64,000 nucleotides of DNA from Deltaproteobacteria bacterium (lineage in GTDB: Bacteria; Myxococcota; Myxococcia; Myxococcales; SZAS-1): the NCBI GenBank assembly GCA_018266075.1, contig JAFEBB010000003.1, positions 124,001 to 188,000 on the forward strand. The letters are read 5' to 3'. Positions 1 through 64,000 of the stretch are shown here, in pieces. The notes beneath the pieces are model-generated. The model had not been told where the DNA came from, made no database searches, and saw nothing but the letters and a program-made list of their open reading frames with translations. Within the stretch, counting starts at the first letter, position 1; the number at the start of each line of letters is the position of its first letter. The position numbers and the translations under genes were made by a program.

Positions 1-1
1 G

Positions 2-262
2 GTGGTGGTGAGCGTGGAGGGCGATGGCGAGACCGTGCGCTGCACCGTCACCGATCGCGGCCCCGGCGTGCCCGCGGAGCAGCGCCCCCAGCTCTTCGAG
101 CGCTTCCGAAGCTTCGGTGAGCGCGCAGGTGCCGCGGGGCTGGGACTCTACATCTGCAAGCAGATCGTGGAGCTCCACGGCGGGCGGATCTGGGTGGAGG
201 ATCCTCCCGGTGGCGGGGCGCGGTTCGTGGTGGAGCTTGGCGCGGCCGGCCCAGGGCGGTGA
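2..262 (+). CDS. Sensor histidine kinase, C-terminal fragment (cut by window edge)
   Basis: Only the last 86 codons are present; the gene begins before the window. The fragment is the ATP-binding (HATPase_c) end of a two-component sensor kinase. A D-R-G-P-G-V G1-type box is followed by 'LFERF', the ATP-lid segment, and then the G2 box 'AAGLGLYICKQIVELHGG'. The usual last strand of the fold, about 'GARFVVELG', follows. The sensor and dimerisation domains are not visible, so the signal is unknown. The stop lies 4 bp before the stop codon of the convergent ABC-F gene. No partner response regulator is next to it in this window; the NtrC-type regulator at 5.5 kb is separated by oppositely oriented genes. 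Confidence 0.9.
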   Translation: MVVSVEGDGETVRCTVTDRGPGVPAEQRPQLFERFRSFGERAGAAGLGLYICKQIVELHGGRIWVEDPPGGGARFVVELGAAGPGR

Positions 263-265
263 CGC

Positions 266-2161
<1,896 letters not shown>

Positions 2162-2197
2162 GCGCGCAATCTCGCCGCGGAGCGGGCGCGCATCAAG

Positions 2198-2368
2198 CTA
2201 CTTGCGACGCGGCAGCTCGCGCGGGAGGTGGCCGTGCAGGTGCCCGGGCTCTTCCGGCGCCGAGCGCTTGCCGCCCTCGTGCGTGCCCAGCTCGCGGCGC
2301 GCGCGCCCGCCGGGATACGGGGTCAGAGGCTCTCGCTTGGGCGCCTGCTCGTCGGTCCGCTCGGCCAT
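2198..2368 (-). CDS. Small charged hypothetical protein (56 aa)
   Basis: This short reading frame encodes a hydrophilic protein rich in Arg, Glu, Pro and His (starts MAERTDEQAPKREP, ends PRELPRRK). The start was chosen because GGAGG sits five bases upstream of the ATG on the minus strand, much better than any upstream in-frame start. It has no signal peptide, membrane segment or recognised motif. It lies directly upstream of the ABC-F gene on the same strand (36 bp apart) and could be co-transcribed with it. The function is unknown. The strong ribosome binding site and high-GC third positions support a real gene, but its small size leaves doubt. Confidence 0.55.
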   Translation of the reverse strand: MAERTDEQAPKREPLTPYPGGRARRELGTHEGGKRSAPEEPGHLHGHLPRELPRRK

Positions 2369-2432
2369 GTCGACCTCCGTGCGGAGAAGCTGGGGACTCC
2401 GCGGCGAACTAGCTTTCACGCGGAGGACTCCC

Positions 2433-2834
2433 ATGCGCGCGCTCGCAGCCATGTTGATCGTCGGAGGGCTCTGGGGCGGGCGGGCGCTCGCGCAGGAGTA
2501 CGAGTACCAGTCGAGCACCTCGACGCTGCCGTCGAGCTCGAGCGTGCCCTCCGCGCAGAACACGAGCATCCCGACGACCAACCAGGCGACCACGAACACG
2601 TACTCGATCAGCGTGATCAACCCGGGCTTGCCGAGCTTGCCGCCGAGCCTCACCAACGACATCAACGACCTCACCTCGGGCTTCAGCGAGCTCACCAACC
2701 AGGGGCCCACCGCGCTGCCCGACCTCGGTGTGGACCTCGGGCCCGGACCGCTCGGTGCACCGCCAGGCGCGCAGGGGCCGAGCGGCTTGCCCGTGAGCGG
2801 CCTGGGCTCGAGCGGCATGGACCTCTTCCACTGA
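2433..2834 (+). CDS. Secreted low-complexity protein (133 aa)
   Basis: The N-terminus is a clear Sec signal peptide (MRALAAMLIVGGLWGGRALA, cleavage probably just before QEYEY). The mature part is about 110 residues, low in charge and rich in Ser, Thr, Pro, Gly, Asn and Leu, with no cysteine. GGAGG five to six bases before this ATG fixes the start; a longer in-frame extension to 2025 runs into the antisense of the ABC-F gene. It was probably exported to the periplasm or beyond. No family was recognised. The methyltransferase gene follows closely downstream. Confidence 0.75.
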   Translation: MRALAAMLIVGGLWGGRALAQEYEYQSSTSTLPSSSSVPSAQNTSIPTTNQATTNTYSISVINPGLPSLPPSLTNDINDLTSGFSELTNQGPTALPDLGVDLGPGPLGAPPGAQGPSGLPVSGLGSSGMDLFH

Positions 2835-2867
2835 GTGAATTTTCCGGCGCGCGGTAGATTGCGCGCC

Positions 2868-3605
2868 GTGTCCGAGCGATTCCGAATCCTCGCGGGCGAC
2901 GCGCGCACCTCTGCGCTCTACGCCGACGCGCTCTCCGGCCAGAAGGCCGCCGCGCTGATCACCGACCCGCCGTATTGCCTGCTCACCCGGCGTCGCAAGG
3001 GCGGCGATCTGCGCGAGGCCAAGGGCCGCAAGCTGGACCACGAGATCGTCGTTCGCTTCGAGGACGTGCGCAGCTATCGCAAGTTCACCGAGGGCTGGCT
3101 GCCGCACGCGTTGAGCTCGCTCGCGCCGGGCGCGCGCGCGGCCATCTGGACCAACTTCCTGGGCAAGCAGCCCATCCTCGACGTCGCCAAGGCGCACGGA
3201 TTCGCGCACCTTCACGGCGAGTACGTGTGGGCCAAGCGGACGACCGGGTCGCAGGGCAGCGAGCAGCTCCTGCGCGTGTACGAAGTCGCGCTGCTGCTCG
3301 GGCGCGAGCCCGCGGCGCCGATTGCGCTCGGTGGGCAGAACCCGGTGCGCGCGGTGGTGGCCGGCTACGACGACGACGGCGAGGCCGCGAAGTGGGGCTC
3401 GCACCCGCACCACAAGCCCTTCGGCGTGCTCGAGCCGCTCATTCGCGAGTTCACCCAGCCCGGTGACATCGTGCTGGATCCGTTCGCCGGATCCGGATCC
3501 ATCCCGGCGGCGGCGCTCCAGCTCGGACGGCGCGCGGCGGGCATCGAGCTCGAGGCGGAGTGGGCCGAGCGCGTGCGCGTGCGGCTGGGCAGGGTGGCAG
3601 GTTAA
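2868..3605 (+). CDS. Orphan DNA methyltransferase, beta class (DPPY motif)
   Basis: This is a 245-residue S-adenosylmethionine-dependent DNA methyltransferase. The catalytic motif IV, DPPY, is at residues 33-36, and the SAM-binding motif I, DPFAGSGS, is near the C-terminus (204-211). That order (IV before I) defines the beta class, and DPPY suggests N6-adenine rather than N4-cytosine as target. The chain is shorter than most beta-class enzymes (about 280-360), so the target-recognition region is compact. The GTG at 2868 was chosen because homologues start near 'RFRILxGDA'; a GTG at 2835 would add 11 residues. No restriction endonuclease gene is adjacent, so it appears to be a solitary methylase. 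Its recognition site cannot be read from sequence. Confidence 0.88.
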   Translation: MSERFRILAGDARTSALYADALSGQKAAALITDPPYCLLTRRRKGGDLREAKGRKLDHEIVVRFEDVRSYRKFTEGWLPHALSSLAPGARAAIWTNFLGKQPILDVAKAHGFAHLHGEYVWAKRTTGSQGSEQLLRVYEVALLLGREPAAPIALGGQNPVRAVVAGYDDDGEAAKWGSHPHHKPFGVLEPLIREFTQPGDIVLDPFAGSGSIPAAALQLGRRAAGIELEAEWAERVRVRLGRVAG

Positions 3606-3614
3606 GAGAACGCA

Positions 3615-5468
3615 ATGGTGCACGCGCTCAAGCAGAAGCCCAGGGCCGGCGTCCGCGAGCGACTGCTCGGGCTGCGTGTGCTCGCGAGCTACATGCCGCG
3701 CACCTTCAAGCTCGTCTGGGAGAGCTCGAAGGGCTTCGCGATTCTGCTGGTGATCTTGCTGCTGGCGTCGTCGGGATTGCCCGCGGCGATGGCGTGGATT
3801 GGCAAGCTCATCGTCGACGCGGTCGTGAGCACGGCGAAGTCGCACGATCCCGCGCAGCAGCAGCACGTGCTCAATCTGGTGCTGCTCGAGCTGGGCTTGA
3901 TGCTCGTGCAGCTCCTGCTGAACCGGCTGCAGATGCTGATGCGCTCGCTGATGGGCGAGACGCTCGGCAACCACGTGAACGTGATGATCCTCGAGAAGGC
4001 GCTCACGCTGGAGCTGCGCCACTTCGAGGACGCCGACTTCTACGACAAGATGCAGAACGCGCGTCGCGAGGCAAGCTCGCGACCGCTGAACCTGGTGCTG
4101 GAGCTTGTGCAGCTCCTGCAGCAGGGCATCGTGCTCGGCAGCTACACGTTCTTGCTCGCGCGGCTCTCGTGGTGGAGCGCGGGGATCATCGTGCTCGCGT
4201 CGCTGCCGGCGTTCATCGCCGAGGCGCGCATGAGCCGCGACGCCTTCCGGCTCAACAGCTGGCGCGCGCCCGAGGGCCGTCGCGCGAACTACCTCGAGTG
4301 GATCCTCACCCGCGACGCGCACGTGAAAGAGGTGAAGATCTATGGCATCGGCTCGATCATCCTCGAGCGGTACAAGAAGCTCTTCACCAAGTTCTACGCG
4401 GAGGATCGCGCGCTCGCGATCCGGCGCACGATCTACGGCCTGCTGCTCGGGGCGTTCTCGCTGCTGGCGTTCTACGCGAGCTACGCGTGGATGGCGCAGC
4501 GCGCGTCGCTGGCGGCGATCTCCATCGGCGACCTGACTCTTTATTTGACGGTGTTCCGCCAAGGGCAGTCGTCATTCCAAAGTGTCTTGAGCGGCGTGGC
4601 CGGCTTGTACGAAGACGGCTTGTACATGACGAACCTGTTCACCTACCTGGACATGCCCACCGGCGGGGAGAAGCCGCGCGTGCTGCCGCCGCTCACCGCG
4701 CCCACCGGTGCCCCGCAGATCATCGAGTTCCGCGACGTCTCGTTCAAATATCCGAATAGTGAGAAGTGGGTTCTACGCCACGTCAATTTGACGATTAACC
4801 CGGGCGAGAAGCTCGCGCTTGTGGGTGAGAACGGCGCCGGCAAGAGCACGCTCATCAAGCTCCTGCTGCGGCTCTATGATCCGACCGAGGGCGCGATCCT
4901 CTACGGCGGCGTGGATCTGCGCGACATGGATCCCTGGGACTTCCGCAAGCGCGTGGGCGTCGTGTTCCAGGACTTCGTGCGCTACCAGTTCACGGTGAGC
5001 GAGAACATCGGCCTGGGCTGGGTGCCGCACCTCGAGGATCGCAAGCGCATCGAGGATGCGGCCGAGCGCGGTGGCGTGAAGAACGTCATCGAGAACCTGC
5101 CCCACAAGTTCGACACCATGCTCGGCGGCTGGTTCGAAGAGGGCCAGGAGCTCTCCGGCGGCCAGTGGCAGAAGGTGGCCATCGCGCGCGCGTTCATGCG
5201 CGAGGCCGAGCTGCTCATCCTCGACGAGCCCACGGCCGCGCTCGACGCCGAGGCCGAGCACGATCTCTTCGTGCGCCTGCAGGCGCTCGCCGCGCACCGC
5301 AGTGCCATCCTGATTTCTCATCGCTTCTCCACCGTGCGCCGCGCGGACCGCATCGCCGTGATTCGCGACGGCCAGGTGGAAGAGCTGGGCACGCATGCAG
5401 CGCTCTTGGAGAAGAACGGGAGATACGCCCAGCTCTTCAAGCTTCAGGCTGCGGGCTACGTGGACTGA
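3615..5468 (+). CDS. ABC transporter, fused permease and ATPase (exporter type)
   Basis: This 617-residue half-transporter has an N-terminal membrane domain with several hydrophobic stretches up to about residue 340, then one ATPase domain. Walker A is G-E-N-G-A-G-K-S-T near residue 402, the signature LSGGQ is near 512, and Walker B LLILDEPTAALD is near 535, followed by the H-loop 'ISHRF'. The architecture is that of type IV exporters (MsbA/HlyB-like) acting as homodimers in the inner membrane. There is no peptidase C39 domain. The signature reads LSGGQWQKVAIARAF, as in a subgroup of bacterial multidrug-type exporters; the substrate is unknown. It begins 9 bp after the methyltransferase stop and is followed 19 bp later by an NtrC-type regulator, so co-transcription is plausible. 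Confidence 0.92.
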   Translation: MVHALKQKPRAGVRERLLGLRVLASYMPRTFKLVWESSKGFAILLVILLLASSGLPAAMAWIGKLIVDAVVSTAKSHDPAQQQHVLNLVLLELGLMLVQLLLNRLQMLMRSLMGETLGNHVNVMILEKALTLELRHFEDADFYDKMQNARREASSRPLNLVLELVQLLQQGIVLGSYTFLLARLSWWSAGIIVLASLPAFIAEARMSRDAFRLNSWRAPEGRRANYLEWILTRDAHVKEVKIYGIGSIILERYKKLFTKFYAEDRALAIRRTIYGLLLGAFSLLAFYASYAWMAQRASLAAISIGDLTLYLTVFRQGQSSFQSVLSGVAGLYEDGLYMTNLFTYLDMPTGGEKPRVLPPLTAPTGAPQIIEFRDVSFKYPNSEKWVLRHVNLTINPGEKLALVGENGAGKSTLIKLLLRLYDPTEGAILYGGVDLRDMDPWDFRKRVGVVFQDFVRYQFTVSENIGLGWVPHLEDRKRIEDAAERGGVKNVIENLPHKFDTMLGGWFEEGQELSGGQWQKVAIARAFMREAELLILDEPTAALDAEAEHDLFVRLQALAAHRSAILISHRFSTVRRADRIAVIRDGQVEELGTHAALLEKNGRYAQLFKLQAAGYVD

Positions 5469-5487
5469 ATTGCGCTAGCTTTCGACC

Positions 5488-6924
<1,437 letters not shown>

Positions 6925-6999
6925 CGAGCTGTAGCAACCGCCAGATCTCGCCGTGGATCCGCACGGATCCGCGTGGATCCAACGGCGATTCATCGACCA

Positions 7000-7059
7000 G
7001 AATTGATGCATCAATGACATATAATTAAGCATCAATTCACTTCCAGTGATCGATCACTG
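7000..7059. promoter_or_regulatory. AT-rich operator-like region with nested palindromes
   Basis: Inside very GC-rich DNA this stretch is AT-rich. It contains a 10-bp inverted repeat, GAATTGATGC (7000-7009) and GCATCAATTC (7029-7038). The left arm is itself part of the perfect palindrome TTGATGCATCAA (7003-7014). A separate perfect 16-bp palindrome, CAGTGATCGATCACTG, lies at 7044-7059. They sit just upstream of the putative promoter of the small XRE regulator. A dimeric DNA-binding protein is the likely ligand, possibly the regulator itself; that is inference. Confidence 0.5.
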
Positions 7060-7072
7060 TCCGCACGGTTTC

Positions 7073-7102
7073 TTGACGGCCCCCGGTGCGCCTGTCTACG
7101 CT
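7073..7102 (+). promoter_or_regulatory. Putative sigma-70-type promoter for the XRE regulator
   Basis: TTGACG (7073-7078) and TACGCT (7097-7102) are separated by 18 bp, about 65 bp before the ATG of the small helix-turn-helix gene. The same hexamer TACGCT recurs upstream of pilM. Confidence 0.45.
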
Positions 7103-7167
7103 GGAGCGTGTAGTGGTCGGGATGAGGGAACAGACGCGCCAGTCGCGTGGGTGACCGGGGACGACCG

Positions 7168-7431
7168 ATGAACAAGCGCAACACCGTGCGCGTGCAGCTG
7201 AAGGCGCCCGAGGGAAGAAAGAGGGAGGTCAACCACGTGGCGGAGCTGCGCGAGGAGCAGCTTCTCTCCAAGGCGGAGCTCGCGCGCCGCGCCGGCGTCA
7301 GCGCGCTCACCGTGGATCGCATCGAGCGCGGCGAGGGCTGCCGCCTCGACACCAAGCGCAAGATCATCCTCGCGCTGGGGATGAAGGTCTCCGACAAGGA
7401 GCGCGTCTTCCCCCGCGGCAAAGGCGGCTAG
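7168..7431 (+). CDS. Small XRE-family helix-turn-helix regulator
   Basis: This 87-residue protein has a Cro/C1-type helix-turn-helix at about residues 25-80 ('LSKAELARRAGVSALTVDRI' is the recognition region). A basic N-terminal arm precedes it and a short basic tail ends in GKGG. The ATG at 7168 is preceded by GGGGA; an upstream in-frame GTG at 7147 would add seven residues. The gene stands alone between palindromic sequences upstream and the pilM promoter 120 bp downstream. An autoregulator or regulator of the pil operon is therefore the simplest hypothesis. It has no sensor domain. Similar small XRE proteins are common in Myxococcota, but I cannot assign a name. Confidence 0.88.
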   Translation: MNKRNTVRVQLKAPEGRKREVNHVAELREEQLLSKAELARRAGVSALTVDRIERGEGCRLDTKRKIILALGMKVSDKERVFPRGKGG

Positions 7432-7440
7432 GCCACAAAT

Positions 7441-7469
7441 TTGGTGGGTTGGAAGACCGGTGCTACGCT
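7441..7469 (+). promoter_or_regulatory. Putative promoter of the pilM operon
   Basis: TTGGTG (7441-7446) and TACGCT (7464-7469) with a 17-bp spacer, about 85 bp before the pilM ATG. The -10 hexamer is identical to that proposed for the XRE gene. The -35 is weak, so activation by a regulator is possible. Confidence 0.4.
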
Positions 7470-7510
7470 TTGATGGAAATTGTTTAAAAGGGTTCGCAGG
7501 GCGGTCTACG

Positions 7511-7538
7511 AGCGGTTTTAAGCGGTTTGAGCGGTTTC
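7511..7538 (+). repeat. AGCGGTTT tandem repeats in the pilM leader
   Basis: Three head-to-tail copies of AGCGGTTT at 7511, 7521 and 7530 (units of 10, 9 and 9 bp) are followed by a degenerate AGGCGG. They lie between the putative pilM promoter and the pilM start, so they would be transcribed in the 5' leader. A protein-binding or translational-control role is possible but unproven. Confidence 0.6.
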
Positions 7539-7554
7539 AGGCGGAGTGAGGAAC

Positions 7555-8625
7555 ATGGCCAAGGCAAAGCTCGCCCTCGGACTCGACATCGGCTCCTCGA
7601 GCGTCAAGCTCGTGCAGCTCAAAGAGGTCAAGCGCCGCGGAGTCACCAGCTACCAGCTCGCGGCGTTCGGCAAGAAGGACCTCCCGCCCGAGGCCATCGT
7701 CGACGGGCAGCTGATGAACTCCACGGCGATCGTCCAGGCCATCCAGGAACTGGTGGCCGAACAAAAAATTCGCCAGAAGGACGTCGCCATCGGCGTGTCC
7801 GGCCACTCGGTGATCATCAAGAAGATCTCGCTCCCTCGCATGACGGAGGAGGAGCTCGACGAGTCCATCCAGTACGAGGCGGAGCAGTACATCCCCTTCG
7901 ACGTGAAGGACGTGAACATCTCCTGCGAGATCCTCAACAAGGCCGACGAGAGCGCGCAGATGGACGTGCTCCTGGTCGCTGCCAAGAAGGACATGATCAA
8001 CGACTACACCACGGTCATCGCCGAGGCCGGCCTGAACGCGGTGGTGGTCGACGTGGACGCCTTCGCCGTCCAGAACATGTTCGAGGCGAACTACGACGTG
8101 CCCAAGGGTGAGACCGTCGTGCTCATCAACGCCGGCGCGAGCGTGGTGAACATCAACATCCTCGCCGACGGCATCACCACCTTCACCCGCGACGTCACCA
8201 TCGGTGGCAACCAGTTCACCGAGGAGATCCAGAAGCAGCTCAACGTCTCCTATGAAGAGGCCGAGGCGCTGAAGGTCGGCGGCAAGCACGGTGACCAGGA
8301 CGCGGTGGTTCCGCAAGAAGTGGAGCGGGTGATCGCCGGCGTGGCCGAGCAGATGGCTGGCGAAATCCAGCGCTCGCTCGACTTCTACGCGAGCACGGCG
8401 GCCGACTCGCACATCGCCAAGGTCTTCCTCTCCGGCGGCACCGCTAAGATCCCCGCGCTCTTCAAGACCATCGAGAGCCGCGTGGGCGTGCCGGTGGAGA
8501 TCATCAACCCCTTCAAGAACGTGGAGATCGACAACCGCAAGTTCGATCCCGCGCTGATCATGGAGCTGGCGCCGCAAGCCGCCGTGGCCGTGGGCCTGGG
8601 GCTGCGCCGCGAGGGCGATCACTAG
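7555..8625 (+). CDS. pilM: Type IV pilus assembly protein PilM
   Basis: PilM is a cytoplasmic actin-like ATP-binding protein that binds the short N-terminal tail of PilN and anchors the pilus alignment complex at the inner membrane. The 356-residue chain opens with the actin-fold phosphate-1 motif 'LGLDIGSSSVKLVQL'. It contains the acidic 'YEAEQYIPFD' segment and later the 'LSGGTAKIPAL' adenosine-type motif, all typical of PilM. Length matches the family (about 350). The ATG at 7555 follows a GTGAGGA ribosome binding site; an upstream in-frame GTG would add three residues. It is the first gene of pilM-N-O-P-Q. Confidence 0.97.
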   Translation: MAKAKLALGLDIGSSSVKLVQLKEVKRRGVTSYQLAAFGKKDLPPEAIVDGQLMNSTAIVQAIQELVAEQKIRQKDVAIGVSGHSVIIKKISLPRMTEEELDESIQYEAEQYIPFDVKDVNISCEILNKADESAQMDVLLVAAKKDMINDYTTVIAEAGLNAVVVDVDAFAVQNMFEANYDVPKGETVVLINAGASVVNINILADGITTFTRDVTIGGNQFTEEIQKQLNVSYEEAEALKVGGKHGDQDAVVPQEVERVIAGVAEQMAGEIQRSLDFYASTAADSHIAKVFLSGGTAKIPALFKTIESRVGVPVEIINPFKNVEIDNRKFDPALIMELAPQAAVAVGLGLRREGDH

Positions 8626-8684
8626 AACTTGGGCTTCACCAACTCGATTGGGCGCGGGGCAGCACGCCGCGAGCAGGTGTCTGA

Positions 8685-9347
8685 ATGATTCGCATCAACC
8701 TACTGCCGGTCAAAGCCCACCGGAAAGCCGAGGCCGGACGGCAGCAGCTCATCCTCTTCGCGCTCGTCCTGGTCGCGGCCATTGGCGGCAACCTCTACGT
8801 CTGGCAGCAGAAGTCGGCCACCGAGGCCGACAAGCAGGCCCAGGTCGCCAAGACCCAGCAGCAGATCGCCGAGCTCGACAAGGTCATCGCGGAAGTCAAA
8901 GACATCAACAAGAAGGAAGACGAGCTCAAGACCAAGCTCGGCGCGCTCAATAAGCTCAAGGCGGGCCGCGCGGGCCCGGTGAAGGTGCTCGACGCGCTCC
9001 AGACCGCCATGCCCAAGAAGGTCTGGCTGTCGGCTGTGACCGAGGCCGGCGGGGCCATGAAGATCGACGGCGTGGCCCTCAGCCAGGACGACCTCGCTGA
9101 GTTCATGACCGCACTGCAGAACGTGGTCGACACCCCGCAGGGCATCGGCCGCCTGGTGGCCGGCGACAACGCCAAGGAGTCGCGCGTGGAGCTCTCCACC
9201 GACGGCAAGGTGGTGAACCTGGTGCCCTCGCAGGTCACGCCCTTCTTCACCAGCGTGAAGCTCGGCCAGGACCAGCAGGGCTCGGATGTCGCCGGGGCGA
9301 AGACGGTGAAGTTCTCGTTGTCGCTGGCGGCGAACTACTCGGCCTGA
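8685..9347 (+). CDS. pilN: Type IV pilus inner-membrane protein PilN
   Basis: PilN is a bitopic inner-membrane protein. Its cytoplasmic tail docks into PilM and its periplasmic part pairs with PilO. The start MIRINLLP is the conserved PilM-binding motif (INLLP). One transmembrane helix follows at about 23-42, then a long predicted coiled coil (about 45-100), then a ferredoxin-like periplasmic fold. At 220 residues it is normal to slightly long for PilN. There is a 59-bp gap after pilM, and pilO begins 12 bp after the stop. Confidence 0.96.
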   Translation: MIRINLLPVKAHRKAEAGRQQLILFALVLVAAIGGNLYVWQQKSATEADKQAQVAKTQQQIAELDKVIAEVKDINKKEDELKTKLGALNKLKAGRAGPVKVLDALQTAMPKKVWLSAVTEAGGAMKIDGVALSQDDLAEFMTALQNVVDTPQGIGRLVAGDNAKESRVELSTDGKVVNLVPSQVTPFFTSVKLGQDQQGSDVAGAKTVKFSLSLAANYSA

Positions 9348-9359
9348 GGCGCCTTCTCA

Positions 9360-9956
9360 ATGAACAAGCTCATTGAACAGCTCCAGAAGACGCCCCTGCC
9401 CCAGAAGGTGGCTGCCATCATCTTCCTGGCGGTGGGCATGTCGGTGGCCAACTACTTCCTGGCCATCCAGCCGCTCGACGACAGCATCGCCGCGCTGCAG
9501 CGCAAGCAGAGCGAGCTCGACCTCGAGTACACGCAGAAGAAGACCATCGCCAACAACCTCAACAGCTACAAGCAGCGCCTGGAGAAGCTGGAGCAGGACC
9601 TGGCGCTGGCGCTCACCGAGCTGCCGCAGGACGCGCAGATCGACGAGCTGCTCCGCCAGCTCAACGACGTGGGCAAGAAGGCCGGCCTCACCATCACCGG
9701 CGTGCTGCCCGGCGAGGAGGGCTCCGGCCCGCAGGAGTTCATCGCCAAGATCCCCATCGCCATGACCGTCACCGGTTCGTACGAGGAGATCGCGGTGTTC
9801 TTCGAGAGCGTGAGCAAGCTTCGCCGCATCGTGAACATCAACGACATCACCCTGAGCACGCCCACGACGCACAACGAGAAGGTGGTGCTGGCGTCGAAGT
9901 TCCAGGCGACCACGTTCCGGTTCCGGCCGGCTTCCGCCAAGCCCGCGGCCAAGTAG
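9360..9956 (+). CDS. pilO: Type IV pilus inner-membrane protein PilO
   Basis: PilO heterodimerises with PilN in the periplasm and contacts PilP. The 198-residue chain has a short cytoplasmic N-terminus, one transmembrane helix at about 17-33 ('VAAIIFLAVGMSVANYF'), a coiled coil (about 38-85), and a C-terminal ferredoxin-like domain. That domain includes the family-typical 'GSYEEIAVFFESVSKLRRI' segment. The stop codon overlaps a GTG in the pilP frame, consistent with tight co-expression. Confidence 0.95.
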   Translation: MNKLIEQLQKTPLPQKVAAIIFLAVGMSVANYFLAIQPLDDSIAALQRKQSELDLEYTQKKTIANNLNSYKQRLEKLEQDLALALTELPQDAQIDELLRQLNDVGKKAGLTITGVLPGEEGSGPQEFIAKIPIAMTVTGSYEEIAVFFESVSKLRRIVNINDITLSTPTTHNEKVVLASKFQATTFRFRPASAKPAAK

Positions 9957-9970
9957 TGAGGACAGCCACC

Positions 9971-10543
9971 ATGCGACGCGCACTACTCACCCTCCTGCTC
10001 CCGGCCACGCTCGCAGCGTGCGGCAACGACGCGCCGCGGCCCGCGCCCAAGCCTGCCGCCGCCGCGCCGGCGGCGCCCAAGCCCGCCGAGACCGCAGCCG
10101 CCACGCCTGCTGCGTCGGGCGACGCGGCCCCGGCCTTCGTCTACGCGTACATCCCCTCGGGCAAGCGCGACCCCTTCCGCAACCCGCTCGACGAGCTCTC
10201 GGCCAACGACCGCAACGGCGCCGTCATCCAGACCGCCTGCAACGCGCCGCTCTGCAAGTGGGACCTCGACCAGCTCAAGCTGGTGGGCGTGGTGAGCGGC
10301 ATGTCGAACCCGCTCGCCATGGTGGAGGACCCCCAGGGCGTGGGCTACCTGGTGCGCCGCAACAGCTTCATGGGCAAGAAGGGCGGCCGCGTCACCCAGA
10401 TCAAGCACGACAGCCTGGTGGTCACGGAGATCGTGCGCGGCGGCGACGGCAAGCCCCACCCCAATGACATCCCCCTGCACCTGGCGCTGGAGCAGGTCTC
10501 TGCCGGCGACCAGGATCTCCTCGAGAACGAGGGCGGCGAGTGA
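9971..10543 (+). CDS. pilP: Type IV pilus lipoprotein PilP
   Basis: PilP is an inner-membrane lipoprotein that links the PilNO dimer to the secretin PilQ. The 190-residue product has a signal peptide ending in the lipobox LAAC (Cys17). A Pro/Ala-rich linker (about 22-50) follows, and then the compact C-terminal beta domain with 'KRDPFRNP' and 'LKLVGVVSG...AMVEDPQGVGYLVRRNSFMG', diagnostic of PilP. The ATG at 9971 gives an ideal signal peptide; a GTG at 9956 overlapping the pilO stop would add five residues. Its stop region overlaps an alternative GTG start of pilQ. Confidence 0.95.
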   Translation: MRRALLTLLLPATLAACGNDAPRPAPKPAAAAPAAPKPAETAAATPAASGDAAPAFVYAYIPSGKRDPFRNPLDELSANDRNGAVIQTACNAPLCKWDLDQLKLVGVVSGMSNPLAMVEDPQGVGYLVRRNSFMGKKGGRVTQIKHDSLVVTEIVRGGDGKPHPNDIPLHLALEQVSAGDQDLLENEGGE

Positions 10544-10635
10544 ACGCCCCCACCGGACGGTACGACGTGAACGCTTCCCCTTCTCAATCTGCGCCCGCGG
10601 GCGCACCGCTGAGCTGGTTCAAAGGAGTGCGCGCG

Positions 10636-13371
10636 ATGATTCAACCCCTTCGCCTCACCGTGTACACGGTCGGCGTGGCAGTCCTGGCGACCGCCGGCGC
10701 GGCCCACGCGGCGGCGCTCAACGTGGTCCGCGGTCTGGACGTCTCGCGAACCGGCGATGAGACGGTGGTGAGCATCGACGGCAGCCAGTCGCCGATCTAC
10801 ACCGTCTTCAAGCTGGAGAACCCGCGCCGGGTGGTGGTTGACCTGGCGGGCTCCGACCTCTCCGCGGTGCAGGGCACGGCCGCCGGCAAGGGCAGCGTGA
10901 AGGAGGTCGCCGCCAGCCAGTTCAGCGACGGCAAGCAGAGCGTCGGCCGGGTGGTGATCGCCCTCGAGGAGGACGCCCGCTACGACGTCGCTGCCGACGG
11001 CAACAAGGTGGTGGTGAAGGTCGGCGACCACGGAGCGCCCGCCGCGCCCAAGGTCGAGGCGCCCAAGGCCGAGGCGCCCAAGGCCGACGCCACGCCCGCC
11101 CCGGTGGAGAAGCCCGCCGCCGCGCCCCAGCCGGCGGAGAAGCCCGCGGTGGCCGACGCCGCCGCACCCCAGGACTCCGCGGATCCGCACCTGGTGCGCC
11201 ACGAGGTGCTGGCCAAGACCGTGGAGCACCCCGCCTCGCGCGTGCTGGGCGCCAAGGTGACCCAGAAGAAGGGCTCTACCCGCCTGGACATCGCCACCGA
11301 CAACGCGGTGGGCACCTACGAGCTCCTCGAGCTGCGCGATCCCTCGCGCCTGGCCATCGACATCAAGGGCGTGAAGGGCGGCGCCAAGCTGAACGTGGCC
11401 GCGGCCGGCCCCATCAAGGACGTGCGCGCCGGGAAGCAGACCGACGGCCTGCGCCTGGTGGTCGACACCGAGGAGCTCGCGCCCGGCTCGTACCACATCG
11501 AGCGCACCCACAAGGGTCTGGCGGTGGTCTTCGGCGCGCCGGTCGAGGTCGCCAGCGCGACCGTGGCCGCGCCCGCCCCGGTGGCGAGCGGCGCCACGAC
11601 GGCGCCCAGCAAGCCCGTGGCCGTGAGGGACGTGGCCTTCAAGGGCGATGACAGCAAGGCCGACGTGGCCATCACCGTGCCCCACGGCACCGCCTACGAG
11701 CTCACCCACCCCGACGCGCACACCGCGGTGCTGACGATCCGCGGCGCGCAGCTGCCCGGCGGCCTGGAGCGCAGCCTCGACACCAGCGCCTTTGGCGGGC
11801 CGGTGAAGATGGTCAGCTCCTTCAACGCCAAGACCCCGGGCGAGGTGCAGCTGGTGGCCACCCTCGACGGCGAGGTGAGCGACGCGGTCACCGAGACGGC
11901 GCACGGCCTGCGCTGGGCCTTCGCCGGCTCGAGCGAGCCGGAGATGATGCTCGACGGCGAGAAGGTGGACCTCACCGACGGCGTGGCGCGTGCGGCGGGC
12001 ATGCAGAGCGAGGCGCCCGCCTATGCGCTCAGCTCGGCCCCGCGCAAGCCCAAGTACACCGGCCGCCGGGTGAGCTTCGAATTCAAGGACATCGACATCC
12101 ACAACCTGCTGCGCATCATCGCTGAGGTGTCGAAGAAGAACATCATCGTGGGCGATGACGTGACCGGCAAGGTGACCATCCGCCTCCGCAACGTGCCCTG
12201 GGACCAGGCCCTCGACGTGATCCTCAAGACCAAGAACCTGGACAAGGAGGAGACGGGCAACATCATCCGCGTGGTGAAGGCCGAGCAGCTCGCGGCTGAG
12301 CGCAAGGCGGCGGCGGATCGGCGCCAGCAGGGTGAGGAGAGCGGCGAGCTCAAGCTGCGCCTCATCCCCGTGAACTATGCCGACGCGGGCGAGATGCAGG
12401 ACCGCGTGAAGGACCTGCTCTCCAAGCGTGGCTCGGTCACGGTGGACAAGCGCACCAACGTCCTCATCGTCAAGGACATCGCCGACTCGCTGGCCCGCGT
12501 CGAGGGCCTGGTGCGCACCCTGGATCTTCAGACGCCCGAGGTGCTCATCGAGGCGCGAATCGTGGAGGCCAACTCCACCTTCAGCCGCGAGCTGGGCATC
12601 CAGTGGGGCGGTCAGATCGGCTTCTCGCCTGCCACTGGCAACCCCACCGGCCTCATCTTCCCCAGCTCGGCGGTGGTCACCGGCGGTTCGAGCATCAACA
12701 TCCAGAACCCCGGCCTGAACGGCACCCCGAACTTCGCGGTGGACCTGCCCGCGGCGGTCGGCACGGGCAACGGCGCCGGCGTGGGCTTCATGTTCGGCTC
12801 CGCAGGCGGCGCGGCGCAGCTCAACCTGCGCATCAGCGCCCTGGAGAACAGCGGCCAGGCCAAGACCATCAGCGCGCCGAAGGTCACCACCCTGGACAAC
12901 AGCCCCGCCACCATCTCCCAGGGCGTGGCCATCCCCTTCAGCCAATTCAGCGCTGGCGGCGTGAACACCACCTTCATCGAGGCCAAGCTGGAGCTGCGCG
13001 TCAAGCCGCACGTCACCTCGGACGGCTCGGTGGCCCTGGTGATCGACGCCACCAACAACCAGCCGAACCCCGGCTTCACCGGCTCCAACGGCCAGCCTTC
13101 CATCACCAAGAAGGAAGCGCACACCCAGGTTCTGGTGAAGGACGGCGACACCACGGTCATCGGCGGCATCTACACCCGGGCCACGGGCCTCAACGAGAAC
13201 GGCGTGCCCCTGCTCTCCAAGATCCCCGTACTGGGCTGGTTCTTCCGGCACCGCTCGGAGATCGACACCCGCACCGAGCTGCTGGTGTTCGTGACGCCGC
13301 ACATCGTCAACCGGTCGCAGGCCATCGCCTCGGCTGCCTCGGCCGCGCCGGCGCCCTCGGTGAACCCGTAA
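10636..13371 (+). CDS. pilQ: Type IV pilus secretin PilQ
   Basis: PilQ forms the outer-membrane channel through which the pilus passes. The 911-residue protein starts with a Sec signal peptide (MIQPLRLTVY..., cleaved near AHA). AMIN-type peptidoglycan-binding domains follow (about 30-110, 180-260 and possibly 310-400), the first two separated by a Lys/Ala/Pro-rich linker. Next come an STN/N0 domain ('RRVSFEFKDIDIHNLLRIIAEVS'), an N1 domain, and the C-terminal secretin barrel with 'GVAIPF' and the terminal 'ELLVFVTPHIV'. The start at 10636 has AAAGGAG eight bases upstream and gives a proper signal peptide. A GTG at 10540 overlapping the pilP stop would add 32 non-signal residues. Length is close to the Myxococcus xanthus protein as I recall it (about 900). 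Confidence 0.96.
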   Translation: MIQPLRLTVYTVGVAVLATAGAAHAAALNVVRGLDVSRTGDETVVSIDGSQSPIYTVFKLENPRRVVVDLAGSDLSAVQGTAAGKGSVKEVAASQFSDGKQSVGRVVIALEEDARYDVAADGNKVVVKVGDHGAPAAPKVEAPKAEAPKADATPAPVEKPAAAPQPAEKPAVADAAAPQDSADPHLVRHEVLAKTVEHPASRVLGAKVTQKKGSTRLDIATDNAVGTYELLELRDPSRLAIDIKGVKGGAKLNVAAAGPIKDVRAGKQTDGLRLVVDTEELAPGSYHIERTHKGLAVVFGAPVEVASATVAAPAPVASGATTAPSKPVAVRDVAFKGDDSKADVAITVPHGTAYELTHPDAHTAVLTIRGAQLPGGLERSLDTSAFGGPVKMVSSFNAKTPGEVQLVATLDGEVSDAVTETAHGLRWAFAGSSEPEMMLDGEKVDLTDGVARAAGMQSEAPAYALSSAPRKPKYTGRRVSFEFKDIDIHNLLRIIAEVSKKNIIVGDDVTGKVTIRLRNVPWDQALDVILKTKNLDKEETGNIIRVVKAEQLAAERKAAADRRQQGEESGELKLRLIPVNYADAGEMQDRVKDLLSKRGSVTVDKRTNVLIVKDIADSLARVEGLVRTLDLQTPEVLIEARIVEANSTFSRELGIQWGGQIGFSPATGNPTGLIFPSSAVVTGGSSINIQNPGLNGTPNFAVDLPAAVGTGNGAGVGFMFGSAGGAAQLNLRISALENSGQAKTISAPKVTTLDNSPATISQGVAIPFSQFSAGGVNTTFIEAKLELRVKPHVTSDGSVALVIDATNNQPNPGFTGSNGQPSITKKEAHTQVLVKDGDTTVIGGIYTRATGLNENGVPLLSKIPVLGWFFRHRSEIDTRTELLVFVTPHIVNRSQAIASAASAAPAPSVNP

Positions 13372-13397
13372 TGGCTAGCACGCACGGAGTCCAATCC

Positions 13398-14240
13398 ATG
13401 AAGCGAATCATTCCTGCTCTGGCGGCGTTCCTGGCGATCTTCGGCGGCTGCACCGATTCCCAGACGGAGCTGGTGCTGGCCGGCCTGGACAACCCCATCT
13501 GCAGCAGCACCACCACCGGGGCCGCCACCACCTCGGTGCCTGAGGAGGCCTTCGAGCAGGCGCTGACCCAGCAGGTGCTCTTCGGCGAGCTCTCGCGGGT
13601 GGTGGCGCTCGACGTGCTCAACGAGCTCAAATCGCCTGCCCAGACCGATGCCCTGAACAACCCGACCAACACCGCCAGCCGTGACGACATCACGCTCACG
13701 GCCGTGGAGATCACCGTCACCGACCTCAGCGGCGCCAGCGTGGCCACGGAGACCCTGCCCATCGGCGCGTACGTGCCCTCGGGCGGCACCAAGGACATCA
13801 TCTCCTTCGACGTGATGGGCAAGCCGCTCGCCGACGCCCTGCGCGCGCAGTTCACCTTGAAGCCCCCGCCCGGGCCGGAGAAGCTCCTGGTGAAGGTGGT
13901 GGTGCACGGCACGGTGGTGAGCGGCGGCGAGCTCGACAGCAACCCGTACACCTTCCCGATGCAGGTGAACTTCGATAACTCGTTGTTCACCGAGAGCATC
14001 CCCGGCACCTCGGCGTTCAACACCATCACCATCCTCCCCGACGGCGGCGCAGCCGACGCGGTGCTCCTCGGCGACGGCACCCTGCAGCTCGGTACCGGCG
14101 CGGCGGGGACCAATGGCGCAGTGACGGTGGCCGACGCGGGAAATCCCCTCACCACGCGAATACACAACACATACTCCGAGGCACAGGTCGGCGCCGATGG
14201 TGGCGTCACGCTTCCGCCCGGCGTCGCGGCGTGCGAATAA
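13398..14240 (+). CDS. Lipoprotein encoded after pilQ, unknown function
   Basis: This 280-residue protein has a lipoprotein signal peptide (MKRIIPALAAFLAIFGGC, Cys18). The mature part is beta-rich with few charges, and includes a glycine/alanine-rich stretch near the C-terminus ('LGTGAAGTNGAVTVADAG'). It ends in a lone Cys (VAACE). The ATG at 13398 follows ACGGAG; an ATG at 13371 overlapping the pilQ stop would add nine residues and spoil the signal peptide. Position inside the pil operon suggests a role at the outer membrane with the secretin, but no domain was recognised and no pilotin motif is clear. Confidence 0.82.
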   Translation: MKRIIPALAAFLAIFGGCTDSQTELVLAGLDNPICSSTTTGAATTSVPEEAFEQALTQQVLFGELSRVVALDVLNELKSPAQTDALNNPTNTASRDDITLTAVEITVTDLSGASVATETLPIGAYVPSGGTKDIISFDVMGKPLADALRAQFTLKPPPGPEKLLVKVVVHGTVVSGGELDSNPYTFPMQVNFDNSLFTESIPGTSAFNTITILPDGGAADAVLLGDGTLQLGTGAAGTNGAVTVADAGNPLTTRIHNTYSEAQVGADGGVTLPPGVAACE

Positions 14241-14250
14241 TCGGCACACC

Positions 14251-14613
14251 ATGGCCTTCAAACAGCATCTGGAAGCGGTGTGCAGTCAGGTAGAGGGCTC
14301 GGTGGCCTGCAGCATCATGGGCTTCAACGGCCTGCCGGTGGGCTCGCACCGGGTGGTCGAGCCCGACCTCGACCTCGACGGACTCTGGGTGGAGTACTCC
14401 TCGCTGCTCGGCCAGATCCAGCGGGCGGCGGAGACCATGCAGGGCGGCACGGTGCGCGAGGTGGCCATCCACACCGACAAGCTCACCACCGTCGCCCGGC
14501 TCATCAACCCGGAGTACTTCCTGGTGCTGGCCCTCAAGCCGGACGGGAACGTGGGCAAGGGCCGGTTCGCCCTGCGCATCATCGCCCCGCAGATCGCGCC
14601 CGAGCTGAGCTAG
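14251..14613 (+). CDS. Roadblock/LC7 domain protein
   Basis: The 120-residue product is a single Roadblock/LC7 (longin-like) domain. It has 'VCSQVEGSVACSIMGFNGLPVGS' at the N-terminus, a central helix, and 'VREVAIHTDKLTTVARLINPEYFLVLALKPDGNVGKGRFALRI' at the C-terminus, the typical strand-turn of the fold. Myxococcus MglB, the GTPase-activating protein for the polarity switch MglA, belongs to the same superfamily, as do many orphan paralogues. Sitting between pilQ and efp, near the SgmX-like gene, it could take part in pilus polarity. No small GTPase gene is adjacent in this window. It starts 10 bp after the upstream lipoprotein. Confidence 0.85.
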   Translation: MAFKQHLEAVCSQVEGSVACSIMGFNGLPVGSHRVVEPDLDLDGLWVEYSSLLGQIQRAAETMQGGTVREVAIHTDKLTTVARLINPEYFLVLALKPDGNVGKGRFALRIIAPQIAPELS

Positions 14614-14634
14614 CTCGAGCTAGCTCGCTCGCTT
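14607..14634 (+). terminator. Palindrome with T-run after the Roadblock gene
   Basis: The perfect 20-bp palindrome GAGCTAGCTCGAGCTAGCTC (14607-14626) overlaps the stop codon of the Roadblock gene. It is followed by GCTCGCTTTT. It can fold with a 4-base loop and end in four T residues, so it is a plausible terminator of the pil operon. The following 215 bp up to efp hold no gene and no clear second signal. Confidence 0.45.
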
Positions 14635-14848
14635 TTCGACAGACCGCGCGGCGCGTGGCCCAGGCCGACGCGCCGCGTTGCCGTTCCAGCGCCGGATCGC
14701 CCAATTGCGGGTTGCCGATGGGGCGCGGCTGCTCTAAAAGGCACTGCGCTTTTTGGCGCGGCGCGGGGCCGGTGGGCCTCGTGAAGCCGCCGACCCGTCG
14801 CTGGGCACGCTGCCCGGGGCCAGGTCCGCACGTCTCAAGGAGCAGGAC

Positions 14849-15424
14849 ATGGCTGACGTCATCGACACCGCCGACTTCCGCAACGGGCTGAAGATTGAGA
14901 TCGACGGCGAGCCGTTCGTGATCGTGGAGTTCCAGCACGTGAAGCCGGGCAAGGGCTCGGCGTTCGTGCGCACCCGCTACAAGAGCCTCATCTCCGGCCG
15001 CGTGCTGGAGAAGAACTTCAAGAGCGGCGACAAGGTCGGACGCCCGGACATCGAAGAGAAGCAGATGCAGTTCCTCTACAAAGAGGGCACCGACTACCAC
15101 TTCATGGACAACAAGACGTTCGAGCAGACGTTCATCCCCGAGGAGGGGCTGGGCGAGGCGAAGAACTACCTCATCGAGAACCTCAACGCCTCGGTGCTCT
15201 TCTTCAACGGCAAGGCCATCGCGGTCGACGTCCCCAACTCGGTGGACCTGAAGGTTGTGAAGTGCGACCCGGGCGTGCGCGGCGACACCGTCTCCGGCGC
15301 CATGAAGCCCGCCACCCTGCAGACCGGCTACACGCTCAACGTGCCGCTCTTCATCAACGAAGGCGACGTGCTCAAGATCGACACGCGCTCGGGCGAGTAC
15401 CTCACCCGCGTCTCGGGCGGGTAA
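14849..15424 (+). CDS. efp: Translation elongation factor P
   Basis: EF-P binds ribosomes stalled on polyproline and helps peptide-bond formation. The 191-residue chain has the three beta-barrel domains of the family. The tip loop reads 'KPGKGSAFVRTR', with a Lys at the position that is lysylated in many bacteria. The C-terminus 'FINEGDVLKIDTRSGEYLTRV' is the EF-P signature. The ATG is preceded by AAGGAG with ideal spacing. Many proteins in this window are proline-rich (PilP, PilQ, PEGA protein), so EF-P demand should be high. accB follows 48 bp downstream. Confidence 0.98.
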   Translation: MADVIDTADFRNGLKIEIDGEPFVIVEFQHVKPGKGSAFVRTRYKSLISGRVLEKNFKSGDKVGRPDIEEKQMQFLYKEGTDYHFMDNKTFEQTFIPEEGLGEAKNYLIENLNASVLFFNGKAIAVDVPNSVDLKVVKCDPGVRGDTVSGAMKPATLQTGYTLNVPLFINEGDVLKIDTRSGEYLTRVSGG

Positions 15425-15472
15425 GCCAAGCCGTCGACGTCGCCAAGCAAGAACTCCGGAGGGCAAACCAGC

Positions 15473-16057
<585 letters not shown>

Positions 16058-16117
16058 TCCAGCCCGCCGACGGGTGGTTCGAAGTGATCGCCGTCCGGTG
16101 ATCCGAGAGATCCGACC

Positions 16118-17500
<1,383 letters not shown>

Positions 17501-17560
17501 TTGGACGCGCAGGGCCGTTCGCCCCAAAAAGCCCCGCGCTACCGGCTGATCCGCGCTGAT

Positions 17561-17606
17561 CCAGTCCGGGCCGAAAGCTTGACGCTTCCTGCGCCAAACC
17601 GATACC
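17561..17606 (+). promoter_or_regulatory. Promoter with upstream box, before the SgmX-like gene
   Basis: TTGACG (17579-17584) and GATACC (17601-17606) are 16 bp apart and lie about 130 bp upstream of the start codon. The preceding sequence, CCAGTCCGGGCCGAAAGC, closely matches the sequence upstream of the lipoprotein gene at 30.6 kb: 20 of 25 bases identical, including TTGACGC, with no gap. Confidence 0.55.
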
Positions 17607-17732
17607 TTGGAAGAGGAGCATTGCCTCTCCGCGCACCGGTTTTTCCGGTTTTCGGGAGAGGCTTCAACCCGCGAGTTTCAGGCCCGGTTCGGCGCGCTCC
17701 GCTGCCCCGGCCCACCGAACCGACCCCGCCCG

Positions 17733-20700
17733 ATGGACAAGAACAAAATCATCGAGGCGGCAACCAAGTTCGTCCAGAAGGGGCAGTACGACAAGGCCAT
17801 CAAGGAATATCTCAAGCTCCTCGAGGCCGACCCCAAGGACAGCCGCATCCTCCAGAAGATCGGCGAGCTGTACCAGAAGAAGGGCGACAACGCCGAGGCC
17901 GCCAACTACTTCCTCAAGGTCGGCGAGAGCTACACGGCGGATGGCTTCTTCCTCAAGGCCGTCGCCGTCTACAAGCAGGTCCTCAAGCTCGACGACAAGC
18001 GCACCGACGTCAACCTCAAGCTCGCAGAGCTGTACCAGCAGCTCGGCTTGATGAGCGACGCCATGGCGCAGCTGCAGATCGTCTCGTCGGTCTACGAGAA
18101 GAACGGCGACAACCAGGCCTCCCTCGACCTGCTCAAGCGCATGGTCGAGCTGGATCCCGACAACATCGCCTCGCGCATCAAGCTCGCCGAGCTCTACGCC
18201 CGCGACAACATCCAGACCGAGGCGGTGAACGAGTTCACCAGGGCGGCCACGTACCTCAAGCGCAACAACCGCGTCGACGACTACATCAAGGTCGCCGAGC
18301 GCCTGGTCTTCCTCGACCCGAACAACACCGAGCTCGCGCGCGAGCTGGCGCAGATCTACCTCGCCAAGCAGGACACCAAGCGCGCCCTGGCCAAGCTCCA
18401 GCTCTGCTTCAAGGCCGACCCGCGCGACATCGAGACCCTGAACCTGCTCGCCCAGGCGTTCCTGGAGCTGGGCCAGACCTCGAAGACGGTGAGCGTCTAC
18501 AAGGAGCTCGCCAAGATCTACGACGAGACGGACAAGGTCGACGAGGAGCGCGCGGTCTGGGAGAAGATCCGCGAGATCGCGCCCGACGATCCCGAGGCCC
18601 AGAACCACCTCGCGCCGCCCGAGGCTGCCCAGGCCGCCGCGGCCCCCGCAGCGTCGCAGGCCGCTGCGTCGGCCAAGAGCGGCAACACCGGCGTGGGCCC
18701 GGCGCCCACCGGGCCGCTCTCGCCCGAGCAGATCACCAAGCTGCTCACCGAGACCGACGTCTACGTGAAGTACGGGCTCCACGACAAAGCGCTCGACCAC
18801 CTGAAGAAGGTCTTCGCGGCGGATCCCAACAACCTCGACGGCCACGACAAGGCCTACGCCCTGGCCAAGGCCAGCGGGCAGCACCAGCGCGCCGAGGAGG
18901 AGCTGGCCACGGTGATCCGCCTGGCCATCGACGCCGGCGACTACGACCGCGCCCGGGGGCGGCTGCAGAACCTGCTGGAGTCCAACCCCGGCCACGCTGA
19001 AGTCGCGGGCTTCCTCGAGGTGCTGGGCAGCGCCATGCCCGTCGAGGAAGAGGTCGACGACAGCATCCTCATCGACTCCGCCGAGGCGGAGGTCGTGGAA
19101 GAGGCCGGCGCGGAGATCGAAGCCGAGCCGGTGTCCGACGAGGCCCTGGAGGTGGCGTCGGGTGGCGACGAGGAGGTCATCGCCTCGCACGACGACGGCA
19201 TGCTCGCCACCGCCGACGAGGCGCTGGTGCCCGAGGAAGAGCCGCCGATGGAGGTGTCGCAGGGCTCCATCGAGTTCTCGCACTCGGCCGGCGACGACGA
19301 GGCCCTGGTGGCCGCCGCAGATCCGGGCGACGAGCAGCTCACCTCCGCCGAGGCCGACCCCTACGCGCCCGCAGACGAGCTGGTGTCCGACGTGGTGGCC
19401 GAGAGCTCGGGCACGTTCGATCTCATCACCACCGCCGAGGACGAGGCGCTGGCTGCCGCGACCGCCGTGCCCGACGAGGAGCTGGTGGCGGGCTCCGGCG
19501 AGGTCAGCGCCGACGAGGTGGTGGCCGCCGCCGACGACGACGAGGGCGCGCAGAGCACGGTGCAATACACCGGCAACGTGAACGACCTGCTGGCCGACGC
19601 GGGCATCAACGCCGACGAGGTGATGGCCGGCGGCGATGAGGTCTTCGCGGTGCCCAGCGAGGACGAGGCCGAGCGCGACACGGGCGAGATCACCAGCGAG
19701 CACTCCGCGCTGGTGGTCGAGGAGCCCGCGGGCGTGCTGGACGACGCCCCGGTGGCCGCGGCCGACGACGAGGACTTCGAGCCCGAGCAGGACGGCGCCA
19801 CGCGCGTGGTGAACCTGGCCGACCTGGCCAAGGCGGACCAGAAGGTCACCGCGGTGAAGCTCACCGCCGCGCCGCCCGAGGCCCTGCGCACGTCGGCACA
19901 GATGCCCGCCGCGCGTCCGACCACCAAGCCCGGCGCGAACGTCGCCGGCCCCGCGCGAAACGAGACCCGCCCCACCATCGCCGCGGCCAAGCCCGCGCGT
20001 CCGCCGAGCGCCCCCGCGCGACCGGTTGCGCCGCCGGAGCCCGAGGACACCGGCGATGCCGCCGGCGACGAGCTCGAGGAAGCGTCGTTCTTCATCGCCC
20101 AGGGCGATCTGGAGACCGCCCGCGACATCCTGGAGACGGTGCAGCTCGCCTTCCCCAACAACGCCCGCGCGAAGGAGCTCATGGCCGAGCTCGAGGCGGC
20201 GGAGCAGGGCGCCAGCGCCGCGAGCGAGCCCGAGGCCACCGCGCCCATGTCCGCCGACCAGAGCTTCGATCTGGCGGCGGAGCTGGCCGAGGAGCTGGGC
20301 GACACCGGCGGGGAAGCGGAGTCGCAGCCGCTGCAGCCTGGAGAAGACGGCTTCCAGATCGCCCACGAGGACGTCTTCGCGGAGTTCAAGAAGGGCGTGT
20401 CCAAGGTCGTCAAGCCCGAGGACGGCGACACCCACTACGACCTGGGCATCGCCTACAAGGAGATGGGCCTGACCATGGACGCGGTGGGCGAGTTCGAGCA
20501 GGCCATCGTGGCCTTCGCCGGCAAGGCCCGGGAGATCGACTGCTACGGCTCCATCGGCGTGTGCAAGCGCGAGCTCGGCGACGACGAGGGCGCCATCGAC
20601 GCCTACAAGACCGCGATGGCGCTCCCGCACATCACGCCCGAGGCCACCAAGGCCATGCTCTACGAGACGGGCGCCACCTACGAGAGCATGAACGAGCCCA

Positions 20701-20954
20701 AGAAGGCGCTCTCCGCGTACCAGAAGGTGGTGGCGCTCGATCCCAAGTACCGCGACGCCGCGGCCTGCGTGGCCCGCCTCAAGGAGAAGGGCATCGTGGC
20801 CGAGGAGTCGCACAACGGCGTGCACCTCAACGGCAAGAAGGGCGGCGGCAGCAACGGCACGCCCCAGGCTTCGTCCTCGACGTCGCGGCCGCCCTCGGGC
20901 GGTGGCGGCGGCGGCGGCGGCAAACCCACCACGCGCAAGATCGGCTACGTGTAG
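17733..20954 (+). CDS. sgmX: Long TPR protein, probable SgmX (type IV pilus polarity)
   Basis: SgmX in Myxococcus xanthus is a TPR protein that, with the GTPase MglA, promotes pilus formation at the leading pole. The 1,073-residue product here has a tandem TPR block (about 1-300) and a further TPR pair (about 335-430). A long acidic low-complexity region rich in Asp, Glu, Ala and Val follows (about 440-790), then a Pro/Ala segment and a C-terminal TPR block (about 850-1045). It ends in a poly-Gly stretch and a basic tail. N- and C-terminal TPR blocks and the pilQ-efp-accB-accC-TPR order agree with what I recall of the M. xanthus locus; the symbol rests on that synteny. There is no signal peptide, so it is cytoplasmic. 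An ATG at 17733 starts the TPR domain directly. Confidence 0.75.
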   Translation: MDKNKIIEAATKFVQKGQYDKAIKEYLKLLEADPKDSRILQKIGELYQKKGDNAEAANYFLKVGESYTADGFFLKAVAVYKQVLKLDDKRTDVNLKLAELYQQLGLMSDAMAQLQIVSSVYEKNGDNQASLDLLKRMVELDPDNIASRIKLAELYARDNIQTEAVNEFTRAATYLKRNNRVDDYIKVAERLVFLDPNNTELARELAQIYLAKQDTKRALAKLQLCFKADPRDIETLNLLAQAFLELGQTSKTVSVYKELAKIYDETDKVDEERAVWEKIREIAPDDPEAQNHLAPPEAAQAAAAPAASQAAASAKSGNTGVGPAPTGPLSPEQITKLLTETDVYVKYGLHDKALDHLKKVFAADPNNLDGHDKAYALAKASGQHQRAEEELATVIRLAIDAGDYDRARGRLQNLLESNPGHAEVAGFLEVLGSAMPVEEEVDDSILIDSAEAEVVEEAGAEIEAEPVSDEALEVASGGDEEVIASHDDGMLATADEALVPEEEPPMEVSQGSIEFSHSAGDDEALVAAADPGDEQLTSAEADPYAPADELVSDVVAESSGTFDLITTAEDEALAAATAVPDEELVAGSGEVSADEVVAAADDDEGAQSTVQYTGNVNDLLADAGINADEVMAGGDEVFAVPSEDEAERDTGEITSEHSALVVEEPAGVLDDAPVAAADDEDFEPEQDGATRVVNLADLAKADQKVTAVKLTAAPPEALRTSAQMPAARPTTKPGANVAGPARNETRPTIAAAKPARPPSAPARPVAPPEPEDTGDAAGDELEEASFFIAQGDLETARDILETVQLAFPNNARAKELMAELEAAEQGASAASEPEATAPMSADQSFDLAAELAEELGDTGGEAESQPLQPGEDGFQIAHEDVFAEFKKGVSKVVKPEDGDTHYDLGIAYKEMGLTMDAVGEFEQAIVAFAGKAREIDCYGSIGVCKRELGDDEGAIDAYKTAMALPHITPEATKAMLYETGATYESMNEPKKALSAYQKVVALDPKYRDAAACVARLKEKGIVAEESHNGVHLNGKKGGGSNGTPQASSSTSRPPSGGGGGGGGKPTTRKIGYV

Positions 20955-20963
20955 CCCCCGGCC

Positions 20964-21917
20964 ATGACGTACCTCGAGTTCTTCGAGCTCCAGCAGGAGC
21001 CTTTCTCGAACGCGCCGGTCAGCCGCTTCTATTACAACTCGCCCCAGCACGCCCAAGCGTTAACCAGATTGTTACACGCGGTGGGCAACATGAAGGGCCT
21101 GGCGCTGCTGGTCGGCGACATCGGCCGGGGCAAGACCACCCTCGCGCGCCGCATGCTCGACGCCCTGCCGGAGCAGGAGTACGAGGCCGCGCTGCTGGTG
21201 ATCATCCACTCCGGCATCACCGCGAGCTGGCTGCTCAAGCGCATCGCCCTGCAGCTGGGCGTGGAGAGCCCGGCCGAGGAGAAGCTGGCGCTGCTCTCGC
21301 AGCTCTACCAGCGCCTCCTGCAGATCTACGAGAGCGGCAAGAAGGCCGTGGTCCTCATCGACGAGGCCCAGATGCTGGCCACCCGCGAGATCATGGAGGA
21401 GTTCCGCGGGCTGCTGAACCTCGAGGTGCCCGAGCGCAAGCTCATCAGCTTCGTCTTCTTCGGCCTGCCGGAGATCGAAGAGAACCTGAAGCTGGATCCG
21501 CCGCTGCGGCAGCGGGTGGCGCTGCGCTACAAGCTCGAGCCGTTCAGCGTGGACTCGACGGAAGCCTACGTGACCCACCGCTTGAAGCTGGCGGGCGCGC
21601 CGCGCATCCCGTTCACGCCCGAGGCCATCCAGGCCATCCACCGCTTCAGCCTGGGCACGCCGCGCGTGATCAACACCATCTGCGACAACGCGCTCTACGA
21701 GGCGTTCCTGCTCCGGCAGCCGGACATCGACGGGCAGTTCATCGCCCGCGTCGCCGGCGACCTGGGCATCGACATCCCCGAGGTGCCGCAGGAGAGCGAG
21801 CAGCGCACGGCCCGGCCGCCGTCGATTGTGCCCGGGCTCACACCGGCCGCCCCCGCGCCGCCCACGCCGGTGGACCTGTCGGACATCGACCGGTACCTCG
21901 AGAGCCTCTCGAAGTAG
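20964..21917 (+). CDS. ExeA/GspA-like AAA ATPase
   Basis: This 317-residue protein is an AAA ATPase of the ExeA type. 'YLEFFELQQEPFSNAP' at the N-terminus is characteristic. Walker A is G-D-I-G-R-G-K-T-T at 51-59 and Walker B is 'VVLIDEAQML' at about 129. A C-terminal helical region ends in a Pro-rich tail and 'LSDIDRYLESL'. In type II secretion, ExeA works with ExeB to place the secretin through peptidoglycan; other members move pilus or motility components. No membrane helix or peptidoglycan-binding domain is visible, so this is the cytoplasmic ATPase part only. It lies 9 bp after the SgmX-like gene and is likely co-transcribed. Confidence 0.85.
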   Translation: MTYLEFFELQQEPFSNAPVSRFYYNSPQHAQALTRLLHAVGNMKGLALLVGDIGRGKTTLARRMLDALPEQEYEAALLVIIHSGITASWLLKRIALQLGVESPAEEKLALLSQLYQRLLQIYESGKKAVVLIDEAQMLATREIMEEFRGLLNLEVPERKLISFVFFGLPEIEENLKLDPPLRQRVALRYKLEPFSVDSTEAYVTHRLKLAGAPRIPFTPEAIQAIHRFSLGTPRVINTICDNALYEAFLLRQPDIDGQFIARVAGDLGIDIPEVPQESEQRTARPPSIVPGLTPAAPAPPTPVDLSDIDRYLESLSK

Positions 21918-21944
21918 CGAAGGGCTGCTTGCCCGGCGTGATCT

Positions 21945-21970
21945 GGCCGAATTTCGGCCGGCGCCTTTTT
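21945..21970 (+). terminator. Rho-independent terminator after the ATPase gene
   Basis: GGCCGA (21945-21950) pairs with TCGGCC (21954-21959). GGCGCC and five T residues ending at 21970 follow. It lies 28 bp after the stop codon, and the next gene has its own leader. Confidence 0.6.
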
Positions 21971-22086
21971 GGGGGATCCGCCCGGATCTTGCGATGATGC
22001 GGGCTGGGCTGCCGGTTGCGCCCAAGTCCTCGTCGGGCGGATGAATTTTCCCGCTCGCTGGGGGTCCTTATTGCAGGTGGCGGGCG

Positions 22087-25000
22087 ATGAAGCGCGGGAC
22101 GCTCATCCGGACGGTCTTTCTCCTGGGCCTGTTGGCCACCGGGCTGGTGCTCCTGCTGCGTTCGGCGTGGACCGGCAAGAAGCTCTGCGGCGAGATCGAG
22201 CGGCGCGTGCCCGCGCTCGCGCCCGGCGTGAAGATCCACATCGACCAGTGCCAGGTGGAGCCGCTCGACCTCGGCGTGGCGCTCTCCGGCGTGCGCGTGG
22301 ATCTGCCCGACCAGCCCTCGCCGGCCATCGCCGCCGCGGGCGCCGAGGTGCGGCTCTCGCTGCTGCAGGCGCTCTGGGGCACGGTGCGCCTGGATCGCGT
22401 GGCGCTCGATCACCCGGTGGTGAACCTCGACCTCTCGCACCTGCCCGAGGCGCCGCCGCCGCAGAAGAAGAAGTCGAATCGCTGCGACGCGGTGAACGCC
22501 CTGCAGCAGGTGGACGTGGCCCGGCTCGCGGTGACCGACGGCGCGGTGCACCTGAATCTTCCTGGCCAGCGCGCGCTGGATCTCGCGGAGCTCAACGTGA
22601 CCGCGCACACGCGACGGGGCGTGTCGGCGGTGCGCGTGAGCGAGGCGGGCGGCAAGCTCGCCTTCCCGGGCGGCACGCTGCCGCTGGAGAAGCTCAGCAT
22701 CTCCGCGCAGCTCGACGCGCCCGCGGCGGACCTCGAAGTGCAGCGCCTCCAGGCCCAGGCCGGTCAGCTCTCGCTGCTCGCGCACGGCTCGGTGCACGAC
22801 CTCTGCGATCCGGAGCTGAACGTGGAGGCCAACGCGGGCGTGCCGCTGGATCTCGTCGTTGCGCTGGCGCAGCCCGAGGGCGTGAAGGCCAAGGGCTACG
22901 TGACCCTGAACGCGAGCCTGAACGGCAAGCTCGACGCGCCCAACGCGCACGCCGAAGTCGACGTCACCGACCTCGACGTGAAGATCGGGCCGAACGACGT
23001 GAACCCCAAGGACCTGTCGGCGTCGATCGATCTGCACGACGACAAGATCGAGATCACCGAGCTGCTCTGGCCCTTCCCCGACGGCTTCGCGCGCGCCGAA
23101 GCGACCATCACGCGGAAGGACAACTGGCCGATCGTCGCCAAGGTCGACGCGGAGAAGGTGCCCTTCGGCGAGCTCATGAACCGCCTGCCGCTCAAGCACA
23201 CCTGGGTGGACGTGAACGGCGAGGTGCACGTCGCCAGGCTCACCGGCCACCTGCAGCCCACGCCGGCCTTGAGCGGCGCGGCCAAGGTGGACCTCACCGA
23301 CTTCCACGTGCGCACCCGCCCCTGGGATTCGCCGGCGCAGAAGGACGACGAGGTGCTGCAGATCGCGCGCGCCCACCTCGACACCGACGTGGGCATCACC
23401 CCCGAGCGCGTGAAGCTCACCCACGCGCGGCTCACGACGGAGAAGGGCGGCGACGCGAGCGTGGAGGCCACGCTCTACACCGACCCCAAGCGCGGCCTGG
23501 ATCTCACGGGCACCGTGAACCGCTTCGACCTCTCGGAGTTCGGACCGATCGTCGGCCTGCCCTGGAGCGGCGTGGGCCAGGCGAACAACGTGCACATCAC
23601 CGGCGCGTACGGGCAGCAGGTCATCGACGGCCAGGTGAGCGTCAAAGACTTCTCCTTCACCAGCGTGCACCCCGGCGACATCAGCGGCACCATCCACTTC
23701 GACCCGTCGATGGTGCTGCAGGGCTCGAACATGGTGGCCACCAAGGGCAAGACCACCTACCGCGCCAAGGGCCTGCTCGACTTCTCCATGAAGGGCGGGC
23801 CGTACGCCGCGGGCAACCTGAGCGTCGACAACGGCCGCATCGAGGACCTGCTCGAGGTGCTGCACGACGTGCACTGGTCGTTCGAGATGTTCCACGAGCT
23901 CACGACGGGATCGGTGAGCGGAACGATCGCTTTGCAGAAGGGCCCGGTGCTCGCGCCCACGAGCGACATCCGCCTGCAGTTGCGCAACGTGGTCACCTAC
24001 GACCGGCCGCTCGGCGACGCCGACTTCCGCATGCTCACCGACAACGGCGAGACGCTCACCGTGCCCGAGTTCACCTTCCGCGGCGGCGCGGGCGTCTTCA
24101 CCGTGAGCGGCTGGCAGCAGGTGGGCGGCAAGCTCGACTTCCACGTGAAGGCCGACGGCGTCCCGCTGAAGGTGGCGGCCTCGCCCGAGCTCGACGATTG
24201 GGAGATGACGGGCACGCTCTCCGGCGAAGCGACGATCGGCGGCACGCAGCAGCAGGTGGCCATCAAGGGCGAGGTCTTCGGCCAGGACCTGACCATGTTC
24301 GGCCTGCCGCTCGGGCAGGGCCACGTGCAGATCCAGGGCATCGGCGACTCCATGCAGATCACCGGGCCGGTGGGTGACGACGTCACGCTCTGGAGCCGCA
24401 TGCGCTGGGAGGACGACTTCCCGGTGCAGGCCAAGCTCACCTTCGAAGTGACCGACCTCTACAAGTACGTGCCCACGCGCACGGAGTGGAACGACGTCTC
24501 CGGCAGCATGCAGGGCACGCTCACGCTCAGCGGCAACATGAAGGGCGACACGGGCTACCAGGGCACGTACCTGTTCCCCAAGGTGCTCTTCACCAAGGGC
24601 GACTACACCGAGGAGAACACCGACCCGGTGCGCCTCGACTTCGACGGCGATCGCTTCGAGCTCAAGTCATTCTCCTTCCGCGGCCACGGGCCGGGCGGCG
24701 CGGTGGCCACGGCGAACGACTTCTCCATCACCGGCACGCGCATCGGCGAGGAGCGCGCGCTCGACCTGCGCGTGAAGGGCTCGCTGGACGCCAAGCTCTT
24801 CGAGACCCTCACGCCGAAGATCGATGCGTCGAGCGGCCACGTGGACGTCGCCGCGCACGTGACCGGCACCCAGAGCGATCCGGAGTTCTCGGGCAGCCTC
24901 ATGCTCTCCAACGGCATGCTCAAGCTGCACGAGCAGCCGGTCGCACTCTCGGAGATGCAGGGCCGGCTCCAGTTCAACCAGAACGCGGTCGAGGTGAACG

Positions 25001-26118
25001 AGCTGCGCGGCATCTTGAACCGCGGCGAGGTGGAGCTCACCGGCACCGTGCCGCTGAGCCACTTCCGGCCCGCGAGCTACGACCTGCACCTCAAGCTCGA
25101 CGAGACCAAGTGGAAGCTGAGCAGCTTCCCCGACATCACGCTCTCGGCGCACCTGCAGCTCACCGGCAAGGCCTCGGATCCGTTCTTGAGCGGCGAGCTC
25201 GACGTGGATCGCTTCGTGTACGCCGAGGATTTGACGCCGCAGTCGGTGATCGCCAATGCCACCAAGGCCAAGGTGGACAAGGCGTCGTTCACCGACCGCG
25301 CCAAGGTGGTGAACTTCGACGACATCCAGGTGAAGCTCGACCCGGACAACGTGCGCGTGAAGAACAACCTCATGGACGCGCACCTGCGCGACAACGACCT
25401 GGTGCTCCGCGGCGACGATGCGCACCCGATCCTGCGCGGCAGCATCGAGGCCTGGCAGGGCACGGGCGCCAACAAGCCGCGCGCCTTCTACAACGGCAAC
25501 GAGTTCAGCATCTCCGATCTTCGCGTGAGCTTCTCCGACACCGAGCGCATCACGCCGTACTTCGACCTCAGCGCCGACACCATCGTGCGCGACTACCGCA
25601 TCCACCTGCACGCCTTCGGCACGCCCGACGACTTCGCCAACGACCACGACGGCAACCACGTGGTGCCCGACAGCACGCCGCCCTTGAACAAGGCCGACAT
25701 CATCACCTTGCTCACCTACGGCTTCACCTCACAGGACCGCACCGCCGCGGGCGGCAGCGGCGCCACCGCCCTGGGCGCCGACATCATCGGCAAGATCACC
25801 GGCGTGAACGACACCGTCACCCGCTTCATCCCGCGGAACAACATCCTCAAGGAGCCGAGCGTGCGGCTCACGAGCATGTACTCGCAGGCGTTGGGCTCCA
25901 TGCAGCCCACCGTCGAGGTGGACGGCAAGCTCTTCATCGACCAGCTCCACCTGAGGCTTCAGGAGCCGGTGAACACCGGCGGCCGCGGCATGCGCATGCA
26001 GGGCGAGTACAAGATCGACGACTCCAAATCGATCCAGGCCCAGATCGACCGCGACAACTCCGATTACAACTTCCCCGACTTCGGCGTGGACGTGAAGCTG
26101 CGCTGGGAGATGAAATAG
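22087..26118 (+). CDS. TamB-like translocation/assembly module protein (DUF490/AsmA-like)
   Basis: TamB proteins span the periplasm from an N-terminal inner-membrane helix and are linked to outer-membrane protein assembly or lipid transport. The 1,343-residue product has one N-terminal transmembrane helix (about 7-25). A very long region of repeating beta-rich segments follows (motifs such as 'LDLSGTV', 'VxGxLxxxG'), and then the conserved C-terminal DUF490 domain, with 'LNKADIITLLTYGF' and ending 'GVDVKLRWEMK'. It is a direct neighbour (7 bp) of an Omp85 gene, the classic tamA-tamB partnership, though the order here is tamB first. Length matches the family (about 1,250-1,500). Confidence 0.88.
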   Translation: MKRGTLIRTVFLLGLLATGLVLLLRSAWTGKKLCGEIERRVPALAPGVKIHIDQCQVEPLDLGVALSGVRVDLPDQPSPAIAAAGAEVRLSLLQALWGTVRLDRVALDHPVVNLDLSHLPEAPPPQKKKSNRCDAVNALQQVDVARLAVTDGAVHLNLPGQRALDLAELNVTAHTRRGVSAVRVSEAGGKLAFPGGTLPLEKLSISAQLDAPAADLEVQRLQAQAGQLSLLAHGSVHDLCDPELNVEANAGVPLDLVVALAQPEGVKAKGYVTLNASLNGKLDAPNAHAEVDVTDLDVKIGPNDVNPKDLSASIDLHDDKIEITELLWPFPDGFARAEATITRKDNWPIVAKVDAEKVPFGELMNRLPLKHTWVDVNGEVHVARLTGHLQPTPALSGAAKVDLTDFHVRTRPWDSPAQKDDEVLQIARAHLDTDVGITPERVKLTHARLTTEKGGDASVEATLYTDPKRGLDLTGTVNRFDLSEFGPIVGLPWSGVGQANNVHITGAYGQQVIDGQVSVKDFSFTSVHPGDISGTIHFDPSMVLQGSNMVATKGKTTYRAKGLLDFSMKGGPYAAGNLSVDNGRIEDLLEVLHDVHWSFEMFHELTTGSVSGTIALQKGPVLAPTSDIRLQLRNVVTYDRPLGDADFRMLTDNGETLTVPEFTFRGGAGVFTVSGWQQVGGKLDFHVKADGVPLKVAASPELDDWEMTGTLSGEATIGGTQQQVAIKGEVFGQDLTMFGLPLGQGHVQIQGIGDSMQITGPVGDDVTLWSRMRWEDDFPVQAKLTFEVTDLYKYVPTRTEWNDVSGSMQGTLTLSGNMKGDTGYQGTYLFPKVLFTKGDYTEENTDPVRLDFDGDRFELKSFSFRGHGPGGAVATANDFSITGTRIGEERALDLRVKGSLDAKLFETLTPKIDASSGHVDVAAHVTGTQSDPEFSGSLMLSNGMLKLHEQPVALSEMQGRLQFNQNAVEVNELRGILNRGEVELTGTVPLSHFRPASYDLHLKLDETKWKLSSFPDITLSAHLQLTGKASDPFLSGELDVDRFVYAEDLTPQSVIANATKAKVDKASFTDRAKVVNFDDIQVKLDPDNVRVKNNLMDAHLRDNDLVLRGDDAHPILRGSIEAWQGTGANKPRAFYNGNEFSISDLRVSFSDTERITPYFDLSADTIVRDYRIHLHAFGTPDDFANDHDGNHVVPDSTPPLNKADIITLLTYGFTSQDRTAAGGSGATALGADIIGKITGVNDTVTRFIPRNNILKEPSVRLTSMYSQALGSMQPTVEVDGKLFIDQLHLRLQEPVNTGGRGMRMQGEYKIDDSKSIQAQIDRDNSDYNFPDFGVDVKLRWEMK

Positions 26119-26125
26119 CCCCCGA

Positions 26126-29100
26126 ATGACGCGCGGGCGCTTCGCCATCACGCTTTGCCTGGTGCTCGCCTCCGGCGTGGCCCGCGCCGACCCCGACGGC
26201 GGCGCCGGCGACGAGGGCGAGAGCGCTCCGCCCATCTCGCTCAGCACCGGCCAGCTCACGGTCACCGAGGTGCAGGTTCACCTGCCTTCGCGCATCAGCA
26301 CCCTGCAGCAGGTGATGGCCCGGGGCATGGTGGGCGTGAAGGCGGGCGACGTGCTCTCGCGCGATGCCGTGCGCGACACCATCGATCGCTTGATGGCCAC
26401 CGGCGAGTACGCCGACGTGATCGTCTACCAGGAGCCGCGGCCCGGAGGCGTGGCCCTGCGCTTCGAGCTGGTGCCGCAGAAGAAGCTGGTGGCCTTCAGC
26501 TTCCTGGGCGCAAATCCGGAAAGGCGCGCGAGCCTGAACGCGGTCGCGCTCCAGGCGCTGGGCGAGCTCGCCGGCCGCCGCGACGTGAGCCTGCCCACGC
26601 CCTTCTTCCCCGAGCAGCTCGAGCGGCTGCGCTCGGCCGTGGCCCGCGAGTACCAGGACCGCGGCTACCAGAACGCGCATGTGAGCGTCCGTGCCGAGGA
26701 CGAGAACGACACCGACGTCACCGTGAACTTCAACATCGACGAGGGCAGTCCCACGCGCATCGCGGGCATCAGCGTCGCCGGCGAGCCGCGCCTCGCGCCC
26801 GAGGAGCTGCAGGCCGCGCTGAATCTGAAGCTGGGCGACGTGCTCGATCGCGACGCGGTGGAGGCGGGCGTGAAGAAGCTCCGCGAGGCCTACCAGAAAC
26901 AACACTTCTACCGCGCCCAGGTGGGCCAGTGGGTGGCCACGCAGGTCCGCGGAGGCGACGAGGCGCTGTTGCAGCTCCCGGTGGAGGCCGGCCCGGAGAT
27001 CCGCTTCCACTTCCACGGCAACACGCACTTCGACGACCGGGTGCTGGTGGCCCGCCTCGGCTTCTCGGCCGAAGAGACGCTCGACGACACCGAAGAAGAG
27101 CGCATGGCCAACCGCGTGCGCGACTTCTACGTGCTCAGCGGCTTCCTCGACGCGCAGGTGCAGCCCGAAGAGGTCTGGAGCCCGGACCGCTCGAAGATGG
27201 TGCTCATCTTCGACGTGGACGAGGGCGAGCCGCTCATCGTGGAGCGCGTGCAGTTCGTAGGGAACGCGCACTTCAGCAACAACTTCCTCGTGGACCGCGT
27301 GCACGAGAGCCTGCGCGAGGCCGTGCCGGGCCCGGACGATCAAGGCGCGCCGTCGCTGGAGGAGGGCGAGCTCGCGCTCACGCCCAGCGAGCCGCGCAGC
27401 GGCGCTCTGGCCTACCGCGCGGATCCGGACACCGTGTTCGCCGAGGGCCCGTACAAAGACGCGCTCGGCCGCATCGTGGACCTCTACAAGGCCGACGGCT
27501 TCACCCAGGTCCGCGTGGACCTGCCCAGCATCGACATCGACGAGCGCACGCGCAAAGCGGTGGTCACGGTGCCCGTTACCGAGGGCCCGCGCACGGTGGT
27601 CGCGCACATCACCCTCGACGCGCCGGACGCCGGGCTCGACACGCACGAGCTGCTCTCGAACGCGCCGCTCAAGGTGGGCGGGCCGTACAACTCGGCGGAC
27701 GAGGAGAACACGCGCCTGGTGATCGCCCACCAGCTCCAGTCGCAGGGCTACCTCTTCGCCAAGGTGAAGACGGAGCCGCCGCGCGGCAGCGCCGATCGCA
27801 CCGCGGTGGACGTGGGCTTCAAGGTGGATCCGCTCGGGCCGCTGGTGCACGTGCGCTCGGTGATCATCCGCGGCAACGAGAATACCCGCGAGGGCGTGAT
27901 CCGCGCGGGCATCGCGCTCAAGCCGGGCGATCTCTTCGACCAGTCGAAGGTGGATGAGTCGGAGCGCAACCTGGGCGCGCTGGGCGTCTTCACGCGCGTG
28001 GAGGTGCACGCGCTGGATCCGGATCACCCCGAGGCCGAGAAGGACCTCGTGGTCGACGTGGACGAGCGGCCGCGCACGGAGATCGTGGTCGCGCCCGGCG
28101 GATCGCTCGTCGACGGTCCGCGGCTCGGCCTGGAGATCGATCGCTACAACGTGGGAGGCCTCGGCCTCGACGCCACGCTGCAGGCCAAGGTGAACTACTT
28201 CCAGCTCAGCTACCCGGTGATCAGCGGGCTCGTCCCCACCAACCCCAACGACATCCCGGATCCCACGCAGCGCCTCTTGGCGAAGTGGGGCGGCCACGTC
28301 GACCTGGGCCTGCGCGATCCGCGCGTCTTCCTCTTCCAGCCCGCGCAGGTGGCGGCGCACCTCGATCTGCTCGCCGAAGAGATCAACCGTCCGGCATACC
28401 GGTACAACCGCGAGGCGGCGCTGCTCGGCTTCGACTGGCAGGTCAATCGCTGGCTGAGCGTGAACCTGCTCAACACGGTGGAGAGCTTCTCCGTGTACCA
28501 CCAGCAGCTCGGGCCCGAGGTGATCAGCAACCTCAACTCGAACGACCTGAAGATCTTCTTCATCCAGGACGGCACCACCCAGCTCTTCAGCGTGCTCCCC
28601 GGCTTCACCGTCGACTTCCGCGACAACGCCGCCAACCCGCACTTCGGCTTCTTCTTCACCGCCAACGCGGAGGTCGCACACAGCCTGTTCGCGGATCCGG
28701 ATCCGAACTGCGACCCCACCCAGCCCAGCGCGAAGTGCCGCATCTCGTACATCAAGCCCTCGGCCACGGCGACGGTGTACCTGCCCATGGGCCGCCGCGC
28801 GACGCTGGCGCTCTCGGCGCGCCTGGGGCGCATCTACCAGCTCGGCAACGCGGCCGGCGTCCAGCAGGACATCCCCGCGCCCAAGCGGTTCTTCCTCGGC
28901 GGCCCCACCACGCTGCGCGGCTACCCGGTGGACGGCCTCACGCCGGCCGATGAGCGCCAGGCCTTCGAGAACGACGTCACCAACTGCCGCCGCCTGGTGT
29001 CGCCGCATGGCTGCGCCGAGGACGCCGTGATCATCAACCAGGGCTCGCTGTTGCCGAGCCAGGGCGGTCAGGCGTTCGTGCTCTACAAGGTCGAGCTGCG

Positions 29101-29338
29101 CTTCCCCATCAGCGGGAGCATCGAGGGCGCCATCTTCGCCGACGCGGGCAACCTCTGGTTCGATCCCGCGAACGCGTCGCTGGTGAATCTACAGCTCACG
29201 CCGGGCGTGGGCCTGCGCTACGGCACGCCCGTGGGCCCGCTCGCGCTCGATGTGGCCATGAACCCGTTCCCCGACGAGAAGCTGAACGAGACGGTCTTCA
29301 GCACCAGCTACGTGCAGTTCTCGATCGGGTTGTTCTGA
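26126..29338 (+). CDS. Omp85 outer-membrane protein with about seven POTRA domains
   Basis: This 1,070-residue protein has a Sec signal peptide (MTRGRFAITLCLVLASGVARA), a long periplasmic region and a C-terminal beta-barrel (from about 690). Repeats with the POTRA pattern (beta-alpha-alpha-beta-beta) start near residues 42, 120, 205, 290, 375, 485 and 575. Each has a 'V..I...GN..' strand and a '..G..........L...Y...GY' helix pair. The barrel contains 'RFFLGGPTTLRGYPVDG', the LRGY-type lid motif of the Omp85 family. BamA usually has five POTRA and TamA three. The adjacent TamB-like gene suggests a TAM-type role; BamA remains possible. The final residues end in a typical Omp C-terminal pattern (...VQFSIGLF). 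Confidence 0.85.
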   Translation: MTRGRFAITLCLVLASGVARADPDGGAGDEGESAPPISLSTGQLTVTEVQVHLPSRISTLQQVMARGMVGVKAGDVLSRDAVRDTIDRLMATGEYADVIVYQEPRPGGVALRFELVPQKKLVAFSFLGANPERRASLNAVALQALGELAGRRDVSLPTPFFPEQLERLRSAVAREYQDRGYQNAHVSVRAEDENDTDVTVNFNIDEGSPTRIAGISVAGEPRLAPEELQAALNLKLGDVLDRDAVEAGVKKLREAYQKQHFYRAQVGQWVATQVRGGDEALLQLPVEAGPEIRFHFHGNTHFDDRVLVARLGFSAEETLDDTEEERMANRVRDFYVLSGFLDAQVQPEEVWSPDRSKMVLIFDVDEGEPLIVERVQFVGNAHFSNNFLVDRVHESLREAVPGPDDQGAPSLEEGELALTPSEPRSGALAYRADPDTVFAEGPYKDALGRIVDLYKADGFTQVRVDLPSIDIDERTRKAVVTVPVTEGPRTVVAHITLDAPDAGLDTHELLSNAPLKVGGPYNSADEENTRLVIAHQLQSQGYLFAKVKTEPPRGSADRTAVDVGFKVDPLGPLVHVRSVIIRGNENTREGVIRAGIALKPGDLFDQSKVDESERNLGALGVFTRVEVHALDPDHPEAEKDLVVDVDERPRTEIVVAPGGSLVDGPRLGLEIDRYNVGGLGLDATLQAKVNYFQLSYPVISGLVPTNPNDIPDPTQRLLAKWGGHVDLGLRDPRVFLFQPAQVAAHLDLLAEEINRPAYRYNREAALLGFDWQVNRWLSVNLLNTVESFSVYHQQLGPEVISNLNSNDLKIFFIQDGTTQLFSVLPGFTVDFRDNAANPHFGFFFTANAEVAHSLFADPDPNCDPTQPSAKCRISYIKPSATATVYLPMGRRATLALSARLGRIYQLGNAAGVQQDIPAPKRFFLGGPTTLRGYPVDGLTPADERQAFENDVTNCRRLVSPHGCAEDAVIINQGSLLPSQGGQAFVLYKVELRFPISGSIEGAIFADAGNLWFDPANASLVNLQLTPGVGLRYGTPVGPLALDVAMNPFPDEKLNETVFSTSYVQFSIGLF

Positions 29339-29342
29339 CGCT

Positions 29343-30479
<1,137 letters not shown>

Positions 30480-30562
30480 GGGGGTCTCCTCGCGCGGTCG
30501 GTAACACGCGCAACGGGGCGAAGCAACGCCGGAGCCGGCAAGCGAGCGAGCGAACCGCACGT

Positions 30563-30612
30563 CCAGTCCGGGCGCGAAAATTGACGCCCACAGGCCGGAA
30601 TAGGACGATAGT
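30563..30612 (+). promoter_or_regulatory. Promoter box upstream of the Ig-like lipoprotein
   Basis: CCAGTCCGGGCGCGAAAA (30563-30580) is joined directly to TTGACG (30581-30586). It matches the box at 17561 in 20 of 25 positions. The -10 is unclear; GACGAT (30604-30609, 17-bp spacer) or GATAGT (30607-30612) are candidates. Confidence 0.5.
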
Positions 30613-30655
30613 GCTCTCTTCCTCTCCTCAGGCCGATCCGGAATCGAGGGTGTTC

Positions 30656-33046
30656 ATGCGTCGCATCGTGGGACTCGGTGTTGCGCTCGCGGCGTTGGTG
30701 GCCGTCGGGTGTTCGTCGAAGCCAAGCAAGTTTGATCAGAGCGCCACCGGCGGAAACGCTGCGGGTAATGGCGCCGGCACAGGCACGACCTCCGCGGGAG
30801 GATCTTCGGGATCGAGCGGGTCGAGCGGGACGACCGGCGCCGTCGATGCGGGCCCGTGCGCGGATCCGAACGCGACCCTCTCCGTGATCGCCGCACCCAC
30901 CACGCTCGCCAATCCCGGCGGCTCCCTCCCGAGCTCGGGCAACTTCTCGGTGATCGCCAAGGACGGCGCGGGCAACCCGCTTTCGGACTGCAGCGTGGCC
31001 TTCCGGGAGTCCCCCGCTGACACCAGCACGCTCATCGTGGCCGCCACTCCCGACGTCGCCACCGACGGCGCCGGCACCGCGACCACGGTGCTCAACTCGA
31101 CCCAGAACGTGGGTACCGCTCACGTGACCGCCACCATGGGAACGGCGACCACCTCCATCACCATCCAGGTCGGTCCTCAAGGCGATGGCGGCAACCAGTC
31201 GGGCTGCAGCGGCGACCTCAGCACGGCCACCCTCGCCGTGTTCAGCATGAACCCCAACAGCCTCGGCGTTCAGGGCGGGACTCTGCCCACTTCGGCCAAT
31301 CTTCAGATGATCGCCAAGTACGCCAACGGCGCTGCTGCCACCGGCTGCACGGTGACGTTTGCTGAGCAGTCCGGAGAGTCGCTGGTCGCGATCAACCCTG
31401 GCAGCGCCGCCGTCGACGGCTCCGGTCTGGCGGCCACCGCGATCACCAGCGGCCAGAGCGCGGGCACCGCGCACATCGTGGCCACCCTGGGCGGCACGAT
31501 CACCACGGTGGTGCCGATCACCATCGGCACTGGCTCGGGCGTGGACGCAGGCCCGCCCACCCCCAACGCCATCCAGTTCGTTGCCGAGACGCCGAACAGC
31601 CCGCCCATCCTCGGCATCGCCGGCTCGGGTATCAATGAGCAGGGCTCGATGACGTTCAAGGTCACGGACCAGACCGGCCTGGCGATTCAGGGCGTCACCG
31701 TGGCGTTTGGTCAGCTCACCTCGACGCAATTCGTGACGATCACCACGCCCACTGGCGCGACCGACAACTCCGGTCAGGTCACGGTCTCCTTCCACAGCGG
31801 AAGCACGGTGGGGATTGCGGACATCTCGGCGACGGTGCTGGACGTCAATGGCAATCCGACGACGGTGGTGGCGAGCCAGCAGATTCCGGTGCGCGGTGCG
31901 CGTCCGTCGGCGAGCGGCTTCTCCTTCCAGTGCTCGAAGGACAACCTGCCCGTCTACACCACCACGGCGAAGCTCGAGACCGTGATTTGCCACATTCGCC
32001 TCTCGGATCGCTTCGGCAACCGTGTGGGCATTCCCACCCCGGTCACGTTCCACACCGAGGCCGGCGCGATCTCGGCCAGCGTGCTCACGGCGCAGTTCGA
32101 CTCCACCAACCCCTCCACGGAAGGTACCGCGGACGTCACCTTCACCTCGGACGTGGTGAACGGATTCTCCCCCGCAGACGTCGCCCCCGTTCCGGGCGAG
32201 CCGTCGTACACGAAGAACGGCGCCGTTCTGAATCCGCGTGATCAGCTCGTGACCATCATCGCCATCACCCAGGGTGAAGAGGCGTTCAACGACTCGAACG
32301 GCAACAACATCTTCGAGCCTCAACTCGGCGAGACGTTCGTTGACATGGGCGACCCGTTCATCGACGCCAACGATGACAACCTCTATGACGCCGTTTCCAC
32401 GGGTGGGGCTCCCGAGCAGCGGTTCTGCGGCAGTCAGAACGTGCCTGGGGGCCTCGACGGCGGTGCCTGCCCCGGCGCGAGCTACAGCTACGGCAACGGC
32501 GTCTGGGACCAGAACGGCACCATCTGGACCTCGACGCACCTGGTGTTCACGGGTTTAGCGACCGCCTCCAACACCGATCCCTTCGGTGTCACGGACCTCG
32601 CGAACTGCATCCCCTACGGCGGCGGGTCGGAGACCATTGGCATCTATGCCTACGACCAATGGCTCAATCTGCCCGCGTCGGGCACCACGTACATCGCTGG
32701 GCTGCTCGGTTCCCCTTCCAACGTTGCGATTCAGCCGGCTCTGATCAGCAATCAGGACAGCCTGGGTACCATCGGCCTCGGCTACAAGCAGGTGGCGGCG
32801 TCGGACGGAGGTTCGTGCAACACGAGCAACGGCTCGGCCTGCGTGGTGAACACCTATTTCACGGGCTTCTCGCGCGACAGCGTCGGGACGCTCACCTTCA
32901 CCAACAGCAATTCGGCACCGGATGGCGGTGGCACCTGCGCGCAGAATGCTCAGGCGCTCAACGCGCAGGTCACGGCCACCACGCCGAATTCGGGTACCGG
33001 TGCCGCGCTGACCACGAACTTCCAGGCGGGCTCCTTCCTGCACTAG
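30656..33046 (+). CDS. Lipoprotein with bacterial Ig-like (Big) repeats
   Basis: This is a 796-residue lipoprotein. The signal peptide MRRIVGLGVALAALVAVGC has the lipobox AVGC (Cys19). A Ser/Gly/Thr linker (about 20-65) follows, and then at least three Big_1/Big_2-like domains of about 110 residues, near 70-170, 190-290 and 315-430. Each has the pattern '..G...V...L.......G.A.V....' and centres on a strand pair such as 'DGAGNPLSDCSVAF'. The C-terminal 350 residues contain Asp/Asn-rich turns and paired cysteines without a recognised domain. GAGGG lies five bases before the ATG. It is probably anchored in the outer membrane; the partner or ligand is unknown. Confidence 0.85.
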   Translation: MRRIVGLGVALAALVAVGCSSKPSKFDQSATGGNAAGNGAGTGTTSAGGSSGSSGSSGTTGAVDAGPCADPNATLSVIAAPTTLANPGGSLPSSGNFSVIAKDGAGNPLSDCSVAFRESPADTSTLIVAATPDVATDGAGTATTVLNSTQNVGTAHVTATMGTATTSITIQVGPQGDGGNQSGCSGDLSTATLAVFSMNPNSLGVQGGTLPTSANLQMIAKYANGAAATGCTVTFAEQSGESLVAINPGSAAVDGSGLAATAITSGQSAGTAHIVATLGGTITTVVPITIGTGSGVDAGPPTPNAIQFVAETPNSPPILGIAGSGINEQGSMTFKVTDQTGLAIQGVTVAFGQLTSTQFVTITTPTGATDNSGQVTVSFHSGSTVGIADISATVLDVNGNPTTVVASQQIPVRGARPSASGFSFQCSKDNLPVYTTTAKLETVICHIRLSDRFGNRVGIPTPVTFHTEAGAISASVLTAQFDSTNPSTEGTADVTFTSDVVNGFSPADVAPVPGEPSYTKNGAVLNPRDQLVTIIAITQGEEAFNDSNGNNIFEPQLGETFVDMGDPFIDANDDNLYDAVSTGGAPEQRFCGSQNVPGGLDGGACPGASYSYGNGVWDQNGTIWTSTHLVFTGLATASNTDPFGVTDLANCIPYGGGSETIGIYAYDQWLNLPASGTTYIAGLLGSPSNVAIQPALISNQDSLGTIGLGYKQVAASDGGSCNTSNGSACVVNTYFTGFSRDSVGTLTFTNSNSAPDGGGTCAQNAQALNAQVTATTPNSGTGAALTTNFQAGSFLH

Positions 33047-33066
33047 AAAGTCGCGTACGTGAGCCG

Positions 33067-33107
33067 AACGCCCGCCCCGACCTCGCGTCGCGGCGGGCGT
33101 TTCGTTT
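33067..33107 (+). terminator. Rho-independent terminator after the Ig-like lipoprotein
   Basis: AACGCCCGCC (33067-33076) pairs with GGCGGGCGTT (33092-33101), a 10-bp perfect stem with a 15-base loop. TCGTTT follows. It lies about 20 bp after the stop codon. Confidence 0.75.
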
Positions 33108-33171
33108 CTACGAGAGGGCAGCCATGGCCCCAGTTTCCCCCTCCGCGCCGCTCTGCTAAACAGCGCGCACC

Positions 33172-34224
33172 ATGGTCAAGCCCCGCGCCGCCAAGGCCGG
33201 CAAGTCCGCTTCGCGTCCGCGCTCGCCGCGCAAGCTGGTCGCCGTGGGCAAGGTCCATCCGGATCTCCTCTACGCGCGCCAGGTGATCCAGACCGAGGCC
33301 CAGGCCATCGCCAACGTGGCCGCGCGGCTCGACGAGGCCTTCGTGCGCGCGGCCGCCGCCATCGCCGAGTGCCAGGGCCGGATCGTCGTCACCGGCATGG
33401 GCAAGGCGGGCTTTCTGGCCCAGCGCCTCTCCGCGATCCTCGCGAGCGTGGGCATCCCCTCGCTCTACCTGCACCCGGCCGACGCGGTGCACGGCGACCT
33501 CGGCCGCGTGGCCCGCGGCGACCTGCTCATCGCCATCTCCAACTCCGGCGCCACCGACGAGGTGCTGCGCCTCCTGCCCGCGCTCTCGCACCTGGGCGTG
33601 ACGCTCATGGTGCTCACCGGCCGCCGGCACTCGCCGCTCGCCAAGGCCGCGCACCACCTGCTCGACATCGGCCCGCTCGACGAAGCGTGCCCCCTGGGCA
33701 TGGTGCCGACCGCTTCCAGCGCCGCGCTCCACGCGCTCGGCGACGCGCTGGCGATGACGGTGTCGCGCAATCGCAACCTGTCGACCGAGGAGTACGCGCG
33801 GCTGCACCCGGGCGGCTCGCTGGGCCGGTCGATGGTGCGGGTGCGCGAGGTGATGCGCGAGGGCGAGTCCAACCCGCTCGTGCGCGAGGACGCGCCGCTC
33901 TCGGCCGCCATCGTCACCATGACCAACACCCGCGGCCGTCCAGGCTGCGCGGTGGTCACCGACAAGGCCGGCCGGCTGGCGGGCATCTTCACCGACGGCG
34001 ATCTGCGGCGGCTCATCGAGGGCGGCCAGCTCGACCTGGCCACGCCGGTGGGCAAGGTGATGAACGCGCGCCCGGTGACGGTGGGCCCCGACGATCGCGT
34101 GGTCGACGCGGCGGATCTGTTGCGCGCGCGCGCGATCGATCAGGTGGCGGTGGTCGACGGCTCGCGGCGCCCGGTGGGCCTGCTCGACGTGCAGGACCTG
34201 CTCGCCGCCCGCTTCGTGGAGTGA
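33172..34224 (+). CDS. kdsD: Arabinose-5-phosphate isomerase (SIS plus two CBS domains)
   Basis: KdsD converts ribulose 5-phosphate to arabinose 5-phosphate, the first step of Kdo synthesis for lipopolysaccharide. The 350-residue protein has a basic N-terminal extension (1-25). The SIS domain (about 40-175) has 'GMGKAGFLAQRLSAILASVG' and 'AISNSGATDEVL'. The conserved 'PTASSAALHALGDALAM' and 'HPGGSLGR' follow, and then two CBS domains (about 215-275 and 285-345). This matches KdsD/KpsF/GutQ enzymes. The N-terminal extension is about 20 residues longer than in E. coli KdsD. The gene follows a terminator and precedes the PqqD-like gene by 90 bp. Confidence 0.95.
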   Translation: MVKPRAAKAGKSASRPRSPRKLVAVGKVHPDLLYARQVIQTEAQAIANVAARLDEAFVRAAAAIAECQGRIVVTGMGKAGFLAQRLSAILASVGIPSLYLHPADAVHGDLGRVARGDLLIAISNSGATDEVLRLLPALSHLGVTLMVLTGRRHSPLAKAAHHLLDIGPLDEACPLGMVPTASSAALHALGDALAMTVSRNRNLSTEEYARLHPGGSLGRSMVRVREVMREGESNPLVREDAPLSAAIVTMTNTRGRPGCAVVTDKAGRLAGIFTDGDLRRLIEGGQLDLATPVGKVMNARPVTVGPDDRVVDAADLLRARAIDQVAVVDGSRRPVGLLDVQDLLAARFVE

Positions 34225-34313
34225 TCGCGCGGTTGAATGTGACGCAAGGACCGCGCCACCCACGCTTCTGGGCGTTGAAGCGTCAACGTGGGGCGTACTA
34301 AGGTGGGCCGGTC

Positions 34314-34637
34314 GTGACCGATTCGATGGTGGTGCCGCTGTCGTCGTATCCGGCGCCACACCCCGGGGCCGGGATCGAGCGGGTGGGGGACCGACTGATG
34401 GCCGCTTCACCCGACGATCACCTGCACCACTTCGTCGAAGAGGACGAGTCGCCCTCGCACACCGCGGAGCGCGTGGTGGAGCTGGCCGACGGCTCCCGCA
34501 CGGTGGCGCAGATCGCCTCGACGATTGTCGAGGAGTTCGAGGGGGCGACGCTGGAGCAGGTTCAAGACGACGTCCGCGCGTTCGTGGGCGCCATGGTGGC
34601 CAAGCAAGTGCTGGTGTTGCACGACCACCCGCTGTAG
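34314..34637 (+). CDS. PqqD-like protein (putative RiPP recognition element)
   Basis: PqqD-fold proteins bind leader peptides and present them to modifying enzymes. The 107-residue product ends in the PqqD pattern: an acidic first strand region 'HFVEEDESPSHTAERVVEL', the turn 'ADGSRTVAQIASTIVEEF', and the last helix 'VQDDVRAFVGAMVAKQVLVL'. The first 30 residues are Pro-rich and not part of the fold; M29 (34398) is an alternative start. It is a stand-alone PqqD rather than a fusion, and no PQQ biosynthesis genes are near. Downstream on the same strand lie a large lipoprotein, a six-cysteine peptide, a kinase and a signal-peptidase-like protein. Together they suggest a peptide-modification locus (inference). 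Confidence 0.82.
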   Translation: MTDSMVVPLSSYPAPHPGAGIERVGDRLMAASPDDHLHHFVEEDESPSHTAERVVELADGSRTVAQIASTIVEEFEGATLEQVQDDVRAFVGAMVAKQVLVLHDHPL

Positions 34638-34695
34638 GACGCTCCCCATTCAGGGCCGAATTTCCAAGAAGTCTGCGATCTCCGAGGAGCAACGC

Positions 34696-37600
34696 GTGAT
34701 TGCCCGAAACTTCCGAAGCCTTCACTTCGCGCTGGGCGCGATCTTCATTGCCTCGATCTCGTCGTGCTCGTGCGGCAGCTCGTCCGAGAAGAACCCCGGG
34801 GTGAAAATCACCAACCCCACCGCTGGGCAGGTGCTCACGCAAGCGGATGACTCGGACGCCGCCACGCCAGGGATCCAGCACGACGTGATCGTCCACGTCA
34901 CCAACGTGACCAGCAATTCCACGCTCACGTTGACGATCAACGGCACGACGGTCGGAAGCCTTCAGCCGAGCGCGACCCAGGACCAGGGCGAAGACATCAC
35001 CTTCCACAGCGTGCCGTTCCCCGCGGGGCAGGACACGGTCATCGCGACCGTCAAGGACTCGAGCACCAACAAGTCTGGCACCGACTCCAAGACCGTGAGC
35101 GTTACGCCCGCGGCCACGTGCAACTTCACTACGCCGGCCGACGGCGCCACCCTGACCTCCGACGAGGACGCGAGCACCGAGGTCTTCAACCAGAAGGTGC
35201 TTGTGCAGTGTCCGGCGTCGTTGGCGGCCTTGACCGGCACGTTGCAGGTGACAGTGGTCATCGGGAATCACCGGCAGGACGTCTCGCCGCTCACCGCCAC
35301 GCTCGATTCCACGGGCCTCGCCACCTTCGACAAGGCCCAGCTGGGCGAGGGCACCAACGCGATCACCTTCACCGCTGTGGACAGCACCGGCACGACGGTG
35401 GGCTCCGCGAACGAGACCGTCATCGTGAACACCGGCAAGTGCCCGGTGATCCTGGGTGAGCACAACCACGTGATCTACAACGCGGCCGGCGGGACGCCCC
35501 CGGATCCCACCGAGACCCGCCCGGTGATTGCCGACACGGATCCCAACACGCCCGACGTGCAGGCCACGTTCACCGGCTACGTGGACACCGGCGTGTGCCC
35601 CGGCGCGTCGGCGACCATCAGCTTCGACAGCGCGCCGGCGGGCACGGCGACGGTGGACAGCTCCGGCGAGTTCATCTTCAGCAACGTCACCCTCCCCAAC
35701 GGCGACCCGGTGCTCGAGGTGGTGCATGCCACGAGCGGGAGCAAGACTGGCGTGTCGGTGGCGAACACGTATGGCGTGGACTCGGTGATCCCTGTCCTCA
35801 GCATCAGCGCGCCTGCTTCGGGAACGATCACAGATACCGATGGCGGCACCAACGGCGTGAGCGAGCAAGTGACGGTGCACCTCGTCTCGGGCTTCAACGG
35901 CGAGGAGTTTGCGAGCCTCGCAGACAACGGCACGCCGCGCATCGGCCAGACGGCGATCTCTCCTCTGCCGGCAATTCCCGGTGACTGGCCCTTCCCGAAC
36001 CCCGTGATGCTGACCACCGGCCCCCACTCGCTCGTGGCCACGGCGACCCGCAAGCTCGGCAATCAGGGCAACTCGCAGCCCGTGAGTGTGACCGTGCAGC
36101 AGCCGGGCGGCATTGGCCTCACCCTTCTTCAGCCGGGCACGACCAACGTGGTGTGCAACCACGCGAGCGATGAGAACCCGAACACGCAGGACTGTGACCT
36201 GACGATGAAGGTGCAGGCCAACGGCGCGGCCGACGGTGGCAGCGTGGCGTTCTGGTTCGACGACGGCGGCCAGACGACGGTGGCGCTCGACGCCAACCTT
36301 CAGGCCCAGACCCAGTTCCAGCTCCCGCAGGGCCAGCACACCATCGCAGCCGTGGCGAGCAACGGCCAGGCGGCGTCGAACCAGGTCACCGCGGCGATTC
36401 GCGTGGACACCATCGCCCCGGTGCTCACCTGGGTCACCCCTCCGCAGGACGGTGGTCCGAACACGGAGAGCAGCCAGACCTTCAGCGTGACCCTGCAGAC
36501 CGACGCCGAAAACGGCCAGGTGGTCATGGTGACCCTTGATGGCGGCAACGTCGGCTCGGGCCCTGTGGACGGCGGCTTCGCCACGTTCAACGTCGCGGTG
36601 CCCGGCGAAGGTATCGCGCAGTTGCTCGTGGCCAACGTTCAGGACGACGCGGGTAATCCCGCAGTGCCGGCCGTGGTGGGCGTGGACGTCATTGTCGACG
36701 GTGGCTGCGTGATCAACCTCAACGAGCCGAGCACGCTGGTGATCAACGCGAGCACCGATGGCGGGCTGACCCAGACGATCACCGGCAACACGCCGACGCC
36801 CGCATGTGCGAACGGTACCGTGACGTTCCTCGCGGCGACGCCCGCGAGCGGCACGCCGAACCAGGTGGGCACCGCGCAGGCGGTCGGAGGCGCCTTCTCC
36901 TTCACCTACACGTTCACGGACCAGGCCTCGACCCAGTTCACCGCGCAGATGACCAGCCCGAGCGGCAATACGAATCAGGCGTCGTTCAATGTGAACGCGG
37001 ACACGATTCCCCCCGTGATCTCCCTGAATGTGCCGCAGCAGGACGCCAGCGGGAACCTGTACGTGGTGGAGGCCTTGGGCAACCTGAACGTGGTCGCGGG
37101 GGCGCTCGGCTACGCCGCTGACGCGGACGGCAGTACCGCCGGCGCGCAGGTCAACGTGCTCATCAACGTGAGCGGCGTGGGTGACGTCTTTGGTTCGGGC
37201 GGAATGGGTTCGGTGAACATTCTCGAGGGAAGCACGCCGCTCATCACGCAGCCTCTCACGTTTACCCGAAATGACTTCTTCCAGATCGCCTCGCCCACGA
37301 GCGTTCCGGTCCTGACGTTGACGGAGGCGAAGAGCACCACATTCACGCTGGTGGCGACCGATTCGGTGGGCAACACGACCACCGTGAACATTCCGCTTCG
37401 CGTCAAGAGCGTGCCGCCGCCGCAGCCCACGCTCGTGACCACGGATCCGGGCAACGGGCAGTACACGCACGTCAGCAACTACCGACACGCGGACTTCCTC
37501 GTCGTCGCCTCGGATACGGCGGATCCCCAGGGCGACACGTTGGAGTTCGACGTGGGCTTCTCGGCTCCACTCCGATTCGGAAACGGGGTGTTCAACGACG

Positions 37601-38970
37601 GCGTCTTCGACAACACGGGTTACACCACAATCATCAACGAAGGCACCTTCGCCGCTTCGCCGGTGACCGTCACCAACGTCCCACCGCTCAACGACTACTC
37701 ACTCGCGGCCCGAGCCGTCGACTCACTCGGCAACATCTCTCTCATCTCCAACGTGGCCGATATGGACACCCGGTTCCCACGAACGACCATCCCCTACGCT
37801 GGACCGTCAGCGGCTGGTGCGCTCTTTGGCTCAACGATCGCCCTCGGGCACATCAACACCCAGCCGGGCCACACCGCGCTCGACATCGCCGCGTTCGCCA
37901 CCGAGCCAAACAGGGAAGGCTCGGTTCAGGTGATCTACGGCGGCTCGCTCACCACCACCCAGCAGTTCAACGGGCCGTTCACCACGAGCGCCTACTTCGG
38001 CAATCCGATGACTCTGGGTGACGTGAACAACGACGGTGCCGCCGACCTCCTCGTCTACGATAGCGACAGGATCGACGTGTACCTCTCCGACGGCACCACC
38101 CTGCCCACCACGCCGAGCTTCACGCTCACCGGCACGGGCGCAACCGACGCGTACACGCTCGCGGTGGTGCCCGACATCACCGGCGACGGCATCAACGACA
38201 TCGTCATCGGTGATCCGATCGACGGGGCGGGTGGCCAGATCTTCGTGATTCGCGGGCGCGCAAGCTGGCCAGCCTCGGTCGACACCAGCGCCGCGGACGT
38301 CATCATCGACGGCGTCGTCCCAGGCTCGAACTTCGGCAACAACCTTCAGCACGGCACCATCGGGTTCCCCGGGTTTTCCGGCGACACGAGTAACGCGCTC
38401 GTCGTGCCCGCAGCGTCGACCAACATGGTGTACCTCTTCAAGGGAAGCGCGCTGATGGCGAAGGGCCAGGCGGCGACCATCGCCGACGCGATGACGACCT
38501 TCACCACCACCACCGTGCCCTCAAACTCTCGCTACGGGCACGCGCTACTCGCGTACGACATCAACAACGATGGGTTGGAAGACTTGCTCATCGCGGACAC
38601 GGGCCAGCCTTCGCACGTCTTCGCCTACTTGCAGTCGGGAGGCACAGTGGTGGCCGATCCGGCGGCGAGCGCGTATCTCGGCGGGTCGCCCACCAATTTC
38701 GGCTATCAGATGGCCTCGGGCGACCTGAACGGCGATGGCATCGCCGACCTGGTCGTGGGCCGCGGCGTGACGGGAAACGCCCAGGCGCTGAACCTGTTCG
38801 TGGGGCGTGCAGGTGGAATTCCTCAGGGATCCGGTCCAGACTCGGCTGAATACGGTGACCTGCAGTTCGGCACCGACTTCGCCATCGGAGACGTGACGGG
38901 TGACGGGCTGCCCGACATCGTCGTGGGAGAGCCAGACAATGGCAACGGAACCGTCGAAGTCCTCCACTAG
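34696..38970 (+). CDS. Giant lipoprotein, Ig-like repeats and C-terminal FG-GAP repeats
   Basis: This 1,424-residue surface protein has a signal peptide ending in Cys (C24 in ISSC), followed by a Ser/Cys-rich patch. The first about 1,000 residues are beta-rich Ig/Big-like modules with repeated 'VNTGKCPVIL', 'VTFLAATPASG', 'DTIPPVISL' type strands. From about 1,025 on there are FG-GAP/integrin-alpha-like repeats with Ca-binding loops: 'LGDVNNDGAADLLV', 'VPDITGDGINDIVIGDP', 'YDINNDGLEDLLIAD', 'SGDLNGDGIADLVVG' and 'IGDVTGDGLPDIVVGEP'. These are consistent with a seven-bladed propeller. The GTG start has GAGGAG upstream; longer in-frame versions lie inside pqqD in another frame and are unlikely. 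Its 3' end overlaps the six-cysteine peptide gene by 32 bp. Confidence 0.85.
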   Translation: MIARNFRSLHFALGAIFIASISSCSCGSSSEKNPGVKITNPTAGQVLTQADDSDAATPGIQHDVIVHVTNVTSNSTLTLTINGTTVGSLQPSATQDQGEDITFHSVPFPAGQDTVIATVKDSSTNKSGTDSKTVSVTPAATCNFTTPADGATLTSDEDASTEVFNQKVLVQCPASLAALTGTLQVTVVIGNHRQDVSPLTATLDSTGLATFDKAQLGEGTNAITFTAVDSTGTTVGSANETVIVNTGKCPVILGEHNHVIYNAAGGTPPDPTETRPVIADTDPNTPDVQATFTGYVDTGVCPGASATISFDSAPAGTATVDSSGEFIFSNVTLPNGDPVLEVVHATSGSKTGVSVANTYGVDSVIPVLSISAPASGTITDTDGGTNGVSEQVTVHLVSGFNGEEFASLADNGTPRIGQTAISPLPAIPGDWPFPNPVMLTTGPHSLVATATRKLGNQGNSQPVSVTVQQPGGIGLTLLQPGTTNVVCNHASDENPNTQDCDLTMKVQANGAADGGSVAFWFDDGGQTTVALDANLQAQTQFQLPQGQHTIAAVASNGQAASNQVTAAIRVDTIAPVLTWVTPPQDGGPNTESSQTFSVTLQTDAENGQVVMVTLDGGNVGSGPVDGGFATFNVAVPGEGIAQLLVANVQDDAGNPAVPAVVGVDVIVDGGCVINLNEPSTLVINASTDGGLTQTITGNTPTPACANGTVTFLAATPASGTPNQVGTAQAVGGAFSFTYTFTDQASTQFTAQMTSPSGNTNQASFNVNADTIPPVISLNVPQQDASGNLYVVEALGNLNVVAGALGYAADADGSTAGAQVNVLINVSGVGDVFGSGGMGSVNILEGSTPLITQPLTFTRNDFFQIASPTSVPVLTLTEAKSTTFTLVATDSVGNTTTVNIPLRVKSVPPPQPTLVTTDPGNGQYTHVSNYRHADFLVVASDTADPQGDTLEFDVGFSAPLRFGNGVFNDGVFDNTGYTTIINEGTFAASPVTVTNVPPLNDYSLAARAVDSLGNISLISNVADMDTRFPRTTIPYAGPSAAGALFGSTIALGHINTQPGHTALDIAAFATEPNREGSVQVIYGGSLTTTQQFNGPFTTSAYFGNPMTLGDVNNDGAADLLVYDSDRIDVYLSDGTTLPTTPSFTLTGTGATDAYTLAVVPDITGDGINDIVIGDPIDGAGGQIFVIRGRASWPASVDTSAADVIIDGVVPGSNFGNNLQHGTIGFPGFSGDTSNALVVPAASTNMVYLFKGSALMAKGQAATIADAMTTFTTTTVPSNSRYGHALLAYDINNDGLEDLLIADTGQPSHVFAYLQSGGTVVADPAASAYLGGSPTNFGYQMASGDLNGDGIADLVVGRGVTGNAQALNLFVGRAGGIPQGSGPDSAEYGDLQFGTDFAIGDVTGDGLPDIVVGEPDNGNGTVEVLH

Positions 38971-39130
38971 CGGTACGAGGCGGGCCTACGCTGCGCCGCG
39001 CGTGAAGAGCGAGCGGCTCCTGGGCACCGTATACGGGTGCACGCCGTCGACGTGTCCCAACTCCGCGTGCCCGAAGGGCACGACAATCTGCCACGGCTGG
39101 GATACGTCGTGTCAGCCCATCTGCACCTAG
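38939..39130 (+). CDS. Candidate RiPP precursor peptide, 63 aa, six cysteines
   Basis: This is a short gene with a basic Ser/Thr-rich N-terminus (about 1-31) and a compact tail of 32 residues. The tail has cysteines at 34, 39, 44, 51, 58 and 62 (gaps of 4, 4, 6, 6, 3). Residues 17-20 are Y-A-A-P, a YxxP motif like that recognised by the PqqD-fold B1 proteins of lasso clusters, followed by 'RVKSERLLG'. The tail contains many Thr, Ser and Pro but no Asp or Glu at the usual lasso ring positions. GGGAGA lies about eight bases before the ATG at 38939; a GTG at 38900 is possible. It has no signal peptide. Role as a modified peptide is inference; a small disulfide-rich cytoplasmic protein is the alternative. 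Confidence 0.6.
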   Translation: MATEPSKSSTSGTRRAYAAPRVKSERLLGTVYGCTPSTCPNSACPKGTTICHGWDTSCQPICT

Positions 39131-39536
39131 GGCTTTCTCGAGATCCAATCGTGCTTGGCGGCGCGCCAGAGCGCGAACCGAAGAAGCCCGAGTGCCTGCC
39201 ACCTGCGCCGACTCGGCGGCCTCGCAAGCCAAATGGCTGAGCGGACCGGCCTCGCTAGCGGTCGAGCCAGCCCAAGCTTCGAGGCCGCCTGCCGCTCGTA
39301 CGCTCTGGGCGCTCGCGGAGGTCGGCCGGTGAGCCAATTGGGTTGTCCTGCCCGCCCGTCGGGCTGACGCCTCGACCCTCAGGGCAATGACCCTGGCCAA
39401 ATTGGCCGACTTCTCGACCACGCTGGCTCACGTGCCGCGGCAATGGGGAGCTTCGACCGCACACTGGGTCGACGCGTCGGCCAATTGGGTTGCCCTCCCA
39501 GCCAAATCGGCGCCGCAAGCTACACTCGTGGCCGTC
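39131..39536. promoter_or_regulatory. Gene-free 406-bp gap with GCCAAWTTGGC-like palindromes
   Basis: No convincing gene lies here; the reading frames in it have no ribosome binding site or family pattern. It holds a cluster of related short palindromes. These are AGCCAAATGGCT (39227-39238), CCAATTGG (39334-39341, within GCCAATTGGGTTG), GGCCAAATTGGCC (39395-39407), and CCAATTGG again (39481-39488, within a second GCCAATTGGGTTG). A half-matching GCCAAATCGGC lies at 39501-39511. TACACT at 39521-39526, ten bases before the kinase ATG, could be a -10 box for a nearly leaderless transcript. Likely regulatory; the binding protein is unknown. Confidence 0.5.
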
Positions 39537-40280
39537 ATGCCAGTCCGATTGCTCCACGCCCTCTCCACCTCCGACGTCGAGCCCCTCTCCCACCTCGGCT
39601 GGCCCGACGGCCCGTGCACCGAGCGCATCTCCATCCAGATCCTCCGTCCCGCCACCGCCGATCGCCCCCTCGAGCGCGTCCGCTTCACCCGCCCGGGCTA
39701 TTCGGTGGATGCCGAGCTCGACCTCTCCTCCCGCGAGCCCCACCAGATCGGTTCCATCCGCCTCCAGTGCGCCATCGCGGCTTCCACGTTCGGCCAGAGC
39801 GGCCTCCTCATCCACGGCGCGGGGCTGGCGCTCGAGGGCCGGGGTGCCGTCGCCGCGTTCGCGCCCTCCGGCGGGGGCAAGTCCACGCTCTCCAACCTCG
39901 CCGAGCGCTTCATCGGCCTCTCCGACGAGACCGTGCTCCTCGTCCCCGGGCCGCCGCCGCAGCTCTTCGCCACCCCGCTGCGCTCCAGCTCCACCAAGGT
40001 CCCCGAGCCGCGCGTGGATCCGCTGCGAGCGCTGCTCATCTTGGAGAAGTCGCTCGAGCCTTCATTCACCCGGCTCAAGCCCGACGTGGCCCTCAAGCAG
40101 CTCCTCTTGCAGGCCTACAAGCTCCCGCCCGAGCTCGCGCCGCCGGCGCAGGTCTTCAAGCGGGCGGCCAAGCTGGTGGAGAATGTCCCGGCGTACCGCT
40201 TCGCCTTCCCCAAGTCGCCTCTCGCGCAGGACCTCTTGCTCCGCCTCTTCGATGACGAGCTCTCGCCAGAAATTCCGTGA
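39537..40280 (+). CDS. HprK-like kinase (ATP-binding, P-loop)
   Basis: This 247-residue protein resembles the C-terminal kinase domain of HPr kinase and its paralogues found next to PqqD and lasso genes. 'LLIHGAGLAL' (91-100) leads into the P-loop 'FAPSGGGKSTLSNLA' (108-122), followed by 'GLSDETVLL' (127-135), which holds the acidic residue of the HprK site. The first 60 residues match no known domain. There is no membrane segment. The ATG at 39537 was chosen as the first Met ahead of the conserved region; an in-frame extension to 39387 exists but has unusual composition. It overlaps the next gene by 29 bp. A role in phosphorylating the upstream peptide is possible but unproven. Confidence 0.75.
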   Translation: MPVRLLHALSTSDVEPLSHLGWPDGPCTERISIQILRPATADRPLERVRFTRPGYSVDAELDLSSREPHQIGSIRLQCAIAASTFGQSGLLIHGAGLALEGRGAVAAFAPSGGGKSTLSNLAERFIGLSDETVLLVPGPPPQLFATPLRSSSTKVPEPRVDPLRALLILEKSLEPSFTRLKPDVALKQLLLQAYKLPPELAPPAQVFKRAAKLVENVPAYRFAFPKSPLAQDLLLRLFDDELSPEIP

Positions 40281-40683
40281 GCACCTCGGCCTCGACGACG
40301 CCGAGCGCACCGTGCCCACGGCGTCCATGTGGCCCACCATCCGCGCGGGCGACGGCATCCGCTTCCGCCGCGAGCGCCGCACGCCCCGGCTCGGTGAGGT
40401 CTGGGTGGCGGAGCTGGGCCAGGTGCACGTCTGCCATCGGGTCATCTGGGTGAGCGGCGAGCACGCGTGGCTCAAAGGCGACTGGGTGCTCGCGCCCGAC
40501 GGCCGCGTCCCGGTGAAGCAGCTCTTCGGGCCGCTCTCCGCGGTGCGCCGCGGCGACGACTGGCGCCCCACCAATCGCCGGCGCGATCGCGCGATCGGAT
40601 TGGCCCTCTCGCTGATCGGCTCCACCTGGCAGCTGACGCGTGGCGTCCTCGGTCGCGCGCGTCGGCTGGCGTTCGCGCGCTAG
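40252..40683 (+). CDS. S26-type signal-peptidase-like protease (Ser/His dyad)
   Basis: This 143-residue protein resembles a type I signal peptidase core. The nucleophile motif is S25-M-W-P-T-I (SMxPT-I), followed by 'RAGDGIRFRR'. The second catalytic region reads 'HVCHRVIWV' with H62 and then 'WLKGDWVLAPDG'. In bacterial type I peptidases the general base is a Lys; His in an HRV context followed by a (K)GD box is the archaeal/Sec11/SipW arrangement. There is no N-terminal membrane anchor; only a weak hydrophobic stretch occurs at about 114-128. Its ATG lies inside the kinase gene, so they are translationally coupled. It could remove the leader of the six-cysteine peptide (inference). Confidence 0.72.
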   Translation: MTSSRQKFREHLGLDDAERTVPTASMWPTIRAGDGIRFRRERRTPRLGEVWVAELGQVHVCHRVIWVSGEHAWLKGDWVLAPDGRVPVKQLFGPLSAVRRGDDWRPTNRRRDRAIGLALSLIGSTWQLTRGVLGRARRLAFAR

Positions 40684-41885
40684 AACTCCAGCCGCAACGC
40701 CATCGCGCCGCGGCCCGGACCGACGCTCGGGCTGAGGGTGATCCGAATCGGATCCGGATCTTCGCGCTCGGCCCGCGCGCCCAGGCCCAACTTCTGCTGC
40801 AGCCGGAGGTTGAACTGCCCAGCGAGCTGGTGCGCCTCCACGCCGGTGATGGGCATGGGGTTCATCTGCCAGCCGAAGCCCGCGAGCACCAGGCCCAGCC
40901 CGCTCCCGCCGATGCCCACCAGCGCCGCGCCGGTGCTGGCCGAGGCGCGGCTGTCGTCGACGGAGTGCAGGCAGGCGGTGGTCGCCGGGAAGCCGCAGGT
41001 GTCGAAGGTGGGCGCGGAGTTGGCGATGGCGATGGCGGCGATGAGCGAGCCCACGACGACGAGCGACCCGCCGACGATGAGCGTGTTCCGCGTCGTCTCC
41101 CGGCTGCGGTACGAATCGGCGAGGTCGTGGCGGCCCACGCGATCGAAGAACTCCGGCATGGCCAGCGGCTGGTGCATCGTGCCCAGGTACGGGCCTTCGA
41201 ACCACTGCGGACCCCAGTACGTCCAGCGCGCGTACGCGCCGAAGCCCACGAACTGCTCGGCGTACGCGGCGCGCGCCTGAGCGGGCCCGGGCGGGACCTC
41301 GGGCGTGAGCGGCGCTTGCACGGGACGTCCTGGAACCACGTACGGCGAGACGGGCGGCGTGGTCACCGGCGGCGGTGGGATCTGTCCCGGCGGCGGCACG
41401 GCGACCTGCGGCTGGGGCGTCACCGGCGTCGCGGCTTCCTCGGATCCGGACTCGGAGCTGCCCGCTGCGTCGGGTTTCGCTTCCGCCACGAGCGCGCCGA
41501 GCTGCTTACCGTGCGCGTCGAGGAAGTCGACCTGCGCTTGCGGAGGCGCGTCACCCATGGGCGCGACGCGGAGCAAGGCCACCGCGTCCACGCCCAGCGC
41601 CGCGGCCTTCTGGACGATCTCCGCGTCGAAGAGCTGCGAGGTGTCGCCGAGCGCGGCGTCGTCGAGCGCGGTCGCGCCCGCGGCTCGTAGGGCCTGCACC
41701 AGCGCGGTCGCAGCGGCGTCGAGCTCTTCGTTCGACGGTCCCTCGCGGACGACCATCACCTTGGCCGGCAGGTTGGGCAATGCCTTCTTCACGGCCAGTG
41801 AAGAGAGCCCGGCGGACCAGGTCGTCGGCTCCGCGAAGGCGCTCGGGGCGACCAGGAGCAGCAGCAGAAACAACCCACGCGACAT
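40680..41885 (-). CDS. Exported protein with Pro-rich linker and two membrane segments, unknown
   Basis: This 401-residue protein has a Sec signal peptide (MSRGLFLLLLLVAPSAFA). A first domain (about 25-130) with 'LVQALRAAGATALDD' resembles a TolB-type or curli-type alpha/beta fold without a clear motif. A very Pro-rich linker (about 150-195) follows. Two hydrophobic segments (about 268-285 'LIVGGSLVVVGSLIAAIAI' and 316-335 'AALVGIGGSGLGLVLAGFG') are separated by a loop with two cysteines. The C-terminus ends with hydrophobic-aromatic residues (ALRLEF). Such proteins are common in Myxococcota. Its stop codon overlaps that of the peptidase gene on the CTAG at 40680-40683. No function can be given. 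Confidence 0.72.
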   Translation of the reverse strand: MSRGLFLLLLLVAPSAFAEPTTWSAGLSSLAVKKALPNLPAKVMVVREGPSNEELDAAATALVQALRAAGATALDDAALGDTSQLFDAEIVQKAAALGVDAVALLRVAPMGDAPPQAQVDFLDAHGKQLGALVAEAKPDAAGSSESGSEEAATPVTPQPQVAVPPPGQIPPPPVTTPPVSPYVVPGRPVQAPLTPEVPPGPAQARAAYAEQFVGFGAYARWTYWGPQWFEGPYLGTMHQPLAMPEFFDRVGRHDLADSYRSRETTRNTLIVGGSLVVVGSLIAAIAIANSAPTFDTCGFPATTACLHSVDDSRASASTGAALVGIGGSGLGLVLAGFGWQMNPMPITGVEAHQLAGQFNLRLQQKLGLGARAEREDPDPIRITLSPSVGPGRGAMALRLEF

Positions 41886-41950
41886 CGACGGCTCCGGGCG
41901 CCACGGAAAAACGTGGCGTCGCCGAAGCAGGGGTGCAAGCGGGCCGTCGG

Positions 41951-43141
41951 CTACACGACGTGCAGCGCCTGGAGGAGCTCGCCGAGGATGAGCAGCACCA
42001 CGGTGATCTCCAGCCAGAGCAGCCGGTCGTTGTCGACCTCACTCTTCAGCAGCGTGTACACCTGGGCCACGCTGCTCTCCTTGCGGTACACGCTCTGCGC
42101 CCAGTCGGTCACGCGGAAGCGGCCCACGGCGCTGCGGTACACGCGCGCCAGGTAGAAGTCGCCGATGATCTTCAGCGCGTTCTCCACGCGCTCGGTGAAC
42201 TCGCCCAGGTCCAGGGTGAGCGCCAGCGTGCGACGCCGCAGCCGCGAGTAGCGCGAGGAGAAGATGCTCCACCACGGCCGCTTGGCGAGGTTCACCTCGT
42301 CGAAGATGCCGTCCAGGTTCTGGTCGAGCATGGCGTCGTAGTAGCGAAGCTCCAGCAGCTGGGTGTTGGCGATCTCCAGGATGTCCGGGATGTCGGGCGA
42401 GCCGGAGGGCTCGTAGACGAAGGCGCTGTTCCAGTCGATCACCGCCAGGTCGCGGTCGGAGTAGGCGTGCCGGTGGCGCATCACGTCGCTGCGCTGCTGC
42501 AGGGAGATGCGGGTGGTCTTCTCACCGAGCAAGAGCCGGGCGATGTCGCAGCGCTGCAGCACCTCGGCCGTGGTGGGCGAGCCCTCCAGCGCCTCGATGA
42601 AGGCCACCGTGTACGACTCCTCGCCTTCCCAGAGGTGCGGCTGCCGCATCGCCGGGCCCAGCCGGCGCGAGAGCTCGGTGGCCTCTTTGCGACAGAGCGC
42701 GTCGAGCGGGGCGTTGTCGTAGAGCGCGTCGGCGAGGCCGATGAGGGTCTCGAACGGCGTCGCCGGCGCGAGGGGAAAGGCGAGCACGAAGCTGATCGCG
42801 CCGTAGTCGTACACGCGCGCGCGCAGCTCGGCCGTGAGCTTGCCGCCGGGCATGTCCAGCTCGCGCGAGCCCAACGGCACGTTCACGGGCGGGTTGCGAA
42901 GCTCGAGGTACTGCGAGTTCTCACGCAGGAGCTTGAGCCGGGTGGCGCCGGGCACGAGCAGGCCCTGAACGCGGGTGAGGTCGATCTCCTCGGCGACGTC
43001 GTAGAGCCGATAGGCAAGCAGCAGACCGCGCTCCACCGCGGGTGCGCGACCCGGCGCGGGCTCTGGTACAACCTCGCCATCGCCCATGGGCTCGGGCGCG
43101 TGCGACGAGCGTGGCGAGCGAGGAGCGTCTTCGGTTTCCAT
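41951..43141 (-). CDS. RMD1/YagE-like (DUF155) membrane protein
   Basis: This 396-residue protein has a variable charged N-terminus (1-35). A soluble alpha/beta domain (about 36-340) has 'LLLAYRLYDVAEEIDL' and 'YDYGAISFVLAFPL', and one C-terminal hydrophobic helix is preceded by 'LKSEVDNDRLLWLEITVVL'. That C-terminal helix after a 'R.LWLE' motif is characteristic of the DUF155 (RMD1/RMND1/YagE) family, whose eukaryotic members are mitochondrial and whose bacterial role is unknown. The start at 43141 places its ATG across the same CCATGG as the start of a small plus-strand gene; a second ATG at 43087 would trim 18 residues. Domain assignment is from motif memory. Confidence 0.7.
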   Translation of the reverse strand: METEDAPRSPRSSHAPEPMGDGEVVPEPAPGRAPAVERGLLLAYRLYDVAEEIDLTRVQGLLVPGATRLKLLRENSQYLELRNPPVNVPLGSRELDMPGGKLTAELRARVYDYGAISFVLAFPLAPATPFETLIGLADALYDNAPLDALCRKEATELSRRLGPAMRQPHLWEGEESYTVAFIEALEGSPTTAEVLQRCDIARLLLGEKTTRISLQQRSDVMRHRHAYSDRDLAVIDWNSAFVYEPSGSPDIPDILEIANTQLLELRYYDAMLDQNLDGIFDEVNLAKRPWWSIFSSRYSRLRRRTLALTLDLGEFTERVENALKIIGDFYLARVYRSAVGRFRVTDWAQSVYRKESSVAQVYTLLKSEVDNDRLLWLEITVVLLILGELLQALHVV

Positions 43142-43289
43142 GGCGTGGCTCGAGAGCTTCGGCTGGGGAAAGGTAGCGCTGATCCTGGCGCTCTTCGCTG
43201 CCCTTTTTGTGATTCGCCTGGTGTCGGGCGGTCGACCCGAGCTCGGGCCCGCGCGGCGTCGCCGCCGTCGGCGCATCGACGGGAGTTGA
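43140..43289 (+). CDS. Small membrane protein (49 aa)
   Basis: The predicted product has a short N-terminus (MAWLESFGWGK), one hydrophobic helix (about 12-29), and a basic tail with an eight-residue Arg run (RRRRRRRR-type, residues about 39-46). Positive-inside logic puts the tail in the cytoplasm. The start codon overlaps the DUF155 start codon on the opposite strand (CCATGG). A weak AGGAG lies 14 bases upstream, further than usual, so expression is uncertain. It is followed 34 bp later by a membrane protein gene on the same strand. Confidence 0.42.
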   Translation: MAWLESFGWGKVALILALFAALFVIRLVSGGRPELGPARRRRRRRIDGS

Positions 43290-43323
43290 ACGCCGGACGC
43301 CGCCCCTCTAGGCTCGATTTCCC

Positions 43324-43812
43324 ATGGCCGATCGCGGATTCGATCTCAAAGAGTCGGTGATCGAGGGCTTCTACACGGTCAAGGGGCTGCTCGAGCAGTT
43401 CGTCGACGACTTCCGGTCGCGCGATCGGTACTTCAAGTACAAGGTCGGGGTGATCGCCGCCTGGCTCACCGTCTCCACCATGACGCTGGGTGTGTCCTGC
43501 GGCGGCGGCCCCAAGGACAACAGCCTCCACGCGCACACCCAGGTCACCCAGGTGCTCGACGACAAGAGCCTCCTGGTGCGCAACGACTCGAACGCGCTGT
43601 GGAAGGAAGTGCACCTCACGCTGAACGGGAAGTTCACGGCGTACACGCCGGAGATCCCCGCGGGCGGCAAGTTCGTGATCGCGGTGCGGCAGTTCGTCGG
43701 TCCGGACGGCCAGTTCCCGGCGAAGGACCTCACGCCCACCAAGCTTCGCGTGGTCTGCAGCGAGGGCGCGGACGAGCTGGATCTCACCAAGCCGCAGGAC
43801 GTCGAGAACTAG
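43324..43812 (+). CDS. Membrane-anchored protein of unknown function
   Basis: The 162-residue product has an amphipathic N-terminal region (1-40) with 'IEGFYTVKGLLEQFVDDFRSRDRYFKYKVG' and one hydrophobic helix (about 42-60). It then has 'CGGGPKDN' and a predicted periplasmic beta domain (about 70-150) with 'HAHTQVTQVLDDKSLLVRNDSNALWKEVHLTLNGKF'. The topology is likely N-in, C-out, with the beta domain in the periplasm; the Cys after the helix is not at the N-terminus of a standard lipobox. No recognised domain. It is convergent with the uracil-DNA glycosylase gene (9 bp between stops). Confidence 0.75.
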   Translation: MADRGFDLKESVIEGFYTVKGLLEQFVDDFRSRDRYFKYKVGVIAAWLTVSTMTLGVSCGGGPKDNSLHAHTQVTQVLDDKSLLVRNDSNALWKEVHLTLNGKFTAYTPEIPAGGKFVIAVRQFVGPDGQFPAKDLTPTKLRVVCSEGADELDLTKPQDVEN

Positions 43813-43821
43813 GTTCGCGGG

Positions 43822-44643
43822 CTACTTCTTGGGCCGCTCGAGCCCGAGCTCCTTCATCACCAGCTGCAGATCGTCCCACGCCTTGCGCTTCTCGCTCGGC
43901 GACCGAAGCAGGTAGCTGGGGTGGAACGTGGGCATCAGCTTCATGCCCCGATACGCGCGCCACTGGCCGCGCATCCGGGTGATGGAGGTGGGGTCGCGGA
44001 GCAGCGTCTGCGCGGCGAACTTGCCCAGCGCGACCACCACCTTGGGACGGATCGCGTCGAGCTGCTGGAGCAGGAACGGCTCGCACTGCTCGATCTCGTC
44101 GGGCTCGGGGTTGCGATTCCCCGGCGGCCGGCACTTCACCACGTTGCAGATGTAGACCTGCTGCCGCGAGAGGCCCATGGCCTCGATCATCTTGTCCAGG
44201 AGCTGCCCCGCCGCGCCCACGAACGGCTCGCCCTGAAGGTCCTCGTTCTCGCCTGGGCCCTCGCCCACGAACACCAGCTCCGCGCGCGGGTTGCCCACGC
44301 CGAAGACGAGGTTCTTGCGCTTCTGACAGAGCTTGCAGCGCTTGCAGTCGCCGAGGTCGGCGCGGATCTGCGCGAGGCGCGCCACCGGATCTCCGCTCGG
44401 CGGCGCGACCGGCGCGGGCGGCGCGAGGGGTCTTTGCGCGACGGGCGCGGGCTTGGCGATGGGAGCCGGAGCCGTCGGCGGACGCGCGGGGCGGACCTGG
44501 TTCGACGGAGCCTGCGGCGGACGCTGCAGCGCCACGGCCTGGCGATCGCGGAGGACGCGCTCCTCGCCGGCGTCGCGGAGCCAGGTGGCGTGGGCCCGGG
44601 CGTCGCGGATGAGCTCGGCCAGCTCGTCGGCGGGGTTCGACAT
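43822..44643 (-). CDS. Uracil-DNA glycosylase, family 4 (Fe-S)
   Basis: This enzyme removes uracil from DNA to start base-excision repair. The 273-residue protein has a Pro/Ala-rich N-terminal extension (about 40-85) and then the conserved family 4 domain. Four cysteines for a [4Fe-4S] cluster are visible: C100 and C103 in 'CKRCKLC', C171 in 'VVKCRPPGNRNP', and C187 in 'IEQCEPF'. Motif A is 'GEGPGENEDLQGEPFVG' and the uracil-binding segment 'FHPSYLLR' carries the family-conserved His. The N-terminal extension is about 85 residues longer than the core; similar extensions occur in other delta-group proteins. A divergent promoter region separates it from the kinase gene. Confidence 0.93.
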   Translation of the reverse strand: MSNPADELAELIRDARAHATWLRDAGEERVLRDRQAVALQRPPQAPSNQVRPARPPTAPAPIAKPAPVAQRPLAPPAPVAPPSGDPVARLAQIRADLGDCKRCKLCQKRKNLVFGVGNPRAELVFVGEGPGENEDLQGEPFVGAAGQLLDKMIEAMGLSRQQVYICNVVKCRPPGNRNPEPDEIEQCEPFLLQQLDAIRPKVVVALGKFAAQTLLRDPTSITRMRGQWRAYRGMKLMPTFHPSYLLRSPSEKRKAWDDLQLVMKELGLERPKK

Positions 44644-44795
44644 GGCGCGTTCATACCATGGCCGCCCGCCTGACCGGGCGCGACGAGCCCTGCATCGAAA
44701 AGGGGCTCCTGAGCTAACATCGCTCTGGGCCGGACGACCGTGAATCCTTTGAGCACCAACCGATTGCCGCACTCCCTTCCCGCTCTGGAGGCGTG

Positions 44796-46388
44796 GTGAA
44801 CGAGCTGACCCGCCCACCCGGCTCGAACGCCGCCGACGGCGACGCGGACACCGTGGCCAGCGAGCAGCGGCCGGGCGCGGTCGATCCGCTGATCCAGTCG
44901 GTCGTGAGCGGGAGCTACCGCATCGAAAAGCTGCTCGGCGCGGGCGGCATGGGCAAGGTCTACGCCGCGCAGCACACCCGGCTGCCCAAGCGCGCGGCCG
45001 TCAAGGTCCTGCAGCCGGAGATGTCGCGGGTGCGCGACGCCTACGAGCGCTTCAAGCGCGAGGCCGAGGTGGCCAGCAGCCTGGGCAGCCGGCACATCGT
45101 CCAGGTGCACGACTTCGGCATCCTCGGCGACGGCGCGCCCTTCATGGTCATGGAGTACCTGGACGGCGAGGACCTCGCCGCCCGCCTGAGCCAGCGCGGC
45201 CGCTTCTCGCCCGGCGAGCTCATCCCCATCCTCGACGAGGTCGTGGCCGGGCTGGCCGCGGCGCACGCGCACCAGGTGATCCACCGCGACATCAAGCCGG
45301 CGAACATCTTCCTCTCCCGCGAGTCCGACGGCACCGAGGTGGTGAAGATCCTCGACTTCGGCCTGTCGAAGGTGCGCGGCATCTCCAACTCGCTCACCGG
45401 CGCCAACGCCATCGGCACGCCGGCGTACATGAGCCCGGAGCAGCTCACCGCCAACCCGCGCCTCGACGCGCGCACCGACGTCTACGCGCTGGGCATCACC
45501 CTCTTCCAGCTCCTCACCGGCCGGCTGCCCTTCGAGAACGTGTCGCTGGTGGTGCTCTGCCAGAAGATCCTCCAGGAGGATCCGCCCAAGCCGAGCGCGT
45601 TCCGGCCCACGCTCACGCCGGAGCTCGACACCGTCATCGCGCGCGCGCTCACCAAGTCGCTCGACAACCGCTACGGCAGCGTCACCGAGCTCTGGAGCGA
45701 GGCCCGGCCGGCGCTGGAGCGGTGCCAGCAGCAGATGCCGCCGCCGGAGCAGGAGCAGCAGGCGGAGCAGGTGCAGAGGCAGGCCGAGCAGGCCGCGCAG
45801 CAGAACGACACCGCCATCCGCTTCAACGACACCAAGCCGGATCCGAGCGGATCCGGCGAGCCCGCGCGGCGCAGCAGCGAGAACCTCACCCTGCGCGGGG
45901 GCAAGTCGCCCATTCCGGGGCTCGCGCCCACGGCGATCACGCCGGTGTCTGCGCTCACCCCGCCCGTGCCGGTCGTGCCGCCCACGGCGATGATGCCGGC
46001 GGTCGACGCCCGGCAGGACTCCGTCTCCGAGCTGTTGCCGAAGCGATCGAAGATGGGCTGGGTGATTGGCGCGGCGCTTCTGGCCCTTGTTGCCGGTGGG
46101 ATCTGGTGGATCACCCGACCCACCGACGTCGGCTCGGCTGTGGCCGTCGCGCCACCGGAGCCGCTGCCGGTGGCCACGCCCAGGCCGCTCGCCCCGCCTG
46201 CGGCGCCGGCGCCCGCGCCAACTGCCGTCGCGCCTTCGCCCGCACCCACGCCCGTTGTCGCTGCTGCCCCGCCTGCTGAACCGACTCCTGCGCCCGCGAC
46301 CCCCACTGCCAAGGGCCACCACGGCGGCGCCAAGAGCGGCAAGCCCACCAAATCGAAAGACGGACTCATCGATGCCACGAACTTCTGA
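44796..46388 (+). CDS. Ser/Thr protein kinase (Hanks type), membrane-anchored
   Basis: This 530-residue kinase has its catalytic domain at about 40-310. Landmarks are the Gly loop 'LGAGGMGKVY' (48-56), K70, E89, the HRDIKPAN loop (163-170), DFG (187-189) and 'GTPAYMSPEQL' (207-217), so all catalytic residues are present. A Gln/Glu-rich segment (about 310-345) and a Pro/Thr-rich stretch lead to one transmembrane helix (about 419-438). A periplasmic Pro/Ala tail ends in a Lys/Gly-rich region. GGAGG lies four bases before the GTG at 44796; a GTG three bases earlier is less well spaced. Such kinases are abundant in Myxococcota. Its last 17 bp overlap the PEGA protein gene. Confidence 0.95.
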   Translation: MNELTRPPGSNAADGDADTVASEQRPGAVDPLIQSVVSGSYRIEKLLGAGGMGKVYAAQHTRLPKRAAVKVLQPEMSRVRDAYERFKREAEVASSLGSRHIVQVHDFGILGDGAPFMVMEYLDGEDLAARLSQRGRFSPGELIPILDEVVAGLAAAHAHQVIHRDIKPANIFLSRESDGTEVVKILDFGLSKVRGISNSLTGANAIGTPAYMSPEQLTANPRLDARTDVYALGITLFQLLTGRLPFENVSLVVLCQKILQEDPPKPSAFRPTLTPELDTVIARALTKSLDNRYGSVTELWSEARPALERCQQQMPPPEQEQQAEQVQRQAEQAAQQNDTAIRFNDTKPDPSGSGEPARRSSENLTLRGGKSPIPGLAPTAITPVSALTPPVPVVPPTAMMPAVDARQDSVSELLPKRSKMGWVIGAALLALVAGGIWWITRPTDVGSAVAVAPPEPLPVATPRPLAPPAAPAPAPTAVAPSPAPTPVVAAAPPAEPTPAPATPTAKGHHGGAKSGKPTKSKDGLIDATNF

Positions 46389-47373
46389 TCTGCTCGGATC
46401 CATCGCGCTGGTGCTCGCGCTGGTGCTGGGCGCTGCGCCCGCCGCCGCCGAGAAGGAAGACCCCGCCCGCCAGAAGGCCAAGCAGCTCATCCAGCAGGGC
46501 ACGGCGCTCTACTCCGAGGGCGACTACCAGGACGCGCTGGGCAAGTTCCGCGCTGCCTACGAGGCGCTGCCCAACCCCAAGCTCTTCTTCAACATCGGCC
46601 AGACGGCGATGAAGCTGAACGACGCCGCGGCCGCTGCCAACGCGTTCGGCGCCTTCATCGACCAGACGCTCCCCACCTCCGACCTCGCCCAGCAGCGCGC
46701 CATCGCCCAGCGGGACCTGCAGCAGCTCGGCCAGCAGCTCGCGCGGTTGAAGCTGGTGCTGGAGCCCTCGGACGCGCAGGTGACGGTGGACGGCGAGAAG
46801 GCGGATCCGTCGGGCACGTACATGAGCCCCGGGTCGCACAAGATCCACGCGAGCGCGGACGGCTTCGCGCCCAAGGACGTGGTGGTCGAGCTGCATGCGG
46901 CGGAGAACCGCAGCGAGCCGGTGCGCCTGGTGGCCGCGCCGCCGCAGCAGCCGCTGGTGGTGGTGAACACGCCGCCGCCCGCGCCCCAGCCCACGCGCGA
47001 TGTCCCGCCGGCGGCGACGCCGAGCACGACTCCATCGACTGCAGCGGCCGCTGTGACCGCTCCGGCTCCCGCGCCGAGCCACACCGCGGCCTACGTGGCG
47101 GCTGGCGGGGCGGCGGTGGCCCTGGCGGCGAGCGCGGTCTTCGGGGTGATCGCCTCGGGCGAGAACAGCAAGCTCGCCGACGCCACCTCGGGCAAGACCA
47201 CGGGCGTCGTCCTCCCTGGCGACGTGCCGGACCTGCGCTCCGGCATCAAGCGCGACGCCGCCATCTCCACCGTGGCCCTGGGCGTGGGCGCAGTGGTGAC
47301 GGGCGTGGCCGCGTACCTCTTCTTCTCGAGCTCGCCGGAGCCGGCGCCCGAGCCCCACGACGGCCACATCTAG
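46372..47373 (+). CDS. Periplasmic TPR/PEGA-domain protein with C-terminal membrane helices
   Basis: The 333-residue product has a Sec signal peptide (ending 'GAAPAAAE'). A TPR-like helical pair follows (about 32-120, 'GTALYSEGDYQDALGKFRAAYEALPNPKLFFNIGQTAMKL'), then a PEGA domain (about 125-185: 'LKLVLEPSDAQVTVDGEKADPSGTYMSPGSHKIHASADGF'). A Pro/Ala/Thr linker and two hydrophobic segments (about 240-262 and 297-317) come next, and it ends in a His/Asp-rich tail. It starts inside the kinase gene (17-bp overlap), so the two are translationally coupled. It may be a sensor domain partner or substrate of the kinase (inference). PEGA proteins are often found next to such kinases in this group. Confidence 0.82.
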   Translation: MPRTSDLLGSIALVLALVLGAAPAAAEKEDPARQKAKQLIQQGTALYSEGDYQDALGKFRAAYEALPNPKLFFNIGQTAMKLNDAAAAANAFGAFIDQTLPTSDLAQQRAIAQRDLQQLGQQLARLKLVLEPSDAQVTVDGEKADPSGTYMSPGSHKIHASADGFAPKDVVVELHAAENRSEPVRLVAAPPQQPLVVVNTPPPAPQPTRDVPPAATPSTTPSTAAAAVTAPAPAPSHTAAYVAAGGAAVALAASAVFGVIASGENSKLADATSGKTTGVVLPGDVPDLRSGIKRDAAISTVALGVGAVVTGVAAYLFFSSSPEPAPEPHDGHI

Positions 47374-47383
47374 GAATCCATCC

Positions 47384-48922
47384 ATGACCCCCGCACGAAT
47401 CGCGGCCTTCGGCGCGTTGATCCTGGCCAGCAGCGGCTGCTCCTTCTTCGTGGATCCGAACGCTGCCTGCCACGACGGCAGCTGCCCGCTGGGCCAGGTG
47501 TGTGATCCCTCCGGCGTCTGCGTGGTCGCGCCCGCGAACGGCAGCACCGCGTCGTCGTCGTCCAGCGCGAGCAGCGGCGCGACGAGCACCACCGAGGGCA
47601 GCTCGAGCGCGTCGTCGTCGTCGAGCAGCAGCGGATCCGGATCCGGATCCACCACCGCGAGCTCGTCTTCGAGCAGCTCCAGCAGCAGCACCAGCGTGTC
47701 GTCCTCGAGCAGCTCCGCGACGTCGTCCAGCAGCTCGGGCACGACGACCGACTCGTCGTCGTCCAGCAGCGCGACGTCTTCGAGCAGCTCCGGAACCTCG
47801 AGCGCCAGCTCCACGGGCACCAGCTCCTCGAGCTCCACGACCACGAGCAGCAGCACCAGCAGCACCGGCACGACCGGGACCACGGGCACCTTCGACACGG
47901 TGACGGTCAACAACTCCGGCCGCTATGGCGCGTCGCTGGTGACGGTGCTGGCGTCCGCGGGCAACGCGCCGCGCCAGTTCATGGTGGGCGGCACGCTGGG
48001 CGGGCCGAGCAGCAGCACCTACGACCTCTCGGTGGCGGAGATCAGCGACGGCGGGGCGGTGCGGACCGTCGTCACCAATGGGCTGGTGGTCGGCCGGCGG
48101 CACGCGGTGATCATGGACCTGGGCCCCACCGTCTACGCGCTGGGCGGAGAGGACGGCCAGGGCGGGCTCATCTCCGGGTCCAACGACGAGGAGTCGGACG
48201 GCATCACGCCGGGTGGGGCGCCGGGCGGCTTCAGCAGCTCCTCGAACCACCTGATGGCGAACCGGGCGGGCGCGTCGGTGGCGGTGGTGCCGGTGGGCAC
48301 GAGCAACCCCAACCCGCTGTTTGCCTACGTGGTGGGCGGCTGGGACGCGACCCGCCACCCCATGAAGACCGAGGTCTCCAAGTTCGATCCCAACCTGGGC
48401 GGATCGCCTTCGGCGTTCAGCCAGCCCTCGTGGTCGACGCCGGTGCCGCGCGTGTTTGCGGGCATGGTGGCCGTGAACGGCACGCTCTACGTGGTGGGCG
48501 GCGCGGTCATCGCGCCCGACGGAGGCATCTTCGCCGAGACCCAGACGCTCTCCGCTTCCATCTGGAGCGACGGTGGGCTGGGAACGTTCGCCCCCGTGGC
48601 GGGGATGGACCTGAACGGGCCGCACGTCGACCCGGCGGTGTACGTGGATCCGGGCACCAACGAGCTGGTGGTGATGGGCGGGTTCACCGACGTGCCGGAC
48701 CTGGTGAGCAGCCCCACGCCCACGGCCTCGGTGGAGGTGGCGCCGTACGCCAACGGCTACAGCGGCTTCCGGCCCGCCCACCTGCACCTCACCGAGGCGC
48801 GCGGCGGGCTGGTGGGCACGTTCATGCGCGGCGCGTCGGTGGCGGAGGGCGGCCTGACCCGGGTGAGCGGCAACGACACCACCACCGATGACGTGGAGAC
48901 CGCAAACCAGAGCCAGCTCTGA
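47384..48922 (+). CDS. Lipoprotein with poly-Ser stalk and kelch-like domain
   Basis: The 512-residue protein has a lipoprotein signal peptide with Cys19 (SSGC). A small region with four cysteines (about 30-46, 'CHDGSCPLGQVCDPSGVC') is followed by a very long Ser/Thr/Gly/Ala stretch (about 58-165). A C-terminal beta-rich region (about 175-500) with 'YALGGEDGQG', 'AYVVGGWDA' and 'LYVVGGAV' motifs fits kelch-type propeller repeats. The stalk would hold the propeller away from the outer membrane. It follows the kinase-PEGA genes by 10 bp on the same strand, so it may share their transcript. The exact repeat count is not resolved by eye. Confidence 0.8.
   Translation: MTPARIAAFGALILASSGCSFFVDPNAACHDGSCPLGQVCDPSGVCVVAPANGSTASSSSSASSGATSTTEGSSSASSSSSSSGSGSGSTTASSSSSSSSSSTSVSSSSSSATSSSSSGTTTDSSSSSSATSSSSSGTSSASSTGTSSSSSTTTSSSTSSTGTTGTTGTFDTVTVNNSGRYGASLVTVLASAGNAPRQFMVGGTLGGPSSSTYDLSVAEISDGGAVRTVVTNGLVVGRRHAVIMDLGPTVYALGGEDGQGGLISGSNDEESDGITPGGAPGGFSSSSNHLMANRAGASVAVVPVGTSNPNPLFAYVVGGWDATRHPMKTEVSKFDPNLGGSPSAFSQPSWSTPVPRVFAGMVAVNGTLYVVGGAVIAPDGGIFAETQTLSASIWSDGGLGTFAPVAGMDLNGPHVDPAVYVDPGTNELVVMGGFTDVPDLVSSPTPTASVEVAPYANGYSGFRPAHLHLTEARGGLVGTFMRGASVAEGGLTRVSGNDTTTDDVETANQSQL
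47546..47886 (+). repeat. Serine-codon repeat tract
   Basis: About 340 bp in the lipoprotein gene consist almost only of Ser, Thr, Gly and Ala codons (AGC, TCG, TCC, ACG, ACC). The triplets are mixed, not a pure microsatellite, so selection at protein level is likely. Three GGATCC hexamers occur in tandem near 47636-47652. Confidence 0.8.
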
Positions 48923-48923
48923 C

Positions 48924-48971
48924 CGCTCACCCCGGGAGCTGCATCGCTCGGTTTCGAGCCCGGGGTCAGCG
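48924..48971. terminator. Hairpin between convergent genes (bidirectional)
   Basis: CGCTCACCCCGGG (48924-48936) pairs with CCCGGGGTCAGCG (48959-48971), 12 of 13 bases matching, with a 22-base loop. It sits between the convergent lipoprotein and coaBC genes and overlaps the coaBC stop. No T-run is seen on either side, so efficiency is uncertain. Confidence 0.45.
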
Positions 48972-50186
48972 GGCCGCGAGCAGCGCGGCCACGCGATCCA
49001 GCACGGCGTCGGCGAGGGCGTCCTTGCGCTGGAGCGCGAGCGGCTCCTGCTTGCCGTCGCGGTGGAGCAGGGTGGCGGCGTTCTGGTCCACGTCGAAGCC
49101 GCGATCGCTTTGCGCGACGTCGTTGGCCACGACGAGATCCAGGTTCTTCTTCTGCAGCTTGGCCTGCGCGTTCGCGAGCAGCTGCTCCGTCTCCGCGGCG
49201 AAGCCCACGAACACCGGCCGCAGCGGCCCCGTGCCCGCGGCCTGGCTCGCTTCACCGAGCACGTCCGGCGTGCGCTCCAGCACCAGCGTCTCCGCGCCTT
49301 CGCCCTTCTTGAGCTTCTGCTCGGCCACCTGCGCGGGCCGATAGTCGGCGACGGCGGCGGCGGCGATCACCGCGTGCATCCCTGGCAGCGCGGCGAGCGT
49401 GGCGCGGAGCAGCTCCTGCGCGGTGGTGATCCGGATCAGCGTCACGCCCGGCGGCGGCGAGATCGACACCGGTCCGCTCACCAGCGTGACCTCGGCGCCC
49501 CGGCGGCGCGCGGCCGCGGCGATGGCGTAGCCCATCTTGCCGCTCGAGCGGTTGGACACGAAGCGCACCGGATCGATCGCCTCGCGCGTGGGCCCCGCGG
49601 TCACCAGCACGCGGCGGCCGGCGAGGTCGTGGGGCGCGAGGAGGCGCTCGGCGGCGTCGAGGATGGCGTCGAGGGTGGCCAGGCGGCCGGCGCCCACGTC
49701 GCCGTCGGCGAGGGCGCCGCTCTCCGGGCCCACGAAGTGGAAGCGGGGCAGCTCGCCGAGCGCGGCCACGTTCTCTTGCACCAGCTCGTTCTCCCACATG
49801 GCCGTGTTCATGGCCGGCGCGAGCAGGATGGGGCAGCGCGCGGCGAGCAGCGTGGTGGTCACGGCGTCGTCGCCCAGGCCGGCGCGGATGCGGCCGAGGA
49901 GGTCCGCGGTGGCCGGCGCGATGACGAAGAGGTCCAGCCCGCGCGCGATGGCCAGGTGGCCGTAGGCGGAGTCCTGCGCGGGATCGAGCAGGTCGGTGAG
50001 CACCGGCCGTCGCGCCAGCGCCTGGAAGGTGAGCGGCGAGACGAACTGCGTGGCCGCGCGCGTGAGGCAGACGCGCACGTCGGCGGCGTCCTCTTTCACG
50101 AAGGCGCGCACCAGCTCGCAGGCCTTGTACGCCGCGATGCCGCCGCCCACGCCGATGGCGATGTTCTTGCCCGAGAAGCGAGCCAT
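48966..50186 (-). CDS. coaBC: CoaBC: phosphopantothenoylcysteine decarboxylase/synthetase
   Basis: CoaBC makes 4'-phosphopantetheine in coenzyme A synthesis: CoaB joins phosphopantothenate to cysteine and CoaC decarboxylates it using FMN. The 406-residue protein has the CoaC flavin domain (1-175), with 'IAIGVGGGIAAYKACELVR', the His in 'YGHLAIAR', 'APAMNTAMW' and 'VGPESGALADGDVGAGRL'. The CoaB domain (about 185-400) has 'VLVTAGPTREAIDPVRFVSNRSSGKMG' and 'DLVVANDV'. In the E. coli enzyme the substrate-binding flap has Cys158 in ACGD; here the same place reads ADGD, so that cysteine is replaced by Asp. This resembles the actinobacterial type as I remember it. It is convergent with the lipoprotein gene. 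Confidence 0.95.
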   Translation of the reverse strand: MARFSGKNIAIGVGGGIAAYKACELVRAFVKEDAADVRVCLTRAATQFVSPLTFQALARRPVLTDLLDPAQDSAYGHLAIARGLDLFVIAPATADLLGRIRAGLGDDAVTTTLLAARCPILLAPAMNTAMWENELVQENVAALGELPRFHFVGPESGALADGDVGAGRLATLDAILDAAERLLAPHDLAGRRVLVTAGPTREAIDPVRFVSNRSSGKMGYAIAAAARRRGAEVTLVSGPVSISPPPGVTLIRITTAQELLRATLAALPGMHAVIAAAAVADYRPAQVAEQKLKKGEGAETLVLERTPDVLGEASQAAGTGPLRPVFVGFAAETEQLLANAQAKLQKKNLDLVVANDVAQSDRGFDVDQNAATLLHRDGKQEPLALQRKDALADAVLDRVAALLAAR

Positions 50187-50250
50187 GCCGTGGTTATAGC
50201 GCCGGATCCGGCTCGGATCTGCTTTCCGGACGAGGCGCCCGGTCGCGGGC

Positions 50251-50271
50251 CGTGGGTCGTGGGTCGTGGGT
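50251..50271 (+). repeat. Seven-base tandem repeat (CGTGGGT x3)
   Basis: Three head-to-tail copies of CGTGGGT (50251-50271) are followed by a degenerate CGTTCGG. It lies in the 124-bp gap between the divergent-looking ends of coaBC and the porin gene. Both genes are on the minus strand, so this is upstream of coaBC. Confidence 0.7.
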
Positions 50272-50310
50272 CGTTCGGAGACGCCCAGGCGGCTCGCGAA
50301 GCGAATCGGC

Positions 50311-51810
50311 CTAACTCGACGCGCCGTCGTCGTCGTCGGTCTTCGGCTTCTGCTTCTTCTTGGGCGCCGGATCGGGCTTCTTCTTGGGCGCAGGCGCGTC
50401 GCTGTCGTCCTTGAGCTTCTGCGGCTGCTCTTCGGACGCGTCGTCCTTCTTGGGCTTGTCGTCGTCGCCGATGGCGTCGCTCTTGGGCTTGCTGGGCGTG
50501 GGCCGGACGATGTCGAAGTTGTAGCGGAGGTCGATGGCGAAGACCTCCGTCTGCCCGCTGTAGCTGTAGGGCGGATCCGGGTTGGTTTCGGTCTTGTCCG
50601 CGTGGCGCTGGCCGATGATGCCGTACTGGAACACCGCGTCGATCTCCACGGGCTCGGTCATCGTCTCCATGGGGCTCATGAAGCGGAAGCCGATGCCGCC
50701 CGAGAGCACGTGCGTGGGGCCGTCGAGGATGTTGGTGAGCCCGTTCTGCAGGGGCACCATGGTGGGGCGGAAGTAGTAGCCGCCGCGCAGGTCCACCGAG
50801 TCCACCACGCGCCACTCCACGCCGAAGCGGGGGATGAGGATGTCCTCGAAGCCGGGCGGCGCGTCCTGCGAGCTCATGGCCAGCGCGTCGGTGAGCCCCA
50901 GGCCCGAGGCGAGGACGCCGCTGAACTTCACCTGGATGGCCGCGGCCGGGTTGGGCGCCGCGCTCCAGCGGGCGTACTCGAGGTCGGCGTCGAGGGTGAC
51001 CGACGGGATGGGCGCGTAGTGCACGCCGAGCGTGAACTCGTTCGGGGTGAAGAACACCACGCCCTTCACATCCAGGAAGAGGCTGCCCACGTCGCCCAGG
51101 GCGATGTTGGTGGGCAGCTCGTAGTTGAGGTCCATCGACTGTCGCCAGCAGAAGCCGATGCGCAGGTTGCTCAGCGGGATGAGGGTGAGCCCGGCCACCA
51201 GGCCCTGCTTGGTGATGAGCTCGTTCACCAGGTCGCGGCGCTGGAAGTTCTTGTTGAAGAGGTCGACGTTGAACTCGATGTCGCCCGAGAAGTCCGAGAG
51301 CGCCTGCAGGCCCAGGCCCAGGTAGAGCCAGTCGGTGGGCTTGCCGCCCAGGCCGAGGAACACCTGAATGCGGTCGGGCGAGGATTGGTAGAGGTACCAG
51401 CTCGGCTCGCTGGGCTCCACCGCTTGAACCTTGATCAGGTTTCGCGTGGGCAGCGACAGGCCCACGCCGAGCGCGAGCCGGTCCTGGAGCTTGCCCGCGA
51501 AGGGGAAGATGAAGCCCAGCGTGTACGAAGCGGAGCTGGGCGGCCCGTCGGGGAGAGCGAGCTTGGCCGCAGGGTCGTCGGGCGTGACCGTGGTGCTGGG
51601 CGACTCGTAGAAGATGCCGAAGCCCAGGTTGATCAGGGAGTGATCCACGATCAACGACGGGTTGTAGAAGGTGGCGGTGAAGTCGCGGGCGTCGGAGGTC
51701 ATGGCGCCGCCCATGGAGAGCGCGCGCGAGCCGAAGCCGAAGGTGTCGAAGGTGCTGGCGTGGGCGGGGAGCGGCGAGAGCAGCAGCAGGACCAGCGCGA
51801 GCTTTCGCAT
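50311..51810 (-). CDS. Outer-membrane transport protein, FadL/OMPP1 family
   Basis: FadL-type proteins are outer-membrane beta-barrels that pass hydrophobic compounds such as fatty acids or aromatics. The 499-residue protein has a signal peptide (MRKLALVLLLLSPLPAHA). An N-terminal region 'FGFGSRALSMGGAMTSDARDFTATFYNPS' matches the family hatch start, and alternating beta strands run to about residue 420. The C-terminal 75 residues are not barrel-like: they are rich in Lys, Asp and Pro ('KKKPDPAPKKKQKPKTDDDD') and probably disordered. This tail after the barrel is unusual and would be periplasmic or cell-surface. It lies 124 bp upstream of coaBC on the same strand. Confidence 0.85.
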   Translation of the reverse strand: MRKLALVLLLLSPLPAHASTFDTFGFGSRALSMGGAMTSDARDFTATFYNPSLIVDHSLINLGFGIFYESPSTTVTPDDPAAKLALPDGPPSSASYTLGFIFPFAGKLQDRLALGVGLSLPTRNLIKVQAVEPSEPSWYLYQSSPDRIQVFLGLGGKPTDWLYLGLGLQALSDFSGDIEFNVDLFNKNFQRRDLVNELITKQGLVAGLTLIPLSNLRIGFCWRQSMDLNYELPTNIALGDVGSLFLDVKGVVFFTPNEFTLGVHYAPIPSVTLDADLEYARWSAAPNPAAAIQVKFSGVLASGLGLTDALAMSSQDAPPGFEDILIPRFGVEWRVVDSVDLRGGYYFRPTMVPLQNGLTNILDGPTHVLSGGIGFRFMSPMETMTEPVEIDAVFQYGIIGQRHADKTETNPDPPYSYSGQTEVFAIDLRYNFDIVRPTPSKPKSDAIGDDDKPKKDDASEEQPQKLKDDSDAPAPKKKPDPAPKKKQKPKTDDDDGASS

Positions 51811-51842
51811 CCGCCGATCGTCAGCGGGAGTGCGGCGGAGTG

Positions 51843-52481
51843 TCAATGACTTGAATCTTTGCGCGGGGCGGTGAAGTGGAGCGGCACGTCGACCTCGTCC
51901 GCATCCTCTTTCACCGTCGCGCCCAGGAGCCGCGTCTGCAGGCACTCAGCAAGGTGCACGCGAAAGCCCTCGAGCGGCGGCGCGAAGCTCGCTTGCACCA
52001 CGCGATGCCCCTCGAGGGTGAGCGTCGCCGTCGCGTCGATGGCGTCGGGCTTGTCGGTCGAGAGCAGGTGCTCCTGCCAGCAGGCCTCGAGCGCGCGCGT
52101 CACGCGCACGAGCGGCGCGGCATCGGCGGCGGCGGCGAGCTCCCACTCACGGATCGCGAACGCGTCGTGCGCGCGGGCTTCGGCCATGGCGCGAACCTGG
52201 TCGCGCTCGGGCCCGTCGCCCTGGCCGTCGACCTGCAGCGCCGTCTCCAGCTTCTCCACGGCTGCCCAGCCGCGAGCGAGCGCGCGGTGCACGTCGGCAG
52301 GGTGGTCGCGCTTGCCGAGCAGCGGCCGCGCGGCGGAATCGAGCGCGCGCGCGGCGATGAGCGCGGCGCGAACCGTCTCCACCGAAGCTTTCTTCGGCGC
52401 CTCGAGCTCAGCCAGCTTGGTTTGCAGCGGCACGGGGATTGGCTCCGCCGCCAGCGCGATGGCCAGCAGCGCCGCGACCAC
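51843..52481 (-). CDS. Exported hypothetical protein (212 aa)
   Basis: The product starts with a short hydrophobic signal-like segment (VVAALLAIALAAEP), then a helical region rich in Ala, Arg and Glu (about 20-130). The C-terminal part (about 135-205) has 'LRVHLAECLQTRLLGATVKEDADEVDVPLHF', a pattern similar to the TonB-C-like 'AgmX/PglI' C-terminal domains of delta-proteobacteria. Two cysteines (about 133 and 177) could pair. The start is a GTG at 52481, immediately after the PP2C gene (3 bp), which it follows on the same strand. Function unknown. Confidence 0.65.
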   Translation of the reverse strand: MVAALLAIALAAEPIPVPLQTKLAELEAPKKASVETVRAALIAARALDSAARPLLGKRDHPADVHRALARGWAAVEKLETALQVDGQGDGPERDQVRAMAEARAHDAFAIREWELAAAADAAPLVRVTRALEACWQEHLLSTDKPDAIDATATLTLEGHRVVQASFAPPLEGFRVHLAECLQTRLLGATVKEDADEVDVPLHFTAPRKDSSH

Positions 52482-52484
52482 GCG

Positions 52485-53750
52485 CTACTCCTCGATGAAC
52501 GGCTGCACCGCCTGAGCGATGGCCAGCTCCTGCCGCGCCTCGGAGAGGTTCGCGTTGGCCGCGCGCAGACGGTCGGAGAGCACCTGCACGAAGCTCCACA
52601 AGAGCTTCACCGCGAGCACCGGCTCCTTCTTCATCAGCGTCATCAGGTCGTTGCGCGAGACCACCATCACGCGCGTCGGCTCGCTGGCGCGCACGGTCGC
52701 CGAGCGCGGCTCGTTGTCGATGAGCCCCATCTCGCCGAAGTGGCCGCCCGCGCGAAGCTCGGCGATCTCCACGCCGTTCTTCTCGATGGAGACGCGTCCG
52801 CCCACGACGATGAACAGCTCTTCGCCGGGCTGGTTCTCGAGCACGATCTCGCGGCCGCCGGGATAGGTGCGGCTGGTGGCGATCGCGAGGATCGCGGCCT
52901 GCTCCTTGTACGAGAGGTGCTTGAAGAGCGGGATGCGACGCAGCGCCTCGAAGCGCGCGTTGGTCTCGGCCGCCTGCGCGCTCGCCTGCGCCTGGCCCGG
53001 GACTTTGACGACGACGGCGGTGATGTTGTCCTTGCCGCCGCGCGAGTTGGCGAGGTCGATGTACTTCTTGGGCTGCTCGGCGGGCTCGCCGGCCATCAGC
53101 GGCGCGACTTCCTCGTCGGCGAGGTAGCCGTGCAGACCGTCGCTGCAAAGCATGTAGACGTCGCCCGGGACGAGGTCCACCAGCAGCGTGTCCACCTGCA
53201 CGCTCTCCTGGATGCCCACCGCGCGGGTGATGACGTTGCGGTACTGCGAGGTCGCGGCCTGCTCCTTGGTGATCTGGCCGGCCTTGATCTGCGCGTTGAC
53301 GAGGGTGTGGTCCTCGGTGAGCCGGTGCGCCTGGCCGCCGCGGAGCAGGTAGATGCGCGAGTCGCCCACGTGGCCGATGACGGCGCGGTCGCCCGCGGTG
53401 GCCAGGCCGACGAACGTCGTGCCCATGCCGCGCTTGGCCGCGTCGTTGCTGGCCATCTTGTAGATCTCGGCGCAGGCGCGCTGGACGGCCTGCTCCATCA
53501 GGCCCTGGGCAGCGAGCTTGTTGCCGCTGGAGGGATCCTTGGCGAGGCGGCGCATCACCTCGGCGTTCTTCACGAAGATGTCGCGCACCACTTCCACTGC
53601 CTTGGCCGAGGCGACTTCACCCGCCGCGTGGCCGCCCATGCCGTCGGCCACCACGTAGACGCCGGCCGCGTCGTCGGCCAGGAACGCGTCCTCGTTGTGC
53701 TGGCGCTTGCGGCCCACGTCGGTGAGGGACCACGACTGGACTGGGGGCAT
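52485..53750 (-). CDS. PP2C-type phosphatase fused to a cyclic-nucleotide-binding domain
   Basis: The 421-residue protein has an N-terminal PP2C (PppA/PrpC-like) phosphatase domain (about 8-245). Metal-binding motifs are 'QHNEDAF' (D21), 'VVADGMGGH' (D36), 'MLCSDGLHGYL' and 'GGKDNITAVVV'. These residues are all present, so it should be a Mn/Mg-dependent Ser/Thr phosphatase. The C-terminal part (about 285-405) is a cyclic-nucleotide-binding (CRP-like) fold with 'FGEMGLIDNEPRSATVRASEP', the phosphate-binding cassette region. A short coiled coil ends the chain. AGGAG precedes the ATG. It could reverse the action of Ser/Thr kinases under cNMP control (inference). Confidence 0.93.
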   Translation of the reverse strand: MPPVQSWSLTDVGRKRQHNEDAFLADDAAGVYVVADGMGGHAAGEVASAKAVEVVRDIFVKNAEVMRRLAKDPSSGNKLAAQGLMEQAVQRACAEIYKMASNDAAKRGMGTTFVGLATAGDRAVIGHVGDSRIYLLRGGQAHRLTEDHTLVNAQIKAGQITKEQAATSQYRNVITRAVGIQESVQVDTLLVDLVPGDVYMLCSDGLHGYLADEEVAPLMAGEPAEQPKKYIDLANSRGGKDNITAVVVKVPGQAQASAQAAETNARFEALRRIPLFKHLSYKEQAAILAIATSRTYPGGREIVLENQPGEELFIVVGGRVSIEKNGVEIAELRAGGHFGEMGLIDNEPRSATVRASEPTRVMVVSRNDLMTLMKKEPVLAVKLLWSFVQVLSDRLRAANANLSEARQELAIAQAVQPFIEE

Positions 53751-53880
53751 GAAACGCTCCTGCGCGGGCCGGATGCGGACGGAATCCTGCTTATAGACCG
53801 AGGCGCCAAATCGTGTCGATGGAGTCTTCCCGTGACTCTGCGCCGGCCAGGTGACGCGCGTCACCGACTGGGGATCTGGA

Positions 53881-54348
53881 TCAGGGCAAGCCCAGCTCGC
53901 CCTTCAGCCGCTTCACGATCTCGAAGTACTCCTTGCGGCTGAACGGCTGGTTGAGGATGTGGAAATCCTTCTTGGACAGGCCCACGCAGCCGAAGCAGTA
54001 GGTGCAGTCGGAGCAGTTGCGCGAGTAGGTGAGGTAGGCGCTGCCGGTGCAGAGCTCGCACTGCACGCAGTACGCGCTCGCGTGACACGAAATGCAGTCC
54101 ACCGAGTGGGTGCACTCGGTGCAGTCGCGGCAGTTGTCGCAGTGGTTGCAGCGGTAGCAGTTCTGACACCCGTTGCAGAACATGCACGCCGTGCAGCGCT
54201 CGCACTGCTTGCAGGCGTAGCTGCCCGGGTTGCCCGCCTCGGTGGTGAAGGCCCGCGCCAGCCGCTGGTACTCGTCGAAGAAGCTGCGCTTGGTCAGCTT
54301 GGCGAGGTCGGCGGCGCTGATCAGGGGAGCGGTCTCGGTCTTGGCCAT
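53881..54348 (-). CDS. Cysteine-rich protein with CxxC array (21 Cys)
   Basis: The 155-residue product has an N-terminal helical segment (1-40). A cysteine array follows at about 46-122 with 21 cysteines. The first twelve are spaced exactly every three residues ('CKQCERCTACMFCNGCQNC...'); three more clusters follow. The C-terminus (about 123-155) is helical with 'KKDFHILNQPFSRKEYFEIVKRLKGEL'. Such CxxC ladders suggest a metal-rich or disulfide-rich beta-helix. No known enzyme motif was recognised. There is no signal peptide, so it is likely cytoplasmic, which would favour metal binding over disulfides. Confidence 0.75.
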   Translation of the reverse strand: MAKTETAPLISAADLAKLTKRSFFDEYQRLARAFTTEAGNPGSYACKQCERCTACMFCNGCQNCYRCNHCDNCRDCTECTHSVDCISCHASAYCVQCELCTGSAYLTYSRNCSDCTYCFGCVGLSKKDFHILNQPFSRKEYFEIVKRLKGELGLP

Positions 54349-54413
54349 GGGGGGCGAGCCTAGCAAAGCCCGGCCGGGACCCAAGCGCCGCGAGAGGGGA
54401 CGCTGAAATGACA

Positions 54414-54445
54414 CGCGGCGCGCCCCCGCGAGGGAGCGCGCCGCG
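54414..54445 (-). terminator. Terminator-like hairpin after the first Ser-rich lipoprotein
   Basis: CGCGGCGCGC (54414-54423) pairs with GCGCGCCGCG (54436-54445), with an inner CCC/GGG extension. On the minus strand it follows the lipoprotein stop (54469) and is followed by TGTCATTTC. The same hairpin type and tail occur after the next lipoprotein gene. Confidence 0.6.
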
Positions 54446-54468
54446 CGAACTTCACAGCCAACCCAGCG

Positions 54469-56487
54469 TTACGGGATGCTGACCTGCAGGGTGCCGTTGG
54501 GCGCCGCGCCACCCTTCACCTGGTCGACCCAGATGTAATAGGTGGTGTTGCCCGGCAGAGCGCCGCCGCCGTCGACCGCGGTGCTCACCGTGCCCGCGCC
54601 GCACGCCAGCTCGGTGCCCGTGCCGCAGGGCGAGTCGGTGATGAGCATCGCCGCGACACCCACCTGGTCCACGCCGCCGTCCGGCTCGATGTACGAGGTG
54701 GAGATGCTCGGCGCGCCCGCGGCCGGCGTGGTCACCGAGAACACCACGTCAGCAGCGAGCGGAACCGGCGCGCCCGTGTTCGGGTCCACGCAGATGCTGT
54801 TCAGGTCGGCCGGATCCGGCTGGATGTTGTTGTTGGCGCCGAAGGTGTCGAACGCCGCCGTGCCGAGCGCGCCGCCGTCGGGCTGCGTAGCCAGTGCGAT
54901 CGCCACTGCGCCCGAGCAGGTGTCGTTCGCGGGCGGAGGAACGGGCGCGGCCAGGGTGACCGTCACATCGAACGGGCCGCTGGCTGTGCCGTACCCGTCC
55001 ACCGCGAGGATGTAGCTGCCCGCGGGGACACTGGCCTCATCCAGGGTGACCGGGCCGCCCACGGTCGGCGCGAAGCCGCAGGTGAGCTCGCCGCTGGGAC
55101 CCGCGTCGGCCAGGGGGCAGGCCGAGTCGATAGAGACGATGGCATCCAGACCACCGCCGTCCTGGGGCGTGACGACCGCGGTCACGCGCTGGGGCTGGCT
55201 GAGGGTGAAGCCGTAGTACACGTCCGGCGCGCCCTGGCCGCCGCAAGTCGATGCGAGCTCGTCGTTGGCGGCGAACGAGGTACCGCTCACCGTGGCCACA
55301 CCGGAGCCGTCGAAGGTCAGCGCATCGGCGGCGGTGCAGAGGTCGTTGGCCGGCGGAGGGACCGGCGCGGCGGTGGTCACGGTGAGGTCGAAGGCGCCGA
55401 TCGAGCCGGAGTAGCCATCGACGACGATGAAGTAGTCGCCCGCAGCCACGTTGGGCAGGGCGAGGTTGGCGCTCGCGCCGGCCTGGTTGCACCCGAGCTC
55501 GGTGGCGCTCGCGCCACAGCCCGAGAGCAGGTCCACCACAGGCTGGAGGCCACCGTCGGTGTTGGTGGCGGTGGCGGTCACGGTCACCGAGCTGTCCGCG
55601 GCCAGGTGCAGGGCGTAGAAGACATCGTTGCCGCTGCCGCCGCAGGTCTGGCTGGTGTAGTCCGGCGAGAAGGTGGTGTTGTCACCCGAGGCGGTGAAGG
55701 TGCCGTTGCTGCCGGCCGTCAGGGCGAGCGCGGAGTCGCAGGTGTCGCCCGGGGGAGGCTGGCGCACGGTGATGGTGTACGCGCCGAGGCCGGTGCAGTC
55801 GTACGAGCCCACGAGGAACGTGTAGGTCTGGCCCGAGGTCATGGTGACCGTGGTCTGCTCCGGGTCGCCGTTGAAGCCGGTGTCCGAGCCGCCCACGCAG
55901 GCGGAGACGGTGCCCGCGGCGCAGGTGTCGAGGACCACCAGCACGGAGTCGAGGTTGGCGTCGGTCGGGGTGACCACGACCTGGTAGGCGCCATCCGCCG
56001 GCGCGGTGAAGCTGTACACCGCGTCGTTCACCCAGCCGTACACCTGGCTGCAGGTGCCGTTCGGGTCGAGCGTGAAGTCGGTCTTCGCGTTGGTGGTGTC
56101 GCCGGCAACGGCCGTGCCGAGCGTGAGCGCGGTCGCGCCCGTGCAGCTGTCATCGGCCACGCCTGCACCGGGGCAGGTGGAGGCGGTGGTGCCGCCCGAG
56201 CCGCTGCCGCTGCCGCTGTTGCCGTTCGAGCCGCCCGTGGAGCCATTGGTGATGCCCGTCGAGCCGGTGCTGCCGCCGTTCGACGCGCCCGTGGAGCCGT
56301 TGAGGCCCGTGGAGCCGTTCAGGCCGGTGGTGCCGCCGTTGGATCCGCTGGTGGAGCTCGCGGTGGTCCCGGTGGTGGTGCCGGTGGAGGTGGTGGTGCC
56401 GCTCGTCGATCCCGAGCTGCTGCTGCTGCTACCCGAGCAGCCCGCGGCGAGCGCAAGCACGCCCGTGAGAAGGAGAATCCGCTTCAT
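54469..56487 (-). CDS. Ser/Gly-rich lipoprotein with four PPC-like beta domains
   Basis: The 672-residue product has a lipoprotein signal (MKRILLLTGVLALAAGC, Cys17) and a Ser/Thr/Gly/Asn stretch (about 18-105). Four repeated beta-sandwich modules of about 120-150 residues follow (starting near 110, 250, 380 and 530). They are joined by 'PPPGDTC', 'PPPANDLC' and 'PPPANDTC' seams. Each module has a first 'D.C..A.AL' strand, 'YSFTAPADGAYQVVVTP'-type strands and cysteines that pair within the module, resembling bacterial pre-peptidase C-terminal (PPC) domains. The ligand is unknown; it may be attached to the outer-membrane surface. It is paralogous in layout to the gene upstream at 56.6 kb. Confidence 0.8.
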   Translation of the reverse strand: MKRILLLTGVLALAAGCSGSSSSSSGSTSGTTTSTGTTTGTTASSTSGSNGGTTGLNGSTGLNGSTGASNGGSTGSTGITNGSTGGSNGNSGSGSGSGGTTASTCPGAGVADDSCTGATALTLGTAVAGDTTNAKTDFTLDPNGTCSQVYGWVNDAVYSFTAPADGAYQVVVTPTDANLDSVLVVLDTCAAGTVSACVGGSDTGFNGDPEQTTVTMTSGQTYTFLVGSYDCTGLGAYTITVRQPPPGDTCDSALALTAGSNGTFTASGDNTTFSPDYTSQTCGGSGNDVFYALHLAADSSVTVTATATNTDGGLQPVVDLLSGCGASATELGCNQAGASANLALPNVAAGDYFIVVDGYSGSIGAFDLTVTTAAPVPPPANDLCTAADALTFDGSGVATVSGTSFAANDELASTCGGQGAPDVYYGFTLSQPQRVTAVVTPQDGGGLDAIVSIDSACPLADAGPSGELTCGFAPTVGGPVTLDEASVPAGSYILAVDGYGTASGPFDVTVTLAAPVPPPANDTCSGAVAIALATQPDGGALGTAAFDTFGANNNIQPDPADLNSICVDPNTGAPVPLAADVVFSVTTPAAGAPSISTSYIEPDGGVDQVGVAAMLITDSPCGTGTELACGAGTVSTAVDGGGALPGNTTYYIWVDQVKGGAAPNGTLQVSIP

Positions 56488-56525
56488 GCCTATTCCTTGG
56501 TTGAGGTCCAGACGGCCGGGCGAGG

Positions 56526-56554
56526 TGGTACACCTTTTCAGGGGCCTACCTCAA
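56526..56554 (-). promoter_or_regulatory. Promoter-like element of first lipoprotein
   Basis: On the minus strand TTGAGG, a 17-bp spacer and GTACCA. The hexamer GTACCA is 39 bp before the ATG at 56487. The upstream lipoprotein gene at 58055 has the same arrangement. Confidence 0.45.
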
Positions 56555-56591
56555 TAGCCTGTCAAATTTTCTTGGTGTCCCGGAAATGAGA

Positions 56592-56623
56592 GCGGCGCGC
56601 TCGGCCGAAGCCGGGCGCGCCGC
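56592..56623 (-). terminator. Terminator hairpin with UUCG loop after the second lipoprotein
   Basis: GCGGCGCGCTCGGC (56592-56605) pairs with the mirror arm 56610-56623, 14 bp with one wobble, around CGAA; on the minus strand the loop is TTCG. It follows the stop at 56649 and is followed by TCTCATTTCC. It closely resembles the hairpin at 54414. Confidence 0.7.
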
Positions 56624-56648
56624 GTTGCTGCTCAATCGACTGGGACGC

Positions 56649-58055
56649 TCAGTACGGGCAGCCGCTGCCGTCGCTGGCGAACGGGCAGCAGACGTTGACC
56701 GTCTTGTCGCCGTTCATGGTCACGGTGGTGTCCGCGTTGGTGTCCCAGGGTGCCGAGCCGGGATCGTTGTCGGTGCCCTGCCACTTGCCCCAGATGAAGG
56801 TGCCGTTGGCGGGCGTGCCATGGAGCTGCACCACCGTGCCGTCGGGGTAGGTCGTGATCAGCGGCGTCGTGGAGACCGGCGTGTCGGAGTTCTCGCCGAC
56901 GTTGCACCAGCTCACGTAGTTGTTGATGGTGAGGGTGCGCGCGGGCTGGCTGCCGGTGCTGCCCGACGAGCCGGTGCTGCCCGAGGCGCCCGTGCTGCCC
57001 GAGCCGCTGCCCGACGCGGTGGATCCGGATCCGGATCCGCTCGAGGTCGAGCCCGAGTCGCTGCCGGTGGTCGAGCCGGAGCCGCTGCCCGAGCTGCTGC
57101 CCGTGGACGACGCGGTGCTGCCGCTCGAGCCGCTGCTGGTGGTGGTCGAGCCGCTGGAGCCCGAGGAGCTGGTCGACGTGGCCACGCACTGGCTGTTGTC
57201 GCTGGCGTTCACGATGTCGCTGCAGTTGCCGGTGCCACAGGCGGCGCAGGTCTGGCAGGAGACGGCCGTCGCATCCTGGCAGTCGATGTCCTCGGCGCCG
57301 CAGCCGCAGTCGCAGCTGCCGTCGCCCCACATCGCCGGATTGCAGGTCCAGCCGGTGGCGGGCGAGTCCATGGTGGCGCTGGCCAGGTGAACGCAGGCGC
57401 CGCCGGCCACCGGGGTCGAGGTGAATGCGTTCTGGGGATCGATGGTCACCTCGACCAGGGTCACGTCCGAGAGCGTGCCGTGGAGGATGCCGGTGCTGTT
57501 GTCCGAGGCGGTGAGCACCATGGTGCCGCCGGTCTGGAAGTAGATCTTGCCCGCGCCGCCGTCGTCGTAGCTGTCCTGGTAGAGCAGCACGCACTCGGTG
57601 CAGGTGGAGTAGTTGCTGTTGGCGGTGCTGTTCAGCGAGAACGAGCCCGTGGCGGAGTAGACGCCGCCATCGAGGTTGTAGAACTCCACCGAGCTGAAGT
57701 CGGGCGTGTTGGGGTCGCCGAGGCTGGGCGAGACCGTCGAGCCAAACGAATAGCCCTGCTGCGGACTGCCAAAGGCCGAGAACTGGCCGAAGCTGATCTC
57801 CGTGCACGCCCTGGTGCCGCCCGTGGAGCCGCCGGAGCTGCCGTTGGACCCGCTGGTGCTGCCGTGCGAGCCCGTGGAGCTGCTGGCGGTGGTGCCGCCG
57901 CTGCTGGAGCCGCTGCCGGTGGTCGTCGAGCCGGTGCTGCCCGAGGTGGTGGTCGTCGTCGTGGTGCCGCTGGTGGAGCCGGAGCTCGACGAGCCCGAGC
58001 CGGAGCAGCCGGCCGCGAACGCCAGGGCGCCAGCGAGGAGGAGGGTGCGCTTCAT
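56649..58055 (-). CDS. Ser/Gly-rich lipoprotein with cysteine-rich core
   Basis: The 468-residue protein has a lipoprotein signal nearly identical to its neighbour (MKRTLLLAGALAFAAGC, Cys17). A Ser/Gly/Thr stretch (about 18-80) is followed by a beta domain (about 80-250) with 'GSFSLNSTANSNYSTCTECVLLYQDSYDD' motifs. A cysteine-rich region (about 255-310, with 'CDCGCGAEDIDCQD' and 'CQTCAACGTGNC') precedes a second low-complexity stretch (about 310-375). A C-terminal domain (about 375-468) ends 'CCPFASDGSGCPY'. It may form a disulfide-rich cell-surface module. It shares promoter, signal peptide, linker and terminator style with the downstream lipoprotein gene. Confidence 0.78.
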   Translation of the reverse strand: MKRTLLLAGALAFAAGCSGSGSSSSGSTSGTTTTTTTSGSTGSTTTGSGSSSGGTTASSSTGSHGSTSGSNGSSGGSTGGTRACTEISFGQFSAFGSPQQGYSFGSTVSPSLGDPNTPDFSSVEFYNLDGGVYSATGSFSLNSTANSNYSTCTECVLLYQDSYDDGGAGKIYFQTGGTMVLTASDNSTGILHGTLSDVTLVEVTIDPQNAFTSTPVAGGACVHLASATMDSPATGWTCNPAMWGDGSCDCGCGAEDIDCQDATAVSCQTCAACGTGNCSDIVNASDNSQCVATSTSSSGSSGSTTTSSGSSGSTASSTGSSSGSGSGSTTGSDSGSTSSGSGSGSTASGSGSGSTGASGSTGSSGSTGSQPARTLTINNYVSWCNVGENSDTPVSTTPLITTYPDGTVVQLHGTPANGTFIWGKWQGTDNDPGSAPWDTNADTTVTMNGDKTVNVCCPFASDGSGCPY

Positions 58056-58094
58056 GGAACGTTCCGGGTGTGAGGGAGCCAACGTGGACGGCGT

Positions 58095-58123
58095 TGGTAC
58101 ACCTGTCGGGGGACGTTTCACAA
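58095..58123 (-). promoter_or_regulatory. Promoter-like element of second lipoprotein
   Basis: On the minus strand TTGTGA, a 17-bp spacer and GTACCA, 40 bp before the ATG at 58055. The AGGTGTACCA core and spacing match the element upstream of the gene at 56487. Confidence 0.45.
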
Positions 58124-58143
58124 GATCCTGCCAGTGACCGCGC

Positions 58144-59574
58144 TCAGCCCTCGTCGACGGGCGCGTAGAAGCTCACGCCGCGCACGCCCTCGCGCACGCG
58201 CAACGGCCGCTGCATCGACGGGAACGCGCGCTGGGTGCAGTCCATGCGCTCGCAAAGTCGACACGTGACGCCCACGGGCACCGCGGCGTCCATGTTCTCG
58301 AGGTCGATGCCGTCGGCGTAGACGAGCTCCTTCGCGAACGCCGCCGGACACCCCACGCCGATCGACTGCACCGCGTGCGGCGCCAGATAGCCGCCGGAGT
58401 CTTTCCCGACCGTGCGGGCGATGCAGAAGTACGCCTTGCCGTCGGGCATCTTCGAGAGCTGCACGCGGATCATGCCCGGCGTGGAGAGCGCGGCGAACAC
58501 GTTCCAGCGCGGGCACGCGCCCGAGAACCGCGCGAAGCGGATCCCCGAGGCGGAGAAGCGCTTGGAGATGTTGCCCGCCACGTCGATTCGGATCATGTGG
58601 AAGGGCACGCCCTCGCTGCCCTTGCGCTGCAAGGTCGTCACCCGGTGGCACACCTGCTCGAAGCTGGTGCGGAAGCGGTGGCCGAGCAGCTCCACGTCGT
58701 AGCGCAGCTGCCGACACGCCTGCAGGAAGCGCTCGTACGGCATGAGCACCGCGCCCGCGAAGTAGTTGGCCAGCGCGACTTTCGCCACGCCGCGCGACGC
58801 GTCCGTGGTGAGCTGCGGATCTTCGGCGAGCGTGTCGAGCACGTCGTGGTGCTGCAAGAGGCAGAGCTGGTGCGCGATCTCGAAGTTGCGCGAGCGCGGC
58901 GGCAGGATCTCCGCGAGCACCAGCTCCTTCTTGTCGGCGTCGAAGCGCCGCACCGCCCCGCGGCTCTCCTCGATGGGCACGACGCGCACTTCGATGCCGT
59001 GGTTGCGCTTCAGGAACCAGGTCAGCCCGCGATAGAGGTCGTCGCCGTCGAGCTTGGCCTCGCGCCAGAGCCGCTCCGCCGCATCTTCCAGCTCGGGGAA
59101 GTGGTTGCCGTGCCGCTGGATGAGGTCGCTGACTTCTTCGCTGGGAAGCCGCGACTGGTCGAGGTGCGTGCCATCCACGCCCTCCAGCTGAGTGGCCAAG
59201 GTCTCCTTCTGCGCCTGGTACGCCTGGTACAGCGCGAGCACCGCGTTGGCGAGATTCGGCGTGCTCCGCGCCAGCTCGCGGATGTCGGTGTTGGTGAGCC
59301 CGTGGTTCTCGAAGATCGGGTCGCCGAAGACCTCCATCAGCTCGGAGATCGACCGCGCTTCATCCGAGTGCGCGAAGGTCGAGAGATCGATGTGGAAAAT
59401 CTGCGCCAGCTTGATGAGCAGAGGGGCCGTCAGCGGCCGACGGTCATTCTCGATGAGGTTCAGGTAGCTCGCGCTGATGCCCAGCCGCTCGGCCAGCTGC
59501 ACCTGCGACAGGCTCTCCTTCCGGCGCAGCGCCCGGACCTTGCCGCCCAGCCTTCCAAGTTCGCTCGTAGCCAT
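58144..59574 (-). CDS. RamB/ScfR-type XRE regulator of the glyoxylate genes
   Basis: The 476-residue regulator has an N-terminal XRE helix-turn-helix (about 8-65, with 'LSQVQLAERLGISASYLNLIENDRR'). A central region (about 80-330) includes the ImmA/IrrE-like 'ANYFAGAVLMPYERFLQAC' segment. A C-terminal DUF2083-type domain (about 330-460) has 'GVTCRLCERMDCTQRAFPSM', whose cysteines may bind metal. This layout is that of the RamB/ScfR short-chain acyl-CoA-responsive regulators that control isocitrate lyase and malate synthase in actinobacteria. Divergent placement next to aceB-aceA fits that role (inference). TTGAGT and TAAATT spaced 16 bp end six bases before the ATG, so the mRNA may be leaderless. 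Confidence 0.85.
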   Translation of the reverse strand: MATSELGRLGGKVRALRRKESLSQVQLAERLGISASYLNLIENDRRPLTAPLLIKLAQIFHIDLSTFAHSDEARSISELMEVFGDPIFENHGLTNTDIRELARSTPNLANAVLALYQAYQAQKETLATQLEGVDGTHLDQSRLPSEEVSDLIQRHGNHFPELEDAAERLWREAKLDGDDLYRGLTWFLKRNHGIEVRVVPIEESRGAVRRFDADKKELVLAEILPPRSRNFEIAHQLCLLQHHDVLDTLAEDPQLTTDASRGVAKVALANYFAGAVLMPYERFLQACRQLRYDVELLGHRFRTSFEQVCHRVTTLQRKGSEGVPFHMIRIDVAGNISKRFSASGIRFARFSGACPRWNVFAALSTPGMIRVQLSKMPDGKAYFCIARTVGKDSGGYLAPHAVQSIGVGCPAAFAKELVYADGIDLENMDAAVPVGVTCRLCERMDCTQRAFPSMQRPLRVREGVRGVSFYAPVDEG

Positions 59575-59580
59575 GCCGAA

Positions 59581-59665
59581 AATTTACTCGATTTACAGAT
59601 TGACTCAAAGCTGCGGTGCGTCATTTACATCCTGAACTAGTCGAAACCAGGTCTTTCGGTTGACG
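59581..59665. promoter_or_regulatory. Divergent regulatory region between the regulator and aceB
   Basis: On the minus strand TTGAGT-N16-TAAATT (59603-59608 and 59581-59586) drives the regulator, six bases from its ATG. On the plus strand TTGACG (59660-59665) is the best -35 for aceB. ATTTAC (GTAAAT on the other strand) occurs three times, at 59582, 59591 and 59623, two of them 9 bp apart. Downstream, GACTG (59686 region) and CAGTC flank CCTTGTTAAGG, a short inverted repeat. These may be operator sites of the RamB-like regulator. Confidence 0.45.
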
Positions 59666-59718
59666 ATGCGCGTGTGACTGCAAACCTTGTTAAGGCAGTC
59701 CGCGAGACGAGGAACCGC

Positions 59719-61338
<1,620 letters not shown>

Positions 61339-61391
61339 CTTTTTCCCCCCGGGCCCCGCCCGGACCGCACCAACACGAGGAGGATGCTGCG

Positions 61392-62684
<1,293 letters not shown>

Positions 62685-62709
62685 TCGGCGCAGATTGATC
62701 CGGTAGCAA

Positions 62710-62750
62710 GCGAGGGCTCGCCATGGTTTGGCGGGCCCTCGCAGCTTTTG
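62710..62750 (+). terminator. Terminator after aceA
   Basis: GCGAGGGC (62710-62717) pairs with GCCCTCGC (62735-62742), with an inner CGCCA/TGGCG stem. AGCTTTTG follows. It lies about 25 bp after the aceA stop. Confidence 0.75.
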
Positions 62751-62776
62751 CGCAGCACGCTCGCGCTTTTGCGCAG
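62744..62776 (+). repeat. 12-bp direct repeat GCTTTTGCGCAG, 21 bp apart
   Basis: GCTTTTGCGCAG occurs at 62744-62755 and again at 62765-62776, start-to-start 21 bp, two helical turns. It follows the aceA terminator and lies about 80 bp upstream of the terminal lipoprotein gene, so it may be an operator or part of its promoter. Confidence 0.55.
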
Positions 62777-62854
62777 TAAAGCCTTTGCTGCTCGGGAGTT
62801 GTGAAAGCGTTCGGCGCTTGCGGACGCCTTGAAGTGCGGTCCAGAATTCGGGTC

Positions 62855-64000
62855 ATGCGCCGTGCTCTCTTGCCTCTCGCGCTTTGCGTGAGTCTCGGCT
62901 GCACCGACAGCTCGCTCTACTCGCTCAACGGCGGTGGAAAGCACCCGCCCGATCGCGTGGACCTGCATGGCACGGTGTGCTCGCCCGTGGCCGCGGGAAA
63001 GTATTTCCCCGTCCGCGTGCTCTTCATGTTCGTCGGCGGCGCCGACGTCCAGAGCGACGTGAAGAACGCCTTCGCCACCGCCGCCCAGACCGTCACCAGC
63101 GAGACCACCAACCCCGCCATCGAGTACGGGCTCGGCGGCTTCCACTCGACGGCCGTGTCCTACGTCGACAACGGCTTCGGCGACGCGGCCGCGCTGCAGA
63201 TCGGCCTCATCCGCTACACCTCCTTCGTGGAGACGGGCCCGTTCTCCATGCTCGCCCCGCTCGATCTCGCCGAGGCCCTCGTCTCCGGCGACATGATCAC
63301 CGCCTGCCCGGGCACGCTGGCGCGTACCCGCTACATGGTGGTGCTGGTGCACGATCGCGCCGACGTGTCGGCGTGCGCGGATCCGACGGCCGTCCCCAAC
63401 GCCTGCCTCGACAACGCCGGCAACTGCATCCCCGAGTGCATGCTCTCGCTTCAGACGCAGAAGATCCGCGACCTGCAGCAGCAGTACGGCGCGGGCGAAG
63501 TGACGGTGCAGCCCATCTACGTTCGCGACGCCATCGACAACGTCGCCCGCTCGCAGAGCCAGGCCATCGCCCTCGCCGGCGGCACGCGCGCGGTGGAGGC
63601 CAACCCGAGCACCGTGCAGGGCGCGCTCACCGCGCTGAACTACGCCTCGCTCCAGCGGCCGATGGTGGTGAAGGAGGTCATCGCCTTCAACCGCAACGCC
63701 GCCGTGCGCGACAGCCAGGTGGTGCCCGACAGCGACGGCGACGGCCTCTCCGACGACGAGGAGAAGGCGCTCGGCACCGACCCCGGCAACGCCGACACCG
63801 ACGGCGACGGCCTCGGCGACGGCGTGGAAGTGAAGGTCGGCCTGGATCCGATGACGCGCGACACCGTGGGCGGCTGCGATGCCTTCGGCGACCACGACCG
63901 CGACGGCCTCACCGACTGCGAAGAGCGCCTGCTGGGCACCGACTACTGCACCGGCGACACCGACCAGGACACGCTGCCGGACCAGGTCGAGTTCGCGATG
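62855..64000 (+). CDS. Lipoprotein with VWA-like fold and TSP3-type calcium repeats (truncated by window edge)
   Basis: The frame is open to the last base (382 codons) and continues outside the window. A lipoprotein signal ends in SLGC (Cys16). A segment 'FPVRVLFMFVGGADVQSDVKNAF' (about 48-70) looks like the first strand of a VWA domain, but the metal-binding DxSxS is absent (GGADV). A cysteine-containing region follows (about 165-200, 'CADPTAVPNACLDNAGNCIPEC'). From about 290 there are thrombospondin type 3-like calcium repeats: 'DSDGDGLSDDEEKALGTDP', 'DTDGDGLGDGVEVKVGLDP', 'DHDRDGLTDCEERLLGTD'. Similar lipoproteins (CglD of gliding motility) occur in Myxococcus; the identity here is not proven. 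The start was chosen as the first Met with a full signal peptide. Confidence 0.85.
   Translation, partial: MRRALLPLALCVSLGCTDSSLYSLNGGGKHPPDRVDLHGTVCSPVAAGKYFPVRVLFMFVGGADVQSDVKNAFATAAQTVTSETTNPAIEYGLGGFHSTAVSYVDNGFGDAAALQIGLIRYTSFVETGPFSMLAPLDLAEALVSGDMITACPGTLARTRYMVVLVHDRADVSACADPTAVPNACLDNAGNCIPECMLSLQTQKIRDLQQQYGAGEVTVQPIYVRDAIDNVARSQSQAIALAGGTRAVEANPSTVQGALTALNYASLQRPMVVKEVIAFNRNAAVRDSQVVPDSDGDGLSDDEEKALGTDPGNADTDGDGLGDGVEVKVGLDPMTRDTVGGCDAFGDHDRDGLTDCEERLLGTDYCTGDTDQDTLPDQVEFAM

Follow-up and report, generated by a model that had tools for sequence, protein, structure and literature searches.

We show that a five-gene block in the 64,000-nucleotide stretch of myxobacterial DNA analysed here (the window) belongs to a real and conserved system, apparently undescribed, whose constant lipoprotein partner we found in no described system. 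No description of a PqqD/FG-GAP/peptide system turned up in the open-access literature that we searched. The reading that we favour, with a probability of about 0.62, is that of a RiPP pathway of Myxococcota resembling the one for linear polyphosphorylated peptides (LPP), with the lipoprotein as a surface partner. The window comes from a 7.84 Mb genome of 166 contigs, of which contig 3 carries the locus. Its five genes, all on the plus strand, encode a PqqD protein, an Ig/FG-GAP lipoprotein, a six-Cys YxxP peptide, an HprK-like kinase and an S26 peptidase (Table 1). An earlier note, made from the letters alone, had listed five such genes, a 29-bp overlap between the kinase gene and the S26-like gene, and a RiPP-type peptide-modification locus. 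All five are present at the places given and the overlap is confirmed; the PqqD, YxxP peptide, kinase and S26 genes do belong together, with the peptide frame and the order of the genes conserved across families. No radical SAM maturase gene lies inside the block. Neighbouring genes in the window encode a KpsF/KdsD-type isomerase and an Ig-domain protein, and a further neighbour, on the minus strand, is unassigned. The KdsD-like isomerase had no match in any relative locus; therefore, it is the block and not the region that is conserved.

Table 1 Features of the locus, with positions counted from the first letter of the window.
Feature	Position	Strand	Details
PqqD-fold protein, discrete RiPP recognition element (RRE)	34314..34637	+	107 aa, GTG start; PF05402
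Giant lipoprotein	34696..38970	+	1,424 aa; lipobox with CSCG, Ig-like domains, C-terminal FG-GAP beta-propeller
Precursor peptide	38939..39130	+	63 aa; six Cys; Y17-A-A-P20
Leader recognition part RRAYAAPRVKSERLLGTV, residues 14-31	38978..39031	+	Family pattern of 33 peptides
Predicted core, about residues 32-63, six Cys; candidate phosphosite T35 (Y+18)	39032..39127	+	Cys and Ser/Thr distribution; cleavage site inferred
HprK-like (lasso/LPP-type) peptide kinase	39537..40280	+	247 aa; invariant catalytic residues; TIGR04352
S26 archaeal/ER-type signal-peptidase-like peptidase, S25/H62/D83	40252..40683	+	143 aa; probable leader peptidase; SEC11A match

The precursor peptide in the window reads MATEPSKSSTSGTRRAYAAPRVKSERLLGTVYGCTPSTCPNSACPKGTTICHGWDTSCQPICT. 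Its ORF overlaps the 3' end of the lipoprotein gene by 32 bp and has GGGAG a short way 5' of the ATG; a codon-usage gene finder did not call it. That omission and the overlap with the preceding gene speak for a chance reading frame, an explanation that we regard as practically negligible given three lines of evidence. First, at a distance of 30-330 bp past the lipoprotein stop, a short ORF with the strict leader motif is present in 33 of 37 loci, a count inflated by related genomes yet spanning five families; the other four loci carry the motif with one position relaxed. Such an ORF follows 14 of 996 stops of other long ORFs and 105 of 7,400 positions chosen at random. Second, five close pairs of peptides differ by at most one amino acid each from the leader motif onward, and four of the five pairs by none. 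Third, the leader is position-specific. Anchored on the Tyr, the 33 peptides have K/R at −3 (32), Y itself (32), P at +3 (33), V/L/I at +5 (31), S/T at +7 (28), E at +8 (19) and L at +15 (22), where positions −2, 0, +3 and +5 served to find many of these peptides and the other positions did not. A search of the same genome for a second copy of the peptide gave none that was convincing.

The boundary between leader and core is sharp. Cys makes up 13.7% of residues from Y+16 on vs 0.5% before it (33 peptides), near the distance at which the LPP leader ends (Y−16 to T−1). Ser or Thr occurs at Y+17 to +20 in 26 of 29 peptides, peaking at +19 (48%) and falling to 3% at +22, and T35 (Y+18) is the best candidate phosphosite in the window. 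Leaders are conserved and cores hypervariable, mostly Cys-rich. The earlier proposal to look for conservation of both YxxP and the six Cys is thus borne out for YxxP, and does not hold for a strict set of six Cys, since cores contain 0-8.

The order PqqD, lipoprotein, YxxP ORF and kinase recurs in 36 loci of the order (type A; families f1, f2, f3, f7 and f9), two of which (L045 and L047) are cut by contig ends that leave PqqD out of view. The linkage on which the earlier note had staked its proposal therefore stands, with both the peptide frame and the gene order conserved across five families. In the window, 406 bp lie between the peptide and kinase genes, which in most relatives overlap or stand a short distance apart; other genes come between the two in L055, L105, L107, L109 and L110. 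As for a mobile repeat in this spacer (39135-39530), a second copy is absent from the genome. In genus g43, the kinase is unlinked and lies elsewhere; the PqqD gene, searched for and found there, precedes the lipoprotein gene and that of a Cys-rich YxxP peptide in all three loci that reach far enough. Kinase and S26 are fused in one ORF in L050, a single ORF of L048 combines an S26-like stretch and a GNAT domain, and radical SAM genes follow the kinase in L054 and L058; these radical SAM genes and the S26-like/GNAT fusion are RiPP-type neighbours. Six type B loci (L057, L059, L060, L117, L121 and L129) have another large protein in the lipoprotein slot, which in L060, the one tested, has a PQQ_2-type propeller. 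In the two type C loci, L056 (from the same genome as the window) and L122, PqqD, peptide, kinase and S26 are present and the slot holds a radical SAM/SPASM-type enzyme, assigned from its CxxxCxxC motif. Genes for an EamA permease and an MBL-fold protein, common downstream in relatives, were considered as parts of the system and rejected, as no EamA homologue was found in the window's genome and its MBL gene sits on another contig.

Among the encoded proteins, PqqD matches Pfam PF05402 with 35.9 bits (cut-off 23.4), and its profile finds as best solved relatives the lasso RRE TbiB1 (6e-11) and PqqD (4.5e-8), followed by the PqqD-family RREs 9x90 (1.7e-6) and, weakly, 9x8z (1.2e-5). The S26 enzyme is, by its sequence, of the Ser-His-Asp archaeal/ER type; SEC11A is the best solved relative of its profile (3.1e-10), H62 and D83 are invariant in the alignment, and S25 is Cys in two aligned relatives. 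S26-like genes often follow the kinase in relatives, and none was found near some kinases. The kinase has the P-loop APSGGGKST and matches TIGR04352 (HprK-related kinase A) weakly (E 7e-5), a family matched by 13 of 16 aligned relatives. Residues G89, H93, G114, K115, T117 and D130 are invariant in the kinase alignment and G112 and E131 nearly so, corresponding to H148, G166, G168, K169, D186 and D187 of BsfK, with D187 replaced by Glu. Its start is uncertain, ATG 39537 fitting the lengths of relatives best and ATG 39387 being open too. The HprK fold rests on sequence motifs because the single-sequence AlphaFold2 model of the kinase is unusable (pLDDT 38.7); in the PDB, the kinase profile matched P-loops only.

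Of 60 genomes of the order searched with the kinase, 25 had relatives, and at E 1e-10 the family is present in 102 of 149 good genomes of the phylum. A plasmid search with the kinase gave no match, and a scan of genome contigs with the kinase alignment, which saturated on the P-loop, yielded one Acidobacteria locus without PqqD, S26 or FG-GAP.

The earlier note had stated that known classes do not explain this gene set, a view now outdated because LPP share the trio of enzymes and the YxxP leader (PMC13381572). These peptides, encoded by the lpp cluster of Paenibacillus alginolyticus (Popov et al., May 2026, PMC13381572), are described as restricted to Bacillota; their core set consists of an RRE, an HprK kinase and a leader peptidase that resembles archaeal-type signal peptidases, and lasso enzymes are absent. 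There, the RRE binds YxxP, LppK phosphorylates S3, and LppS, a Ser-His-Asp archaeal-type signal-peptidase-like enzyme, needs the RRE for leader cutting (PMC13381572). Likewise, the myxobacterial locus has a discrete PqqD-type RRE, an HprK-like kinase that carries the catalytic His, the P-loop and the Asp-Asp/Glu pair (the second Asp being Glu here), a SipW/SEC11-like Ser/His/Asp peptidase, and leaders that fit [Y/W]xxPx[L/V/I], with YxxPxV in the window. Neither system has a lasso cyclase or B2, and S3 of LppA would fall at Y+18, where the window has T35. However, only YxxPxV of the full LPP consensus, YxxPxVLxHQxIxFETxxS, is matched by the window's YAAPRVKSERLLGTVYGC, and the NTP transferase LppN and the MsbA-type exporter LppD are not in the myxobacterial locus, which leaves export unexplained. 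We therefore file the locus as LPP-like rather than LPP. What is new relative to LPP is a beta-propeller lipoprotein fixed between RRE and peptide, Cys-rich cores, the lack of LppN and LppD, and a spread across the phylum Myxococcota.

By analogy with the characterised LPP and Bsf pathways, PqqD would bind the 63-residue precursor by its YxxPxV leader and present it to the kinase, which would phosphorylate a Ser or Thr at the start of the core, in the window most plausibly T35. The S26/SEC11-type peptidase would then remove the leader about 15-17 residues past the Tyr, giving a short Cys-rich phosphopeptide, probably disulfide-bonded, that the giant lipoprotein may hold, display or receive. 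Besides the partial leader match and the missing LppN and LppD, points against this LPP-like reading are the unlinking of the kinase from PqqD in one genus, the Cys-for-Ser replacement in S26 of some relatives and the kinases near which no S26 gene was found.

Phosphorylated lasso peptides are a second point of comparison. The bsf system of Bradymonas sediminis combines a YxxPxL leader with an RRE-assisted HprK-like kinase that phosphorylates core position 3, and the catalytic residue set of BsfK was tested by mutation (PMC10368454). The myxobacterial kinase carries the same set, with D187 as E, although the bsf cluster has a B2 protein and a cyclase that are absent from the locus studied here. 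An FG-GAP repeat protein borders the bsf cluster and was presumed uninvolved by the authors (PMC10368454); in contrast to this flanking position, the FG-GAP protein is a constant component of type A loci. A lasso-type RRE, a YxxPx[LVI] leader and an HprK kinase common to lasso clusters could point to a lasso pathway with its B2 peptidase and cyclase encoded elsewhere in the genome. This very improbable candidate was rejected, as the genome has no match to the lasso B2 (PF13471) and eight matches to Asn-synthase-type cyclases, none of them on the window's contig. Moreover, type A kinases score E 1e-42 to 1e-82 with the kinase profile, vs 1e-7 to 1e-19 for the lasso-linked kinases of the phylum (beside PF13471 genes), which, fragments apart, fall elsewhere in the kinase tree. 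The SynChlorMet cassette (NCBIfam ScmC/ScmD/ScmE/ScmF) likewise includes HprK-related and PqqD-related proteins, to which our kinase and PqqD match weakly; unlike that cassette, to which radical SAM enzymes belong, the window locus has none, while L056 has one.

The lipoprotein is the most constant neighbour of the peptide, immediately 5' of it in type A loci, which supports the earlier suggestion that it matters. A homologue of about 1,200-3,000 aa fills the same slot throughout type A. In the window, its Pfam domains are PF01839 (1.1e-19) and PF13517 (6.8e-19), with weak Big_3_3/Big_13 matches, and the lipobox reads ASISS|CSCG. A second Cys two residues past the lipobox Cys (C-S-C-G and similar) occurs in 24 of 31 cases, and one uniform rule finds CxC at the lipobox in 5 of 7 giants and in none of the 14 other lipoproteins that these loci encode (p 0.001). 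On grounds of gene order, we take the lipoprotein to be part of the system because PqqD, lipoprotein and peptide stay together when the kinase is unlinked. Were the peptide pathway and the lipoprotein instead independent, the latter would be an adhesin sharing an operon with the pathway and having no functional link to it, as the type C loci, where a radical SAM gene takes the slot of the lipoprotein, might suggest. We find this quite improbable in view of the strict position next to the peptide, kept even where the kinase is gone, the other large protein that occupies the slot in type B (a beta-propeller in the one tested), and the lipobox CxC seen only in these giants.

Judging from gene order, the lipoprotein is probably a surface partner of the peptide, and a carrier or receptor role is a guess. 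The main competitor for its role is a secreted linear phosphopeptide acting as bacteriocin or signal, with the lipoprotein as receptor or immunity factor and not as carrier. Hypervariable cores behind conserved leaders and the variants with radical SAM and GNAT enzymes speak for such a product, yet it appears unlikely to us, because the breadth of kinase-carrying genomes and the strict lipoprotein slot are more suggestive of a housekeeping role at the surface, the locus lacks any constant gene for export or immunity, and the EamA permease of relatives was not found here. That this conserved myxobacterial branch goes with a surface lipoprotein, and that most of the Myxococcota genomes examined have its kinase family, points to a surface role. 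Such a pointer matters since no biological role is known for HprK-type phosphorylated RiPPs (paeninodin, LPP). More speculatively, and in our estimate rather unlikely, the modified Cys-rich peptide, made on the ribosome, might serve the giant surface lipoprotein as a prosthetic group or ligand, either joined to it, for example through a disulfide bond with the CxC next to the lipid anchor, or docked in its beta-propeller. If true, the system would serve, throughout the phylum, to put a phosphorylated RiPP on a surface lipoprotein and not to make a secreted natural product.

The loci also form a resource of some forty precursors in which the leader is clear, a candidate phosphosite can be named and the cores are hypervariable and mostly Cys-rich, and the myxobacterial branch makes gene-deletion tests of the role possible. 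As a side observation, the peptides of L053 and L058 have no Cys and the lipoproteins of the same loci have no second Cys, a hint that comes from two related loci.

In most type A loci (PqqD, lipoprotein, YxxP peptide and kinase in this order), the genes after the signal-peptidase-like S26 encode a permease of the EamA family and a protein with the MBL fold (RMMBL); a search of the window's genome for a homologue of this permease found none. At L050, the S26 nucleophile position of the kinase-S26 fusion is occupied by Cys (TCMWP), not Ser; the S26 peptidases of L053 and L058 likewise have Cys there.

Coordinates and composition of the features discussed
Feature	Location	Strand
S26, PqqD, about 1,030-aa protein, YxxP peptide, kinase (gene order)	L057, L059, L060, L129	
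HprK-like kinase and S26 peptidase as single ORF	L050 10513-9356	-
Peptide-kinase spacer, 406 bp	window 39131-39536	
PqqD, radical SAM/SPASM-type protein, YxxP peptide, HprK-like kinase, S26 peptidase	L056, G000:C14, 9896-12730	
EamA-family permease and MBL-fold (RMMBL) protein after S26	L043 11183-13101; likewise L047, L048, most f3 loci	
Smaller FG-GAP ORF, 414 aa, five motifs	L132 5243-6484	+

The window's peptide-kinase spacer, present in one copy in the genome, contains several inverted repeats and a 37-nt direct repeat (78%) that includes GCCAATTGGGTTG; a comparable spacer is absent from most relatives.

We noticed a third arrangement, that with the about 1,030-aa protein (a PQQ_2-type propeller in L060), in relatives with large genomes; RAYEAPAILWEQPFVALAQISQCQIPGESECIP exemplifies its YxxP peptide. 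The same genome as the window locus harbours a second PqqD/kinase cluster (L056), whose YxxP peptide has three Cys (partial sequence, RRPYAPPSIEQVTIVPDEAMFGFCK...) and which resembles clusters of family f11 at L119 and L122. Finally, the L132 FG-GAP ORF is located near a lasso B2 (leader peptidase)/kinase cluster, recalling the FG-GAP protein noted alongside bsf, the phosphorylated lasso peptide cluster of Bradymonas sediminis.

Follow-up and report, generated by a model that had tools for sequence, protein, structure and literature searches.

A candidate LPP-like RiPP precursor gene at the end of an FG-GAP lipoprotein gene in a conserved myxobacterial cassette

A short reading frame at 38939–39130 of the window (the whole 64,000-nucleotide stretch of myxobacterial DNA analysed) starts inside the end of a giant lipoprotein gene, and it raises the questions of whether it is a real gene and, if so, what kind of peptide it specifies. 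A sequence-only reading had taken it for a short precursor-like gene with a YxxP leader motif and a cysteine-rich tail. Our preferred answer, to which we assign a probability of about 0.7, is that it encodes the precursor of a RiPP resembling the linear polyphosphorylated peptides (LPPs), acting with a RiPP recognition element (RRE), an HprK-like kinase, an S26 peptidase and an FG-GAP partner.

The precursor frame and its cassette

The frame is the third of five genes on one strand, arranged in the order RRE, FG-GAP lipoprotein, precursor, HprK-like kinase and S26 peptidase. The features discussed below are as follows.

34314–34637, + strand: PqqD-type RiPP recognition element (discrete RRE, B1-like), 107 aa (PF05402)
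34696–38970, + strand: giant FG-GAP-repeat lipoprotein, about 1424 aa (PF01839, 8.7e-20; PF13517, 4.6e-18)
38925–38930, + strand: Shine-Dalgarno-like GGGAGA, eight bases 5' of the precursor ATG
38939–39130, + strand: RiPP precursor gene, 63 aa (synteny, leader conservation, purifying selection in relatives, whole-genome profile search)
38939–39037, + strand: putative leader from Met1 up to roughly Gly33 (predicted boundary, from a per-position table of the 27 non-redundant members)
38987–38998, + strand: YAAP, Tyr17–Pro20, an instance of the [YW]xxP RRE-binding motif (present in 34/34 loci)
39038–39127, + strand: inferred core, Cys34–Thr63, with six Cys and Ser37 as candidate kinase target
39320–39356 and 39467–39503, + strand: intergenic direct repeat, two 37-nt copies with GCCAATTGGGTTG
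39537–40280, + strand: HprK-like (P-loop) kinase, 247 aa (frame open from 39387)
40252–40683, + strand: S26 (SipW/Sec11-type) peptidase, 143 aa, Ser25-His62-Asp77, candidate leader peptidase

Reading of the sequence places the precursor ATG at 38939 and the end of its stop codon at 39130. The details described beforehand are all present, namely GGGAGA some eight bases ahead of the ATG, the 32 bp shared with the FG-GAP frame (which ends at 38970), the motif Y17-A-A-P20 and the six cysteines at residues 34, 39, 44, 51, 58 and 62. The inferred core begins CTPSTCPNSAC, and its earliest acidic residue is Asp55. A GTG start at 38900, giving 76 aa, is disfavoured because two loci of the nearest family (f8) use the ATG with a Shine-Dalgarno-like GGAGA or GGGAGA at the same −31 offset. 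No sigma-70 promoter or intrinsic terminator pattern was seen at 38900–39700. The 37-nt direct repeat occupies an unusually long gap between precursor and kinase, and a genome search found no further copy in the rest of the organism's own genome.

Upstream, the RRE gene lies 4.3 kb from the precursor, and its product matches PF05402 with an E-value of 9.5e-9 and 35.9 bits (cut-off 23.4). The FG-GAP gene, as read from the sequence, starts with GTG at 34696 behind GAGGAG and carries the lipobox ISSC, then SCG.

Taken by itself, the combination of cysteines and YxxP is only mildly unusual and constitutes weak evidence: at least six Cys within 30 residues occur in 3 of the 166 window ORFs of 45–110 aa, one of these three also carrying [YW]xxP, and the background rate of that motif is 19% of random short ORFs. 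What lifts the frame above chance is the comparative evidence, that is, the motif shared by all 34 loci and the leader profile, both described in the next section.

The precursor family across the order

The sequence-only reading had proposed tblastn with the 63-residue peptide as the way to homologues. Run against 145 genomes from the order, this direct search yielded no credible match; its hits fell in unrelated frames (best E 0.0015) and amounted to noise. Homologues were therefore sought through synteny. PqqD and HprK searches of 142 genomes of the order gave matches in 43 and 44 genomes, respectively, with both on one contig in about 30 genomes, usually 5–10 kb apart. The fetched loci keep the order RRE, FG-GAP protein of 1270–2340 aa, small gene, kinase and S26, and all complete syntenic loci have the FG-GAP gene flanked by RRE and precursor. 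Kinase and S26 genes follow the precursor in most loci of the order; exceptions in a few genera (such as g18) have extra genes between precursor and kinase, or S26 elsewhere, and for certain relatives either the kinase or the S26 gene sits at a different place or was not detected. Carriers include Archangium lansinium, A. violaceum and Citreicoccus inhibens. This RiPP cassette is widespread in myxobacteria and undescribed in the literature searched; a survey of Myxococcota biosynthetic clusters (PMC12766979) makes no mention of RRE, lasso or FG-GAP.

Elsewhere in the order, 33 loci have a small ORF of 45–75 aa that starts −31 to +23 nt relative to the FG-GAP stop. With the window included, all 34 syntenic loci carry [YW]xxP (32 Y, 2 W); none has a Cys before the motif and every tail contains Cys. 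The alignment runs without gaps from Tyr to Tyr+16, with the consensus [KR][KR]xYxxPx[VLI][RK][ST]ExLLVPxLF, and among 27 non-redundant members this conserved block corresponds to Tyr17–Gly33 of the window frame. Beyond Tyr+16, tail length (13–37) and Cys number (2–8) both vary. A conserved CX4CX4CX6CX6CX3C fold was rejected because Cys spacing differs among subgroups. The earlier expectation that the Cys pattern and YAAP would be kept while the N-terminal residues varied was thus correct for the motif and wrong for the cysteines; its direction was reversed, since it is the leader, comprising YxxP and the 13 residues after it, that is conserved. As aligned, the family combines a predicted conserved leader with a predicted variable core, the usual RiPP pattern.

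The ORFs had first been chosen by eye within a small region, and three independent checks were added for that reason. A leader profile, whose training set left out the window and its nearest family, placed the window frame at the top of 981 six-frame segments (E 3.6e-5; runner-up 0.098). Whole-genome profile searches without positional information recovered held-out members in eight genomes, all at an FG-GAP gene end and seven of the eight with an RRE on the same contig. Selection was computed among relatives of the window species: between G077 and G083 the differences at the three codon positions number 3, 3 and 23 (dN/dS 0.03), and most relative pairs give 0.03–0.5, indicating purifying selection, the absence of which the sequence-only reading had named as the finding that would speak against a translated frame. 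From synteny, held-out profiles and third-position changes, we infer that the frame is translated and selected as a protein in the family and, through homology, in the window species.

That the frame arose by chance in the overlap and intergenic region retains next to no probability. Such a reading could appeal to the missing family models (Pfam and NCBIfam match neither the window precursor nor any of 30 family members) and to the fruitless tblastn with the bare peptide across the order, but it is refuted in practice by the synteny of 34 out of 34 homologues and by purifying selection, and it also conflicts with the jackknife profile. The proposal of a short precursor-like gene has accordingly gained syntenic homologues, a profile and a selection signature. 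A position rule follows for the order: the small gene at the FG-GAP gene end is the precursor, though no family model covers any of them.

The start of the tail is also distinctive. Among the 27 non-redundant members, 20 have Ser within the first six tail residues (shuffled mean 8.7) and 26 have Ser or Thr there (14.5 expected from shuffling); none of 5000 shuffles reached either count, related sequences not being independent. These alignments point to a strong Ser/Thr signal at the tail start.

A separate group of WxxP Cys-rich precursors was observed tail to tail with a lone S26 gene in three loci (L188, L189 and L196, corresponding to G052:C30, G053:C6 and G049:C1070), with no RRE or FG-GAP gene seen nearby.

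Maturation enzymes and proposed pathway

An RRE profile built from 13 relatives and compared with the PDB matched TbiB1 (1.9e-7), PqqD (1.7e-6), PbaB1 (2.9e-4) and TfuB1 (3e-3); LppB (9X8Z, identified together with 9X90) scored 0.0097, the lasso B1 proteins thus matching better. The resemblance of Y-A-A-P to the leader motif recognized by PqqD-fold B1 proteins is supported by the RRE in the cassette together with the invariant [YW]xxP. Both downstream enzymes score under curated family cut-offs. The kinase reaches E 6.7e-5 with TIGR04352, under the cut-off of that model; its family keeps SGGGKST (P-loop) and SDE, and its AlphaFold model (pLDDT 74) finds most of its matches among PEPCK and HPr kinase chains, which belong to a single superfamily. 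In the peptidase, Ser25 and His62 are invariant among 11 S26 homologues, while Asp77, in KGD, is kept in window-like members. The S26 profile gives weak matches to human SEC11A/C, and the low-confidence model (pLDDT 69) has top matches mostly to S24/LexA and signal-peptidase folds, none under E 0.001. Archangium-type relatives carry the S26 peptidase as a fusion with a GNAT acetyltransferase (PF00583, 1e-13), as at L137:17175-18137 and L145:17202-18104, where cleavage and N-terminal acetylation are possibly coupled.

By analogy with the LPP and lasso literature, the discrete RRE would capture the precursor through Y17-A-A-P20 and the residues that follow, and the kinase would phosphorylate the core, with Ser37 as candidate site. 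The S26 peptidase would then cut near Tyr32/Gly33 and so free the Cys-rich core, some 30 residues long, from its leader, although the cleavage signature of LPPs (FET before the scissile bond) is absent from the window precursor. As a guess, the core probably forms disulfides outside the cytoplasm, and the FG-GAP lipoprotein, the constant partner, may carry the peptide at the surface, act as its receptor or be its target. The window cassette contains no exporter or NTP transferase. Elsewhere in the same genome, NTP_transf_5 genes, members of an LPP/lasso accessory family, occur on contigs C10 and C26, two of them 6 kb apart at C10:55488-62891 of G000.

How the peptide and the lipoprotein relate admits a further, rather doubtful proposal: the Cys-rich peptide might be displayed on, or decorate, the FG-GAP lipoprotein, taken as a giant beta-propeller protein of the outer surface, and serve there as a ligand for recognition or adhesion, not as a released antibiotic, with the acetyltransferase of Archangium-type systems capping the core N-terminus. 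If true, this would define a Myxococcota RiPP family whose peptide is an obligate partner of an FG-GAP lipoprotein. Through this cassette, a large class of FG-GAP surface lipoproteins that had lacked an explanation becomes linked to a peptide-maturation pathway. A non-RiPP version appears quite improbable; in it, the small protein would serve the lipoprotein as a subunit or chaperone, being matured and possibly joined to it, and the cassette would act as a system for assembling cell-surface protein. That version would account for FG-GAP being the largest and most constant partner, for a precursor start tied to the FG-GAP stop and for a cassette devoid of exporter, but an RRE, a hypervariable tail and a leader peptidase are RiPP logic, and contact between precursor and FG-GAP protein drew no support from the tests run.

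Comparison with known systems

Phosphorylated lasso peptides, namely the bsf system of Bradymonas sediminis (PMC10368454) and paeninodin, share with the window a YxxP/WxxP leader, a discrete B1 RRE and an HprK-like kinase. The bsf cluster encodes a kinase and an NTP transferase and, like the window cassette, adjoins an FG-GAP repeat gene, which its authors presumed to be uninvolved (PMC10368454); the recurrence of FG-GAP genes in window-type cassettes suggests otherwise. Lasso clusters, however, contain B2 and C genes and an Asp/Glu ring residue. No ORF for a B2 transglutaminase-like peptidase or a macrolactam cyclase C was found in the window cassette, the sole Transglut_core3 match in the organism's own genome is sub-threshold and on another contig (C24), and the inferred core has no Asp/Glu at ring positions 7–9. 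Lasso identity was rejected on these grounds, in agreement with the initial view that this is not a normal lasso core, and even a lasso peptide with an unusual ring, for which the YxxP leader, the B1-like RRE and the Bradymonas precedent could be cited, is very improbable.

The SynChlorMet and GeoRSP systems (TIGR04248-04251, TIGR04302-04303) likewise combine a PqqD-like protein, an HprK-like protein (ScmC) and a small peptide, and relatives of the window proteins show weak profile matches to ScmD/ScmC, all far under cut-off. Those systems are defined by radical SAM/SPASM maturases, whereas the window cassette has none. Three loci from other myxobacterial families (L186, L187 and L194) do carry radical SAM genes beside FG-GAP and HprK-like genes, with S26 in L186 and L187, and YxxP peptides occur in cassettes of this type where found; their NCBIfam matches are all under cut-off, and they possibly represent undescribed families. 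A second RiPP-like cassette was observed in the organism's own genome (G000 contig C14:11900-14400; L200:5900-8400), comprising a PqqD/RRE, a radical SAM, an HprK-like gene and a Cys-containing YAPP precursor (MANERKDAPAAAPDVPARRPYAPPSIEQV...CKTSAG...CGNGACQGLGS).

These relatives bear on the idea of an RRE-dependent RiPP defined by chemistry at its cysteines, thioethers or another type of cross-link for instance, introduced by an enzyme (a radical SAM or some other) whose gene lies outside the cassette, with kinase and S26 peptidase as accessories. Radical SAM genes in or beside the related cassettes and in the C14 cassette, together with Cys in all tails, are in its favour, but neither the window cassette nor the Archangium-type relatives that were fetched showed a radical SAM gene, and Cys number and spacing are highly variable; we regard it as unlikely. 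Within a modular YxxP/RRE family, the window system seems to represent a branch without radical SAM.

Among known systems, the LPPs, RiPPs described as restricted to Bacillota (Popov et al. 2026, PMC13381572), come closest. In Paenibacillus, the RRE binds YxxP, an HprK-like kinase phosphorylates Ser3 of the core and a SipW-like peptidase, assisted by the RRE, cuts 16 residues past the Tyr, steps that were shown experimentally (PMC13381572). Both systems have a discrete RRE and an HprK-like kinase without a macrolactam cyclase, YxxP in a conserved N-terminal region ahead of a variable C terminus, a leader extending about 16 residues after the Tyr, Ser at the core start and an archaeal/SipW-type signal-peptidase homologue with Ser-His-Asp, for which the window fold matches are weak but consistent. 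They differ in phylum (Bacillota versus Myxococcota); in the giant FG-GAP lipoprotein gene inside the cassette and the Cys-rich cores, both features of the window system; in the NTP transferase and MsbA-like exporter, found in LPP clusters but not in the window cassette; and in the peptidase-GNAT fusion of Archangium-type relatives, which LPP systems lack. The leader consensus, KKxYxxPxVRSExLLVPxLF in the window against YxxPxVLxHQxIxFETxxS in LPPs, agrees only in YxxPxV and spacing. The window system would work like LPP, yet we do not classify it there, since the cassette lacks the complete leader consensus, the NTP transferase and the exporter. The RiPP logic based on a kinase and a signal peptidase, reported in 2026 as restricted to Bacillota, is hereby extended to myxobacteria.
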